Below are positions 1 through 38,265 of a DNA stretch of 38,265 nucleotides, one piece after another. The position numbers were made by a program, and so were the translations under genes. The notes beneath the pieces are model-generated. The model worked only from the letters and a program-made list of their open reading frames with translations. It made no database searches and was not told where the DNA came from. How positions within the stretch are numbered: the first letter of the stretch is position 1; each line of letters begins with the position of its first letter. Source of the stretch: a virus; IMG/VR virus record IMGVR_UViG_3300044729_001638, positions 1 to 38,265 of that record. One strand, given 5' to 3'.

Positions 1-603
1 GGCGACCCAACTCGCACAACTCGCGGTGATTTCGCGTGTGCTCAGGTTCTGAACCGTTACACACTTGAGCAGGTGGCGATTTGGCGCGGAAAAACTTCTC
101 CCGGCACATTTGCCGAAGAGTTGTTCAAGATCGGCACCTATTTCAACAATGCGCTGCTCGTACCCGAAATCGAGGGCCCCGGTCACATGACTGTCGGCCA
201 GTTGATCGGCATGAACTATCCGAACATCTTCCGGCGCAAGAAGGTCGACCGCACAACCCATTCCAATGTCCCCACCTATGGATGGTCGACAACGGCCCAC
301 AACAAGGAACTTGCTATCGGCTGGCTACTGCAGAACGTGATCTCTAAGGAACTGCTGATCCACGATCACCACACCTACATGGAGATGCGAGATTACGTCA
401 CGCAGGACACAGGAGGTTACGGTCCCGCAGATGAAAAGCATGGCCATGACGACACAGTCATGTCGATAGCCATCGCTGTCACAGGCCACAAGATGTCAGG
501 CCCCCCACCAGACACGACGACATCAATGCCAGCTCTGCTCGATCGCCTCAACAACAAGCGTCCAGATGACGCATACGCCTATCCGGGAGAAGAAAGTGCC
601 TAA
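1..603 (+). CDS. terL: Terminase large subunit, C-terminal nuclease part (5' truncated by window edge)
   Basis: The frame is open from base 1, so only about the last 200 residues are present. It reads GDPTRTTRGDFACAQVL at the very start, which fits the first acidic motif of the RNase H-fold terminase nuclease. VPEIEGPG (about residue 57) is a second acidic motif, and HGHDDTVMSIAIA near the C-terminus is the typical last Asp motif. The family cuts concatemeric phage DNA and docks on the portal, whose gene lies just downstream. The ATPase domain should lie outside the window. The stop at 601-603 overlaps the next gene by 8 bases. Confidence is high because of motif order and synteny with the portal. 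Confidence 0.9.
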   Translation, partial: GDPTRTTRGDFACAQVLNRYTLEQVAIWRGKTSPGTFAEELFKIGTYFNNALLVPEIEGPGHMTVGQLIGMNYPNIFRRKKVDRTTHSNVPTYGWSTTAHNKELAIGWLLQNVISKELLIHDHHTYMEMRDYVTQDTGGYGPADEKHGHDDTVMSIAIAVTGHKMSGPPPDTTTSMPALLDRLNNKRPDDAYAYPGEESA

Positions 604-904
604 ACACCACTTTATTTGCAAGTTGTGCGGTGACGAAAAGATCGTCATTGTCTCGATTCGCGAAGATTCGCCAGATCATCCAGATTGCGAAACCTGCAAG
701 TCGAGGATGGCGAAGCGTTACTCGTTTTCTGCGGGTCGAGTGCCGATTGAGATCATGTCAACTGGCAGCGGCTATCATTCATCTGAGCGTTCCTACAAGG
801 ATTCGGTGAAGCGAATGAATGAGGACGCCTACAATCGCACAGGTTTCGAGTCGGATTTCCAACCGTTTGATCCTCGTGACCCCGACCAGACACCCCTAAC
901 ATAG
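596..904 (+). CDS. Small zinc-ribbon protein (FmdB-like), 102 aa
   Basis: The GTG start at 596 is preferred because GGGAGA (585-590) lies 5 bases upstream. An ATG at 566 would give a longer overlap with the terminase and no ribosome site. Four cysteines (C8, C11, C31, C34) form a CxxC-x19-CxxC zinc ribbon like the FmdB-type ribbons found in many phage genomes near the terminase. The C-terminal half is polar and unstructured-looking. It may help regulation or packaging, but no specific role can be read from the sequence. It overlaps terL by 8 bases and ends 4 bases before the portal gene, so it is probably co-translated. Confidence 0.8.
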   Translation: MPKHHFICKLCGDEKIVIVSIREDSPDHPDCETCKSRMAKRYSFSAGRVPIEIMSTGSGYHSSERSYKDSVKRMNEDAYNRTGFESDFQPFDPRDPDQTPLT

Positions 905-908
905 AACC

Positions 909-2672
909 GTGGCGCTCAACCCGAAGTCTCCGTCAATCGTTTCTGACGCATTGACCATGTTCAACCATGCCAAGGACAAGCGCCGCACGCTGGTTGGCAA
1001 ATGGACGACGAACTATCACATTGTCCACAACCGCACTTGGGGGGCTGGGCGTCCTGCCGGGCATCCTCGAACCGAAATTCCTGAGATCTATCCAATTCTC
1101 GCGTCGATTGTGGCGTGGGAAACGGATATGACCCCACAGTTCAAGATTGCGCCGAATGTGCCGCCGTTCTCTCCGTATGCGGCCATGTATGACGACCTTG
1201 CCGCTGATCTTGAGTGGATTCTCAACACAAACTGGGAAACCCTCGATTACGACATGGAGGTGTCCCAAATTCTTTGGGATGGCGAGGTGTACGGCATCGG
1301 CTACGGCAAGGCCGTGTGGGATGCCCCGTCAAGCGGTGGCCTCGGTGATGTTTACCTGCGTCGAGTCGACCCTTTCTGCGTTTATCTGGATCCCGACGCT
1401 CGTTCATGGAAAGACATTTCGTACATCTTCGAGACAAAGTCGATCAGCAAGGACGAGCTGAAGCGTCGCTTCCCGAAGGCTGACTTGTCGAACACCAACT
1501 TCCGACTCATGGACGCCCCCGAAGCTCCGACGCAGCTTGACTCTCAGGGTGGCTACGGACGTAACACGATTCGACCCAACCCCGGATCTCTGCCTAAGCC
1601 GGGTGGCGGAACGAACGTCACCTCGTTCGGTGGGGGCAGCAAGGTCAACGCCACAGTTATCGACGACTCGGTGACACTTGTTGAACTCTGGTACCGCACA
1701 ATCGAAAAGTCTGATCTCGGCGAACCAGAGATCCCTGATCCGACGCCGAAGACGCCGAACCGTTCTGAATACAAGGACGAGTGGCGCTGCTTGATCTTCT
1801 GTGGCGACCAGATCCTCATGGACAAGTCGGCCACAGACATCTTCGGGCACGGTCGTCATCCGTACTCTCGGTATGTCCCCCTTGAAGAGGGGGAGCTGTA
1901 CGGCTATTCGCTAGTCGAGCAGCTTGCCCCAATGCAGATTTCGATCAACCGCCTGTTTGCCGCTGTTGAACACAACGCGTGGCTGTCAGGCAACCCGATC
2001 CTCATCAAGCGTCAGGGTGACCGTCAGACACTTACGAACCGTCCCGGCGAAGTTTTTGATGCGCAGGACCCGAATTCGGATGTCCGTTGGCTTGTTCCGC
2101 CGCCGATCTCCCCGTCTCACATCACAGTTATCGACCGGATTATCGCCGAAATGGAACGGGTTTCTGGCATGTCGGCGATTGTCCGCGGAAGTCAGCCTCA
2201 GGGGCGACCCTCTGAGGGGCTGATGAATACGGTTCAGGACTCTGCATTTGTGCGAATTCGCCAGCGTCTTCGCAACTTTGAGCGGTTCCTGCGCGAAGCC
2301 GGATTCCTTCTCGCTTCAATGGTGGCCGAGTTCTACGACACTCAGCGAATCCTGTCCCGTGTCGGCAACGACGACCAGTCCACCGCTCTCGCTCTCAGTA
2401 ACCAGCATTTCTTCACGCCCACAAAGGATGGACTTGAGCCTCTGCGCTTCAACATTGCTGTGCGTGCTGGTGCTTTTGGGGCGATTGGCCGTGAGGCACG
2501 CGCATCAATGTATGAGCGTTTCTTTGCGATGGGGGCAATTGATTCGGCTGCGTTGTTGCAGTTGACAGGGGTTCCAAACTGGAAAGACATTTCCGACAGA
2601 GTCCAGTCTCAGCAACAGATGGCTGGTACTCTCGGTATGCCACCAACTCAACGAGCAGCAGCCCGGAGATAG
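909..2672 (+). CDS. Portal protein, 587 aa
   Basis: The GTG start is 4 bases after the zinc-ribbon stop. Length and composition fit a podoviral portal. An N-terminal helical part is followed by a tryptophan- and aspartate-rich core with YGIGYGKAVWDAP and RRVDPFCVYLDPDAR. The segment around YGYSLVEQLAPMQISINRL (about residues 330-350) and the following VSGMSAIVRG...PSEGLMNTVQ resemble the wing/stem part of podovirus-type portals. A Gly/Asn/Pro-rich insert lies around residues 210-250. The portal forms the dodecameric DNA channel at one capsid vertex. Position directly after terL supports the call. Confidence 0.88.
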   Translation: MALNPKSPSIVSDALTMFNHAKDKRRTLVGKWTTNYHIVHNRTWGAGRPAGHPRTEIPEIYPILASIVAWETDMTPQFKIAPNVPPFSPYAAMYDDLAADLEWILNTNWETLDYDMEVSQILWDGEVYGIGYGKAVWDAPSSGGLGDVYLRRVDPFCVYLDPDARSWKDISYIFETKSISKDELKRRFPKADLSNTNFRLMDAPEAPTQLDSQGGYGRNTIRPNPGSLPKPGGGTNVTSFGGGSKVNATVIDDSVTLVELWYRTIEKSDLGEPEIPDPTPKTPNRSEYKDEWRCLIFCGDQILMDKSATDIFGHGRHPYSRYVPLEEGELYGYSLVEQLAPMQISINRLFAAVEHNAWLSGNPILIKRQGDRQTLTNRPGEVFDAQDPNSDVRWLVPPPISPSHITVIDRIIAEMERVSGMSAIVRGSQPQGRPSEGLMNTVQDSAFVRIRQRLRNFERFLREAGFLLASMVAEFYDTQRILSRVGNDDQSTALALSNQHFFTPTKDGLEPLRFNIAVRAGAFGAIGREARASMYERFFAMGAIDSAALLQLTGVPNWKDISDRVQSQQQMAGTLGMPPTQRAAARR

Positions 2673-2675
2673 AGC

Positions 2676-4799
2676 ATGTCAGTTCAGCCGCAGATTTCGT
2701 ACAACAAGTCTGATACGACTTCAGCTACGAACACGACGACTTCGTACAGCGATGAGGACGTTGTTCTTGACCCAACATTTCCGTCTCGTCACCCAAACAT
2801 TGTTGGGTCGCTGTACGGGCGTACTGAAGTTGGTGTGACTGTTGGGACTTCGGCTTCCCCTCAGCCGACGAACAGTCGAACCATCCTTTTTGAGGACGCA
2901 GAGGGTCTTCCCGGAGTCCTGAACTACATCTGGAACGCCCTTGGTGGAGCCGGTTTGAACGAGGTGTTCCAGAGTTTCCTTGCTACTGACAGCGGCTTCC
3001 AGTACCACTTCTACTTTGACGACAAGACGACTCCAGCTTTTTCGGTGGACGCGTTTGAGCTGTTCACTTTTATGGGTGGTGCCCGAGCTTTTGAAACTCC
3101 TCGTGTTGGTGTTTCAAAGATTGAGGGCAACGACGTAATCAACTATGACGGCTTCGGGGCCTACCGATACCTTTTCGCCCCTTACCGCTACTACTGCAGA
3201 GTTGAAATCGAAAGCGTAAATCCTGACAGTTACGGGATTTGGGCGCAGGTCGGTGGTTTTCGTCTCAAGGACGAATACTCTGGCTCGAAGAAGAGTTGGA
3301 CGATGGCCATCAATGCGGCTGATGCGGCCCCGCAGTACGCCCTTATTGATGCCGGAATTCCATCGCTTGCATTTTTCAAGCAGTCCAATGTCCCAGTTGT
3401 GACCCCTGTTAAGGGCCAGATTGAATCCGTTTCTGCCCGCTTTAGGGTTGTTTCGGGTGCTGTTGCTGCTCAAGAGGGCGATATCGCGCTTTTCTCTCGT
3501 GCCGACAATCCTCTCCCTGATGTGCGAAGCACCGGGATGGAGGACTGGTCGAACTCTGCTTTTGGTACGGCACGCTACGAGTTGAGTGACTACTTTGCGC
3601 CATCGGTTAGTTTCAACACCCCCGGCGCAACCCACACACACAATTTTGTGGATCCGGTTACTGGTGACGCAATCACCTCATCTACGCCTTCTGCTGCGTC
3701 TGGCGCACACACCCATACAGTTCTGATTCGCGGTGTCACTTACACGACTGACTCTGTCAGCTCTGGTGGAAGCGGCACAACCAATCACACTCACACGATT
3801 CTGACTGGGATCCCCGCTGCTAAGCCGACTGCTTGGCCTGCCGGTTCACACAACGGTTTTGGTGGTGTGATGCACTACCGTTTCCTTCAGAACGATCCGT
3901 TCTTTTTTGAGGATGGATTTAAGGCCCGTTGGCATGTTGGTCAGTTCGGTCAGCCCGGCAACGAAACCGCGACCGTTGACGTTCGTCTGTGTGCATCAGC
4001 TTGGGCTGATGGATGGCGCTCGCAGAATACAAACATTATGCCCAGTCCGGGTTCTGCAGCTCTTGAGTCGCGCCGAATTTACGATCTTGATTTTGCCAAC
4101 AAGTCGCTGGCAACCTTGCCGTCGTTCTTTGGCGGGACATGGGTTGATTTCGGTGCTGCTGGCGGCACGATCACATTCACGAACGATGGAATGAAGATCG
4201 AACCAAGCCCCACTTACGCCTCGGACACAAAGGGCATTGCGGTTCCTATGCCGACCACAGCGCCGACGACCGTTCATCCGACAGGGTCAGACGATGATTC
4301 CTGCCTGCTTTACACCGCTACAGGAAAGATTGACGCTCGACTTCTTGGTGGAGGAGCCCCTCTGGCTTTGATGAACTTTGGTGTTTCCTGTCGTGGTGCG
4401 GTTGCCCCTCTGGATGCGACTGGCGGAAACGGCGTTGTGTTCGGATTGCCGCCAAGTTCATCGGGTGGTCCGACCGAATATCAGGGTTTTGTTGAGCATC
4501 GTTACCGGAATACGCCAATTCAGAATGTGCTGATTGGCAAGAACCTTGATATGGATTCTGCCGACATCACTCTTGCCGTGCTTGTTGACAGGCGACGCGA
4601 CTACTCGATCACCGACGTTTTCTACTACTACTACTCACTTCCGGGTGAAAACACTTGGATTCCGTTGGGTTGGTCCGATTCTCAGATTGCGTTTGCTGCA
4701 GCTCCGAATCAGCGACACATCACGATTTCTTCTTTCTCCGCAGTTTCCATCTGGAGCAACTTCTCGGTTTACAAGCTTCCACGAGTTCGAGGTCTGTGA
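2676..4799 (+). CDS. Virion structural protein with three HxH motifs, probably fibre/spike or collar, 707 aa
   Basis: ATG starts 3 bases after the portal stop, with GGAG at about 2665. The protein is rich in Ser, Thr, Gly, Phe and Tyr and looks mostly beta-stranded. Between about residues 318 and 373 it has three HTH-type His-x-His motifs (THTHNF, AHTHTV, NHTHTI), roughly 25 residues apart. In known phage spikes and short tail fibres, HxH motifs from three chains bind a metal ion; that role here is inference. The C-terminal half contains a likely lectin- or concanavalin-type beta-sandwich. It leads a block of four structural genes joined by stop/start overlaps, so they probably form one appendage. 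The exact position in the virion is unknown. Confidence 0.6.
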   Translation: MSVQPQISYNKSDTTSATNTTTSYSDEDVVLDPTFPSRHPNIVGSLYGRTEVGVTVGTSASPQPTNSRTILFEDAEGLPGVLNYIWNALGGAGLNEVFQSFLATDSGFQYHFYFDDKTTPAFSVDAFELFTFMGGARAFETPRVGVSKIEGNDVINYDGFGAYRYLFAPYRYYCRVEIESVNPDSYGIWAQVGGFRLKDEYSGSKKSWTMAINAADAAPQYALIDAGIPSLAFFKQSNVPVVTPVKGQIESVSARFRVVSGAVAAQEGDIALFSRADNPLPDVRSTGMEDWSNSAFGTARYELSDYFAPSVSFNTPGATHTHNFVDPVTGDAITSSTPSAASGAHTHTVLIRGVTYTTDSVSSGGSGTTNHTHTILTGIPAAKPTAWPAGSHNGFGGVMHYRFLQNDPFFFEDGFKARWHVGQFGQPGNETATVDVRLCASAWADGWRSQNTNIMPSPGSAALESRRIYDLDFANKSLATLPSFFGGTWVDFGAAGGTITFTNDGMKIEPSPTYASDTKGIAVPMPTTAPTTVHPTGSDDDSCLLYTATGKIDARLLGGGAPLALMNFGVSCRGAVAPLDATGGNGVVFGLPPSSSGGPTEYQGFVEHRYRNTPIQNVLIGKNLDMDSADITLAVLVDRRRDYSITDVFYYYYSLPGENTWIPLGWSDSQIAFAAAPNQRHITISSFSAVSIWSNFSVYKLPRVRGL

Positions 4800-5092
4800 T
4801 GAAGGGTCAGTCGATTTCAATTAATGCTTCTGTTGTTCGCATTTGGCCTCCTGCTGCAAGTTCGAAGGAGAAGGCTGGGCACGTTGACCAGCCGACAAGT
4901 GTGCTCATCAAGCATCCTTCTGGTGGATCTGCAGTTATTTATCTCGGTGGATCTGATGTAAATAACACGGGACCAAACATTGGTTTTGCTCTTTCGCCTG
5001 GTGAGTCCCTGTCGGTGGATTTGGTTCAGGACGCAATTTATGGAATTGCAAGTTCTGGCACTCATACCGTGTATGTGCTTGCATCGAACTGA
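4799..5092 (+). CDS. Small beta-rich structural protein, 97 aa
   Basis: The ATG at 4799 overlaps the preceding stop (TGATG), so translation is coupled. The protein has the pattern VLIKHPSGGSAVIYLGGSDV...GFALSPGESLSVDL...YGIASSGTHTVYVLAS. The YLGGSDV / PGES / YGIA-SGT / V-VL arrangement recurs in small phage head-fibre or decoration-type proteins. It is a compact beta domain with no signal peptide. Location between two probable appendage genes suggests it is part of the same assembly. The family-type match is from memory of the pattern, so function is only suggested. Confidence 0.6.
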   Translation: MKGQSISINASVVRIWPPAASSKEKAGHVDQPTSVLIKHPSGGSAVIYLGGSDVNNTGPNIGFALSPGESLSVDLVQDAIYGIASSGTHTVYVLASN

Positions 5093-6507
5093 TGCCAAAG
5101 TTTGAAACCCCTCCTCCATTTCGGCCGTATCATCCTTCTAATGGGATGCCTGGCTTTTGGTATGGGAGTTTTTACCGTCAGCGTGTAGATGGCCTGAATG
5201 TTGACGCGAATGCTGTCAATATCATGGCTTCTTTGATTTCTGACAACACCAGACCCGGTGAAGGCGCTCCTTATGCGACGATGACGCCGTTTGGGCAGGA
5301 CAACTGGAACAACAGTTATGTTTCCGGTGCTGCTGCTGCCAGCTACTTTTCTGATGTTTGGCCTAATCCGGGTGCACTATCAGTCACTCAAACCAACTGG
5401 AACATTCTCAGATCTGACCGTTCGACGGCAAACCCCCATCCTTACTTCTCTGATTTGAGGCAGCAGGACGCCACTAGGGCCAACCCCCTTTTTGGTGGTG
5501 GCTATCTGGTTGGCATTTCTGGTGATCGACATGCAACCCTTTGGATTCCGTCAAAGCGGATGCTGGTTGAAGCGATCGGCTACAGCGGGCTTAACGCTTC
5601 TTGCGAAGCAATCGTCAAATACTCTTGGGGCGACGAAAATTCTGGGATCCCGAATTTCACTTTGCCGCTCGCTTCTACTGGCGGAGGGCCTGCAGGCGCA
5701 AACGCTGCGTCTATTCCTGTTGGGCCGCTTTTTTTCACCTACGACGATCTTCTTGAGTGCGGAGAAACTGGCGATCTCGGCCACATGGTTGGCATCTCGC
5801 TTCGCAACTATGGGCGCATTAGCGCAGGCCAGCCGACCGGCTGGTACAGGTGGCCTGCTCGCCGGTCTGATGGCACGATTGACGGCAGCGCCGTCAAGGC
5901 TGGTCAGGTGTTTCGCCTGAAGTCGACGTTCAACGAGGCGACAGCATTTCCGACGAATCAGCCGCTTCGTGCGCTTGCTCGTACTTTGAAGAAGTACGGC
6001 ATGATCGTGTATGACCGCAATTTCAACATCGCCAAGATCACGGTCCCCAACGACCCCAAGTGGCCGACTGGTTCACAAGATTTGGGGGTTGTGCTCGGCA
6101 ACAAGTTGCCGTTGTCGAATTTCGAGCCGGTTGACATGGATCCGATTGCCGGGCCGACCAACAGCATTCAGGTGCTTGCCCCGTTTCCGGAAGCCGATTC
6201 GTTCGGGGTTCTACAGTCGGTTATTGGCTTTACTCCCGCTTACGGCGGGGAGCAGATCACGTTGAACGGCGACAATTTGACGGGAACGACCAAGGTGGTA
6301 ATCACCGGGGCGCTTTCCGCCGTCAGCTTCACGGTTGTTAACGACAACACGCTGACGTTTGTGGCCCCGCCCGGACAGCCGGGTTTGTGCGATTTTTGGG
6401 TTGAAAACATTTACGGGTCCAGCAACTTTCTCGACTTTGAATACACGACAGTTATTCCTAGTCGGAATGTTCATTCCGCCTCATCTGGGCGGATGGGACT
6501 TGGATGA
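5092..6507 (+). CDS. Virion protein with C-terminal IPT/TIG domain, 471 aa
   Basis: ATG at 5092 overlaps the previous stop (TGATG). The N-terminal about 370 residues are Pro-, Gly- and Trp-rich and not recognised; short stretches such as FWYGSFYRQRVDG and DNTRPGEGAPYATMTP look like virion protein. Residues about 378-455 (VIGFTPAYGGEQITLNGDNLTG... TLTFVAPPGQPGLCDFWVEN) match the Ig-like IPT/TIG fold that phages often display on virion surfaces. Such domains are usually accessory carbohydrate- or surface-binding modules. The gene continues the overlapping appendage block. Assignment as a structural protein is firm; its place in the particle is not. Confidence 0.62.
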   Translation: MPKFETPPPFRPYHPSNGMPGFWYGSFYRQRVDGLNVDANAVNIMASLISDNTRPGEGAPYATMTPFGQDNWNNSYVSGAAAASYFSDVWPNPGALSVTQTNWNILRSDRSTANPHPYFSDLRQQDATRANPLFGGGYLVGISGDRHATLWIPSKRMLVEAIGYSGLNASCEAIVKYSWGDENSGIPNFTLPLASTGGGPAGANAASIPVGPLFFTYDDLLECGETGDLGHMVGISLRNYGRISAGQPTGWYRWPARRSDGTIDGSAVKAGQVFRLKSTFNEATAFPTNQPLRALARTLKKYGMIVYDRNFNIAKITVPNDPKWPTGSQDLGVVLGNKLPLSNFEPVDMDPIAGPTNSIQVLAPFPEADSFGVLQSVIGFTPAYGGEQITLNGDNLTGTTKVVITGALSAVSFTVVNDNTLTFVAPPGQPGLCDFWVENIYGSSNFLDFEYTTVIPSRNVHSASSGRMGLG

Positions 6508-6513
6508 TACAAT
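6505..6513 (+). promoter_or_regulatory. Candidate extended -10 promoter for a leaderless gene
   Basis: TGATACAAT overlaps the stop codon of the IPT/TIG gene and fits TGn-TAnnnT, the extended -10 form. The ATG of the next gene at 6520 lies 7 bases downstream, where transcription would begin. No Shine-Dalgarno sequence precedes that ATG. No good -35 box is visible. Confidence 0.4.
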
Positions 6514-6519
6514 TTCAAA

Positions 6520-6996
6520 ATGATGTCGTTCTCAAAGGCTCCAAGTAGGGCAATCCAGATTGTCACTTCTTCTACTTACACCGCCTCAACTGAGGATGTT
6601 CTCCTCATCGCCACATCTGGTGCGTGCACCGTTTCTCTTCCTCCTTGTTCCACTCGGTTCAATAAGAGTTTGAGATTCAGCGTTGTTTCTACTGGCGGCG
6701 CTGGAGCTTTGGTCACGATCAATGCTGCATCCAATGACGAAATTGGATTTCCGTTTGCTTCGATCACTTCTGTTCGGATTCCTCAGGGTGCAACATTTGA
6801 AATCACTCCAGTTGATTTCTCTACCCAGCTTCCACCAACACCCCCTGCTACAGGGCATTTTTGGACCCTTGAAGAGCTTGAAGGGAATCTCGGCTACATG
6901 CCGTTGTGGTGGGATCTTGCGGCAGGTACACCAACTCCGGCTACAGGACAGGTCATTGAATTCGACGGAACTGCCCCCGTTTGGGCTACTCCGTAA
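6520..6996 (+). CDS. Structural protein, fibre-like N-terminus, 158 aa
   Basis: Starts ATGATG at 6520/6523; there is no ribosome site upstream, and a candidate promoter places the transcription start at the ATG. Residues 10-110 (IQIVTSSTYTASTEDVLLIATSGACTVSLP ... VTINAASNDEIG) resemble the short beta modules of phage tail fibres that carry a TVTLP-like strand followed by IK/IN repeats. The C-terminus (TPATGQVIEFDGTAPVWATP) is the linker-like motif often found before fibre tips. It is the last gene of the appendage block. Confidence 0.55.
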   Translation: MMSFSKAPSRAIQIVTSSTYTASTEDVLLIATSGACTVSLPPCSTRFNKSLRFSVVSTGGAGALVTINAASNDEIGFPFASITSVRIPQGATFEITPVDFSTQLPPTPPATGHFWTLEELEGNLGYMPLWWDLAAGTPTPATGQVIEFDGTAPVWATP

Positions 6997-7011
6997 TGTA
7001 GGGTGGATTCT

Positions 7012-7209
7012 ATGGTTGATCCAATGCTCGCCAAGGCAAATTCGCGGGGACGTTCTGCAAAGATCATCACTCCGCAGCTTTCGCATATTTGCTGCACCGT
7101 TGGCGAAACGGGGATCAACTATGACACGACTGCCGAAATTTACGGGGGTGACCCTGTTGCAGGTGGTCGCAAGGAAGCAGTCAACCACGACTACAAGGAT
7201 GACGACTGA
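7012..7209 (+). CDS. Small hypothetical protein, 65 aa
   Basis: The ATG at 7012 is chosen over an in-frame GTG at 7003 because AGGG (7000-7003) sits 8 bases before it. The protein is soluble and mixed-charge, with an acidic, Asp-rich tail (NHDYKDDD). Two adjacent cysteines (SHICCTVGE) have no obvious partner motif. It is not recognised. Its stop overlaps the ATG of the next small gene (TGATG), which supports it being translated. Confidence 0.55.
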   Translation: MVDPMLAKANSRGRSAKIITPQLSHICCTVGETGINYDTTAEIYGGDPVAGGRKEAVNHDYKDDD

Positions 7210-7343
7210 TGGCTGAGTCTCAGGTGAAGAAGGCAAAGGGTGCGCCCATCGTGAAGCTGGGTCATACCGGCAACAAGCATCACGGTCGGGACGAGAAGGT
7301 GCAGGGTGTCATTCCCTCCGCCTACGATCAGTCTGCTGGCTGA
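7209..7343 (+). CDS. Very small basic protein, 44 aa
   Basis: The ATG overlaps the previous stop. The product reads MAESQVKKAKGAPIVKLG, then HTGNKHHGRDEKVQG and a short tail. It is Lys/His/Gly-rich and probably disordered. No family is recognised. Tight coupling on both sides and sense-like codons support a real gene; a role in head assembly is only suggested by position before scaffold and capsid. Confidence 0.5.
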   Translation: MAESQVKKAKGAPIVKLGHTGNKHHGRDEKVQGVIPSAYDQSAG

Positions 7344-7351
7344 CGTAACTC

Positions 7352-7693
7352 GTGGCCGTAAGGAGCACAAACACTTATCAGGAAGGTTTGCAGCGACTCA
7401 TTCAGGATGTCGCTTCAATGCTGATTCTTCCTGATGCGAACGCTGAGTTTCTCATGGGTCTGCAGCAGGCCCTTATTGATGAGGCTCAGGCTCCTTTGCG
7501 TGCCCAAGCGGATGCCGCAATGATGCAGGCGGCACCGTCAGGTAATGCTGCACCTCCCGGAGCGCCGATGATGGCTCCGGGAGGTGCGCCCCCCGGTTTG
7601 GCCCAGCTCCTTGGAGTTGGTGGCCCCGGTGGTGGCTCTGCTCCTCTTCCGCCTGCTCCGGCTGCGGATGAGTTGCGCCGCATGACTGCCTGA
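7352..7693 (+). CDS. Small hypothetical head-region protein, 113 aa
   Basis: GTG start at 7352. The first 50 residues form a helix-prone segment (TYQEGLQRLIQDVASMLILPDANAEFLMGLQQALIDEAQ). The rest is a Pro/Gly/Ala-rich, low-complexity tail (NAAPPGAPMMAPGGAPPG). Not recognised. Similar small helical proteins with Pro/Gly tails often precede scaffold genes in phages, so an assembly role is plausible but unproven. The stop overlaps the start of a promoter-like element. Confidence 0.55.
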   Translation: MAVRSTNTYQEGLQRLIQDVASMLILPDANAEFLMGLQQALIDEAQAPLRAQADAAMMQAAPSGNAAPPGAPMMAPGGAPPGLAQLLGVGGPGGGSAPLPPAPAADELRRMTA

Positions 7694-7731
7694 TTCTGAT
7701 ACGCTTCACGCGTTGTCCAATCAGGAGGAAT
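7693..7731 (+). promoter_or_regulatory. Promoter plus RBS cassette, copy 1 (before scaffold gene)
   Basis: ATTCTGATACGCT (7693-7705) contains an extended -10, TGATACGCT. It is followed by AGGAGGAAT (7723-7731) directly before the ATG. The same two sequences, with the same 28-base distance from the -10 end to the ATG, recur at 10307-10345. No clear -35 box is seen. Confidence 0.5.
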
Positions 7732-7732
7732 G

Positions 7733-8680
7733 ATGAGCGATTACGAAGATGACATCCTCGAAGGTTTTGAAGACCCGAATCGGGTTGCAAACATGGCCGA
7801 GGATCTCAATGAGATGCTCGAAGAATCTCGTCTTCTTGAAGAGTCAGAGCAGGATGACGACGACGACCTTCTTTACGAGGATGAGGTCGGCGAGTACGAG
7901 GATTCCGAAATTGAGGAGCCGCCTTCGTACTACAAGCTTGGCGACTATGAGATTCCTGCAAGTCAGGTAGATGATGTTGTCAATCTTGTCCAATGGGCTT
8001 CTTCGCTTTCTCCCGAGCAGGCAGACCAAATTAACCGTGCTTTGGCCGGAGAGGTGGCCGCTGCATCGCAGGTTGCTGATGTCGAGCCAGCTTCTAGTCA
8101 GCCCTCGATTCCTTCGTACATCGAAGAGCTTGAGTCTTCTGATCCCACAATGGCTCGGTACATGCGGGAGATGTACGAGGAGCGAATCCAGCGAGAGCAG
8201 GAACTTGAAACTCGTTTGAACGAGGTGATGGGTGAACTGACCGCCCTTGAAGGCATTACGGGTGAACGCATTTATGCTGAAACCCGGCAGGAAGTTGCTC
8301 AGGTCGAGGAGAACGTTCGCGACAATTTCCTCGCAGAGTACGGCCTTGACGACGAGGACTACGACCTTCTTGTTGCTACTGCCGGAGAGCTGAACATCAC
8401 AAATTCGATGGTTCAGGCTTACGGCATGGAAGAGGGTTTCCGGAAGACTCTCGAGACTGCACTTTACGCAAATGAGGATCTTCGGAATCGTTCCGTTTCC
8501 AACGAAGTTGAGTCTCGACTTGTTGCAGAGCAGACATCTTCTCGAAAGGAAGCTGCAGCCGGTCTTGCCCCTCAGGGCGGAACAAATCTTCCCACTTCCA
8601 CACCTGCTGGTTTGCCCCAGTCTGAGCGTCGTTCAGCGATGGTTCGTGACATTGAAGCTCTTCTCGGAATGCAGCCTTAA
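7733..8680 (+). CDS. Scaffolding protein, 315 aa
   Basis: The second ATG of ATGATG (7733) is chosen because the AGGAGGAAT-N-ATG layout matches the copy before the 10347 gene. The N-terminal 70 residues are extremely acidic (EEDDDDDLLYEDEVGEYED-like). The middle is helical and coiled-coil-like, including a long helix (ARYMREMYEERIQREQEL). A short basic end (SERRSAMVRDIEALLGMQ) fits the capsid-binding tail of scaffold proteins. Size, charge and position immediately before the major capsid gene support the call. Such proteins guide procapsid assembly and then leave or are degraded. Confidence 0.78.
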   Translation: MSDYEDDILEGFEDPNRVANMAEDLNEMLEESRLLEESEQDDDDDLLYEDEVGEYEDSEIEEPPSYYKLGDYEIPASQVDDVVNLVQWASSLSPEQADQINRALAGEVAAASQVADVEPASSQPSIPSYIEELESSDPTMARYMREMYEERIQREQELETRLNEVMGELTALEGITGERIYAETRQEVAQVEENVRDNFLAEYGLDDEDYDLLVATAGELNITNSMVQAYGMEEGFRKTLETALYANEDLRNRSVSNEVESRLVAEQTSSRKEAAAGLAPQGGTNLPTSTPAGLPQSERRSAMVRDIEALLGMQP

Positions 8681-8776
8681 TTTCTATTCCATACAGAGTT
8701 CCTTGACTTGCTTCAATTTGGTGTAACTTTTATTTGTCCCCCAAGGGACAATCGTCCGTTACACAGGAGCAAATAG
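8681..8776 (+). promoter_or_regulatory. Leader before the major capsid gene: promoter-like boxes and hairpin
   Basis: TTGACT at 8703-8708 could be a -35 box, with TAACTT or nearby T-rich sequence at about 8724-8731 as -10; spacing is not ideal. A perfect hairpin, TGTCCC (8735-8740) with GGGACA (8745-8750) and loop CCAA, follows. It has no T-run, so it is more likely an mRNA-stabilising leader hairpin than a terminator. AGGAG at 8765-8769 is the ribosome site for the ATG at 8777. Confidence 0.45.
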
Positions 8777-9712
8777 ATGGCTACTCCGATCGGAGCAGAT
8801 CACATCACGGCGATCGTGAACCGTCACCTGATGACGGACATCATTGATCTTGCCTACGATGGCAACCCGTTGTTTTTCCGTATCTACAACTCGAATCGTC
8901 GATTTGTAGACGGTGGGCCGCAGATTGAGCAGCCGGTGATGGTGAACAAGTTCACTTCCGGTGGCGCTTTCAGCGACCTTGATGTTCTCGACATGACGCC
9001 GCAGGACACTCTGCGTACTGTCGCTTGGGACTGGAAGGAGAAGTACGTTCCTGTTGCTTTCTCCAACCTGACGATGGTGAAGCTGAACTCGGCTGATTCG
9101 ATTGCCAACGGCGTCGAGGTGCAGGTTCAGCAGGCTGCCATGACGATGCGAGAGCTGCTCGGCACGGGCCTTTACTCCACGGGTACCAACCCCAAGGAGA
9201 TTGATGGCCTTGAGCTGGCGATCAACACCACCGGCACCTACGGTGGCGTTTCTCGTTCGGGTGCTACCGGCTGGTGGAATGGTGTGACGCCCGGTGCGGC
9301 AGCCCTCACGCTCGACAACCTGAACGACTGGCAGATGGCTGGTGTTGTTGGTGGTCGTTTCCCGACCATTGCGGTCACCACGCAGGTCGGCTATTCGACC
9401 ATCTGGAAGCTGCTTTCTGGCAACCAGACGTTCTACTCGGTTTCCGAGAAGGACGCTCAGATGGCTTCGGCCGGGTTCAACAACTTCATTTTCAACGGGA
9501 CGCCTTTCCTGATTGATCCGAAGTGCCCGGCTAACCGGCTTTACTTCCTCAACGAGGACTTCATCAAGCTGGCCGTTACGCCCCTGTCGGATTTCCGTAT
9601 GGAGCCGTTCCAGCAGGCGTTCAATCAGGCCGCAATTGCCGCGAAGCTTCTTTGGACCGGCCAGCTTCTGGTTACCGCTCCGAAGCTTCAGGTCAAGGCC
9701 ACGTTCACCTGA
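8777..9712 (+). CDS. Major capsid protein (HK97-type), 311 aa
   Basis: ATG at 8777 with AGGAG about 7 bases upstream. The sequence has the feel of HK97-fold capsid proteins that need no N-terminal delta domain: a short N-arm (MATPIGADHITAIVNRHL), the E-loop region (VMVNKFTSGGAFSDLD), and an A-domain with TLDNLNDWQMAGVVGGRFPT and the late PFLIDPKCPANRLYFLN. The C-terminus is basic and beta-rich (LLVTAPKLQVKATFT). Position between scaffold and decoration gene, and its own leader, fit a highly expressed gene. By eye it contains no perfect inverted repeat with arms of 7 bp or more. Confidence 0.9.
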   Translation: MATPIGADHITAIVNRHLMTDIIDLAYDGNPLFFRIYNSNRRFVDGGPQIEQPVMVNKFTSGGAFSDLDVLDMTPQDTLRTVAWDWKEKYVPVAFSNLTMVKLNSADSIANGVEVQVQQAAMTMRELLGTGLYSTGTNPKEIDGLELAINTTGTYGGVSRSGATGWWNGVTPGAAALTLDNLNDWQMAGVVGGRFPTIAVTTQVGYSTIWKLLSGNQTFYSVSEKDAQMASAGFNNFIFNGTPFLIDPKCPANRLYFLNEDFIKLAVTPLSDFRMEPFQQAFNQAAIAAKLLWTGQLLVTAPKLQVKATFT

Positions 9713-9724
9713 TAGGAGCATTAA

Positions 9725-10240
9725 ATGCCTGTTGATGTCATTCCCCCGTCGTATGCACGGACTTCTCGGACGGTCCCTGGCCTTAATGGGGCCACCGATT
9801 GGACGACCGGCAAGAATACTGCTGGCATTGTCATCCAGTATTCGCAGGTTGTTGTTCAGGCTGAGGCTGGTGTCGCTCTCACCGAGGGCGATCTTGTCCA
9901 ATGGACCGCACCTACTTCGACCGCCCCTCTTCGTGTTGTGAAGGCAGACGAGGGCCTCACCAACGGCGTCAAGTTTGTTGGGGCTGTCATTAAGGGTGGG
10001 GCCGTCGGCGAGCCTGTCACGATTGCCCGTGATGTCGCCTATGTGAAGTGTTCTGCCAGCGTCACCGCCGACGACTATGTCACGGTTACGTCGGGTACGA
10101 GCACGGGCACGGCCGTGTCGCAGACGACCACTTTCAATGCTCGCGGTTCCGCTTCGTTCACCGTCGGTCAGGCTCTTGGCGGCTCGATCGCTAACCTGTT
10201 CGGTTCTGGTGTCACCGGCGTTCTGGTTGCGTTCACCTGA
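9725..10240 (+). CDS. Capsid decoration-like protein, 171 aa
   Basis: ATG at 9725 with AGGAGC just upstream. The protein is beta-rich and Val/Thr-rich, with VVVQAEAGVALTEGDLVQW, VKFVGAVIKGGAVGEPVTIARD and VTADDYVTVTSGTSTG. This repeating pattern is typical of DUF2190-like capsid decoration or head-stabilising proteins encoded after major capsid genes. It would bind the outside of the capsid. A very strong terminator follows, so capsid and decoration proteins form their own transcription unit. Confidence 0.68.
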   Translation: MPVDVIPPSYARTSRTVPGLNGATDWTTGKNTAGIVIQYSQVVVQAEAGVALTEGDLVQWTAPTSTAPLRVVKADEGLTNGVKFVGAVIKGGAVGEPVTIARDVAYVKCSASVTADDYVTVTSGTSTGTAVSQTTTFNARGSASFTVGQALGGSIANLFGSGVTGVLVAFT

Positions 10241-10268
10241 TTTAAGCTCCGTCACAATCCATGAGCTG

Positions 10269-10305
10269 GACAAGGTCCCCGGTTTCCTCCACCGGGGACC
10301 TTGTC
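10269..10305 (+). terminator. Strong hairpin terminator after the capsid genes
   Basis: A perfect 14-bp stem, GACAAGGTCCCCGG (10269-10282) with CCGGGGACCTTGTC (10292-10305), has a 9-base loop. Only scattered T residues follow, so it is of the U-poor type common in actinobacteria. It lies 28 bases after the decoration-protein stop, directly before a new promoter-like cassette. Confidence 0.8.
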
Positions 10306-10306
10306 T

Positions 10307-10345
10307 ATTCTGATACGCTGTCTTCACATTCCGACAAGGAGGAAT
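10307..10345 (+). promoter_or_regulatory. Promoter plus RBS cassette, copy 2
   Basis: ATTCTGATACGCT (10307-10319) and AGGAGGAAT (10337-10345) repeat the sequences found before the scaffold gene, with identical spacing to the ATG at 10347. It directly follows the capsid terminator, so it would restart transcription of the tail and ejection genes. Confidence 0.52.
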
Positions 10346-10346
10346 C

Positions 10347-10883
10347 ATGGAGCCAGAAGAGCCGGTGTGTCTGATCTCTGAGGACACGCGAGATCAGCAA
10401 ACAGAGTTTGATGGGGCAGTCTGGAAGATTGCCGCTGGGGCGACGGTTTATTGGCCGTGGAAGATTGCCTGCCACCTGCTTGGAGATCCCGGTCTTCGTA
10501 ACACCGAGGCCTTTGACCACCGTCGATATGACCGTCATCGTGTCATGCAGGCTTCTGGTGTGATCCTTCCTCAGTCTGTGACCGAGGAAGAGTGGCAGGA
10601 GATGCGCCCCAAGATTCTTGTCCAGACGATGGGTGGTGAGAAGATCACCATGCTTTCCGAAATGCCGATCGACTCTCCTGTTGACTTCCAAACTGGTTTC
10701 TCTAATTCGGATTTGAAGGTCCGAATCTCTGAGCTTGAGCGGACCATCAGTCAGCTCACGGCGAACATCGAGGAAAACACCCCGTTTGTTGTTACTGAGA
10801 CTTCGCCCAACGAGAAGTCTGTTACGAGTATCGACGAGATCCCAGAGGACACGGGTGGACCGCGCAAGTCAACTCGTCGATGA
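10347..10883 (+). CDS. Hypothetical head/tail-region protein, 178 aa
   Basis: ATG at 10347 follows AGGAGGAATC. Residues 1-60 are rich in Trp, Glu and Ile (TEFDGAVWKIAAGATVYWPWKIACHLLGDPGL), and residues 60-85 hold basic HRRYDRHRVMQASGVILP. The C-terminal third is a helix (LKVRISELERTISQLTANIEEN) followed by a charged tail. It is not recognised. Its place after the capsid terminator resembles small proteins found between head and tail genes. It overlaps the next gene by 29 bases. Confidence 0.55.
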   Translation: MEPEEPVCLISEDTRDQQTEFDGAVWKIAAGATVYWPWKIACHLLGDPGLRNTEAFDHRRYDRHRVMQASGVILPQSVTEEEWQEMRPKILVQTMGGEKITMLSEMPIDSPVDFQTGFSNSDLKVRISELERTISQLTANIEENTPFVVTETSPNEKSVTSIDEIPEDTGGPRKSTRR

Positions 10884-11121
10884 ACTTCGCGGTTTGCGCC
10901 GCGATCTAGCAACGCTTGAACATCAGGCGCACCGTGACAAGGTTCTGACTTTCATTCAGAACCGTGATGCGAAAACGGTGAAGGAAATGGAATTTCTTGG
11001 TGAGGCGGCAGCTCTTCCGCTTCACGGCGACATCCTTTTGCTTCGCGCCGAGGTACGATCTCTTGAAGACGAACTCAGGATTTTGACGACATGGCCGGAC
11101 CGAGAGAACTCCAGTACCTAG
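10855..11121 (+). CDS. Small coiled-coil protein, 88 aa
   Basis: The GTG at 10855 is chosen because AGAGGA (10843-10848) lies 6 bases before it. Upstream residues in this frame are Arg/Leu-rich and look like a shadow. The product (VDRASQLVDELRGLRRDLATLEHQ...) is almost entirely helical with heptads of Leu, ending LRAEVRSLEDELRILTTW. It overlaps the previous gene by 29 bases and the next by 31, so it is translationally nested. Function is unknown; a small structural or assembly role is possible. Confidence 0.55.
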   Translation: MDRASQLVDELRGLRRDLATLEHQAHRDKVLTFIQNRDAKTVKEMEFLGEAAALPLHGDILLLRAEVRSLEDELRILTTWPDRENSST

Positions 11122-13019
11122 ACATTTCGGATTTCTCGCCGGGCATCGTCAAAGACTTGGACGGGGGGATGACCGCTGCTCCGGATGGGTCGGCGACAAT
11201 CGACCAGACTTATGGTTGTGTCGCTGGCCCATCCGGCGGGTTGTTTCCCGGCCCCAAGATTGTTGCAAACAATTTTTGGGGAATGAACGGTCGTTCAATA
11301 GGCACCGTTGAAGCGGCAATTAGTGCGACCGGGTCTGAGCCGGAACGCTTCTTCCTGAACGACTTCTGTTTTCTTCCCGCTCAGGGAAACGCGTTCAGCG
11401 ACTTTGATCCTGTTGGTGCGGTCCGGTTTCAGGGGCCAGCGAACGCTTGGACCTACCATGACATCTCGATTTCAGCGTTCAGTTATTACCTTCCGGTAAC
11501 TGACGCTACAAGCGGGTTGAACGCAACTCTTCCTGTTTCTCATTTCATTCGGCACAGGTGGGATGCGGCGACAATCAATGTTGACCCGAATGTTGTTGGC
11601 ACGGAAACGGGTGTCAACTGTTATCCGAGGAACATTGGTGCGGTCATGCCGACCGCCAATCAGGTTGGCGGACACGATTGCGTGGGAGCAGCCCTGTTTG
11701 TTCCTTCAAATTCTCAAGACATGCAGAAGATCGGTTTCCCGATCTTTTATGCAGCTTACGATGGCGCACCATACGATCCGGGCGTGAGCACGATTTTGAC
11801 TGGGACGGGAACAGGCGGTGCCGCTCTGCGTCTCGCAAACGGCAAAGGGTTTCTTTTCTCTCCGAACCCGGAGGTTTCGCCTCGAACTCACGAAAATTGG
11901 GTGAACGAAACCTTTGCTCTTGATGGCGGCAACCTAACAATTCATTCTGCTGTAACACATGGAGGCAGAATTGTTGCGCTTGCTGCCCCCACCGTCGACA
12001 CCGGTCGAGCCTCTTACACATCAAATTTTGATGTGAGTGGCGGTTTTACTCGTATGGGCCAAGATGTAAATCTTTGGACCTACAACAATCAGCAGCTTCA
12101 TTTTTCCAACTTTGGTTCGTTTACCTCTGCGTGGGACACGGGAACGAGCGCCGGAACAAACATTGTTGGTTTGACTGATGAGGGCATCGGGCCCATCAAT
12201 GCGATGGTTTCGATGAACGCAAACCAGTTGTTTCTTGTTAGCGCAAACCGTGGCGCTATTGCCATTAATGGCGATTTGAGGAACCCGTCGATCATCAACC
12301 TTCCCGGTGTCGAGTCGACTTACGGTCGGACACCGAAGCCGGTTGCCACCAATCAGGGTGTTGTCTACGGGTCGAAGTCCGGGATTTTTCTGTGGAATGG
12401 ATCCGACACCTCTCAGGAACTTTCCACTCAGTTGGAAGGCAATTTTTGGAACGTGCCCGCTTTTGACTCTTGGCGCGAATTCAAGCCTATGGGTTCGATG
12501 GCTTACCGTCATCCGTACCTGTATGTGCCAAACGAATTTGTTTACGATTTCCGCACGAATTCGTGGTGGCGGCTTCGTAGCAACCCGTCTGAAACTTCGC
12601 GACTTGGTCATTTTTCGACTTCTACACGGGGCACCATTCTTGGTTCTACTGTCGAGGCTGCAGGTCGCGACCTGTTTAGCGGTGTGCGAATTGACCCGGA
12701 TCAGTATTCGACAAGCTGGTCGTGGAAGTCTCAGCCGATCACCATTTCCCGTAATCGTGCGATCAATGTTCGGGAGATCGACATTGTGCTTCAGGGGACT
12801 GCTGATGTGCAGGTGTATGTCATCAAGGACAATGCGCAGCAGCAGGCCAAGTTCGTGGGTGGCGGGACGTTCTCTTCTGCCTACCCGAAGACCCTGTCAT
12901 TCAACTTTGATGTGACTGGCACGAACATCCAGATTCGTGTTGAGGCAAACGGGGGGGTTTGCAAGATGCATCGTCTTTCCATTGGTTGGCGTGACGACGT
13001 TCAGGTGCCGGGATCGTGA
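11091..13019 (+). CDS. Probable tail nozzle / large tail tube protein, 642 aa
   Basis: ATG at 11091 lies inside the end of the preceding gene. The N-terminus (MAGPRELQYLDISDFSPGIV) has the L-DxSDFSxGI pattern common at the start of podoviral tail nozzle or stabilisation proteins. The body is beta-rich with repeated blades, such as TDEGIGPINAMVSMNANQLFLVSANRGAIAINGDLR and GVVYGSKSGIFLWNGSD, which fit a beta-propeller as in T7 gp12 or P22 gp10. The last 100 residues form another beta domain. Context (adaptor gene two genes downstream) supports a tail hub role. Family assignment is inferred from pattern, not from a search. Confidence 0.62.
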   Translation: MAGPRELQYLDISDFSPGIVKDLDGGMTAAPDGSATIDQTYGCVAGPSGGLFPGPKIVANNFWGMNGRSIGTVEAAISATGSEPERFFLNDFCFLPAQGNAFSDFDPVGAVRFQGPANAWTYHDISISAFSYYLPVTDATSGLNATLPVSHFIRHRWDAATINVDPNVVGTETGVNCYPRNIGAVMPTANQVGGHDCVGAALFVPSNSQDMQKIGFPIFYAAYDGAPYDPGVSTILTGTGTGGAALRLANGKGFLFSPNPEVSPRTHENWVNETFALDGGNLTIHSAVTHGGRIVALAAPTVDTGRASYTSNFDVSGGFTRMGQDVNLWTYNNQQLHFSNFGSFTSAWDTGTSAGTNIVGLTDEGIGPINAMVSMNANQLFLVSANRGAIAINGDLRNPSIINLPGVESTYGRTPKPVATNQGVVYGSKSGIFLWNGSDTSQELSTQLEGNFWNVPAFDSWREFKPMGSMAYRHPYLYVPNEFVYDFRTNSWWRLRSNPSETSRLGHFSTSTRGTILGSTVEAAGRDLFSGVRIDPDQYSTSWSWKSQPITISRNRAINVREIDIVLQGTADVQVYVIKDNAQQQAKFVGGGTFSSAYPKTLSFNFDVTGTNIQIRVEANGGVCKMHRLSIGWRDDVQVPGS

Positions 13020-13606
13020 TTCACGATCAGGAGATTGCTCGTCTGCCTCACCGGATGCCGCAGAACGATCAGGAGAATCAGGCCAATTTCATTGAAATCG
13101 AGAGGCTGCTAAATCAGCGCCCCTCTTACGTCCCTTGGACCCTGAACTATCCGTCGTCATTTAATTTCAATAACCCTTGCGTCACCCAGACCAGAATCAC
13201 AGATCTTGCTGGTTCTGCTGGAAAGTTGAAGATTGTCAAGGAGCACGACTGGACCGCTCTGACAATTGATTTCCATTCGTCGTTTCAGACCGAAACTACC
13301 GACTCTGTATTCAATTTCTTTGCAAAAGTCGAGAGTGGCTTTATCTCCCCTGATCCGATCTTTATTGGTGTTTCTTGGTTGCGGCTTATTACCGGAACCG
13401 GAGTTCACATGGGGCACTCTATGACGACTGGCGAAATTACTGAAGTTCCGTACAACATTTCGGATGCTGGCCCCCTGCGAGCCGGCAATTATGAGATCAC
13501 CATTTACGCGGAACGCATCGCTGGAACCGGGAACCTCAGATACAATCAGTTCGACTACTTCTGGATTCGTGCCCTAGAACATCCACCCGCCCCACGATTG
13601 GTCTGA
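13016..13606 (+). CDS. Structural protein of unknown role, 196 aa
   Basis: The GTG at 13016 overlaps the previous stop by 4 bases (GTGA). The N-terminus is polar and helical (IARLPHRMPQNDQENQANFIEIERLLNQRP). The rest is beta-rich with aromatic strands (TALTIDFHSSFQTETTDSVFNFFAKVESG, NYEITIYAERIAGTGNLRYNQFDYFWIRAL). The helix-then-sandwich layout looks like a small tail-attached protein. It is not recognised. It sits between nozzle and adaptor genes, ending 1 base before the next ATG, so it is probably virion-associated. Confidence 0.55.
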   Translation: MIHDQEIARLPHRMPQNDQENQANFIEIERLLNQRPSYVPWTLNYPSSFNFNNPCVTQTRITDLAGSAGKLKIVKEHDWTALTIDFHSSFQTETTDSVFNFFAKVESGFISPDPIFIGVSWLRLITGTGVHMGHSMTTGEITEVPYNISDAGPLRAGNYEITIYAERIAGTGNLRYNQFDYFWIRALEHPPAPRLV

Positions 13607-13607
13607 C

Positions 13608-14321
13608 ATGCCGCTCTCGCGCCTTACATACCGCAATAGGCTGCGAGAGCGCCTCGGGGAGTCGACCGCATACTCGTGGACGGACGCCGAGCTGAACACT
13701 TGGATTTACGAGGGTGCAATCGAGGTTGCGATGCTCACCGAGTGTCTCCCCACGCAAGCCGACATTTCCGTGCTGGCAAACCAATATGTTGTTTTCCCGC
13801 CTGCTGACACGATTCGGATTCATCGGGTTGAGTGGATCAACGAAACATCCGGTTCGCCGTCCTTCACGACCGCTCAGGTGTATCCACTTGAGTACCGGAG
13901 CATCAACAATCTTGACTCGATTCGCGGCACCGGCCAGCAGAGCATCACCGGAATCCCACGCCTGTACGCCACATGGGGCTACCAAGGCACCAGCACGTTC
14001 CGGGTGATCCTGTACCCCCGCCCAACAAATGCTGGCGTTCTGCGCGTTTGGTACTACCAGAGGCCACCCGAACCAGTCTCAGACGGTTCAAACATTCTCA
14101 TCCCAGACGGCTGGGAACACCTCATCCTTGACTATGCCGAATACAGGGCAAAGATGAAGGACAGGGATCAGGACTGGCAGGCGGCAAAGGCCCAGTTCAA
14201 CGAGCACATCGCACAGTTCAAGAAGATGTTTTCTGTTCTTGTCGACGAAAACGAACCTATGGGTGTCGACGCTTTTTACGCCCCAAATGAATACAACGAT
14301 CTCTATGGGGGATGGTACTGA
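13608..14321 (+). CDS. Head-to-tail adaptor protein, 237 aa
   Basis: ATG at 13608 directly after the previous stop. The sequence follows the podoviral adaptor pattern: MPLSRLTYRNRLRERLGESTAYSWTDAELNTWIYEGAIEVA, then PADTIRIHRVEWI, YPLEYRSINNLD, a beta part with LRVWYYQRPPEP, and a C-terminal helix DGWEHLILDYAEYRAKMKDRDQDWQAAKAQFNEHI. Proteins of this kind (T7 gp11/P22 gp4-like in role) bind below the portal and recruit the nozzle. The C-terminus would line the portal channel. Confidence is good for adaptor, lower for an exact family. Confidence 0.75.
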   Translation: MPLSRLTYRNRLRERLGESTAYSWTDAELNTWIYEGAIEVAMLTECLPTQADISVLANQYVVFPPADTIRIHRVEWINETSGSPSFTTAQVYPLEYRSINNLDSIRGTGQQSITGIPRLYATWGYQGTSTFRVILYPRPTNAGVLRVWYYQRPPEPVSDGSNILIPDGWEHLILDYAEYRAKMKDRDQDWQAAKAQFNEHIAQFKKMFSVLVDENEPMGVDAFYAPNEYNDLYGGWY

Positions 14322-15451
14322 TGCCTTGGCCTTTCACCCCCGGTGGTGCGTTCGGACCCGACAAGCCTTTGCAGCGTGACGCAAACGACGACGGCACATT
14401 CGGCCCCAGCACATTCAAGCCGCCGACGTTCGACACTCTCGGCACTTTTAAAAAGATGCAGACAATGACCCAAGCTGCATCTCGTGCCGGTTGGACGGCG
14501 CAAAACGCTGGCCTTCAAGGCCAGCTTGACACCGCACGCAACCAGTTCAACAGGGACAGGGTCGGGTATGCCGCCGACACCCAGATCCGCAATCTGGCCA
14601 ACCGGCAGAGCCGTGGCACGTTCCTCAACGCCCAGCAAACATTTGGGATCGAACAACAGGACGCTGCTGCACGATCACGTTTCGCCGACGAACAGCTTGG
14701 CCGTTACATCCGACAGGCAGGTGCCGACACTCGATACAACGTCGACCAAATCAACTTTGTGCGACAGCTTCTGCAGAATCAGCTTGGCGGATATGGAACC
14801 GACCGAGCTGAAGCCGGTCGCGTGTTCACAGAAAACGTGAGAAACCTTGGGTTTGACGCGTCAGCTCGCGGTGCTTCACGTTCACTTGGTCTTACGCAGG
14901 ATACTGAAACCCAGCAGTCGATCCTCGACGAAACTCTCGACCGGATCGGTCGACGCGAAACCGAAACACGTGTTGGTGCGGAACGCGAAGAGGGCGGGTT
15001 GATGAAGCAGATCGACGACCTCCGTCGAAATGTGGAGTCGGAACAAGCTGGAACCCGTGAATCCAAGAGGCAGCTTGATGTCGGAACGGCACTCAAGAGG
15101 ATCGGCCTCAACAACGATTACATCGACTATCTGACTGGGGTCGCAAGAAACCGGATTGAGCAGAACGCCGCAAGTCTGGGAATCAAGCTGTCTGAAAAGG
15201 ATTTGAAGAGCGAACAGAATCAGCTTCTTTTCAAGATGTTTGAAAATCAGTTCGCTGCAAATCAGGAAGCCAACCAGCGGGCTCTTGAGTTCACGAGATC
15301 AGCACAGCAATCGTTTATCGAAAAGGCCCGTAATGACTGGCTTGAGCGTCAGGCTTCTCTTGGTGGCAAGCCAGAAGGAACGACCGAAATGGCCCCCGGC
15401 GCTAATTTCTCAGGTGGAGGAACCCCTAGCCGGTTCGGCGGCAATTACTGA
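14321..15451 (+). CDS. Probable ejection (internal virion) protein, 376 aa
   Basis: The ATG at 14321 overlaps the adaptor stop (TGATG) and has GGGGGA 8 bases before it; an ATG at 14312 is less likely. After a Pro/Gly/Phe N-terminus the protein is long helix and coiled coil, rich in Gln, Arg, Asn and Ala (FGIEQQDAAARSRFADEQLGR, QSILDETLDRIGRRETETR). Size, composition and place between the adaptor and two larger proteins fit the smallest of three podoviral ejection proteins that leave the head and build a channel through the cell envelope. No enzymatic motif is seen. Confidence 0.6.
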   Translation: MPWPFTPGGAFGPDKPLQRDANDDGTFGPSTFKPPTFDTLGTFKKMQTMTQAASRAGWTAQNAGLQGQLDTARNQFNRDRVGYAADTQIRNLANRQSRGTFLNAQQTFGIEQQDAAARSRFADEQLGRYIRQAGADTRYNVDQINFVRQLLQNQLGGYGTDRAEAGRVFTENVRNLGFDASARGASRSLGLTQDTETQQSILDETLDRIGRRETETRVGAEREEGGLMKQIDDLRRNVESEQAGTRESKRQLDVGTALKRIGLNNDYIDYLTGVARNRIEQNAASLGIKLSEKDLKSEQNQLLFKMFENQFAANQEANQRALEFTRSAQQSFIEKARNDWLERQASLGGKPEGTTEMAPGANFSGGGTPSRFGGNY

Positions 15452-15476
15452 GACAAAGTTGAGATAGGATTCTGAA

Positions 15477-18299
15477 ATGGCAACGTCAGCAGCAAGGCTC
15501 AATGAGGTCATTAGCCAGATCAGAAATGCCAAGAACGCTGGATCAGCGGCATTGGCTTGGGCTGGTTGGAAGGATGCCCAAAGGAACTATGAAGGCCCCC
15601 TGCCAAGGTCCTGGGAAAACAAGGCGTTTGCTGCTCGCTCGGAGGCTGCAAAGCAATACAAATACTCGGTTGTAGAAGTCAATGAGAAGTTGGGCGAAGT
15701 CAAGGAAACTGGAAAGAAGGGCGCTCAATCTGCAGGAGAGGCAAAGCAAGAGCCCAAGACCCAGCCCAAGGCTGAGAACAAGGCTGAGAACAAGCCTAAG
15801 GCCAAGCCCACTAAGGCAGAGCAGGCGCAGTCTGCAGGTCGTGCAGCCAAGCGAACTCGCGAAATGGCTGGCGAGTCTTTTCGCATGCGCGCCCAGCAGC
15901 AAGTTGATAACTTCAACGAGAAGAACAGCAGGAACAAGAAGGAGGGGCCTCCCCCTCGACAGCGGCAGACCCAGCAGGGCGGAGCATCTGGTGCTGCTCG
16001 CCAGCGCCTCGCCAACGCCAATGCGAAGAGGGCCGATGCGGCAAAGGCCGAAGCGCCAGCAGGCAACCGGGCGCAGCGCCGGGCACAGGCAAAGGCTGAA
16101 GGAAATCTCGGCACCAAGGGTGCTGGAGCTGGCGCAACTGGAGGACAGAAGGGGCGCAAGGGGAGGCAAAATCAGCGCGCCAAGTCGACCCCTACTGGCA
16201 GCAAGCGGACAAAGGTTGTGAGTGACGGCCCTCAGGCCAGAACTCAGACGCGTCGTCCCGGTAAGCGCAACCCGACTACGGTCAAGCGGTCGGGAAACCC
16301 TGAAGTTGACGCTCGCAATGAGAAGCTCAAGGAGCTTCGTTCTCAGGGGCGAATCAGCGCCAAGGACTTTCGGCGTGGCGTAAGTGAATCTGCCGCTCGC
16401 CCGGAAATTTCTGACGAGATCATCGCAAAGGGAAACAAGGCACCGGCTGGTTCATCTGATGTGCAGCGCATCGCCGCACGCGGTGGCGAGGCCACGGATC
16501 GGCAGCGCGAGCAGGTTCGCCGTGCGTCTGGAACCCCTGAAGGCAAGGCCGCAAAGCCCGTTGGTGGAACCTCCGTTTCGACAAAGGATCTGACAGCCAA
16601 GCAGGCACATGATCGCATTCAGGCTGCGTTGAAGAAGGCTGATCCCAACTACGAAGAGAAGCCTTTTAGGGGTAAGAACCCTAATGGTCCTGCAACTGAT
16701 GGGCAGGTTAAGAAGCTTGAATCAATGGGTGCCGGAAGCGGCACCGTAAAGGGTACAGCGGCTGCATCAGAAGCCGGAAAGAAGGCTCCTCGCAATGTGG
16801 GAACCCCGGCGGATCCGATCAAGGCAAAAGCGGATAAGACCCAGCAGCAGCTAACGGCCAAGCAGGCACATGACCGCATTCAGGAGATGCTCAAGAAGTC
16901 CGACCCGAATCATGTTACCAAGCCTTTCCGAGGCAATGACCCTGATGGTCCTGCAAGTCAAGCACAGTTGAAGAAGCTTGGGATTTCGAATTCAGCAGAG
17001 GCGGCGCCTAAGGGGTCTGCAGCTTCTGCTGGGAATGCAGAAAATCTGACGGCCAAGCAGGCGCATGATCGAATTCAAGCTGAGCTGAAGAAGGCTGATC
17101 CGAACCACACGGTTAAGCCTTTCCGAGGCAAAAACCCTGATGCTCCTGCAAGTGAAGCACAGTTGAAGAGGCTTGGCGCCAAGCCCGGCAATGCGACTGG
17201 CACAGGTACGCCGAAGCAGTCTGGTGGGCTGTTCGGCAAGCCTTCTGGTGGGGATTCCGGCCAGGCATCTGGGCAGGCATCTGGAGGCAGGGGCGTCAGG
17301 TCCGTGAAGGCAAATGGCCAGCCCACCACAACGAGTGGGCTGTTTGGGCGTCCTCCGGTTGCTGGTGCTAACGCTGGTGCTAACGCTGGTGCTAACGCTG
17401 GTGCTGCAGATTCCGCTGCTGGAACTTCCAGCAAGCCTATGGGTTTCAAGGTTCTACCTGAGGCGGAGGCGATTGCTGAGAGGGACCGTCTTCTTGCTCA
17501 GAGAAACGCCGCTCCAAGAAGCATTGGAGATCTCGCTGACGATTTCATGCCCGAGGATGGTCCCGCTGGTCGACTCGCTGCAAGGCTCCCCAAGGGGCTT
17601 GGCAGCGCAGTCAGATTTGGTCTTCCGGCAGTTGGCGGTCTTCTCGCCGATCAGGTAACCGGCAAGATCTTTCAGGAGCTTGACCCGACCCCCTACTCGG
17701 ACAGCTACCTTGGCGGCGCACTCAAGGCTGTCGGGCGTGGCGCTGTTGCTGGTGGTGTTGCTGGCGGTTTGGCGAGCGGTGGTCCCGGTGCGCTTGTTGC
17801 CGCCCCCGTCGGTGGCCTCATCAGTCTCGGCAGCTACGTTCTTGGTGGCGGGCCGCAGAATCAGGAAAGCCTTGAAGAGGCAATCGCAAACATCCGCAGC
17901 GAAGCCGCCATGTCTGGCACAGATCCGAAGCTCACCAACCAGATCATCGGACGTTTGCGTTTGACTGCTGGTCGCGCTCAAAGGATGGGCGATAACGAGA
18001 CGGTGCAGGCCGCTATTTCTGGCGCCTACGGCGAGATTGGTGGCGTTCTCGGAACTCCGGCAGTCCAGAACCCCTTCAATGTCGACGTCATCAACTCGCT
18101 GTCTCGTTCGTCAAACGAACAGTTGATGCCTCTGGTTCAGAACATGGAAGGGCCGTATCGGGCTGCTGCGATCAACTCGCTCGCTTCAACTCCGATGGCA
18201 ATGTATTCGCAGGCTGCGGCAAACACCATTGACAACGGTGGGAATCTCGGCGGGATGCTTGATGCCAACAACCTGTCTAACATTGCGATGGGGATGTAG
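15477..18299 (+). CDS. Large basic repeat protein with hydrophobic C-terminus, probable ejection protein, 940 aa
   Basis: ATG at 15477; AGGA (15466-15469) lies 7 bases upstream. Residues 1-350 are extremely rich in Lys, Arg, Ala and Gly, with KAENKAENKPKAKPTKAEQA-type runs resembling histone H1-like DNA-binding tails. Three copies of a 47-residue repeat (starts about 372, 459 and 524) begin LTAKQAHDRIQ and contain KPFRGKNPDGPA. An AGAN tandem follows near residue 630. From residue 660 it becomes a folded domain with a long Gly/Ala/Val hydrophobic stretch (about 750-800), which could be membrane-active. A protein that carries DNA-binding tails and a membrane segment fits an ejection protein, but the repeat is not a known family to me. 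Confidence 0.6.
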   Translation: MATSAARLNEVISQIRNAKNAGSAALAWAGWKDAQRNYEGPLPRSWENKAFAARSEAAKQYKYSVVEVNEKLGEVKETGKKGAQSAGEAKQEPKTQPKAENKAENKPKAKPTKAEQAQSAGRAAKRTREMAGESFRMRAQQQVDNFNEKNSRNKKEGPPPRQRQTQQGGASGAARQRLANANAKRADAAKAEAPAGNRAQRRAQAKAEGNLGTKGAGAGATGGQKGRKGRQNQRAKSTPTGSKRTKVVSDGPQARTQTRRPGKRNPTTVKRSGNPEVDARNEKLKELRSQGRISAKDFRRGVSESAARPEISDEIIAKGNKAPAGSSDVQRIAARGGEATDRQREQVRRASGTPEGKAAKPVGGTSVSTKDLTAKQAHDRIQAALKKADPNYEEKPFRGKNPNGPATDGQVKKLESMGAGSGTVKGTAAASEAGKKAPRNVGTPADPIKAKADKTQQQLTAKQAHDRIQEMLKKSDPNHVTKPFRGNDPDGPASQAQLKKLGISNSAEAAPKGSAASAGNAENLTAKQAHDRIQAELKKADPNHTVKPFRGKNPDAPASEAQLKRLGAKPGNATGTGTPKQSGGLFGKPSGGDSGQASGQASGGRGVRSVKANGQPTTTSGLFGRPPVAGANAGANAGANAGAADSAAGTSSKPMGFKVLPEAEAIAERDRLLAQRNAAPRSIGDLADDFMPEDGPAGRLAARLPKGLGSAVRFGLPAVGGLLADQVTGKIFQELDPTPYSDSYLGGALKAVGRGAVAGGVAGGLASGGPGALVAAPVGGLISLGSYVLGGGPQNQESLEEAIANIRSEAAMSGTDPKLTNQIIGRLRLTAGRAQRMGDNETVQAAISGAYGEIGGVLGTPAVQNPFNVDVINSLSRSSNEQLMPLVQNMEGPYRAAAINSLASTPMAMYSQAAANTIDNGGNLGGMLDANNLSNIAMGM
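16590..17186 (+). repeat. Three 141-bp coding repeats (47-residue unit)
   Basis: Copies begin at about 16590, 16851 and 17046. Each encodes LTAKQAHDRIQ, then LKK-DPN, KPFRG-(K/N)-(N/D)P-(N/D)-(G/A)PA and a Q(L/V)K(K/R)L end. Spacers between copies are low-complexity and variable. Nucleotide differences fall mostly at third positions, so the repeats are not recent perfect duplications and are kept by selection. Confidence 0.8.
17361..17405 (+). repeat. 12-bp tandem repeat (GCTGGTGCTAAC)
   Basis: Three perfect copies of GCTGGTGCTAAC (17361-17396) are followed by 9 bases of a fourth. They encode AGAN units as a flexible linker. Perfect identity suggests slippage and probable length variation between relatives. 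Confidence 0.88.
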
Positions 18300-18307
18300 T
18301 CGGTGTC

Positions 18308-21300
18308 ATGGCATCATCGGAGGATCCTCTCCAATCATTCGTAAATAAATGGGGCGAAGTTCCGCAGGGGAGTCCCGAGCAGGAAACCCTTCGCTCGATT
18401 GATGAGCGAAGGGTTGCTGCCGGTAAACGTCCGCTTACCGCTTCGCAAACACAGCGGGCGATTCAGGCTGCCGCAACTCGTCAGCCTGTAACCCCGATTC
18501 CAGAGCGTGACCCCACCGCCGTCTGGAAGAACATCACCGACGACATCACCGATCTCGTCAAGGGTATCCCACAGTTGCCGATGGCCCTTCTGAATGAAGT
18601 GGGCGCTATTGGTAACGCGCCAGTTCAGGACGTTGAAGGTCTTGGCGACATCTTTGAGATGCCCATTATCAGATTGTTGCCCGGTGCTTTTACAGCTTCT
18701 GCTGTTCTTCCGGGTGGCGCACCCATTTCTGAATTGGCGATCCGACCTGTTTCAACAGCGTTGGATGTTCTGCCTTTCGCGACATCGGGTGTCAAAGCTT
18801 TGGGTCGTCAGTCGCTGGCAAGACTTCCCGGTGACATCCCTATTCCTGAAACCACTTTGACTGTGGCCGATGTTCCGGCGGCACGCCAGTACGGGACACT
18901 TTCTTCTGCTCGGGCAATTGAAAACTTCTTGAAGCAGAACACGACACCTTTGCCTGTGGGTGACCGTATCGGTTTGACTGCTGCGCGTGCTGCCGGTTTG
19001 CGGATGAGGGAAATCCCGACGATTCTCTCGCAGACAATCGAGGTGGGCGACGAGGGTTCAGCCCTCGTGGATCGCGCTTGGCGCAGGAGCATGGCGCGCA
19101 CAAATGCCGGGCAGAAGGCGCTTCAGTTCTCGCAGCGCGTTCGCGACGTTCGCTCAACTATCGCGCGGGGTGAAGCCAATGAGATTTCCGAGGCCCGACA
19201 GCGCGACGCCTTTGTTGCTGGGGCCAAGCTTGAAGAGGATTTCACGGCTGCTTTCCCTGATACCGACCAGAGAAACGCGGCGTGGGATGAGCTGTCTCGG
19301 GCGTTCGACGATCCTGACTCCTTTAGCGATCAAGCTGGGTACAAGATTCGTACACCGGATGAGGCCAGAGACTTTCTCCGTCCAGAGGTTGAACCTTTTT
19401 TCGATCAGGTAAAAACGTCTGTTGAGTTGCTGCGAGGAGAAATTCTCGGTCCGGCACGACTGGACCGGCCAATGGCGCGTGACGCGTTTGTTCGCCGCTA
19501 TGCCGGAGACGGAAATGTCTACACTCTCGACGAGGTAAAGCGTTTGGAGAAGGCCGACGCTTCGCTCGACAAGGCTCGACTCAGGGTTCAGAACGGACTT
19601 CAGAAGCCGATGGCTCGGGTTCGCGCTTCAGTTGAAGCACAGTTTCCGGGTGCCATCGACGCCAGCAAAGCTGGCTTGCCGATTCCCGCTGCAGCGAAGG
19701 CGGCTGTCGACCAGTTCATCGAACTGGAGCGCGCCATCGACGGACATCTTGACGGATCATACATGCCGTCGTGGGGCCGCATGTCTGTGTCGCAGCTTCG
19801 CATGGCCCCCAAGGATGCAACTGCAATTGCCTCGCGCCTTGACGACGCGAGAAATGCGCAGAAGGTTCGCAATACTCAGTCGATCATGATCCGTCCAGCG
19901 ACTGAAATGCGAACGGGTTCGCGCCTGTTCTACACTCGCGCCAAGGAGAACCTTGATCGAGCCGCCGCAATGGCGAACGATCCAAACTTTCAGGTATTTC
20001 GTGAGGCTTACCAGCAGTCACGGGATCTTGCGCCAGCAGAAAGGGTTCGTGTCACCCGGCTGCTGCGTCAGCAGATGGGTGACGATTTCTACCTGCTGCG
20101 TTACGCCACGCCTGATACTCCGAACTTTGTCAAGTTCTTCAGCGACGACCTCGAACGACAGAATCTGCGCTCTCTGATTGAACCGGCTGAAGTTGCTCGG
20201 CTTCAACGTCAGATCAACGAGACTCTCTACAGCATGGCGAATGACGGCTACAAGCCTAGTTGGCTGCCGGGCGTAGCAATGGAGAAGGCCGCCAGCGTGG
20301 ACTCCACTTCCGTCCGTATGACCTACTTCCAGCCTGATTACGCCAAACGCAGAACCTTCGATTATGCGCCGCAGAATCACAGTATTGGCGTGAACATTTC
20401 ATACGCGTCCCTTCAAGACTATTTCTCTCGTTTGGCTGTTCCGTACATCACGAACGAAGTGCAGAAGTTTGGCATGTCAGGCGACGAGCTTGTCAACATG
20501 CTGCAGGCCGAAGCCCGTTCCAAGGCTGCGCGTGTTCCTGAAGCACTCAGGTCCGATTACATCCGCGAGTATGTGAACGATGCGATGGGCCGTGGAGCGA
20601 ACAGACGCAAGGCTCGTTTCGTCCAGTTCAACCCGCAGAAGCTGTGGCCGACCATGCCGGATTCGCCTACCTCCAACTTGCAGTCGCAGGTGTGGCTGCC
20701 AAGGGAGGTTGAGTCTGTAATTACACAGTCGTTCACCGACTCGACATCCTTCTTTCAGCAGCTCTTTGAACCCATCACAGACACTTTTCGTGTTTCGGTT
20801 CTGTTGTTTGCGCCTGCTTGGCATTGGAACAACATCATGTCGAACTCGCTCATCACGGGCTTGACGAATCCTCAGGCGTTCCTGAAGCTCGCTGACGAGT
20901 GGAACAACATGGGTGGGTGGGGCAACTTCAAGCGTCAAATCAAGGGCGCCGATGATGCAAGCGGAGGTGTTGAGCAGTCTCTTCGTGGCCTTGAACAGGA
21001 TTTTTCGCCGCAGATGCAGCGGGTTGGATTCCAAGGTGTGCTTGGCGCCATCGAGAACATGACGATCAAGATCTCGGCCAAGAAGGGTCGCGCCGCAATC
21101 CAGAATTCCATTGCACGTTTCAAGACGGGCAACAGAATCATTGATGAGGTGCAACAGTCTAAGGGTCTTGACGCTGCACGCAGCGCCTACGGCCGCATGA
21201 CAGGCGGGTCGCTTGCACTCAACTCTTGGTTTGACGATGTGTTCCGACGCGCCAACTTTGAGGCCTTCTACGACAAGGAGTTCAAGCGTCTCAGCGACGA

Positions 21301-22252
21301 AAACGTTTGGGATGCCGACCAGATCGAAGCGAAAGCTTCAGAGTATGCCCTCCGTCAGACACAGGACTGGCTGATGGATTGGTCGCAGATGCTTCCGGTT
21401 GAGCGGGGCATTTTGCGTGCTGTGTTCCCGTTTTATTCGTTCATGTCGCACATCATTCGTGCCGCAATCAAGTACCCGTTTGACCATCCTCTGCGTGTCG
21501 CTGTCATCAACGCTTTCACTCGTGCAGAAATCGAGGACTGGCAGTCCCGTTACCCACAGATTTTCCGGCGTCTGCTCGGTGTGCCTGATGTCGACAACAA
21601 AGACAAGTGGCTTGCCATGAATGTTGACTCGTTCAACCCGTTCCGTGATGTCGGCAACATTTTCACTTTGGGTGGGATGCTTTCAGCTTCTAACCCTTTG
21701 ATCCAGTTCATCTTTAAAAGTGTTGGTGTTGACCCCATGCAGGCAGGTCCAGAGTACGCACCCAATTTCGTTTATGACCCACTCGAACCCGGCGGAAAGT
21801 CTTACGATGCTGGCAATCCGATTGTCAATCTGGCTAAAGACATTGTTCCGCAGCTTGATGTTCTCGGAAAGTGGATGGGGCTTGACGCGGACTTTCGTGA
21901 ACTGGAGCAGTCAAATCCGAGCGCAGCTCAACGTGCGCTTATTTCAGGTTTGCGGATTCCGCTCGTATTTCGGGAGATTGACGTCAATGAACTGGTGGCC
22001 AAAGAAGAGATCAAACGGTTCGATGATTACCGAAAGGCAGTCAGGGACATGGATGTTGATCGACTGGCTCGGTACTCTCCGGAAGAGGCAGAACTCGCCA
22101 GAGCTATGGCAGAGCAAGAAGATGCTGCTCAGGAAGCCTCACAGGGAAGTCAGCTTCAGCTTCCAAAGGACCCTCGTGCTCTGTCTCGCATTGTTGTTGG
22201 AGGCGGGCAAGGGCCTCCGTCAAATCCTCTATCTGCTTTCATCACCGTTTAG
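18308..22252 (+). CDS. Giant internal virion (ejection-type) protein, 1314 aa
   Basis: ATG at 18308, 8 bases after the preceding stop. It is the largest gene here and almost wholly helical. The N-terminal 60 residues look disordered (TASQTQRAIQAAATRQPVTPIPER). Around residues 140-160 there is a short hydrophobic stretch. A long soluble middle (200-800) has many charged helices. Residues about 815-1100 contain aromatic, partly amphipathic helices (LLFAPAWHWNNIMSNSLI, ILRAVFPFYSFMSHIIRAAIK) typical of large phage 'polyvalent' virion proteins. The C-terminus is acidic. No lysozyme, protease or RNA-polymerase motif is visible. Position and size suggest an ejected protein. What it does in the cell cannot be read from sequence. 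Confidence 0.58.
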   Translation: MASSEDPLQSFVNKWGEVPQGSPEQETLRSIDERRVAAGKRPLTASQTQRAIQAAATRQPVTPIPERDPTAVWKNITDDITDLVKGIPQLPMALLNEVGAIGNAPVQDVEGLGDIFEMPIIRLLPGAFTASAVLPGGAPISELAIRPVSTALDVLPFATSGVKALGRQSLARLPGDIPIPETTLTVADVPAARQYGTLSSARAIENFLKQNTTPLPVGDRIGLTAARAAGLRMREIPTILSQTIEVGDEGSALVDRAWRRSMARTNAGQKALQFSQRVRDVRSTIARGEANEISEARQRDAFVAGAKLEEDFTAAFPDTDQRNAAWDELSRAFDDPDSFSDQAGYKIRTPDEARDFLRPEVEPFFDQVKTSVELLRGEILGPARLDRPMARDAFVRRYAGDGNVYTLDEVKRLEKADASLDKARLRVQNGLQKPMARVRASVEAQFPGAIDASKAGLPIPAAAKAAVDQFIELERAIDGHLDGSYMPSWGRMSVSQLRMAPKDATAIASRLDDARNAQKVRNTQSIMIRPATEMRTGSRLFYTRAKENLDRAAAMANDPNFQVFREAYQQSRDLAPAERVRVTRLLRQQMGDDFYLLRYATPDTPNFVKFFSDDLERQNLRSLIEPAEVARLQRQINETLYSMANDGYKPSWLPGVAMEKAASVDSTSVRMTYFQPDYAKRRTFDYAPQNHSIGVNISYASLQDYFSRLAVPYITNEVQKFGMSGDELVNMLQAEARSKAARVPEALRSDYIREYVNDAMGRGANRRKARFVQFNPQKLWPTMPDSPTSNLQSQVWLPREVESVITQSFTDSTSFFQQLFEPITDTFRVSVLLFAPAWHWNNIMSNSLITGLTNPQAFLKLADEWNNMGGWGNFKRQIKGADDASGGVEQSLRGLEQDFSPQMQRVGFQGVLGAIENMTIKISAKKGRAAIQNSIARFKTGNRIIDEVQQSKGLDAARSAYGRMTGGSLALNSWFDDVFRRANFEAFYDKEFKRLSDENVWDADQIEAKASEYALRQTQDWLMDWSQMLPVERGILRAVFPFYSFMSHIIRAAIKYPFDHPLRVAVINAFTRAEIEDWQSRYPQIFRRLLGVPDVDNKDKWLAMNVDSFNPFRDVGNIFTLGGMLSASNPLIQFIFKSVGVDPMQAGPEYAPNFVYDPLEPGGKSYDAGNPIVNLAKDIVPQLDVLGKWMGLDADFRELEQSNPSAAQRALISGLRIPLVFREIDVNELVAKEEIKRFDDYRKAVRDMDVDRLARYSPEEAELARAMAEQEDAAQEASQGSQLQLPKDPRALSRIVVGGGQGPPSNPLSAFITV

Positions 22253-22261
22253 GAGAAACTG

Positions 22262-22555
22262 ATGGCAAAGCCTTTTTACGCCCACACCAATCTCGGCATC
22301 GCAATGGTACAGAATGGATGGTCTGTTTCTGATCTTGCCTTTGAGACGCGAGTCAACCCTCGTTACATCGGCTATTACCTGAAGGGTGAGAAGCAGATGT
22401 CGCCTGACCATTTGCGCAAGTTCGCACAGGTTTTGCGTCTTGATCCCCGTGACCTGTTCCAGTCAATGGAAGAACTGTCGAAGGTGACTCCGCATCAGAA
22501 CCACTCTCTGGCACGCCATCAGTCGCAGAGATTGCGGCCATACGAAAAGGCGTGA
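22262..22555 (+). CDS. XRE-type helix-turn-helix protein, 97 aa
   Basis: ATG at 22262 with AGGAG 6 bases upstream. Residues 10-68 (NLGIAMVQNGWSVSDLAFETRVNPRYIGYYLKGEKQMSPDHLRKFAQVLRLDPRDLF) have the five-helix Cro/CI (XRE) pattern: V-LA-T-V-P--I-Y-KGEK as helix 2-turn-helix 3, then the L-K-A-VL-LDP-DLF end. The tail is basic and polar. It would bind DNA, probably as a dimer. It is transcribed with late genes, not beside an integrase, so it is more likely a late-phase regulator than a lysogeny repressor. That role is inference. Confidence 0.75.
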   Translation: MAKPFYAHTNLGIAMVQNGWSVSDLAFETRVNPRYIGYYLKGEKQMSPDHLRKFAQVLRLDPRDLFQSMEELSKVTPHQNHSLARHQSQRLRPYEKA

Positions 22556-22556
22556 C

Positions 22557-22838
22557 ATGGACATCGAAGTTCTTGTCGTTCGATTCATGGAGTTTGTGAT
22601 CGCCCTCTCTGCTGTTGGGGCGATCTTCTACAAGCTGTTCAAGCGTGGAGTTGAGCAGGCTCTCGACCCGAAACTGGATTCAATCCAATCTGAGCTTTCG
22701 GACATCAAAATTGAGGTGCAATACAACTCCGGCAAGTCCCTCAAGGACAAGGTGCGTCAGCTTGACATCAAGCTTGCTAGTCTTGGCGGGCAGCTCGAAA
22801 CCTTGATGGAGATGATGAGGCGAGATGGGCACAGCTGA
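22557..22838 (+). CDS. Single-TM plus coiled-coil protein, lysis-associated, 93 aa
   Basis: ATG at 22557 is one base after the HTH gene stop. Residues 5-28 (VLVVRFMEFVIALSAVGAIFYKLF) form one membrane helix. The rest is a charged coiled coil (DPKLDSIQSELSDIKIEVQYNSG, KDKVRQLDIKLASLGGQLETLMEMM). This layout resembles DUF2746-like membrane proteins found beside phage endolysins. It may act as an antiholin, pinholin or envelope-disrupting partner. Its stop overlaps the endolysin start by 14 bases. Confidence 0.62.
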   Translation: MDIEVLVVRFMEFVIALSAVGAIFYKLFKRGVEQALDPKLDSIQSELSDIKIEVQYNSGKSLKDKVRQLDIKLASLGGQLETLMEMMRRDGHS

Positions 22839-23559
22839 ACAGGCTTTGGATATGGCGCGTTCGTATCTCGGCTATCGGGAGGGACCGCGCAACAACGAGA
22901 CGATCTTTGGCGGCTACACCGGCTACCAGTATCAGCCGTGGTGTGGTTCGTTCGTCAAGTTCTGTCTTGACAAGACAGGCACCACAGGGGAACCCAGTCC
23001 TGTGTGGACACCTGCTGGTGTTCGCGGCTACCAGAATTCCGGCAGGTGGCTGCCACGCAACAGCCCCAACGTGCAGCCGGGAGATGTTGTGTTCTTTGAC
23101 TTTGGTGGGTCTACCGCAGCCAACGCAACAGATCATGTTGGTTTCGTCGAGAGGCTGGAAACCTCTACAACTTCTGGCTCTGTGATCTGTATCGAAGGAA
23201 ACACTTCGCCCGGAAATTCTGGAAGTCAAGGAAATGGCGGAGGGGTTTGGAGGCGTTCACGCCCACGTTCGATTATTGTGGGCTTTGGTCGCCCACGCTA
23301 CTCGGCTGCACCTCAGCCTGAGAAGGAGCAAGAAGAGATGAATCGTTTGATCGACACCCCTGACGGGAACACTTGGCTTTGTTCCGGGGCTTGGAGAACC
23401 AAGGTCAACTCTGAAGACGCGAACGCTTTGCAGTTCATCGGTACGCCCCGACAGAAGGTCGATGCAAACTTTGCTGCGATCATCGAGCGCACTCTTGCTG
23501 ACACGGCTTGGTGTTCAACTGCTGCTTGGTACTCGAAGTTCGGCCCGGTAAAGAGCTAG
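22825..23559 (+). CDS. Endolysin, CHAP-type peptidase/amidase with C-terminal domain, 244 aa
   Basis: ATG at 22825 lies inside the preceding gene, with GAGGCGAG just upstream. Residues 1-150 match a CHAP/NlpC-like hydrolase: QPWCGSFVKF gives catalytic Cys40, ATDHVGFVER gives His104, and EGN at 124-126 supplies the third polar residue. The motif VQPGDVVFFDFGG before the His is typical. After a charged linker (about 163-171) comes a 70-residue C-terminal part with TWLCSGAWRTKV and AWCSTAAWYSKF, a likely small cell-wall-binding repeat. It cuts peptidoglycan after the holin opens the membrane. There is no signal peptide. Confidence 0.85.
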   Translation: MGTAEQALDMARSYLGYREGPRNNETIFGGYTGYQYQPWCGSFVKFCLDKTGTTGEPSPVWTPAGVRGYQNSGRWLPRNSPNVQPGDVVFFDFGGSTAANATDHVGFVERLETSTTSGSVICIEGNTSPGNSGSQGNGGGVWRRSRPRSIIVGFGRPRYSAAPQPEKEQEEMNRLIDTPDGNTWLCSGAWRTKVNSEDANALQFIGTPRQKVDANFAAIIERTLADTAWCSTAAWYSKFGPVKS

Positions 23560-23561
23560 TC

Positions 23562-23897
23562 GTGCCTAAGAAGGAACCGCTCAAAGACCCGAAGGGTGGG
23601 TTGACTGCTCGTGGCCGTAAGGCGTTCGGGAAGAACCTGCAGCCCGGCGTTAAAAACTATGAGTCTGCTTCGCCTGAGGACAAGAAGAGGTGGATCAGTT
23701 GGGCGTTGCGTTTCTATGGGCAGAAGAACTATCCGCCACTCAAGAAGCCGAATGGTGAGCCGACACGTTTTGCGTTGACGGCCGCAGCTTGGGGTGAGCC
23801 TGTGCCAATGAACGAAGCTGCGGCACGGGCAATTGCTGAAAAGGCTCGGCGGCGCCAGAAGGCGCTAGGGCTTGGTGACAACAAGGAGAAGAAGTGA
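23562..23897 (+). CDS. Small basic protein of the KGGLTARGR type, 111 aa
   Basis: GTG at 23562 follows the endolysin stop by 2 bases. The N-terminus (KEPLKDPKGGLTARGRKAFG...LQPGVKNYESASPEDKKRWISWALRFYG) and PTRFALTAAAWGEPVP are a strongly conserved-looking pattern that I recall in many environmental phage proteins of unknown function (possibly DUF6321). It is basic, soluble and ends in a Lys/Arg helix. Its place inside the lysis cassette, overlapping the holin gene by 4 bases, is notable but does not prove a lysis role. Confidence 0.65.
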   Translation: MPKKEPLKDPKGGLTARGRKAFGKNLQPGVKNYESASPEDKKRWISWALRFYGQKNYPPLKKPNGEPTRFALTAAAWGEPVPMNEAAARAIAEKARRRQKALGLGDNKEKK

Positions 23898-24088
23898 ACG
23901 TCTTTACTCAGGATCTTTTGGAGCGAGTCCTTAGGACTGCAATTGCGGCGTTCGCCAGCAGCCTTGCCGTAACTCAGAGTTACGACAAGGCTGCTATTGC
24001 GACGGCTGTTTCGGCGATGTTGACTGCGATCTTTGCCATGCTCGCATCCAACTTCGGTGACCCTGACTCAGCTTCGTTCTTCCGGTGA
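23894..24088 (+). CDS. Holin, phage r1t-like, 64 aa
   Basis: GTG at 23894 (GTGA overlap with the previous stop). The sequence reads FTQDLLERVLRTAIAAFASSLAVT, a charged gap, then AIATAVSAMLTAIFAMLASNFGDPDSASF. Two hydrophobic helices with an LERV-RT start and a SNFGDP-SASF end match the r1t/LLH-type small holins well. Holins collect in the membrane and open it for the endolysin. It is the last + strand late gene and converges with a - strand gene, overlapping it by 21 bases. Confidence 0.78.
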   Translation: MNVFTQDLLERVLRTAIAAFASSLAVTQSYDKAAIATAVSAMLTAIFAMLASNFGDPDSASFFR

Positions 24089-24379
24089 GTCGTCAACTTC
24101 CAGATTCCATTCGGATTCCCAAAAGTCATCGGACAGATCCCAGCCTTCGATGAGCGGGATCATTCTGTGTTCGGTTGTGCAGCCAATGACCTGCACGCCA
24201 TTGCTTTCGATGAGCAGAGCGATGACTCTGTCGTCCTTGTCAAGGTGAAGCGTCCCATCAGAGAAGCTCATCTTGACCTTTGGTCGGTCGCTTTCTTTTG
24301 CGAGCCAACTTTTTGGTGCGATCACTAGCAACGGCCCGCTCGGCAGGTCCATGTTTGGCGTCCCGTCGCTTGACCACAT
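24068..24379 (-). CDS. Hypothetical protein, about 103 aa
   Basis: The frame is open from 24457, but the ATG at 24379 after GGAGGGC is a more reasonable start; the true start is uncertain. The C-terminal part (FSDGTLHLDKDDRVIALLIESNGVQVIGCTTEHRMIPLIEGWDLSDDFWESEW) looks like folded protein with alternating strands. It overlaps the neighbouring gene by more than 120 bases in another frame. No family is recognised. Last gene of the leftward operon. Confidence 0.5.
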   Translation of the reverse strand: MWSSDGTPNMDLPSGPLLVIAPKSWLAKESDRPKVKMSFSDGTLHLDKDDRVIALLIESNGVQVIGCTTEHRMIPLIEGWDLSDDFWESEWNLEVDDSPEERS

Positions 24380-24572
24380 GCCCTCCGGGGACTCGGTGGA
24401 GATCCCCAAATTCTTGAATCGAACATTCGTTCTGCGGCCTGTCGTTCCACCTAGCAAGCTCTTCCTCCTGTTCCTTAATCAGCTTTCTTTCACGGTATGC
24501 GTCCAGATCAATGATCTCGGCGCCCTCAAACTCATTCAACAGTTTCCTCAACATTCTGAAGTGCGGGTCCAT
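24258..24572 (-). CDS. Small helical basic protein, 104 aa
   Basis: The second ATG of ATGATG (24572) is 6 bases from AAGGA. Residues 5-40 (FRMLRKLLNEFEGAEIIDLDAYRERKLIKEQEEELARWND) contain the E-IIDLDAYRERK pattern often seen at the start of small phage proteins. The C-terminal third is very basic (RRDAKHG, TKKLARKRKRPTKG) and may be an alternative-frame consequence of the overlap with the next gene. Function unknown; nucleic-acid binding is possible. Confidence 0.5.
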   Translation of the reverse strand: MDPHFRMLRKLLNEFEGAEIIDLDAYRERKLIKEQEEELARWNDRPQNECSIQEFGDLHRVPGGHVVKRRDAKHGPAERAVASDRTKKLARKRKRPTKGQDELL

Positions 24573-24729
24573 CATGCATCCTTCTGTATGCCTCAGCAGC
24601 AAAACCCAACGCGCCGATATCACGGACAGCAGCGAGAGCATCCTTTGCTGCATCGTAGATCATACGCACCTTCTTGCCTTCAGCAGGGATCCACTCGACC
24701 ACCCACTCTTCATGCCAATCATCAGGCAT
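24532..24729 (-). CDS. Small hypothetical protein, 65 aa
   Basis: The ATG at 24729 overlaps the stop of the ERCC4-nuclease gene by 8 bases. The product starts MPDDWHEEWVVEWIPAEGKK and continues as a helix (YDAAKDALAAVRDIGALGFAAEAYRRMH). It is acidic and Trp-rich at the start. It overlaps the following gene by 41 bases. Not recognised, but stop/start coupling supports translation. Confidence 0.5.
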   Translation of the reverse strand: MPDDWHEEWVVEWIPAEGKKVRMIYDAAKDALAAVRDIGALGFAAEAYRRMHDGPALQNVEETVE

Positions 24730-25375
24730 CAAACACCTCCTTGATCGAATCAAACTTCTTCTTCCCCAAGCCTTTGACACTCAACAAATCACCTGTCAGT
24801 TCCATCGGCCAACCGATCTCATCCAAGATGCGTCGTGCCAACTCAGGGCCGATACCCGGAAAAGAACACAGAACACTCAACCTGTAGTGTTCTGTTTTCT
24901 TTTCTCCCCATTGCCCCCGAACGTCACGGCCCTTAGCTTGCAGCGTTGAATGCTCATAGGCGTCAGCCCAAGAAGTAGCAGCTTCAACCCATTCAAGGGT
25001 GTCGTTCAAATCAACGGTGAATTCGACATGCACCCCGGCCGCAAGAATCGAAAGGATCATGCGTCGAAATCTGGATTTCGACAGTTTCTCACCCCATCCG
25101 TTAGAGATGAGATGGCCTTCGCCTGTCCAATTGAAACGACCTTCCAGCAGGATGATCGAGAAATCCAGACGTTGCATCTTGGCGACCTGCTCTGCCAACC
25201 TGCCATCTTGCAGGGAGGCGAGCAGGTCGCTGATTGTCTTCCGTTGAATGCCAATGCTGTGGGCCAACCCGTGAATCAGGACATCAACCCCATACTCTTC
25301 AGGGTGCATCGAAACAACATCGGCCATCTCTTTAAGAGGCGGCGGCTCTGTCGGACTGACCCACAGCTTCGCCAT
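24722..25375 (-). CDS. ERCC4-type nuclease with C-terminal HhH domain, 217 aa
   Basis: ATG at 25375 directly follows the previous stop. Residues 29-82 (YGVDVLIHGLAHSIGIQRKTISDLLASLQDGRLAEQVAKM... LLEGRF) follow the XPF/ERCC4 nuclease pattern (V/I-E-R-K-x3-D, dgRl-eQ, llvEG). Gln44 stands where the first Glu of ERKxxxD is usually found; Arg45, Lys46 and Asp50 are kept. Residues about 170-217 form two helix-hairpin-helix elements (FPGIGPELARRILDEIG, SVKGLGKKKFDSIKEVF). The family cuts branched DNA. It lies in an operon with recombination genes, so it may resolve replication or recombination intermediates. Activity depends on the Gln replacement being tolerated. Confidence 0.72.
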   Translation of the reverse strand: MAKLWVSPTEPPPLKEMADVVSMHPEEYGVDVLIHGLAHSIGIQRKTISDLLASLQDGRLAEQVAKMQRLDFSIILLEGRFNWTGEGHLISNGWGEKLSKSRFRRMILSILAAGVHVEFTVDLNDTLEWVEAATSWADAYEHSTLQAKGRDVRGQWGEKKTEHYRLSVLCSFPGIGPELARRILDEIGWPMELTGDLLSVKGLGKKKFDSIKEVFDA

Positions 25376-25732
25376 TCAGACCCTGTCGATCTCGGACAGG
25401 ATCGCATAAATGTCGTCTGCGAGCATACGAGCACCCTCATACGACAGCAACATGGTTGACAGCCATGTGTGATCCGGATCCTTCATCACCATCCATTGCT
25501 CGTTATCTTCGTTGTCCTCGTCGTTTGGTCGGACAGTAACCAAACCGGACTGGACAATGCCGAGTGCAAGCATCTCGTTGGAGTGGCCGTCAGGCATTCC
25601 TTCCTTGTCAAGGATGAAACCACCTGCCTCACACATCACATGGGCGTCAACGATCGGCCCGCCAACCTCTCGGAGGACACGCTCAAACAGAATTTCAAGC
25701 GCCTTGTCTCGATTGGAACTTTCATCATCCAT
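25376..25732 (-). CDS. Acidic hypothetical protein, 118 aa
   Basis: The ATG near 25732 overlaps the stop of the ATPase gene by 8 bases; upstream residues in the frame are a shadow of that gene. The protein is acidic and helical (DKALEILFERVLREVG, LLSYEGARMLADDIYAILSEID), with a central beta part (GGFILDKEGMPDG, MLALGIVQSGLVTVRPNDEDNEDNEQWMVMKD). No family is recognised. Position between the Sak4-like ATPase and ERCC4 nuclease suggests an accessory recombination protein. Confidence 0.55.
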   Translation of the reverse strand: MDDESSNRDKALEILFERVLREVGGPIVDAHVMCEAGGFILDKEGMPDGHSNEMLALGIVQSGLVTVRPNDEDNEDNEQWMVMKDPDHTWLSTMLLSYEGARMLADDIYAILSEIDRV

Positions 25733-26498
25733 TGTTGTTTCTCCATCCTGCGACCCCAACCATGTAATCCATGAAGAAGTCGTCAAACTCTTCGTCTTCG
25801 ATCTTCTCGCCACGCTCTCGACCACGGTCCTTCACTACCGTCATACGGAAGGAACCTGCACGGTCCTTCTTCAACATGACAATCGTGTTGACCGTATGAG
25901 GCAGACGCTTCTGCCCACGAGGCTTCGTGCGGTAAGGCCCGAAGACACCGACAGTCTCCTGATCTTCTCCGCCCATCATGTTCTCAAGCTCTGCTGTGAG
26001 AACCACATGGCCGGGGAAACGGGTGATCATCCTGTAGATGACGCCGTAAACCTTGTTGATGACCGACCAATCCTTCCAGCCGTCAAAGCCTTCAACTCGG
26101 TTGCCCTTCATCTCCTTGCGGGCATTCAAAAAGAACTCGTCCATCGACGAGCCAAACACCTGCTCGGTGTACCACTCTTGAGCGGCCTGCCAAGTGGGTG
26201 TCATCGAGTCAATGATGAGAAGGTCATCACGTTGACCGTGCTCTACTGCCTGCTCCAACGCACCCATCATGCCGCTCCAATCATCAGGGTATGCCTCCCT
26301 GAGGATCAGACCTGATGCGTTAGCTGGCGGATCAAGTTCCGCCTGCCGGGCATACGAGTAGTCGTTGTCAACGACAAACACGGTGTTGCCTGATTCAATG
26401 ATTCGCTTTGCAAGCGAATAGGCAGCGTCAGACTTGCCGCTGCCAGCGGGCCCGTAAAACAAAATGCGTTCACGGGACGCAAGCTTTGGTTGGTACAT
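25725..26498 (-). CDS. Sak4-like RecA-fold ATPase (single-strand annealing/recombination), 257 aa
   Basis: Start ATG at 26498, 11 bases after the exonuclease stop, with GGAGGA nearby. Walker A is GPAGSGKS (16-23); Walker B is DDLLIIDS, Asp97. The order Walker A, a short acidic strand (VFVVDND), Walker B, then a segment with HVVLTAELEN and an Arg/Lys-rich end fits AAA_24/Sak4-type phage recombinases, which pair with an exonuclease and an ssDNA-binding protein. The neighbouring genes supply exactly those partners. It would anneal or pair DNA during phage replication. Confidence 0.72.
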   Translation of the reverse strand: MYQPKLASRERILFYGPAGSGKSDAAYSLAKRIIESGNTVFVVDNDYSYARQAELDPPANASGLILREAYPDDWSGMMGALEQAVEHGQRDDLLIIDSMTPTWQAAQEWYTEQVFGSSMDEFFLNARKEMKGNRVEGFDGWKDWSVINKVYGVIYRMITRFPGHVVLTAELENMMGGEDQETVGVFGPYRTKPRGQKRLPHTVNTIVMLKKDRAGSFRMTVVKDRGRERGEKIEDEEFDDFFMDYMVGVAGWRNNNG

Positions 26499-26509
26499 GT
26501 CTCCTCCAG

Positions 26510-27424
26510 TCAGCCGTTTGTTTCCGGCCAGGTGATCTTCAAATAGTTGCGGTCGTACTCGCGTGGCTTCTTCTCAACCACATGAGTCTGAACCCATGTC
26601 AGCTTGACGCCTTGGCACTCCGCCTTGCCGCCAACACTCTGGACAAGCTCGGCAATTTCCTCACGAAGCTGCCGCACTTCTTCGTTGACACTCTTTGCCA
26701 TTTCTTCTTGGATCCTGAGAAGAGTTAGCTGCTTGCCGACTTCAATCTCGGGACGGGAATGCCTGTCCTGCCACTTGCACAGTTCCCCACCTGTGCAACG
26801 GAGAGGTTCGTCGCCCTCCAAGGCAAGCTCGACGATTGTTGACATCTTGTCGACAATCTCTTGCTTTGACGGAACACTAAAGTCAGCCCAGAACATGACA
26901 TGGAACGAGCCGTCCAGCTTTCCGTTCTTCTTCAAGGCGACAGCAAGGTGGATTGGCTTGCCGTACAACAGGTGGTAGCAGCCAACCTGCCAGCGGTACT
27001 TCTGCACAAGCGGAGAGCACTCCTGCCAAGGCTTGTCGCTCGATGACAGGATCTCGTTGAACAGACCTTCGCCTACAGTCTTGATTTCAACGAAGTATTC
27101 GCCATGTTCGGCCATCCCATCGACCGTTCCTTCAAGCACCAAGTTGCCGAACTCTCGGCTGACCGGCTCTTGACATTCGATCAACGGCCAGTTCCCATCT
27201 GCAAGAAGATCAAACACATGGGACTCAAGTGCAGACGATTCGTCCATTGCGATTTGGACGTTCTGCGGGAAAGGTGTCTGGCCCGGCAGATCAGAGTCAA
27301 AACCCTTTGACTCTCGCAGGTCCCATGCAAGGGATGTTTCACATCCGCCAAGTGCAGATGAGCGGAACCTGATGTGGCCCTCTTCGTCAGCCATGACGTT
27401 TGGGCGTGAATACCAATCACTCAT
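26510..27424 (-). CDS. RecB/Cas4-type PD-(D/E)xK exonuclease, 304 aa
   Basis: ATG at 27424 with AGGAGGAAAC upstream. Motifs of the PD-(D/E)xK exonuclease fold are visible: VLEGTVDGM (Asp102), YFVEIKTV (Glu113, Lys115), and the following QKYRWQVGCYHLL (Gln146, Tyr150), which is the RecB-family motif. Early RSSALGGCETSLAW resembles the R-S-LG-C start of Cas4/RecB-like nucleases. A pair of cysteines (CTGGELCKW) lies near residue 215, too few for a Cas4 iron-sulphur site. It would resect 5' or 3' ends for the Sak4-like annealing protein. Confidence 0.75.
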   Translation of the reverse strand: MSDWYSRPNVMADEEGHIRFRSSALGGCETSLAWDLRESKGFDSDLPGQTPFPQNVQIAMDESSALESHVFDLLADGNWPLIECQEPVSREFGNLVLEGTVDGMAEHGEYFVEIKTVGEGLFNEILSSSDKPWQECSPLVQKYRWQVGCYHLLYGKPIHLAVALKKNGKLDGSFHVMFWADFSVPSKQEIVDKMSTIVELALEGDEPLRCTGGELCKWQDRHSRPEIEVGKQLTLLRIQEEMAKSVNEEVRQLREEIAELVQSVGGKAECQGVKLTWVQTHVVEKKPREYDRNYLKITWPETNG

Positions 27425-27441
27425 GTTTCCTCCTACCGCAA

Positions 27442-27480
27442 GGGGTGGGAGACAGGGAAGCGAAACCTGTCTCCCACCCC
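27442..27480 (-). terminator. Strong hairpin terminator between the ssDNA-binding-like and exonuclease genes
   Basis: A perfect 15-bp stem, GGGGTGGGAGACAGG (27442-27456) with CCTGTCTCCCACCCC (27466-27480), has a 9-base loop. No T-run follows in the transcribed direction. It begins 8 bases after the upstream gene's stop, so it would cut or attenuate expression of the exonuclease relative to the abundant upstream protein. Confidence 0.75.
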
Positions 27481-27487
27481 AAGCGAA

Positions 27488-28096
27488 TCAGGTGAACTTC
27501 CAGTAATCCTCGTTGAGGATCAGCTTGCGAAGCTCACGGGTGATCTGCTCGTGGTCGATTGCGGCCGACACGAACGAGTCGTAGTCGGTTGCGGTGGCGT
27601 AGATCTCACCGAGCCAGTCGGGGATATCCGCATCGTCTTCCGACTCTGCGGGGGTGGCGCCACCGAGCACCGACACAGGCAGCAGACGCTTGTAGGTCGT
27701 CTCCTCGCCGTTGATGGTGCGCTTGAACTCGATGCGCTCCCACACAGCCTCAAGGCCGACGAACGACTTGGCGTTGTCGGGGCTGCCGTTGTTGGCGACA
27801 ACCTCAAGGAGCGTTGGCTCCTTCTTGAGGTAGGTGATGAGGTCGCCCACACCGGAGCTGGTGTTGAACTTCCCATTCTTGACGAGAGAGAGGTCAACCT
27901 CGCTGTCGGAGACAAGCTGCACGCCACGACCAGCCGAGTACCAAGCGTTGGTGGGCTGATCGAAGGCGGGCGACTCGATCTCCAGAACGAGCTGCACGCC
28001 GTAGCGTCCCTCGTCCCAGTAAGCGTCGGTGACCTTACCCTCAAACTTGCTTGAAAGACCGTCCTCGGTATCCCAAGCGCCAAATGCGGTGGACAT
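27488..28096 (-). CDS. Probable ssDNA-binding (OB-fold-like) protein, 202 aa
   Basis: ATG at 28096 follows AGGAGG with 7 bases spacing; the longer open frame upstream is a shadow of the helicase gene. The N-terminal 130 residues are beta-rich (SSKFEGKVTDAYWDEGRYGVQLVLEIE, GVQLVSDSEVDLSL), like an OB-fold. The C-terminal part is acidic (ESEDDADIPDWLGE) and helical. Acidic ends after a beta barrel, location beside a recombinase and exonuclease, and its own strong terminator all fit a phage ssDNA-binding protein. The fold call is inferred, not shown by a signature motif. Confidence 0.5.
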   Translation of the reverse strand: MSTAFGAWDTEDGLSSKFEGKVTDAYWDEGRYGVQLVLEIESPAFDQPTNAWYSAGRGVQLVSDSEVDLSLVKNGKFNTSSGVGDLITYLKKEPTLLEVVANNGSPDNAKSFVGLEAVWERIEFKRTINGEETTYKRLLPVSVLGGATPAESEDDADIPDWLGEIYATATDYDSFVSAAIDHEQITRELRKLILNEDYWKFT

Positions 28097-28128
28097 TGTC
28101 CATCCTCCTGTTGTTGTGGTTTTGCTTG

Positions 28129-29622
28129 CTAGTGGAAACGAATCGCTTCTCTCCACCATGCAGGGAAGAGCTTGCGGTTCTGCCCGTAGATGCGTTTGAA
28201 CTGGCTGTCGAGGATGTAGGTGGTTGCCCAGTCCTCTGCGGAGCGAACTCCGCGACCAGTCATCTGCACAAGGGTTCTTGTTGTCTGCACGTTGTACCAT
28301 TCCTGACCGCCCGGTGCATGAAGTCTTGTAGAAATCTGCCTGTCCGAGAGGTTCGGGAATGGCACTTTGGGTACGATCACGACTCGTGCATCGTCGTGAG
28401 CGAAGTCGACTCCACGATCCATCGACGGGGCCAACAGCACGCCACCCTCGGACCTGAACGAGGTGAGGGCTTGCTCCCTTGTGGAGGCATCCAAGTAGTG
28501 GTGAACGCTCCGACCAATGGTGCCGAGGTGGTTCACAAGAAACCTCGTCAGCTCATAGCTGACCGTGTGTACGAGGATGCGCTCGTCTGGGTGTCTACGA
28601 ATGATGTCTGCAATCTCGTTGGCAACCTTTGGCCATGATTCCTCCTTCATCTTGTGGCTCATGTCGATGCCCTTGCGCTTTGCGTGGATGAGCCGGTTCT
28701 CGACCGGGAATGTCATGGGCACGTTGACATACGAGTAGCTGCCCGACCATCCGAGATCCGAGACAAGCATCTCTGGCGAGATGACTGTTGCGCTCATGAG
28801 GAGAAACTTTTCTCCTTTGTTCCAGATCACATGCTGACCGTAGCTGGCGACTGAGACAGGCTTGAGGACGAGTGCGTTGTTATGAGGTTGGCGCACCCAA
28901 TTCTCAGGGTTCCAATGCTTGAGCAGATACGAAACTGTTTTGCATCGACCTTCCCATGTGCGTCGTTCTCTGCCTTCGTCGAGTGTCCTTGCATGTGCTT
29001 GTGCTGCGTTAAGCCAGTCGATCAACCAAGTTTTGATTGTTTTCAGGTGTGTGCCCGGCTTGGGGATCTTCTTGCCAAGAAAGTTGGCAGCTTTTGCTGG
29101 CAGGTACACTTCAACGAATCCCATGAGCTGCGACTCAAGTGTGTCTGCTTCGTCGAAGATGATGAGATCCCGGTTTTTGAATCCGCTGCCGTAGTTGCTT
29201 TGGTAGAGCTGAAAGCTTGAGTTGACGCAGGCCAGTCGAGCTGCCTCGGCCATGACTTTCGCTCGTTGGTATGGACATGCAGCTTTTGAGGGGCAGAACG
29301 AGCAGCTATCGCCTTGACAGTCGTTAGTCGTCTTGTCTTTGTAGACAGTCTTGTAGTTCTCTCTGCCTTTGACGACGTTTGCGTTTGGAAAGTCTGCTGC
29401 GAACTGATCTTGCAGGGTTTTCGATGAGCAGACGTAGCTTGTCTTTTCTGAGCGGAGGCTTTGCCTCACGATCTCGGCGATGAGCGTCTTTCCGCTTCCT
29501 GTTGGGGCGTCAAGGATGACGAGGTCGTTGCTGCGGAAGCCTTCGATGATCGCATCTGCAGCATGTTGCTGGTGTGGTCTGACGCTGGTGACCCATTCGG
29601 GTAGGTCGATTCTTGGCTTCAT
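28129..29622 (-). CDS. DinG/XPD-type superfamily 2 helicase with Fe-S cluster, 497 aa
   Basis: ATG at 29622 overlaps the previous stop (ATGA). Motifs: R-HQ--A (15-22), Walker A DAPTGSGKT (38-46), VCSSKTLQDQF (motif Ia), four cysteines C102, C107, C110, C116 placed like the Fe-S cluster of XPD/DinG, DEAD (157-160), LLMSATVI (motif III), and MTGRGVRS near the C-terminus (motif VI). The family unwinds DNA 5' to 3'. It probably serves phage replication, recombination or D-loop/R-loop removal. It is the only helicase recognised in the window. Confidence 0.85.
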   Translation of the reverse strand: MKPRIDLPEWVTSVRPHQQHAADAIIEGFRSNDLVILDAPTGSGKTLIAEIVRQSLRSEKTSYVCSSKTLQDQFAADFPNANVVKGRENYKTVYKDKTTNDCQGDSCSFCPSKAACPYQRAKVMAEAARLACVNSSFQLYQSNYGSGFKNRDLIIFDEADTLESQLMGFVEVYLPAKAANFLGKKIPKPGTHLKTIKTWLIDWLNAAQAHARTLDEGRERRTWEGRCKTVSYLLKHWNPENWVRQPHNNALVLKPVSVASYGQHVIWNKGEKFLLMSATVISPEMLVSDLGWSGSYSYVNVPMTFPVENRLIHAKRKGIDMSHKMKEESWPKVANEIADIIRRHPDERILVHTVSYELTRFLVNHLGTIGRSVHHYLDASTREQALTSFRSEGGVLLAPSMDRGVDFAHDDARVVIVPKVPFPNLSDRQISTRLHAPGGQEWYNVQTTRTLVQMTGRGVRSAEDWATTYILDSQFKRIYGQNRKLFPAWWREAIRFH

Positions 29623-30101
29623 CCGAACTCCTGAACCATGAACTCGGTCAGCTCTTCCTTGGATACATCCAAGACACCTCGCAGCATTTCGTCCTCATGC
29701 TGGGCAAGAAGATTTCCTGCTTCACTCCTCACCTGAAGCGGCAAAGTCTTGTCACGCATCGCTCTATCGAGGCTCTTCACCATCTCAGCCTTGGCTTTTG
29801 CCTGATTGGCCCTGTTCAAGATGGCCAATCCAGCCACAAAAGGATCTGGCTGAATCTCTCCCTCATCAAGAAGGTACGAGAACACGGCTCCAACCCATTG
29901 ACGCAGGAAATTGTTGATAGAGCCGAACTGCTCCACATAATGCGGATGCTTGCGGCACAGCGCCGCCCACATCTCTTCAAAGTCACGCCTTGGAAAAGGC
30001 AGCAGCCATCTGACGCCATTCGGGCCGTCTGTTAGCTGGGCCATGTAGCGGTGGCCGGTTACATCCTCAACGCCCCAGCGGCGTTCAAAATCAGGTGTCA
30101 T
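29619..30101 (-). CDS. Helical hypothetical protein, 160 aa
   Basis: ATG at 30101 follows AAGGAGG, which itself overlaps one of the 18-bp repeats upstream. The N-terminus has aromatic strands (HRYMAQLTDGPNGVRWLLPFPRRDFEEMWAALCRKHPHYVEQFG). The rest is helical (NRANQAKAKAEMVKSLDRAMRD, EDEMLRGVLDVSKEELTEFMVQEF). No known domain. It is the first gene of the leftward DNA-metabolism operon and overlaps the helicase start by 4 bases, so a helicase partner is possible. Confidence 0.58.
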   Translation of the reverse strand: MTPDFERRWGVEDVTGHRYMAQLTDGPNGVRWLLPFPRRDFEEMWAALCRKHPHYVEQFGSINNFLRQWVGAVFSYLLDEGEIQPDPFVAGLAILNRANQAKAKAEMVKSLDRAMRDKTLPLQVRSEAGNLLAQHEDEMLRGVLDVSKEELTEFMVQEFG

Positions 30102-30109
30102 GGTTCCTC

Positions 30110-30127
30110 CTTGTATCAACACCTACT
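30110..30127 (-). repeat. 18-bp repeat copy 1
   Basis: On the - strand it reads AGTAGGTGTTGATACAAG, and its last bases run into the AAGGAGG ribosome site of the gene starting at 30101. Copy 2 starts 31 bases away, about three DNA helix turns, so both could be bound from one face. Confidence 0.75.
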
Positions 30128-30140
30128 GGCTTGATTGTTT

Positions 30141-30158
30141 CTTGTATCAACACCTACA
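30141..30158 (-). repeat. 18-bp repeat copy 2
   Basis: Reads TGTAGGTGTTGATACAAG on the - strand, differing from copy 1 only at the first base. The TTG-nnn-CAA core is itself a small dyad. TGATACAA resembles the extended -10 used elsewhere in this genome. Confidence 0.75.
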
Positions 30159-30245
30159 GGTGATCCAGAGCGCAGCTCTCACCGGGGCGTTGGGGGAAGG
30201 CCCCGAGCCTACACCCCTTGTCAAGTCCGGTCAAACCCGGACAAG

Positions 30246-30263
30246 TGTAGGTATTGATACAAG
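30246..30263 (+). repeat. 18-bp repeat copy 3, inverted
   Basis: Reads TGTAGGTATTGATACAAG on the + strand, pointing towards the rightward genes, with one G-to-A difference from copy 2. It ends 2 bases before the stop codon of the HNH gene. Confidence 0.75.
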
Positions 30264-30265
30264 GA

Positions 30266-30586
30266 TTACAGGGTGCCTGACCCTTTCCTGCGGTTACACG
30301 AACGGCACGACGCCGCAAGATTCCCCTCACGGCAATCGTTCTTATCGCCAGACAGGTGATCTACCTGCAACTGTTCGGCCCCAGTCCCCCCAAAGACGAC
30401 CGGGGCGCCGCAATGAACGCAATCCCATTCCATTCGATCGTCGTGGTACACAAGAAATGCAAGGCGGTGCAGCGGCCTTTCCGTGCTCCCGTACCGCAAG
30501 TACCACCATCCGTCCTGTCGCTGCCGCGCGGGCCAAGCCCACGGTTCAGGCAGCTCGTCGGGCAGATCGTGAATCAATTCATTCAT
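30266..30586 (-). CDS. HNH endonuclease, 106 aa
   Basis: ATG at 30586 with GGAGG 9 bases upstream. The C-terminal half has the full HNH layout: CVHCG (56-60), LQVDHLSGDKND (Asp76-His77), GNLAASCRSCNRRKGSG (Asn89, Cys94, Cys97, Asn98). The four cysteines bind a structural zinc. The N-terminal 45 residues (WAWPARQRQDGWWYLRYG...PLHRLAFLVYHDD) may bind DNA. Free-standing HNH genes of this size in phages are often homing endonucleases; others act in packaging. Position beside the repeat region, away from terminase, favours homing. Confidence 0.8.
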   Translation of the reverse strand: MNELIHDLPDELPEPWAWPARQRQDGWWYLRYGSTERPLHRLAFLVYHDDRMEWDCVHCGAPVVFGGTGAEQLQVDHLSGDKNDCREGNLAASCRSCNRRKGSGTL

Positions 30587-30604
30587 GTGGACTAGCCTCC
30601 TCAT

Positions 30605-30796
30605 ATGGATTGTGTGTTTGAGCGTATGAACGAAGTTGTGATGTGGATCGCAAGCAAGCCATTTTTGGCTGAAATTTGCACATCATGTAGCAACACGAGG
30701 TACATCAGAGATGACCACCCAAACCAATACCTCATCGACAGGCTTGGAAAGACTCCCGAGCCCTACCTATGCAAGAAAGCTGATTCTGGAAGCTGA
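30605..30796 (+). CDS. Possible small Cys-containing protein, up to 63 aa
   Basis: The open frame begins at ATG 30605, but the real start may be an internal ATG (30626 or 30641). The plausible core is WIASKPFLAEICTSCSNTRYI...TPEPYLCKKADSGS, with a CxxC and one more Cys, like half of a zinc ribbon. No good ribosome site is seen. It overlaps the next small ORF in another frame, so at most modest support. It lies just beyond the HNH start on the opposite strand. Confidence 0.35.
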   Translation: MDCVFERMNEVVMWIASKPFLAEICTSCSNTRYIRDDHPNQYLIDRLGKTPEPYLCKKADSGS

Positions 30797-30857
30797 AGCA
30801 GAAGAAGCTCTAGCAAGGGAGTCGCTCGACAATGACGACCCACCTGATTATTCCTGA
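30711..30857 (+). CDS. Small acidic helical protein, 48 aa
   Basis: ATG at 30711; GAGG lies about 10 bases upstream. The product starts MTTQTNTSSTGLERLPSPTY and continues ARKLILEAEAEEALARESLD with an acidic tail. It overlaps the phosphoesterase start by 26 bases, which suggests coupled translation. Not recognised. Codon use looks coding, but another frame is also open across its first half. Confidence 0.45.
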   Translation: MTTQTNTSSTGLERLPSPTYARKLILEAEAEEALARESLDNDDPPDYS

Positions 30858-31641
30858 CACTCAGGTCAAACCGGGTGTCGACACTCGTCACCTTGAATGG
30901 ATCGGCAAATACATTGCCGAAAAGCAGCCTGATGTAATCGTGCATCTCGGTGACCATTGGGACATGGAATCATTGTCCCATTGGTCAACTAAACGCGAGA
31001 TGGAAGGCAAGAGGTATCTTGCTGACGTTCAGGCAGGCAACGAAGGCTTCCTCAAGCTCAACAAAGCTCTCCTAGCCCAGCAGGAGCGGCAAAGAGTTTG
31101 GAAGGTGAAGCTTTACCAGCCAAGAAAGGTGTTTCTCATGGGTAACCATGAGAATCGGATTGTCAGATGCATTGAACAAGACCCGAAACTTGAAGGTTTC
31201 ATGGGTTTGCATGATCTCGACACTCTCGATTGGGAGATCTCGCCATTTCTCTCTCCTATCAACATTGATGGAGTGAGATACGCCCACTATTTCTACAATC
31301 CGATGACTGGCAAGCCTTATGGGGGCCAAGCAGCCACACGATTGAAGAATGTTGGGCACTCTTTCGTGATGGGCCACCAACAAACACTCGATGTTGCTGT
31401 TCGGTTCGTCGATGGCGAAGCCCAATGGGCCATCATCGCTGGAGCTTGCTATCTCCACGACGAGGGCTACAAGGGGCCTCAGGGAAACGCACATTGGCGC
31501 GGCATCGTGATGCTGCACGAGGTGAAAGACGGATCTTTCGACCCAATGTTCGTCAGCCTCGACTTTCTGTGCAGAAAGTATGAGGGCATGGGACTTGAAG
31601 AGTGGGGGGCTTCGCCCGGCCTAGAAGCGACCAACTTCTAA
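30832..31641 (+). CDS. Calcineurin-like metallophosphoesterase, 269 aa
   Basis: ATG at 30832; AAGGGAG lies 10 bases before. Motifs: PDTQ (Asp9, Gln11; the usual DxH is DxQ here), HLGDHWD (Asp41, His42, Asp44), LMGNHENR (Asn105, His106, Glu107), HYFY, and VMGHQQ (His182). This is the two-metal phosphoesterase site. Phage members of this group may act on nucleotides, cyclic signals or DNA ends; substrate cannot be read. It is the only strongly recognised + strand gene inside a long - strand region, so it may be an independently acquired moron gene. Confidence 0.8.
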   Translation: MTTHLIIPDTQVKPGVDTRHLEWIGKYIAEKQPDVIVHLGDHWDMESLSHWSTKREMEGKRYLADVQAGNEGFLKLNKALLAQQERQRVWKVKLYQPRKVFLMGNHENRIVRCIEQDPKLEGFMGLHDLDTLDWEISPFLSPINIDGVRYAHYFYNPMTGKPYGGQAATRLKNVGHSFVMGHQQTLDVAVRFVDGEAQWAIIAGACYLHDEGYKGPQGNAHWRGIVMLHEVKDGSFDPMFVSLDFLCRKYEGMGLEEWGASPGLEATNF

Positions 31642-31753
31642 GCGGGGAGGTGGCGACCGAGGGTAGAAAGGAGTGCCCCCGGTACCCCCCACATGGCTCA
31701 CCTTACGAATCGGTGACCGCCCAGCGACGGAACGGGCGTGGGCTTGGATACAT

Positions 31754-31900
31754 TCAGATACAAGCCTTGCACGAATGCTCGCCCATTCGAGCGAGCATTC
31801 GTGCTTCACGCCCAAAGAATTCGCGGCCGCACCCCTCACAAGTGAGATGCCATGTCTCACCACGGAAACGGTGCAGCGTCCAGTTTCTCCAACGTCTCAT
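31754..31900 (-). CDS. Small zinc-finger-like protein, 48 aa
   Basis: ATG at 31900, with AAAGGAG about 10 bases upstream at the end of the preceding gene. The product has WHLTCEGCGREFFGR, then REARMLARMGEHSC and KACI at the end, giving CxxC-x-CxxC with a nearby His: a compact zinc finger. The first 15 residues are basic and Trp-rich. It likely binds nucleic acid or protein. A perfect 14-bp hairpin lies inside its coding sequence (31769-31804). It follows a tiny membrane-protein gene by 3 bases. Confidence 0.58.
   Translation of the reverse strand: MRRWRNWTLHRFRGETWHLTCEGCGREFFGREARMLARMGEHSCKACI
31769..31804. terminator. Coding hairpin, possible bidirectional terminator
   Basis: GCACGAATGCTCGC (31769-31782) pairs perfectly with GCGAGCATTCGTGC (31791-31804), leaving an 8-base loop. 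It lies in the sense codons of the small zinc-finger gene, but it is also the first strong hairpin downstream of the convergent phosphoesterase gene, so it could end that + strand transcript. No T-run follows on either strand. Confidence 0.5.
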
Positions 31901-31903
31901 CTT

Positions 31904-32005
31904 TTACTTTCTCCTTTCGAGAAAGTAGGTCACGATCATGGCACCCACAAAGTAGGTGCCAAAGATGTACGGAATCGGCGTGTCGAACCATTGACTTACA
32001 GTCAT
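31904..32005 (-). CDS. Tiny membrane protein, 33 aa
   Basis: The ATG at 32005 overlaps the glycosylase stop by 4 bases (ATGA). The product begins MTVSQWFDTPIPYIFGTYF and continues VGAMIVTYFLERRK: a single hydrophobic helix with a basic end, predicted to lie inside-positive in the membrane. No family recognised. Coupling on the left and a zinc-finger gene 3 bases after its stop support translation. Confidence 0.58.
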   Translation of the reverse strand: MTVSQWFDTPIPYIFGTYFVGAMIVTYFLERRK

Positions 32006-32562
32006 GAGATCCCTTCCTGATAGATGGCAAGGATACGGCGGTAGCCGTCGACAGAAACCTCGTCATTGTTTGGCGAGTACGAGGAGAAAGCTGACAGGTC
32101 TTCAGGTCCAGGCCAGTAGTATTCACTACTGGTGAACGTGCCGGCATAGTCGCCGTAGTGTTGCTGGTCCTTGTGAAACAAGGCGCAACGATGCGAGTCG
32201 AACACTTCGTCATCCATGAACCACAATGGCAACCAGTTCGGTGCCCGTGTCACGACGCAAAGGCTTGAAGCCTTACGCACAAAGCGCGAGTACGCATTGG
32301 CAATCTTCTCGTAACAGGAATCGCTGTACCCACGGCTTGACCATTCTTCACAGATGGTCAAACCGTAGAGCGCCAGAGCCGCTTCGTGGTGCTGCCACAT
32401 GGCACGGGCAGGATGGTTGAACCATCCTGCCCGTCGATCAGTCAAGCCTTCGATGCTTGAATTGAGAAGTTGCAGCGTTTCAACACGCTGCTTACCTAGA
32501 CGCTTGGCGTCTAGGTCACGGGCCGAAGCCTTGAAGCTCGGCCACGGCAGGAAAGTTTGCAT
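32002..32562 (-). CDS. MSMEG_6728-type pyrimidine-dimer DNA glycosylase-like protein, 186 aa
   Basis: The ATG at 32562 overlaps the preceding stop (TGATG); an in-frame GTG one codon earlier is less likely. MQTFLPWPSFKASARDLDAKRLGKQRVETLQLL, the GW-NHPARAMWQHHEAALALYGL segment and EEWSSRGYSDSC match the actinobacterial MSMEG_6728 family related to T4 endonuclease V/pyrimidine-dimer excision proteins. It may remove UV damage or act as a nicking base-excision enzyme. A perfect 15-bp hairpin (32404-32434) lies in the conserved GWFNHPAR codons. Confidence 0.78.
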   Translation of the reverse strand: MQTFLPWPSFKASARDLDAKRLGKQRVETLQLLNSSIEGLTDRRAGWFNHPARAMWQHHEAALALYGLTICEEWSSRGYSDSCYEKIANAYSRFVRKASSLCVVTRAPNWLPLWFMDDEVFDSHRCALFHKDQQHYGDYAGTFTSSEYYWPGPEDLSAFSSYSPNNDEVSVDGYRRILAIYQEGIS

Positions 32563-33188
32563 CACTCCTCCTCTTCAAGTTCGCACAGATCGTGAAGCTC
32601 ATCTGCCGTCAAGTAACCGAGCATGATGCACATGACAGCAGCGAACTTGTAGCACATGGAAGGATGCTGCCAACGTCCCAGCTCCCTTGTCGAAAGCTTC
32701 GGGATGATCGTCGGGAGCAGATCCTCCGGGATCCTTGCGAGCAAAGTCTGAGCCAGCCCCTCGTCGTCAAGGCCAATCTCAACATCCATGCCAACACCTT
32801 CAAGTGTTGAAGCAACAAGCCGAATGTTCTCGTCCTGCTTTCGCAGGTTCTCAAGAAGCCTTGACTTGTCCTCCTCAACCCTCTTGCGGTAAGAGTCCAC
32901 CGCACTCATTACATCGGTGTAGCGGATGCCTCTCGACACCAGAACATCATCAAAGTTCATGATGTTCTTCGCCATCTCGGTTCGCTCAGATCCGGTGATG
33001 GTCGAACGAAGGACGACGTAGTGGCCGTACTTCTTCTCATGGCCCGCCCAATCACACGGGTTTGCGTTGACCACCATGAAAGGGGTCGGATACATCGGAC
33101 AATCTTCCCGTCCGCTGGGAAAGTTCGTGTAGCTTACAGCTACAAACTTCAATGACTTGCTTGCCTCTTGTGCAATCTTTCTACTCAT
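32562..33188 (-). CDS. Hypothetical protein, 208 aa
   Basis: ATG at 33188 with GAAAGG upstream; this 19-base start region is identical to that of the gene starting at 33888. The N-terminal third looks like a small beta domain (LKFVAVSYTNFPSGREDCPMYPTPFMVVNANPCDWAGHEKKYGHYVVLRSTI). A coiled coil follows (AVDSYRKRVEEDKSRLLENLRKQDENIRLVASTLEG). The C-terminus has MGF/MLGYL-like helices and ends in poly-Glu. No family recognised. It overlaps the glycosylase start (TGATG). Confidence 0.55.
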   Translation of the reverse strand: MSRKIAQEASKSLKFVAVSYTNFPSGREDCPMYPTPFMVVNANPCDWAGHEKKYGHYVVLRSTITGSERTEMAKNIMNFDDVLVSRGIRYTDVMSAVDSYRKRVEEDKSRLLENLRKQDENIRLVASTLEGVGMDVEIGLDDEGLAQTLLARIPEDLLPTIIPKLSTRELGRWQHPSMCYKFAAVMCIMLGYLTADELHDLCELEEEE

Positions 33189-33199
33189 GTCGGAACCTT

Positions 33200-33265
33200 T
33201 CAGTCTTTGAGGAACGGATAGATGATGAGGGTTGCAAACAATGCAACCCAATAGATGGGCGGCAT
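33200..33265 (-). CDS. Micro-membrane protein, 21 aa
   Basis: The ATG uses the last base of the preceding stop (TGATG at 33263-33267). The product begins MPPIYWVALFATLII and ends with a YPFLKD tail: one complete membrane helix. Its stop lies just before the GAAAGG ribosome site of the next gene. Two perfect hairpins, GGGTTGC/GCAACCC and GATGGGCGG/CCGCCCATC, fall in this gene and its start. It is short, so it needs proof, but the coupling and hydrophobicity are convincing for a real peptide. Confidence 0.45.
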   Translation of the reverse strand: MPPIYWVALFATLIIYPFLKD

Positions 33266-33888
33266 CACTCATCACCGCCCATCATGTTGCGAAGATCGTT
33301 CAACTGCTCAGGTGTCATCAGCTCAGGGTGCTGCTCCACGATCTCGACGATCTCCTCCAGAAGTTCTTCTGCGGTCAGACCCTCTGACTTCTTGCTTTCA
33401 GCAAAGCCTTCGCTTGACTGAAGCAGGTCGGCCATGAAGTTCAGGTTGTGGTTCACAACCTCCTGAAGTTCTTCAAGTGCCAACACTCCAGTCTCCACAA
33501 GGAAGAACGAGAGCAGGATGTTGAACGAAGCGGTTGACGCCTTCATCCCCTGCCAGAACTCCGAGTTCTCACACACGTTGGCGAGTGCCTTCTGGATGCC
33601 TTCCGGCATCTCCCTCTTCATGACATGCTCGAAGATCTCCACAAGCTCTGCTTGTGAACAGATCCAAGTGTGCCAGTTGAACTCGTGCGTTGCCAACGCT
33701 GCCAGCTCGTAGAGCTGGCTCTCGCTGAGGGACACGATGGTCCCGTCCGTCAGCTCAAAGCTGACGGGTGTCGTGCCGAGATCCTCAAGGATCTCTTGTG
33801 CCGTGTGCCTGTAGACGGAACGAAGGAACTGGTCCTCGCTCCCGAACTCCTGCTCGAAGATCTCGTCGAACTGCGGGTTGTCACTCAT
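33265..33888 (-). CDS. Acidic hypothetical protein, 207 aa
   Basis: ATG at 33888 with GAAAGG 7-8 bases upstream. The protein is acidic and helical, with a beta part around residues 40-60 (TTPVSFELTDGTIVSLSES) and a hydrophobic helix (STASFNILLSFFLVETGVLALEELQEVV). The C-terminal helices are Glu-rich (AEELLEEIVEIVEQHPELMTPEQLNDL). The last gene of the operon (37867-38196) has a similar acidic layout with VIVLSMFFVS in the same place, so the two may be distantly related. Function unknown. Confidence 0.55.
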   Translation of the reverse strand: MSDNPQFDEIFEQEFGSEDQFLRSVYRHTAQEILEDLGTTPVSFELTDGTIVSLSESQLYELAALATHEFNWHTWICSQAELVEIFEHVMKREMPEGIQKALANVCENSEFWQGMKASTASFNILLSFFLVETGVLALEELQEVVNHNLNFMADLLQSSEGFAESKKSEGLTAEELLEEIVEIVEQHPELMTPEQLNDLRNMMGGDE

Positions 33889-33935
33889 GTCGGAACCTTT
33901 CGATTGTTGTCGTACAACTTGTGGACTGTTTGTGG

Positions 33936-33976
33936 TTCACAACTAATCCGATACAAGGGATCGGATTAGTTGTGAA
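33936..33976 (-). terminator. 17-bp hairpin terminator overlapping a stop codon
   Basis: TTCACAACTAATCCGAT (33936-33952) pairs perfectly with ATCGGATTAGTTGTGAA (33960-33976), with loop ACAAGGG. The TAA stop of the upstream gene (33966-33968) is inside the arm. No T-run follows. It shares the GGTTCACAA edge with the palindrome at 36595. Confidence 0.75.
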
Positions 33977-34280
33977 GGTTGAGCTTCTGGCGGATTCTTT
34001 CGGCGACGGAACCAATGTCGGGGTCGTCGACTGGCAACAGCACCGGGATTGCGTGTCGCCTAACAGACAGATGCTGCCACTCCGAGTACGGCACAGTTGA
34101 AACTGTGCGGCCTGCTCGGAACACGACGCAACCACGTTGGGTCAAGCTGTCGAACTTGTTGCCCACAACCTCGACCTCGTTACCTTGAAAGGTAACGAGG
34201 TCGCCGGGCCGGAGATCCCGGTACTCTACGTTCTCCGGCACCAACTCAAGTTGGTGCAAGTAGCGGACACCTTCACTCAT
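33966..34280 (-). CDS. Small beta-rich hypothetical protein, 104 aa
   Basis: ATG at 34280 overlaps the previous stop by 8 bases. Residues 18-55 (ENVEYRDLRPGDLVTFQGNEVEVVGNKFDSLTQRGCVVF) look like an SH3- or KOW-like barrel with an LRPGDLV turn. A C-terminal helix follows (DPDIGSVAERIRQKLNLHN). Not recognised. A perfect 15-bp hairpin (34172-34203) encodes much of the barrel's core. The gene ends in a terminator hairpin. Confidence 0.55.
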   Translation of the reverse strand: MSEGVRYLHQLELVPENVEYRDLRPGDLVTFQGNEVEVVGNKFDSLTQRGCVVFRAGRTVSTVPYSEWQHLSVRRHAIPVLLPVDDPDIGSVAERIRQKLNLHN

Positions 34281-35148
34281 ACTCGCTCACCCTCTCCGAC
34301 TCGTCGGTGACGATGATGGAAGAGAGCAGCTCCGCTGCACCCTTCTCCTGTCCGTGCTCGTATCGTTCGATCACAAGATCGAACGATTCGGTGATTGAAG
34401 TCGGCAGGTTGCTCGGCTTGCCGTACCCGCCGCTCGGCTTGAAGCCGAAGTGATCCCGGTGATCGTCGTCGTGTTCTTCGTTCAACACGAAGAACACCCG
34501 TCGCAACATCGCAGGGTGAGCAATGCAGAACATTGCTACGTCCATGTCGATCGGATCACGGTAGTCCTTGATCTTCACCATCTCGACGTTCGTCGAGTTG
34601 GAGGACCTGCCGTAACCCGAAGGGTTGACAGCTTCGGCAACCCAAAGCTCCGCATTGAAACCCATCGCTTGTGCTGCTGTAACAGCAGCAACAACCGAAG
34701 CTCCACGCTGAACTAGCGCAGCATCGGAAACGAAAGCCGATGCCGCACAGTTCATGACGATGCGAAGCACCCGACCGTTGACGTTGTCATCTTGCATGTG
34801 CTGTTCCCACATGCACTCCGGTTCACCGGAGATGAACCTGTCGACGTCGACCCATGAGCCGGACACGTCGAGCAGACTTTCAGTCTGCTCAAAGTTGAAC
34901 TTGTTGATCCTGTCTTGCAGTTTGTCCAACTCACGTTGGACAGTCTCGTCGACATCATCGGTGTGCTGATTCCAGCCATGCACGAGCATCCGTGCTGCGC
35001 CTTCAAGTCCGGCACCGAGATCCCAGCCGTCCGCTGGAGGCTTCGCTGAAGCGAAGTTCGCAGCTCGACGCTGGTCAGCAACATTGCTGACCAGCTCCCA
35101 CACTTCACCGACACTCTCGTAGAGAGTTTCCCTGTCATGCTTTGCCAT
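34273..35148 (-). CDS. Probable partner of the MoxR-like ATPase (possibly DUF7192-like), 291 aa
   Basis: ATG at 35148 follows AAGGGG and lies 2 bases after the ATPase stop. Landmarks are SGSWVDVDRFISGEPECMWEQ (about residues 96-116), RVLRIVMNCAASAFVSDAALVQRGASVVAAVTAAQAMGFNAELWVAEAV, and KIKDYRDPIDMDVAMFCIAHPAMLRRVFF. The -DVDRF-GEPECM and RGA-V-A---A---G---ELW patterns recall a phage/archaeal unknown family found near AAA+ genes (I think DUF7192; not checked). The central beta-alpha-beta order could be a VWA- or Rossmann-like fold. As CobS/MoxR ATPases work with a VWA partner, this is a plausible partner, but no MIDAS motif is seen. Confidence 0.55.
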   Translation of the reverse strand: MAKHDRETLYESVGEVWELVSNVADQRRAANFASAKPPADGWDLGAGLEGAARMLVHGWNQHTDDVDETVQRELDKLQDRINKFNFEQTESLLDVSGSWVDVDRFISGEPECMWEQHMQDDNVNGRVLRIVMNCAASAFVSDAALVQRGASVVAAVTAAQAMGFNAELWVAEAVNPSGYGRSSNSTNVEMVKIKDYRDPIDMDVAMFCIAHPAMLRRVFFVLNEEHDDDHRDHFGFKPSGGYGKPSNLPTSITESFDLVIERYEHGQEKGAAELLSSIIVTDESERVSEYE

Positions 35149-35150
35149 GT

Positions 35151-36512
35151 TCAGACCCCTTCCATGAGTCGAGCGACCTTGTCGCTGGTCAGGCCCTTGA
35201 ACACTCGGGCCTTGAGCACCTTGTCCAGATCCCATCCCTTCAGGATGAGCTGGGCACCGGCCTTGCTTGCTCGTGGTGAAACCACGATGTTGAGCTTCGC
35301 AGCCTCGGCGTTCTTGCGGATCTTCCGCACCACCTTGAGCCACTCCGTGGCCTCCTTGCCCTTGAGTCCGGTGGACTCAACCATCGAGCGTTCGACCTTG
35401 TGGTCGATATCCACCTCGATGAAGGTGAAGCGGTCAAGGAATGCCATGTCCTGCGGGGCACGGCCCATGAACTGGGCCGTCGCACCGGAACCCCAGGTGT
35501 TGGCCGTGGCGCAGATCAGGGACTGATCGTGCATGTCGACCCACCGATCCGGGAAGTTCGCTCCGTCCCCGGCCAGAGCCTGATTGAGGCTCGTGATGAT
35601 TCCGCTGTTGCCGTTGTCGACTTCGTCGAGGGTGAACACACCACCGTCACCCTCGGCGTCGTACCGACGCCGGAACTCGGTGTCAACGTAGTTGCCGTTG
35701 GCGTCGTTGTATCCCCAGAGTCGGGACTCTGGAGTCTGCGGGCCGCAGCTCATCGCCCCGTAGGGGAGGCCGAGGATCTCGGCAGCCTGCCGAGTCATGT
35801 ACGACTTCCCCGTTCCGGGGGGACCGACGAGGTAGACATGCTGTCCTGCCGAAAGGCAGGCCAGCAGGTCGGCGAGGGCAGGGTGGCTGTCCTTCGGGGT
35901 GTCCGGCGAAGCCTCGGCTTCGGCCTTGGCCTTGGCCTTGGCCTCCTCGTCAGCCTTGCGGGCAGCTTCTGCTGCCTCCTGCTTGACCATGATCTCGATC
36001 CGCTCCTGAATCGGGGTGGACGGGTCGAGCAGCTTGCCTTTCTCCTCGTCGGTCAGCCCCCCTTCAGGGGGCTGGGCCTCACCGTCACCGGCTTCGCCGG
36101 GCTCATCTTCGGTCGGCTCTCCGTCGCCGCCCTCTGCACCCTCGGCACCTTCGGTGCCACCGTCACCGGCTTCGCCGGGCTGAGGCTGAGCCTCACCCTC
36201 ACCGGCTTCGCCGGGCTGGGGGTCACCGTCACCGTTGCCGGTGGCGTCTCCGCCGTGGTTCTCACCACGGGGCGTGTGCTCCCTGCCACCCTCGACTGCG
36301 GAGGTGATGGCGTCGATCAGGTTCGCCTCGTTCCACGAGGACCACCCGCCGTTGGACTTGATCGACAGCAAAGCTGCCGCTCGGATCAGCTCGGCACGGG
36401 TCAGATCGGCCAGATCGGTATCCCGAAGGGATCCGTCGTGGTCCTTGACTTGTGCGACCACCACCCCGTAGGGGTTGTGGATCCGCCGAATGAATCGGGG
36501 CTTGTCGTTCAT
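35151..36512 (-). CDS. MoxR/CobS-like AAA+ ATPase with low-complexity N-terminus, 453 aa
   Basis: ATG at 36512; AAAGG lies upstream and the start codon falls in a hairpin. Residues 1-75 form a small helical domain. Residues 80-200 are low-complexity: acidic Gly/Glu/Pro repeats (GEAGDGEAQP), then an Ala/Lys helix. The AAA+ core starts at about 210: Walker A GPPGTGKS (230-237), Walker B FTLDEVD (293-299), sensor-like ICATANTWGSG, and a FLDRF Arg-finger region, as in MoxR/CobS. These ATPases remodel partner proteins or insert metal. The C-terminus is a helical lid. Three 18-bp repeats encode the QPGEAGE units. Confidence 0.8.
   Translation of the reverse strand: MNDKPRFIRRIHNPYGVVVAQVKDHDGSLRDTDLADLTRAELIRAAALLSIKSNGGWSSWNEANLIDAITSAVEGGREHTPRGENHGGDATGNGDGDPQPGEAGEGEAQPQPGEAGDGGTEGAEGAEGGDGEPTEDEPGEAGDGEAQPPEGGLTDEEKGKLLDPSTPIQERIEIMVKQEAAEAARKADEEAKAKAKAEAEASPDTPKDSHPALADLLACLSAGQHVYLVGPPGTGKSYMTRQAAEILGLPYGAMSCGPQTPESRLWGYNDANGNYVDTEFRRRYDAEGDGGVFTLDEVDNGNSGIITSLNQALAGDGANFPDRWVDMHDQSLICATANTWGSGATAQFMGRAPQDMAFLDRFTFIEVDIDHKVERSMVESTGLKGKEATEWLKVVRKIRKNAEAAKLNIVVSPRASKAGAQLILKGWDLDKVLKARVFKGLTSDKVARLMEGV
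36086..36217 (-). repeat. Three copies of an 18-bp coding repeat in the ATPase linker
   Basis: CACCGGCTTCGCCGGGCT occurs at 36086-36103, 36164-36181 and 36200-36217. On the - strand each encodes QPGEAGE-like residues, and each contains the hairpin CCGGC-TTC-GCCGG. Other nearby codons form further hairpins (GGCACC/GGTGCC; CAGCCCCC/GGGGGCTG). Confidence 0.75.
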
Positions 36513-36521
36513 GTGATGAAC
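36507..36521 (-). promoter_or_regulatory. Start-codon hairpin of the ATPase gene
   Basis: GTTCAT (36507-36512) pairs with ATGAAC (36516-36521), loop of three. On the mRNA the initiating AUG is in the 3' arm, next to an AAAGG ribosome site. Folding would hide the start codon. Confidence 0.5.
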
Positions 36522-36594
36522 CTTTCAGGTCGTGTGCTTGATGGATGGTTGACTGGTGGCGATGGTCGCCGTTTCTGTATCCAGCCTTGGTGGT

Positions 36595-36622
36595 TCACAA
36601 TAAGTTTGCAAACTTATTGTGA
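36595..36622 (-). terminator. 28-bp perfect palindrome after the 36614 gene
   Basis: The palindrome arm is TCACAATAAGTTTG, followed by its exact complement. The TAA stop of the upstream gene (36614-36616) is in the arm. It separates that gene from the ATPase gene and is flanked by GGTTCACAA, like the 33936 terminator. It may be a terminator, RNase site or protein-binding site. Confidence 0.72.
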
Positions 36623-37585
36623 GGAAGTGGGGAGCAGCTCGGCCACCTCGCTTGCCCGCTCCGTGAGGGCGTCAAGGATGGCATCGGTCGGCTCGTACCT
36701 GCCGATCCATGATCGGCAAGCCGGGACGTTGAGAGCACCAAGGGTGCTGAACACGACCCACACAAGCCGTGGCCTGCCACGGCCACCGAGAAACTCTGGC
36801 ACCTCATCCTTCAAGATGAGGTCGATCGCCTCGGAAACCGCAGCTCGTGCCCGGTCGGCAGCCTGCACCTCACCCTTCGTCTTGCGGGTGATCCGAGGAT
36901 CCTTCACATGGTCAAGGGTGAAACCCTTGTGCCTTGACCATCGGCCGTACTTCTCGGCGCCACCTTTCAAGGTGCCGCTGAGAATCTTGCCGTTCTTGTA
37001 CCTGACTTCGACGATGGGTTGACCATCGTCGTCGGTGCCTGTCCTCACCACGTTGACGCTGCCCCAGGGCAGCGTCTCGCCCCAGAGGTCACCGATCGGA
37101 GCGGCAGAACACGTGTGTTCTTCGACGAGTTCAACCGACATGAGATCTACGATCTCGCCGAGAGCCATCATCTCCGGGTCAACCTCCACATTGTGGAGGT
37201 CAGCCTCTTCGACAGCGAGGAAGTCAAAGACTTCCTCTTCTCCGGTGCCGAAAGCCCGCATCAGTCCTGCAAACTGCAGGACCGTATCGACTTTCTCGTG
37301 ACGGGCATCACGAAGCAGAGCCTTCGCTCCGAGCATACGCTCGGCTCGGTTCCTTGCACCCTGATCGGCGCCACCCGACCCATCCTTGATGGGTCGGCGG
37401 TCGAGAACACAGTTCTCGTAGTCGAGAGGAATGTCCAACTCCCACTTGAAGAGTGGGAGTCCGAAGAACATGGTGCTCAACATGTTGAGCACCCTGAGAC
37501 GGAAAGCGTATTGACGACGGAACCGTCGCCAATCCGCTGCGTACAGCCCGGCCATCGTCGGGATAACGCTGGGTTCAGTTGCCAT
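36614..37585 (-). CDS. Hypothetical protein, 323 aa
   Basis: The ATG at 37585 is preferred to a TTG two codons earlier: GGGAG lies 6 bases before it. The N-terminal 90 residues are helical and basic (LYAADWRRFRRQYAFRLRVLNMLSTMFFGL), then a helical middle (GARNRAERMLGAKALLRDARHEKVDTVLQFAGLMRAFG), an acidic part, a beta part (IVEVRYKNGKILSGTLKGG), and a basic C-terminal third (KDPRITRKTKGEVQAADRARAAVSEAIDLI). No family is recognised. At least 12 perfect inverted repeats with arms of 7 bp or more and loops of up to 6 lie in its 972 bases by hand count. It could be a third component with the AAA+ ATPase. Confidence 0.6.
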   Translation of the reverse strand: MATEPSVIPTMAGLYAADWRRFRRQYAFRLRVLNMLSTMFFGLPLFKWELDIPLDYENCVLDRRPIKDGSGGADQGARNRAERMLGAKALLRDARHEKVDTVLQFAGLMRAFGTGEEEVFDFLAVEEADLHNVEVDPEMMALGEIVDLMSVELVEEHTCSAAPIGDLWGETLPWGSVNVVRTGTDDDGQPIVEVRYKNGKILSGTLKGGAEKYGRWSRHKGFTLDHVKDPRITRKTKGEVQAADRARAAVSEAIDLILKDEVPEFLGGRGRPRLVWVVFSTLGALNVPACRSWIGRYEPTDAILDALTERASEVAELLPTSSQ

Positions 37586-37593
37586 AGGCAACT
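37577..37593 (-). promoter_or_regulatory. Start-codon hairpin of the 36614 gene
   Basis: AGTTGCC (37577-37583) pairs with GGCAACT (37587-37593), loop ATA. On the mRNA, the A and U of the start codon lie in the loop, and part of the GGGAG ribosome site is in the stem. Confidence 0.52.
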
Positions 37594-37620
37594 CCCTTCT
37601 GTTGGTTGACTGGGTTACTC

Positions 37621-37652
37621 ACCACAGGGTGGAGCTAACTCCACCCTGTGGT
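37621..37652 (-). terminator. 14-bp hairpin terminator
   Basis: ACCACAGGGTGGAG (37621-37634) pairs perfectly with CTCCACCCTGTGGT (37639-37652), loop CTAA. It lies between two genes, without a T-run, 12 bases from a second strong hairpin. Confidence 0.72.
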
Positions 37653-37663
37653 CTGGCCTGCTG

Positions 37664-37690
37664 GTCACCCCCCTTTCAAAGGGGGGTGAC
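37664..37690 (-). terminator. 13-bp hairpin with the stop codon at its loop
   Basis: GTCACCCCCCTTT (37664-37676) and AAAGGGGGGTGAC (37678-37690) are perfect complements around one base. The stop codon of the 37676-37864 gene sits at the tip. In practice the A/T pairs next to the tip would form the loop. Together with 37621-37652 it makes a tandem terminator. Confidence 0.7.
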
Positions 37691-37864
37691 GTTGACAACT
37701 TCGATGCTGCTGGCCGTAGGCCAGATCTTCTGTAGCTCGGCAAGCCGAGCTGTTCCTGCGTCGAGGCAGCTAGCTGCCTCGTTGAAGCTGGCCTCAAGGG
37801 CCAGCCTTCCGTACCGGGTGGAACTTTCCAGTTCCACCCGGTACTCCACCAGAAGGACTGACAT
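37676..37864 (-). CDS. Small hypothetical protein, 62 aa
   Basis: ATG at 37864 lies 2 bases after the previous stop. The product starts MSVLLVEYRVELESSTRY and continues as an Ala/Leu/Glu helix (LALEASFNEAASCLDAGTARLAELQKI) with a beta end. Unknown function; soluble. Nearly every stretch of its 189 bases is part of a perfect inverted repeat, the longest having 15-bp arms (37811-37844), others at 37734-37751 and about 37763-37782. Its start and stop are also inside hairpins. Confidence 0.58.
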   Translation of the reverse strand: MSVLLVEYRVELESSTRYGRLALEASFNEAASCLDAGTARLAELQKIWPTASSIEVVNVTPL

Positions 37865-37874
37865 GGTCAGTCCT
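37854..37874 (-). promoter_or_regulatory. Hairpin joining stop, ribosome site and start codon
   Basis: AGGACTGAC (37854-37862) pairs with GTCAGTCCT (37866-37874), loop ATG. On the mRNA the AGGA ribosome site and the upstream UGA stop are in the 5' arm, the A and U of the next AUG are in the loop, and UCCU in the 3' arm pairs with the ribosome site. A ribosome finishing the upstream gene would open it: a likely translational coupling switch. Confidence 0.58.
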
Positions 37875-38196
37875 CGCTCCAGTTGAAGGGGCCTCCCCTG
37901 AAGTCCTGCTCGAAGGCCCTCTTGATCAGGGCCTCGGTGAACTGTCCCTCCGGCTCGTTGTCCGAGACGAAGAACATCGACAGGACGATCACGACTTCCA
38001 GTCGTTGGGACTCCTCGTCGCCCTGTCCCATCGACAGGGCGACGTTGACGAGGCTCATCTCGGAGAGGCCCTCCGGGTCGAGGAGTTCGCTGAACTCCTC
38101 GGCGTCGCTGTTGTTCCAGTAGGACTGGAACAAGTTGAAGACGAAGTCTTCGGTGATCTCCTCGTCCTCGAGGAGAGTCTTGATGATGTTCGACAT
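37867..38196 (-). CDS. Acidic hypothetical protein, 109 aa
   Basis: ATG at 38196 is chosen; AAAGGA lies 13 bases upstream, with a hairpin between. The protein is very acidic and helical (TLLEDEEITEDFVFNLFQSYWNNSDAEEFSELL), with a hydrophobic stretch (RLEVVIVLSMFFVS) and a C-terminal FTEALIKRAFEQDFRGGPFNW. It shares its layout with the 33265-33888 protein. First gene of the rightmost operon and dense in inverted repeats (for example 38016-38044, 12-bp arms). Function unknown; acidic early phage proteins often inhibit host factors, but that is only a guess. Confidence 0.58.
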   Translation of the reverse strand: MSNIIKTLLEDEEITEDFVFNLFQSYWNNSDAEEFSELLDPEGLSEMSLVNVALSMGQGDEESQRLEVVIVLSMFFVSDNEPEGQFTEALIKRAFEQDFRGGPFNWSED

Positions 38197-38209
38197 GGGC
38201 TTCGCCCAT
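38195..38209 (-). promoter_or_regulatory. Hairpin between ribosome site and start codon
   Basis: ATGGGC (38195-38200) pairs with GCCCAT (38204-38209), loop TTC. On the mRNA it lies between AAAGGA and the AUG; the AU of the start codon is in the 3' arm. The 13-base gap to the ribosome site is longer than usual unless the hairpin forms. Confidence 0.48.
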
Positions 38210-38239
38210 CCTTTCTGTTGGTTGATGTTGGCGTGGGCT

Positions 38240-38245
38240 ATCATA
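38240..38245 (-). promoter_or_regulatory. Candidate -10 box of the rightmost operon
   Basis: TATGAT on the - strand, close to the TATAAT consensus, lies about 44 bases before the ATG at 38196. A -35 box would fall at or beyond the window edge. It would drive the leftward early operon. Confidence 0.45.
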
Positions 38246-38265
38246 AGTTTATGTGGTTCCAATCA

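Follow-up and report, generated by a model that had tools for sequence, protein, structure and literature searches.

Genes and hairpins of the leftward early operon

The window, the whole 38,265-base stretch of viral DNA that was analysed, carries at its right-hand end a leftward early operon with seven genes in its hairpin-dense block, of which gene 4 encodes a CobS/MoxR-like AAA ATPase. The operon is packed with short perfect inverted repeats, which lie within the genes, across gene boundaries and between genes. The block and the genes are as follows (the hairpin count of each gene is set against its mean in dinucleotide/codon shuffles).

33000–38210, − strand: promoter-proximal block of the early operon (leftward), dense in hairpins; defined by hairpin counts and shuffles, fading towards ~32,000
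37867–38196, − strand: gene 1, 109 aa, no family; 5 hairpins against 3.0
37676–37864, − strand: gene 2, 62 aa, no family; 4 against 0.6
36614–37591, − strand: gene 3, 325 aa, no family; 13 against 3.25
35151–36512, − strand: gene 4, CobS/MoxR-like AAA ATPase (phrog_249, 1.8e-46); 8 against 0.66
34273–35148, − strand: gene 5, DUF7192 / phrog_1909; 9 against 3.1
33966–34280, − strand: gene 6, 104 aa; 3 against 1.5
33265–33888, − strand: gene 7, 207 aa; 5 against 1.0

The perfect hairpins found by direct count are given without strand, with arm in bp and loop in bases.

33443–33461: arm 8, loop 3
33640–33656: arm 7, loop 3
33701–33719: arm 8, loop 3
33747–33767: arm 9, loop 3
33778–33795: arm 7, loop 4
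33936–33976: arm 17, loop 7, intergenic
34091–34108: arm 7, loop 4
34172–34203: arm 14, loop 4
34238–34257: arm 8, loop 4
34362–34387: arm 11, loop 4
34471–34497: arm 11, loop 5
34519–34537: arm 7, loop 5
34672–34690: arm 8, loop 3
34793–34815: arm 8, loop 7
34870–34890: arm 9, loop 3
34923–34942: arm 8, loop 4
35070–35095: arm 11, loop 4
35271–35287: arm 7, loop 3
35362–35380: arm 8, loop 3
35460–35480: arm 8, loop 5
35654–35672: arm 8, loop 3
35715–35732: arm 7, loop 4
35778–35794: arm 7, loop 3
36054–36074: arm 8, loop 5
36253–36270: arm 7, loop 4
36595–36622: arm 12, loop 4, spans gene 3 stop and intergenic gap
36700–36718: arm 8, loop 3
36766–36783: arm 7, loop 4
36801–36822: arm 8, loop 6
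36913–36929: arm 7, loop 3
37009–37031: arm 9, loop 5
37055–37076: arm 9, loop 4
37182–37200: arm 8, loop 3
37217–37237: arm 9, loop 3
37264–37282: arm 8, loop 3
37375–37397: arm 10, loop 3
37402–37418: arm 7, loop 3
37438–37460: arm 9, loop 5
37472–37493: arm 9, loop 4
37577–37593: arm 7, loop 3, gene 3 start
37621–37652: arm 14, loop 4, intergenic
37664–37690: arm 12, loop 3
37734–37751: arm 7, loop 4
37762–37781: arm 8, loop 4
37787–37805: arm 7, loop 5
37811–37844: arm 15, loop 4
37854–37874: arm 9, loop 3, spans gene 1 stop and gene 2 start
37914–37934: arm 7, loop 7
38016–38044: arm 12, loop 5
38079–38101: arm 10, loop 3
38111–38133: arm 10, loop 3
38157–38176: arm 8, loop 4

Hairpin excess over matched shuffles

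In the window, 100 perfect inverted repeats with arms of at least 7 bp and loops of 3–8 bases are present by direct count, and 55 of them lie at 33,001–38,265 (10.5/kb), against ~1.4/kb in the other 33 kb and ~1.2/kb in the first 31 kb. The initial annotation had placed a hairpin block at 33740–38210; its location holds but its left edge does not, as enrichment runs on and tails off near ~32 kb. At least 12 hairpins had been claimed for 36,614–37,585, where we count 14, and the capsid gene, described as free of them, indeed has 0 by the same count. The accompanying estimate that well under one would be expected was too low, ~1.4–3.3 being fair for gene 3 when codons and dinucleotides are kept. 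Specifically, gene 3 has 13 hairpins, against 1.4 ± 1.2 in synonymous shuffles that keep protein and codon use and 3.25 ± 1.47 in strict shuffles, which preserve all dinucleotides as well. Over the seven genes (33,265–38,196), 47 hairpins compare with 13.1 ± 2.65 (maximum 20) in 500 strict shuffles, while the structural and replication genes have 15 against 7.2 ± 2.4 (maximum 16). Shuffles of the same proteins thus do not give a similar hairpin count, confirming that the excess in the early operon is real and larger than first claimed, and that third positions have been shaped so that the arms match, as had been proposed. The excess over expectation is confined to loops of 2–5 bases, and intergenic stretches are hairpin-filled as well (for example 37,621–37,652, 36,595–36,622 and 33,936–33,976).

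Ordinary sequence statistics might account for the array, or it might consist of terminators or mobile repeats or result from misassembly, given the high local GC at 35–37 kb of the window and a few longer intergenic hairpins that could be terminators. These explanations are refuted by the strict shuffles and by independent contigs, ranging from 42 to 60% GC, that share the trait. Intrinsic terminators have stems of 6–9 bp, loops of 3–5 bases and few wobble pairs. The hairpins resemble them in all three respects, but are not GC-rich, lie within genes and lack U-run enrichment: 18 of 639 hairpins are followed on the 3′ side by at least 5 T in 8 bases, against 15.7 expected. U-runs are therefore not avoided either, and avoidance was discarded as a mark of transcribed hairpins. 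REP, attC and other mobile repeats were rejected because the copies have no common sequence; no motif is common to the stems, and the only direct repeats are short or weak. No Rfam family scores above its gathering threshold in the window, and six relatives yield two tRNAs only.

Distribution among relatives and conservation

No close relative of the operon turned up by DNA similarity, in single-protein scans or by tblastn with gene 3 of the window; relatives were recovered by an alignment-based scan, and gene 3 has a distant homologue (26% identity) in one of them, G002. In a profile search, ~36 uncultured phage contigs carry the same hairpin block in the same operon, at 3–12 hairpins/kb. Other relatives share the ATPase gene but lack the block, and Gordonia phage Octobien14, ct52p938 (MW202803) and a Streptomyces prophage with the ATPase show no hairpin enrichment.

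Across the ~36 contigs the block has a sharp onset, ~1–1.5 kb upstream of the ATPase core, where density reaches 10.2/kb, with background further upstream; from the onset region density falls through 6.3, 4.3 and 3.0 to 1.2/kb by +5 kb. Hairpin density does not rise above background in the divergent late operon, which starts in the same intergenic region. In several relatives a σ70-like promoter and a leader lie ahead of the hairpins, and at gene starts in relatives hairpins display the Shine-Dalgarno sequence GGAG in the loop. The sequences counted include several related phages, so that significance is softer than apparent. The recurrence in dozens of relatives, the onset at the early promoter region and the decay along the operon were not part of the initial annotation.

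Two further features of the relatives were considered. A conserved leader with CGGGATG motifs is present in hairpin-rich and hairpin-poor relatives alike, and was rejected as the cause of the hairpins because the hairpin-poor relatives carry it too. A ~105-aa first early gene (SxGxGSxSDQxxMN, alignment A6), whose protein has a predicted fold without a match in the PDB, was absent from 12 of 12 hairpin-rich members and present in 7 hairpin-poor members in the first sample; mutual exclusion was rejected after a larger scan, in which gene and hairpins occur together in many contigs (L125, L170, L150, L140, L137, L143 and L121 among them).

At fourfold sites, divergence is 9.6% in stems and 7.6% in loops, against 20.4% outside. 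In an alignment of the ATPase core from 27 sequences, both sides of a pair have changed in 140 cells, against 80.5 ± 7.7 in shuffles and 44–86 when partners are slid; compensatory changes in the arms, which the initial annotation had suggested looking for in relatives, are thus seen. Close relatives differ mainly by single, uncompensated changes (for example at column 893). These comparisons indicate that selection, acting on synonymous sites and on the codons of loops, maintains the hairpins.

Template switching, which would perfect imperfect palindromes wherever a single strand is exposed and leave functionless hairpins, would also produce compensatory pairs, and it fits stems that are perfect whatever their GC and sites that are often all-or-none between distant phages. 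We nevertheless regard this purely mutational origin, one of those listed by the initial annotation, as very improbable. Stems and loops have diverged less at fourfold sites than the sequence outside, the lone changes between close relatives go mostly uncompensated, the synonymous choice of loop codons is unexplained, and the trait is confined to one operon; template switching alone would not lead one to expect any of the first three.

Loop grammar, strand bias and the probable role of the array

The perfect stems are mostly 6–8 bp long, with loops of 3–5 bases and a median gap of 27 bases between hairpins. GNA triloops with a C-G closing pair and TNNA and CNNG tetraloops are preferred, whereas GNRA (15 against 14.8) and UNCG (7 against 6.0) tetraloops show no enrichment, and the stems show no GC enrichment. 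GNA and its complement TNC are each ~3-fold enriched overall when codon use is uncontrolled; the strand-symmetric DNA signal that this suggested weakens once codon use is controlled, in-frame GNA loops numbering 44 against 15.8 expected and TNC loops 17 against 17.6. In particular, 13 of 13 glycine loops use the GGA codon. Among interior mismatches of 9-bp stems, G·U outnumbers A·C (36 against 11), and G·G and T·T exceed C·C and A·A. At the inner pair, with codon use controlled, G·U occurs at 14% of expectation and A·C at 9% (odds ratio 1.9, p = 0.006); a first comparison, among close relatives, had given the impression that the two were equal, and the larger set put G·U above A·C. The coding strand is thus favoured by GNA loops and by G·U over A·C, and the mRNA strand has a predicted fold more stable than that of its complement.

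One possibility, which we judge improbable, is that the array consists of binding sites, whose shape a phage or host protein would read so as to coat the early mRNA. Stem length, loop size, the closing pair and the identity of the loop all show sharp preferences, and synonymous sites in loops are conserved, which is consistent with this, but stem sequences are free and no candidate protein co-occurs, the gene that appeared to alternate with the hairpins having failed in the larger sample.

The coding-strand signals favour a folded early mRNA. Selection for such an mRNA fits best among the ideas of the initial annotation, with RNA as the folded molecule being what we infer, and our leading interpretation, held with about even confidence, is that the promoter-proximal array is maintained by selection and most likely acts in the early mRNA. 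The hairpins would close as soon as the RNA emerges from the polymerase, so that it does not lie open. The benefit would peak near the promoter, because transcript loss there costs all downstream genes. The hairpins might counter premature Rho-type termination, backtracking of the polymerase or RNA–DNA hybrids, or might shield the transcript from single-strand-specific host RNases or defence; we give the two groups of presumed benefits about equal weight.

Several observations count against RNA. Most RNA helices tolerate wobble pairs, in contrast to these stems, where wobble is barely tolerated; GNRA and UNCG loops are unenriched, GNA triloops of DNA type are enriched, stems are GC-neutral, and U-runs are unavoided. 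The avoidance of G·U, the DNA-type GNA loops and the unenriched GNRA and UNCG loops make hairpins in coding-strand DNA a serious rival, though one that we consider rather unlikely. The coding strand would be transiently single-stranded, through displaced-strand replication or R-loops from the early promoter, or the hairpins would be extruded by negative supercoiling, in an N4-like manner, and serve as priming, protein or supercoil-buffering sites. The GNA triloops with C-G closing, TNNA and CNNG loops are DNA-stabilising, and d(GNA) loops with a C-G closing pair are known to stabilise DNA hairpins (PMC5815330). Pairing that is almost purely Watson-Crick, GC-neutral stems, the lack of excess for loops above 5 bases and the overall enrichment of both GNA and TNC also agree with DNA, and a gradient from one point would suit an origin. 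However, the codon-controlled loops and the mismatch types favour the coding strand only, a bias not expected from duplex extrusion; the neighbouring late operon is without hairpins; one hairpin per few tens of bases far exceeds any need for priming or promoters; and the hairpins of relatives display Shine-Dalgarno sequences.

The N4 comparison had been raised in the initial annotation, and its resemblance in the loops stands while its reading as promoters does not. The promoter of N4 virion RNA polymerase has a 3-base loop with a sheared G:A pair (PMC4496689), and the early hairpins of this podovirus-type phage likewise combine a short stem, a 3-base loop, G:A across the loop and C-G closing. 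Here, that shape, with a stem of 5–7 bp, is a statistical preference only. Conserved bases mark the three promoters of N4, whereas dozens of unrelated stems lie inside genes here, and the hairpins of relatives sit behind an ordinary σ70-like promoter. The early-operon hairpins are therefore not promoters, since the stems share no motif and dozens per operon lie inside genes. As to a gene for a virion RNA polymerase, a general family search gave no match for the two longest virion genes of the window.

A variant that we think unlikely is that hairpins of the coding strand, formed in nascent RNA or in displaced DNA, work like a ratchet on host RNA polymerase, which could then neither slide back nor terminate. 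They would serve infection as a physical device and not as regulatory sites, letting early transcription run through the operon on the first DNA used, and the device would have been repeatedly gained and lost among phage lineages.

The hairpin-studded early operon is a selected feature that we did not find described for any phage; a search of the open-access literature found no comparable hairpin-rich phage coding sequence, in agreement with the initial annotation, which knew of no such gene block. A dsDNA phage can thus overlay a second, structural code on several kilobases of early genes with proteins unchanged, and this code follows a grammar of its own in stem length, in loop size and in the codons of loops. 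Its presence or absence among close relatives provides a natural comparative system for asking which threats in the first minutes of infection an early phage transcript or its template must be shielded against. Phage synonymous sites can be strongly constrained, which matters for codon-based analyses and for annotation.

The nearest parallel is the genome-scale ordered RNA structure of positive-strand RNA viruses. In both, pervasive secondary structure, here predicted, overlies coding sequence through synonymous choice and exceeds that of sequence-matched shuffles, some genera have the trait and close kin lack it, and function is debated, possibly shielding. Here, however, the trait occupies a single operon of a dsDNA phage and decays from the promoter rather than covering a whole genome, and it consists of discrete perfect hairpins of 6–8 bp with a loop grammar and avoidance of wobble. 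The put RNA of phage HK022 also comprises structures near the leader of an early transcript, which suppress pausing and termination in cis (PMC9378689); put is a defined leader element, whereas the hairpins of the window form an array through several kilobases of genes.

A hairpin-dense early operon

The window, an IMG/VR virus record of 38,265 bases, encodes a portal and major head protein of podovirus type as well as a Rad3-like helicase, and carries an early-type operon on the - strand at its right end, which the initial annotation had described as densely filled with perfect hairpins. An automated count of inverted repeats with perfect arms of at least 7 bases and loops of 3-8 bears out this description: 55 of the 100 repeats in the window fall in its last 5.27 kb, and shuffled sequences stay far below the observed numbers. 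Specifically, gene 36614-37591 contains 13-14 perfect hairpins, compared with 1.4 expected after synonymous shuffling and 3.25 expected from shuffles keeping the protein, the codons and all dinucleotides, while the capsid gene, named as a contrast in the initial annotation, contains none. Across the seven operon genes, the latter shuffle, of the kind proposed there as a check, yields 13.1 +/- 2.65 hairpins versus 47 observed.

In its working, the block is somewhat similar to the genome-scale ordered RNA structure (PMC3695492) of RNA viruses. It lacks, however, the genome-wide spread that defines that structure and is built differently; it shares its loop type with the N4 promoter hairpins, but differs from them in motif and number. 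No comparable phage block was found described in the open-access literature.

Stems, loops and the folded strand

Pooled across hairpin-rich zones, only loops of 2-5 bases are in excess (3 bases, 142 observed versus 2.3 expected; 4 bases, 130 versus 2.4; 5 bases, 45 versus 1.4), with loops of 6 or more near background. Stems are mostly 6-8 pairs long and have the GC content of flanking sequence, and the median gap between consecutive hairpins (arm at least 5) is 27 bases. GNA, TNC and TNT triloops, for which C-G or T-A is the favoured closing pair, are enriched 3.6-4.2-fold, 3.0-3.2-fold and 1.8-2.1-fold, respectively, and TNNA and CNNG are the favoured tetraloops; this loop bias is absent from hairpin-poor and other control sequences. 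Over half of the triloops (126/230) are exactly one in-frame codon. When amino acid and codon use are controlled for, glycine loops use GGA in 13/13 cases (2.4 expected), valine loops GTA in 13/17 (2.0 expected) and glutamate loops GAA in 17/18 (10.9 expected); in TNC loops, no synonymous codon is preferred (17 versus 17.6 expected).

The synonymous choice of GNA loops points to the coding strand, as do mismatch types and folding, and we conclude that selection acts on the hairpins in the coding sense. Among 9-bp stems that carry a single inner mismatch, G.U outnumbers A.C (36 versus 11), and G.G and T.T exceed C.C and A.A. Folding z-scores are -3.08, -2.21 and -2.29 for the mRNA strand versus -2.41, -2.09 and -2.03 for the complement. 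In codon-controlled pair use, G.U stands at 0.14 and A.C at 0.09 of expectation (odds ratio 1.9, p = 0.006). GNRA and UNCG loops occur at expectation and there is no U-run signal at the hairpins; together with the strong avoidance of G.U, this is evidence that they are not an ordinary RNA helix set. The main rival explanation is that the coding-strand DNA, not the mRNA, forms the hairpins, as GNA triloops closed by C-G are well known for their stability in DNA (PMC5815330) and are the type found in N4 promoter hairpins (PMC4496689). Most simply, the folded molecule would be an mRNA that needs to fold fast into small, perfect stems.

Conservation and covariation of stems

Among close relatives, 9.6% of fourfold-degenerate sites in stems (93/970) and 7.6% in loops (13/171) differ, versus 20.4% outside hairpins (1703/8334). 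Compensatory arm changes, which the initial annotation had suggested seeking in relatives, are present. Most hairpins are unchanged between the related loci L023 and L024 (95% identical), and there are cleanly compensated pairs, e.g. TTGCTGT/ACAGCAA versus TTTCTGT/ACAGAAA; in a clade of five phages, about twelve hairpins are retained in 5/5, some through compensation. Furthermore, twelve recurrent sites covary in 27 ATPase cores, one of them occurring as CAAGAAC..GTTCTTG, CAAGGAC..GTCCTTG, TAAGAAC..GTTCTTA and CGACAAT..ATTGTCG. Because these sites were picked from the same sequences, which biases the percentage paired upwards, double changes are the better evidence: both sides changed in 140 cells, versus 80.5 +/- 7.7 after shuffling and 44-86 when the partners are displaced by 1-3 columns, a contrast softened by kinship among the alignment rows.

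Position, relatives and possible function

Whole contigs have two divergent transcription blocks. The hairpin-dense zone starts at the beginning of the rightward early operon and then decays, while the late block from the same intergenic region has background density. Mean density in hairpin-rich contigs is 0.8-1.5/kb upstream and rises to 10.2/kb immediately before the ATPase core; it is 6.3 at the core itself, falls to 4.4 by +1 kb and 3.0 by +2.5 kb, and reaches about 1.2 at +5 kb. The first hairpins of several relatives are preceded by a TTGACA-N17/18-TATNNT-like promoter and by a leader bearing single or paired CGGGATG motifs. The leader, also present in hairpin-poor relatives, has no Rfam match and is a candidate structured leader RNA. 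A conserved hairpin, with loops differing among phages (gaa, gta, ttc), sits roughly 100 bases upstream of the promoter.

Early promoter region followed by the conserved CGGGATG leader (related contigs and loci)
G013 29,110-29,300 (L078 10,110-10,300)
L043 6,612-6,790
L079 5,900-6,110

Conserved hairpin GACGGY-NNN-RCCGTC
G007 5,748-5,762
G005 7,277-7,291
G013 29,002-29,016
L043 6,505-6,519

Stalling or truncation of the transcript is expected to cost less the farther from the promoter it happens, because early loss costs all later genes; the positional pattern would thus favour a role of the hairpins in assisting anti-termination or elongation. Shielding from host RNases, or from RNA-directed defence, during the first minutes would also fit.

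DNA similarity, single-protein scans of viral contigs and tblastn of gene 36614-37591 against named phages turned up no close relative of the operon; in the named phages, ATPase homologues are only distant (identity below 60%). The contig G002 has a capsid 75% identical to that of the window and the same operon, with an ATPase 41% identical and no hairpin block. An alignment of these two ATPases retrieved 46 contigs, and at about 16 of their loci the block recurs at this operon. A larger scan with hairpin-rich ATPases as query yielded 36 loci with at least 3/kb, density being continuous from 0 to 12/kb. On an ATPase tree, the trait switches state four times or more: it is missing from the nearest relative of the window, and L044 and L045, a hairpin-poor pair, are nested inside hairpin-rich phages. 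This on/off pattern among kin suggests host-dependent pressure.

A first early gene family (about 105 aa, SxGxGSxSDQxxMN; L030 7,056-7,370, L044 6,432-6,764, L022 7,088-7,387), for which PHROGs, phages and PDB folds gave no match, is frequent in hairpin-poor phages, yet also occurs alongside hairpins; substitution of this small protein for the hairpins fails in the larger sample and was rejected.

Gene-start hairpins in L024 have a constant 5-base loop that exposes the Shine-Dalgarno sequence and variable stems, e.g. TAATTTAC tggag GTAAATTATG.

Hairpins at gene starts with loop TGGAG (L024)
6,380-6,402
6,704-6,724
8,523-8,543
10,564-10,584

In the window, one perfect hairpin (37,854-37,874) spans the gene 1 stop codon and gene 2 start codon, with the Shine-Dalgarno sequence in its stem, and from its sequence looks like a translational-coupling device. 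The AAA ATPase (35,151-36,512, phrog_249), common to Mycobacterium and Gordonia phages and often annotated as porphyrin biosynthesis in phage records, adjoins a DUF7192 protein (34,273-35,148). Antisense to the operon runs a 540-aa open frame (35,400-37,022, +), probably a side effect of GC-rich coding on the opposite strand. Repeated CACCGGCTTCGCCGGGCT units (36,080-36,240), each containing a short GC-rich inverted repeat, encode a Gly/Glu-rich linker of the ATPase.
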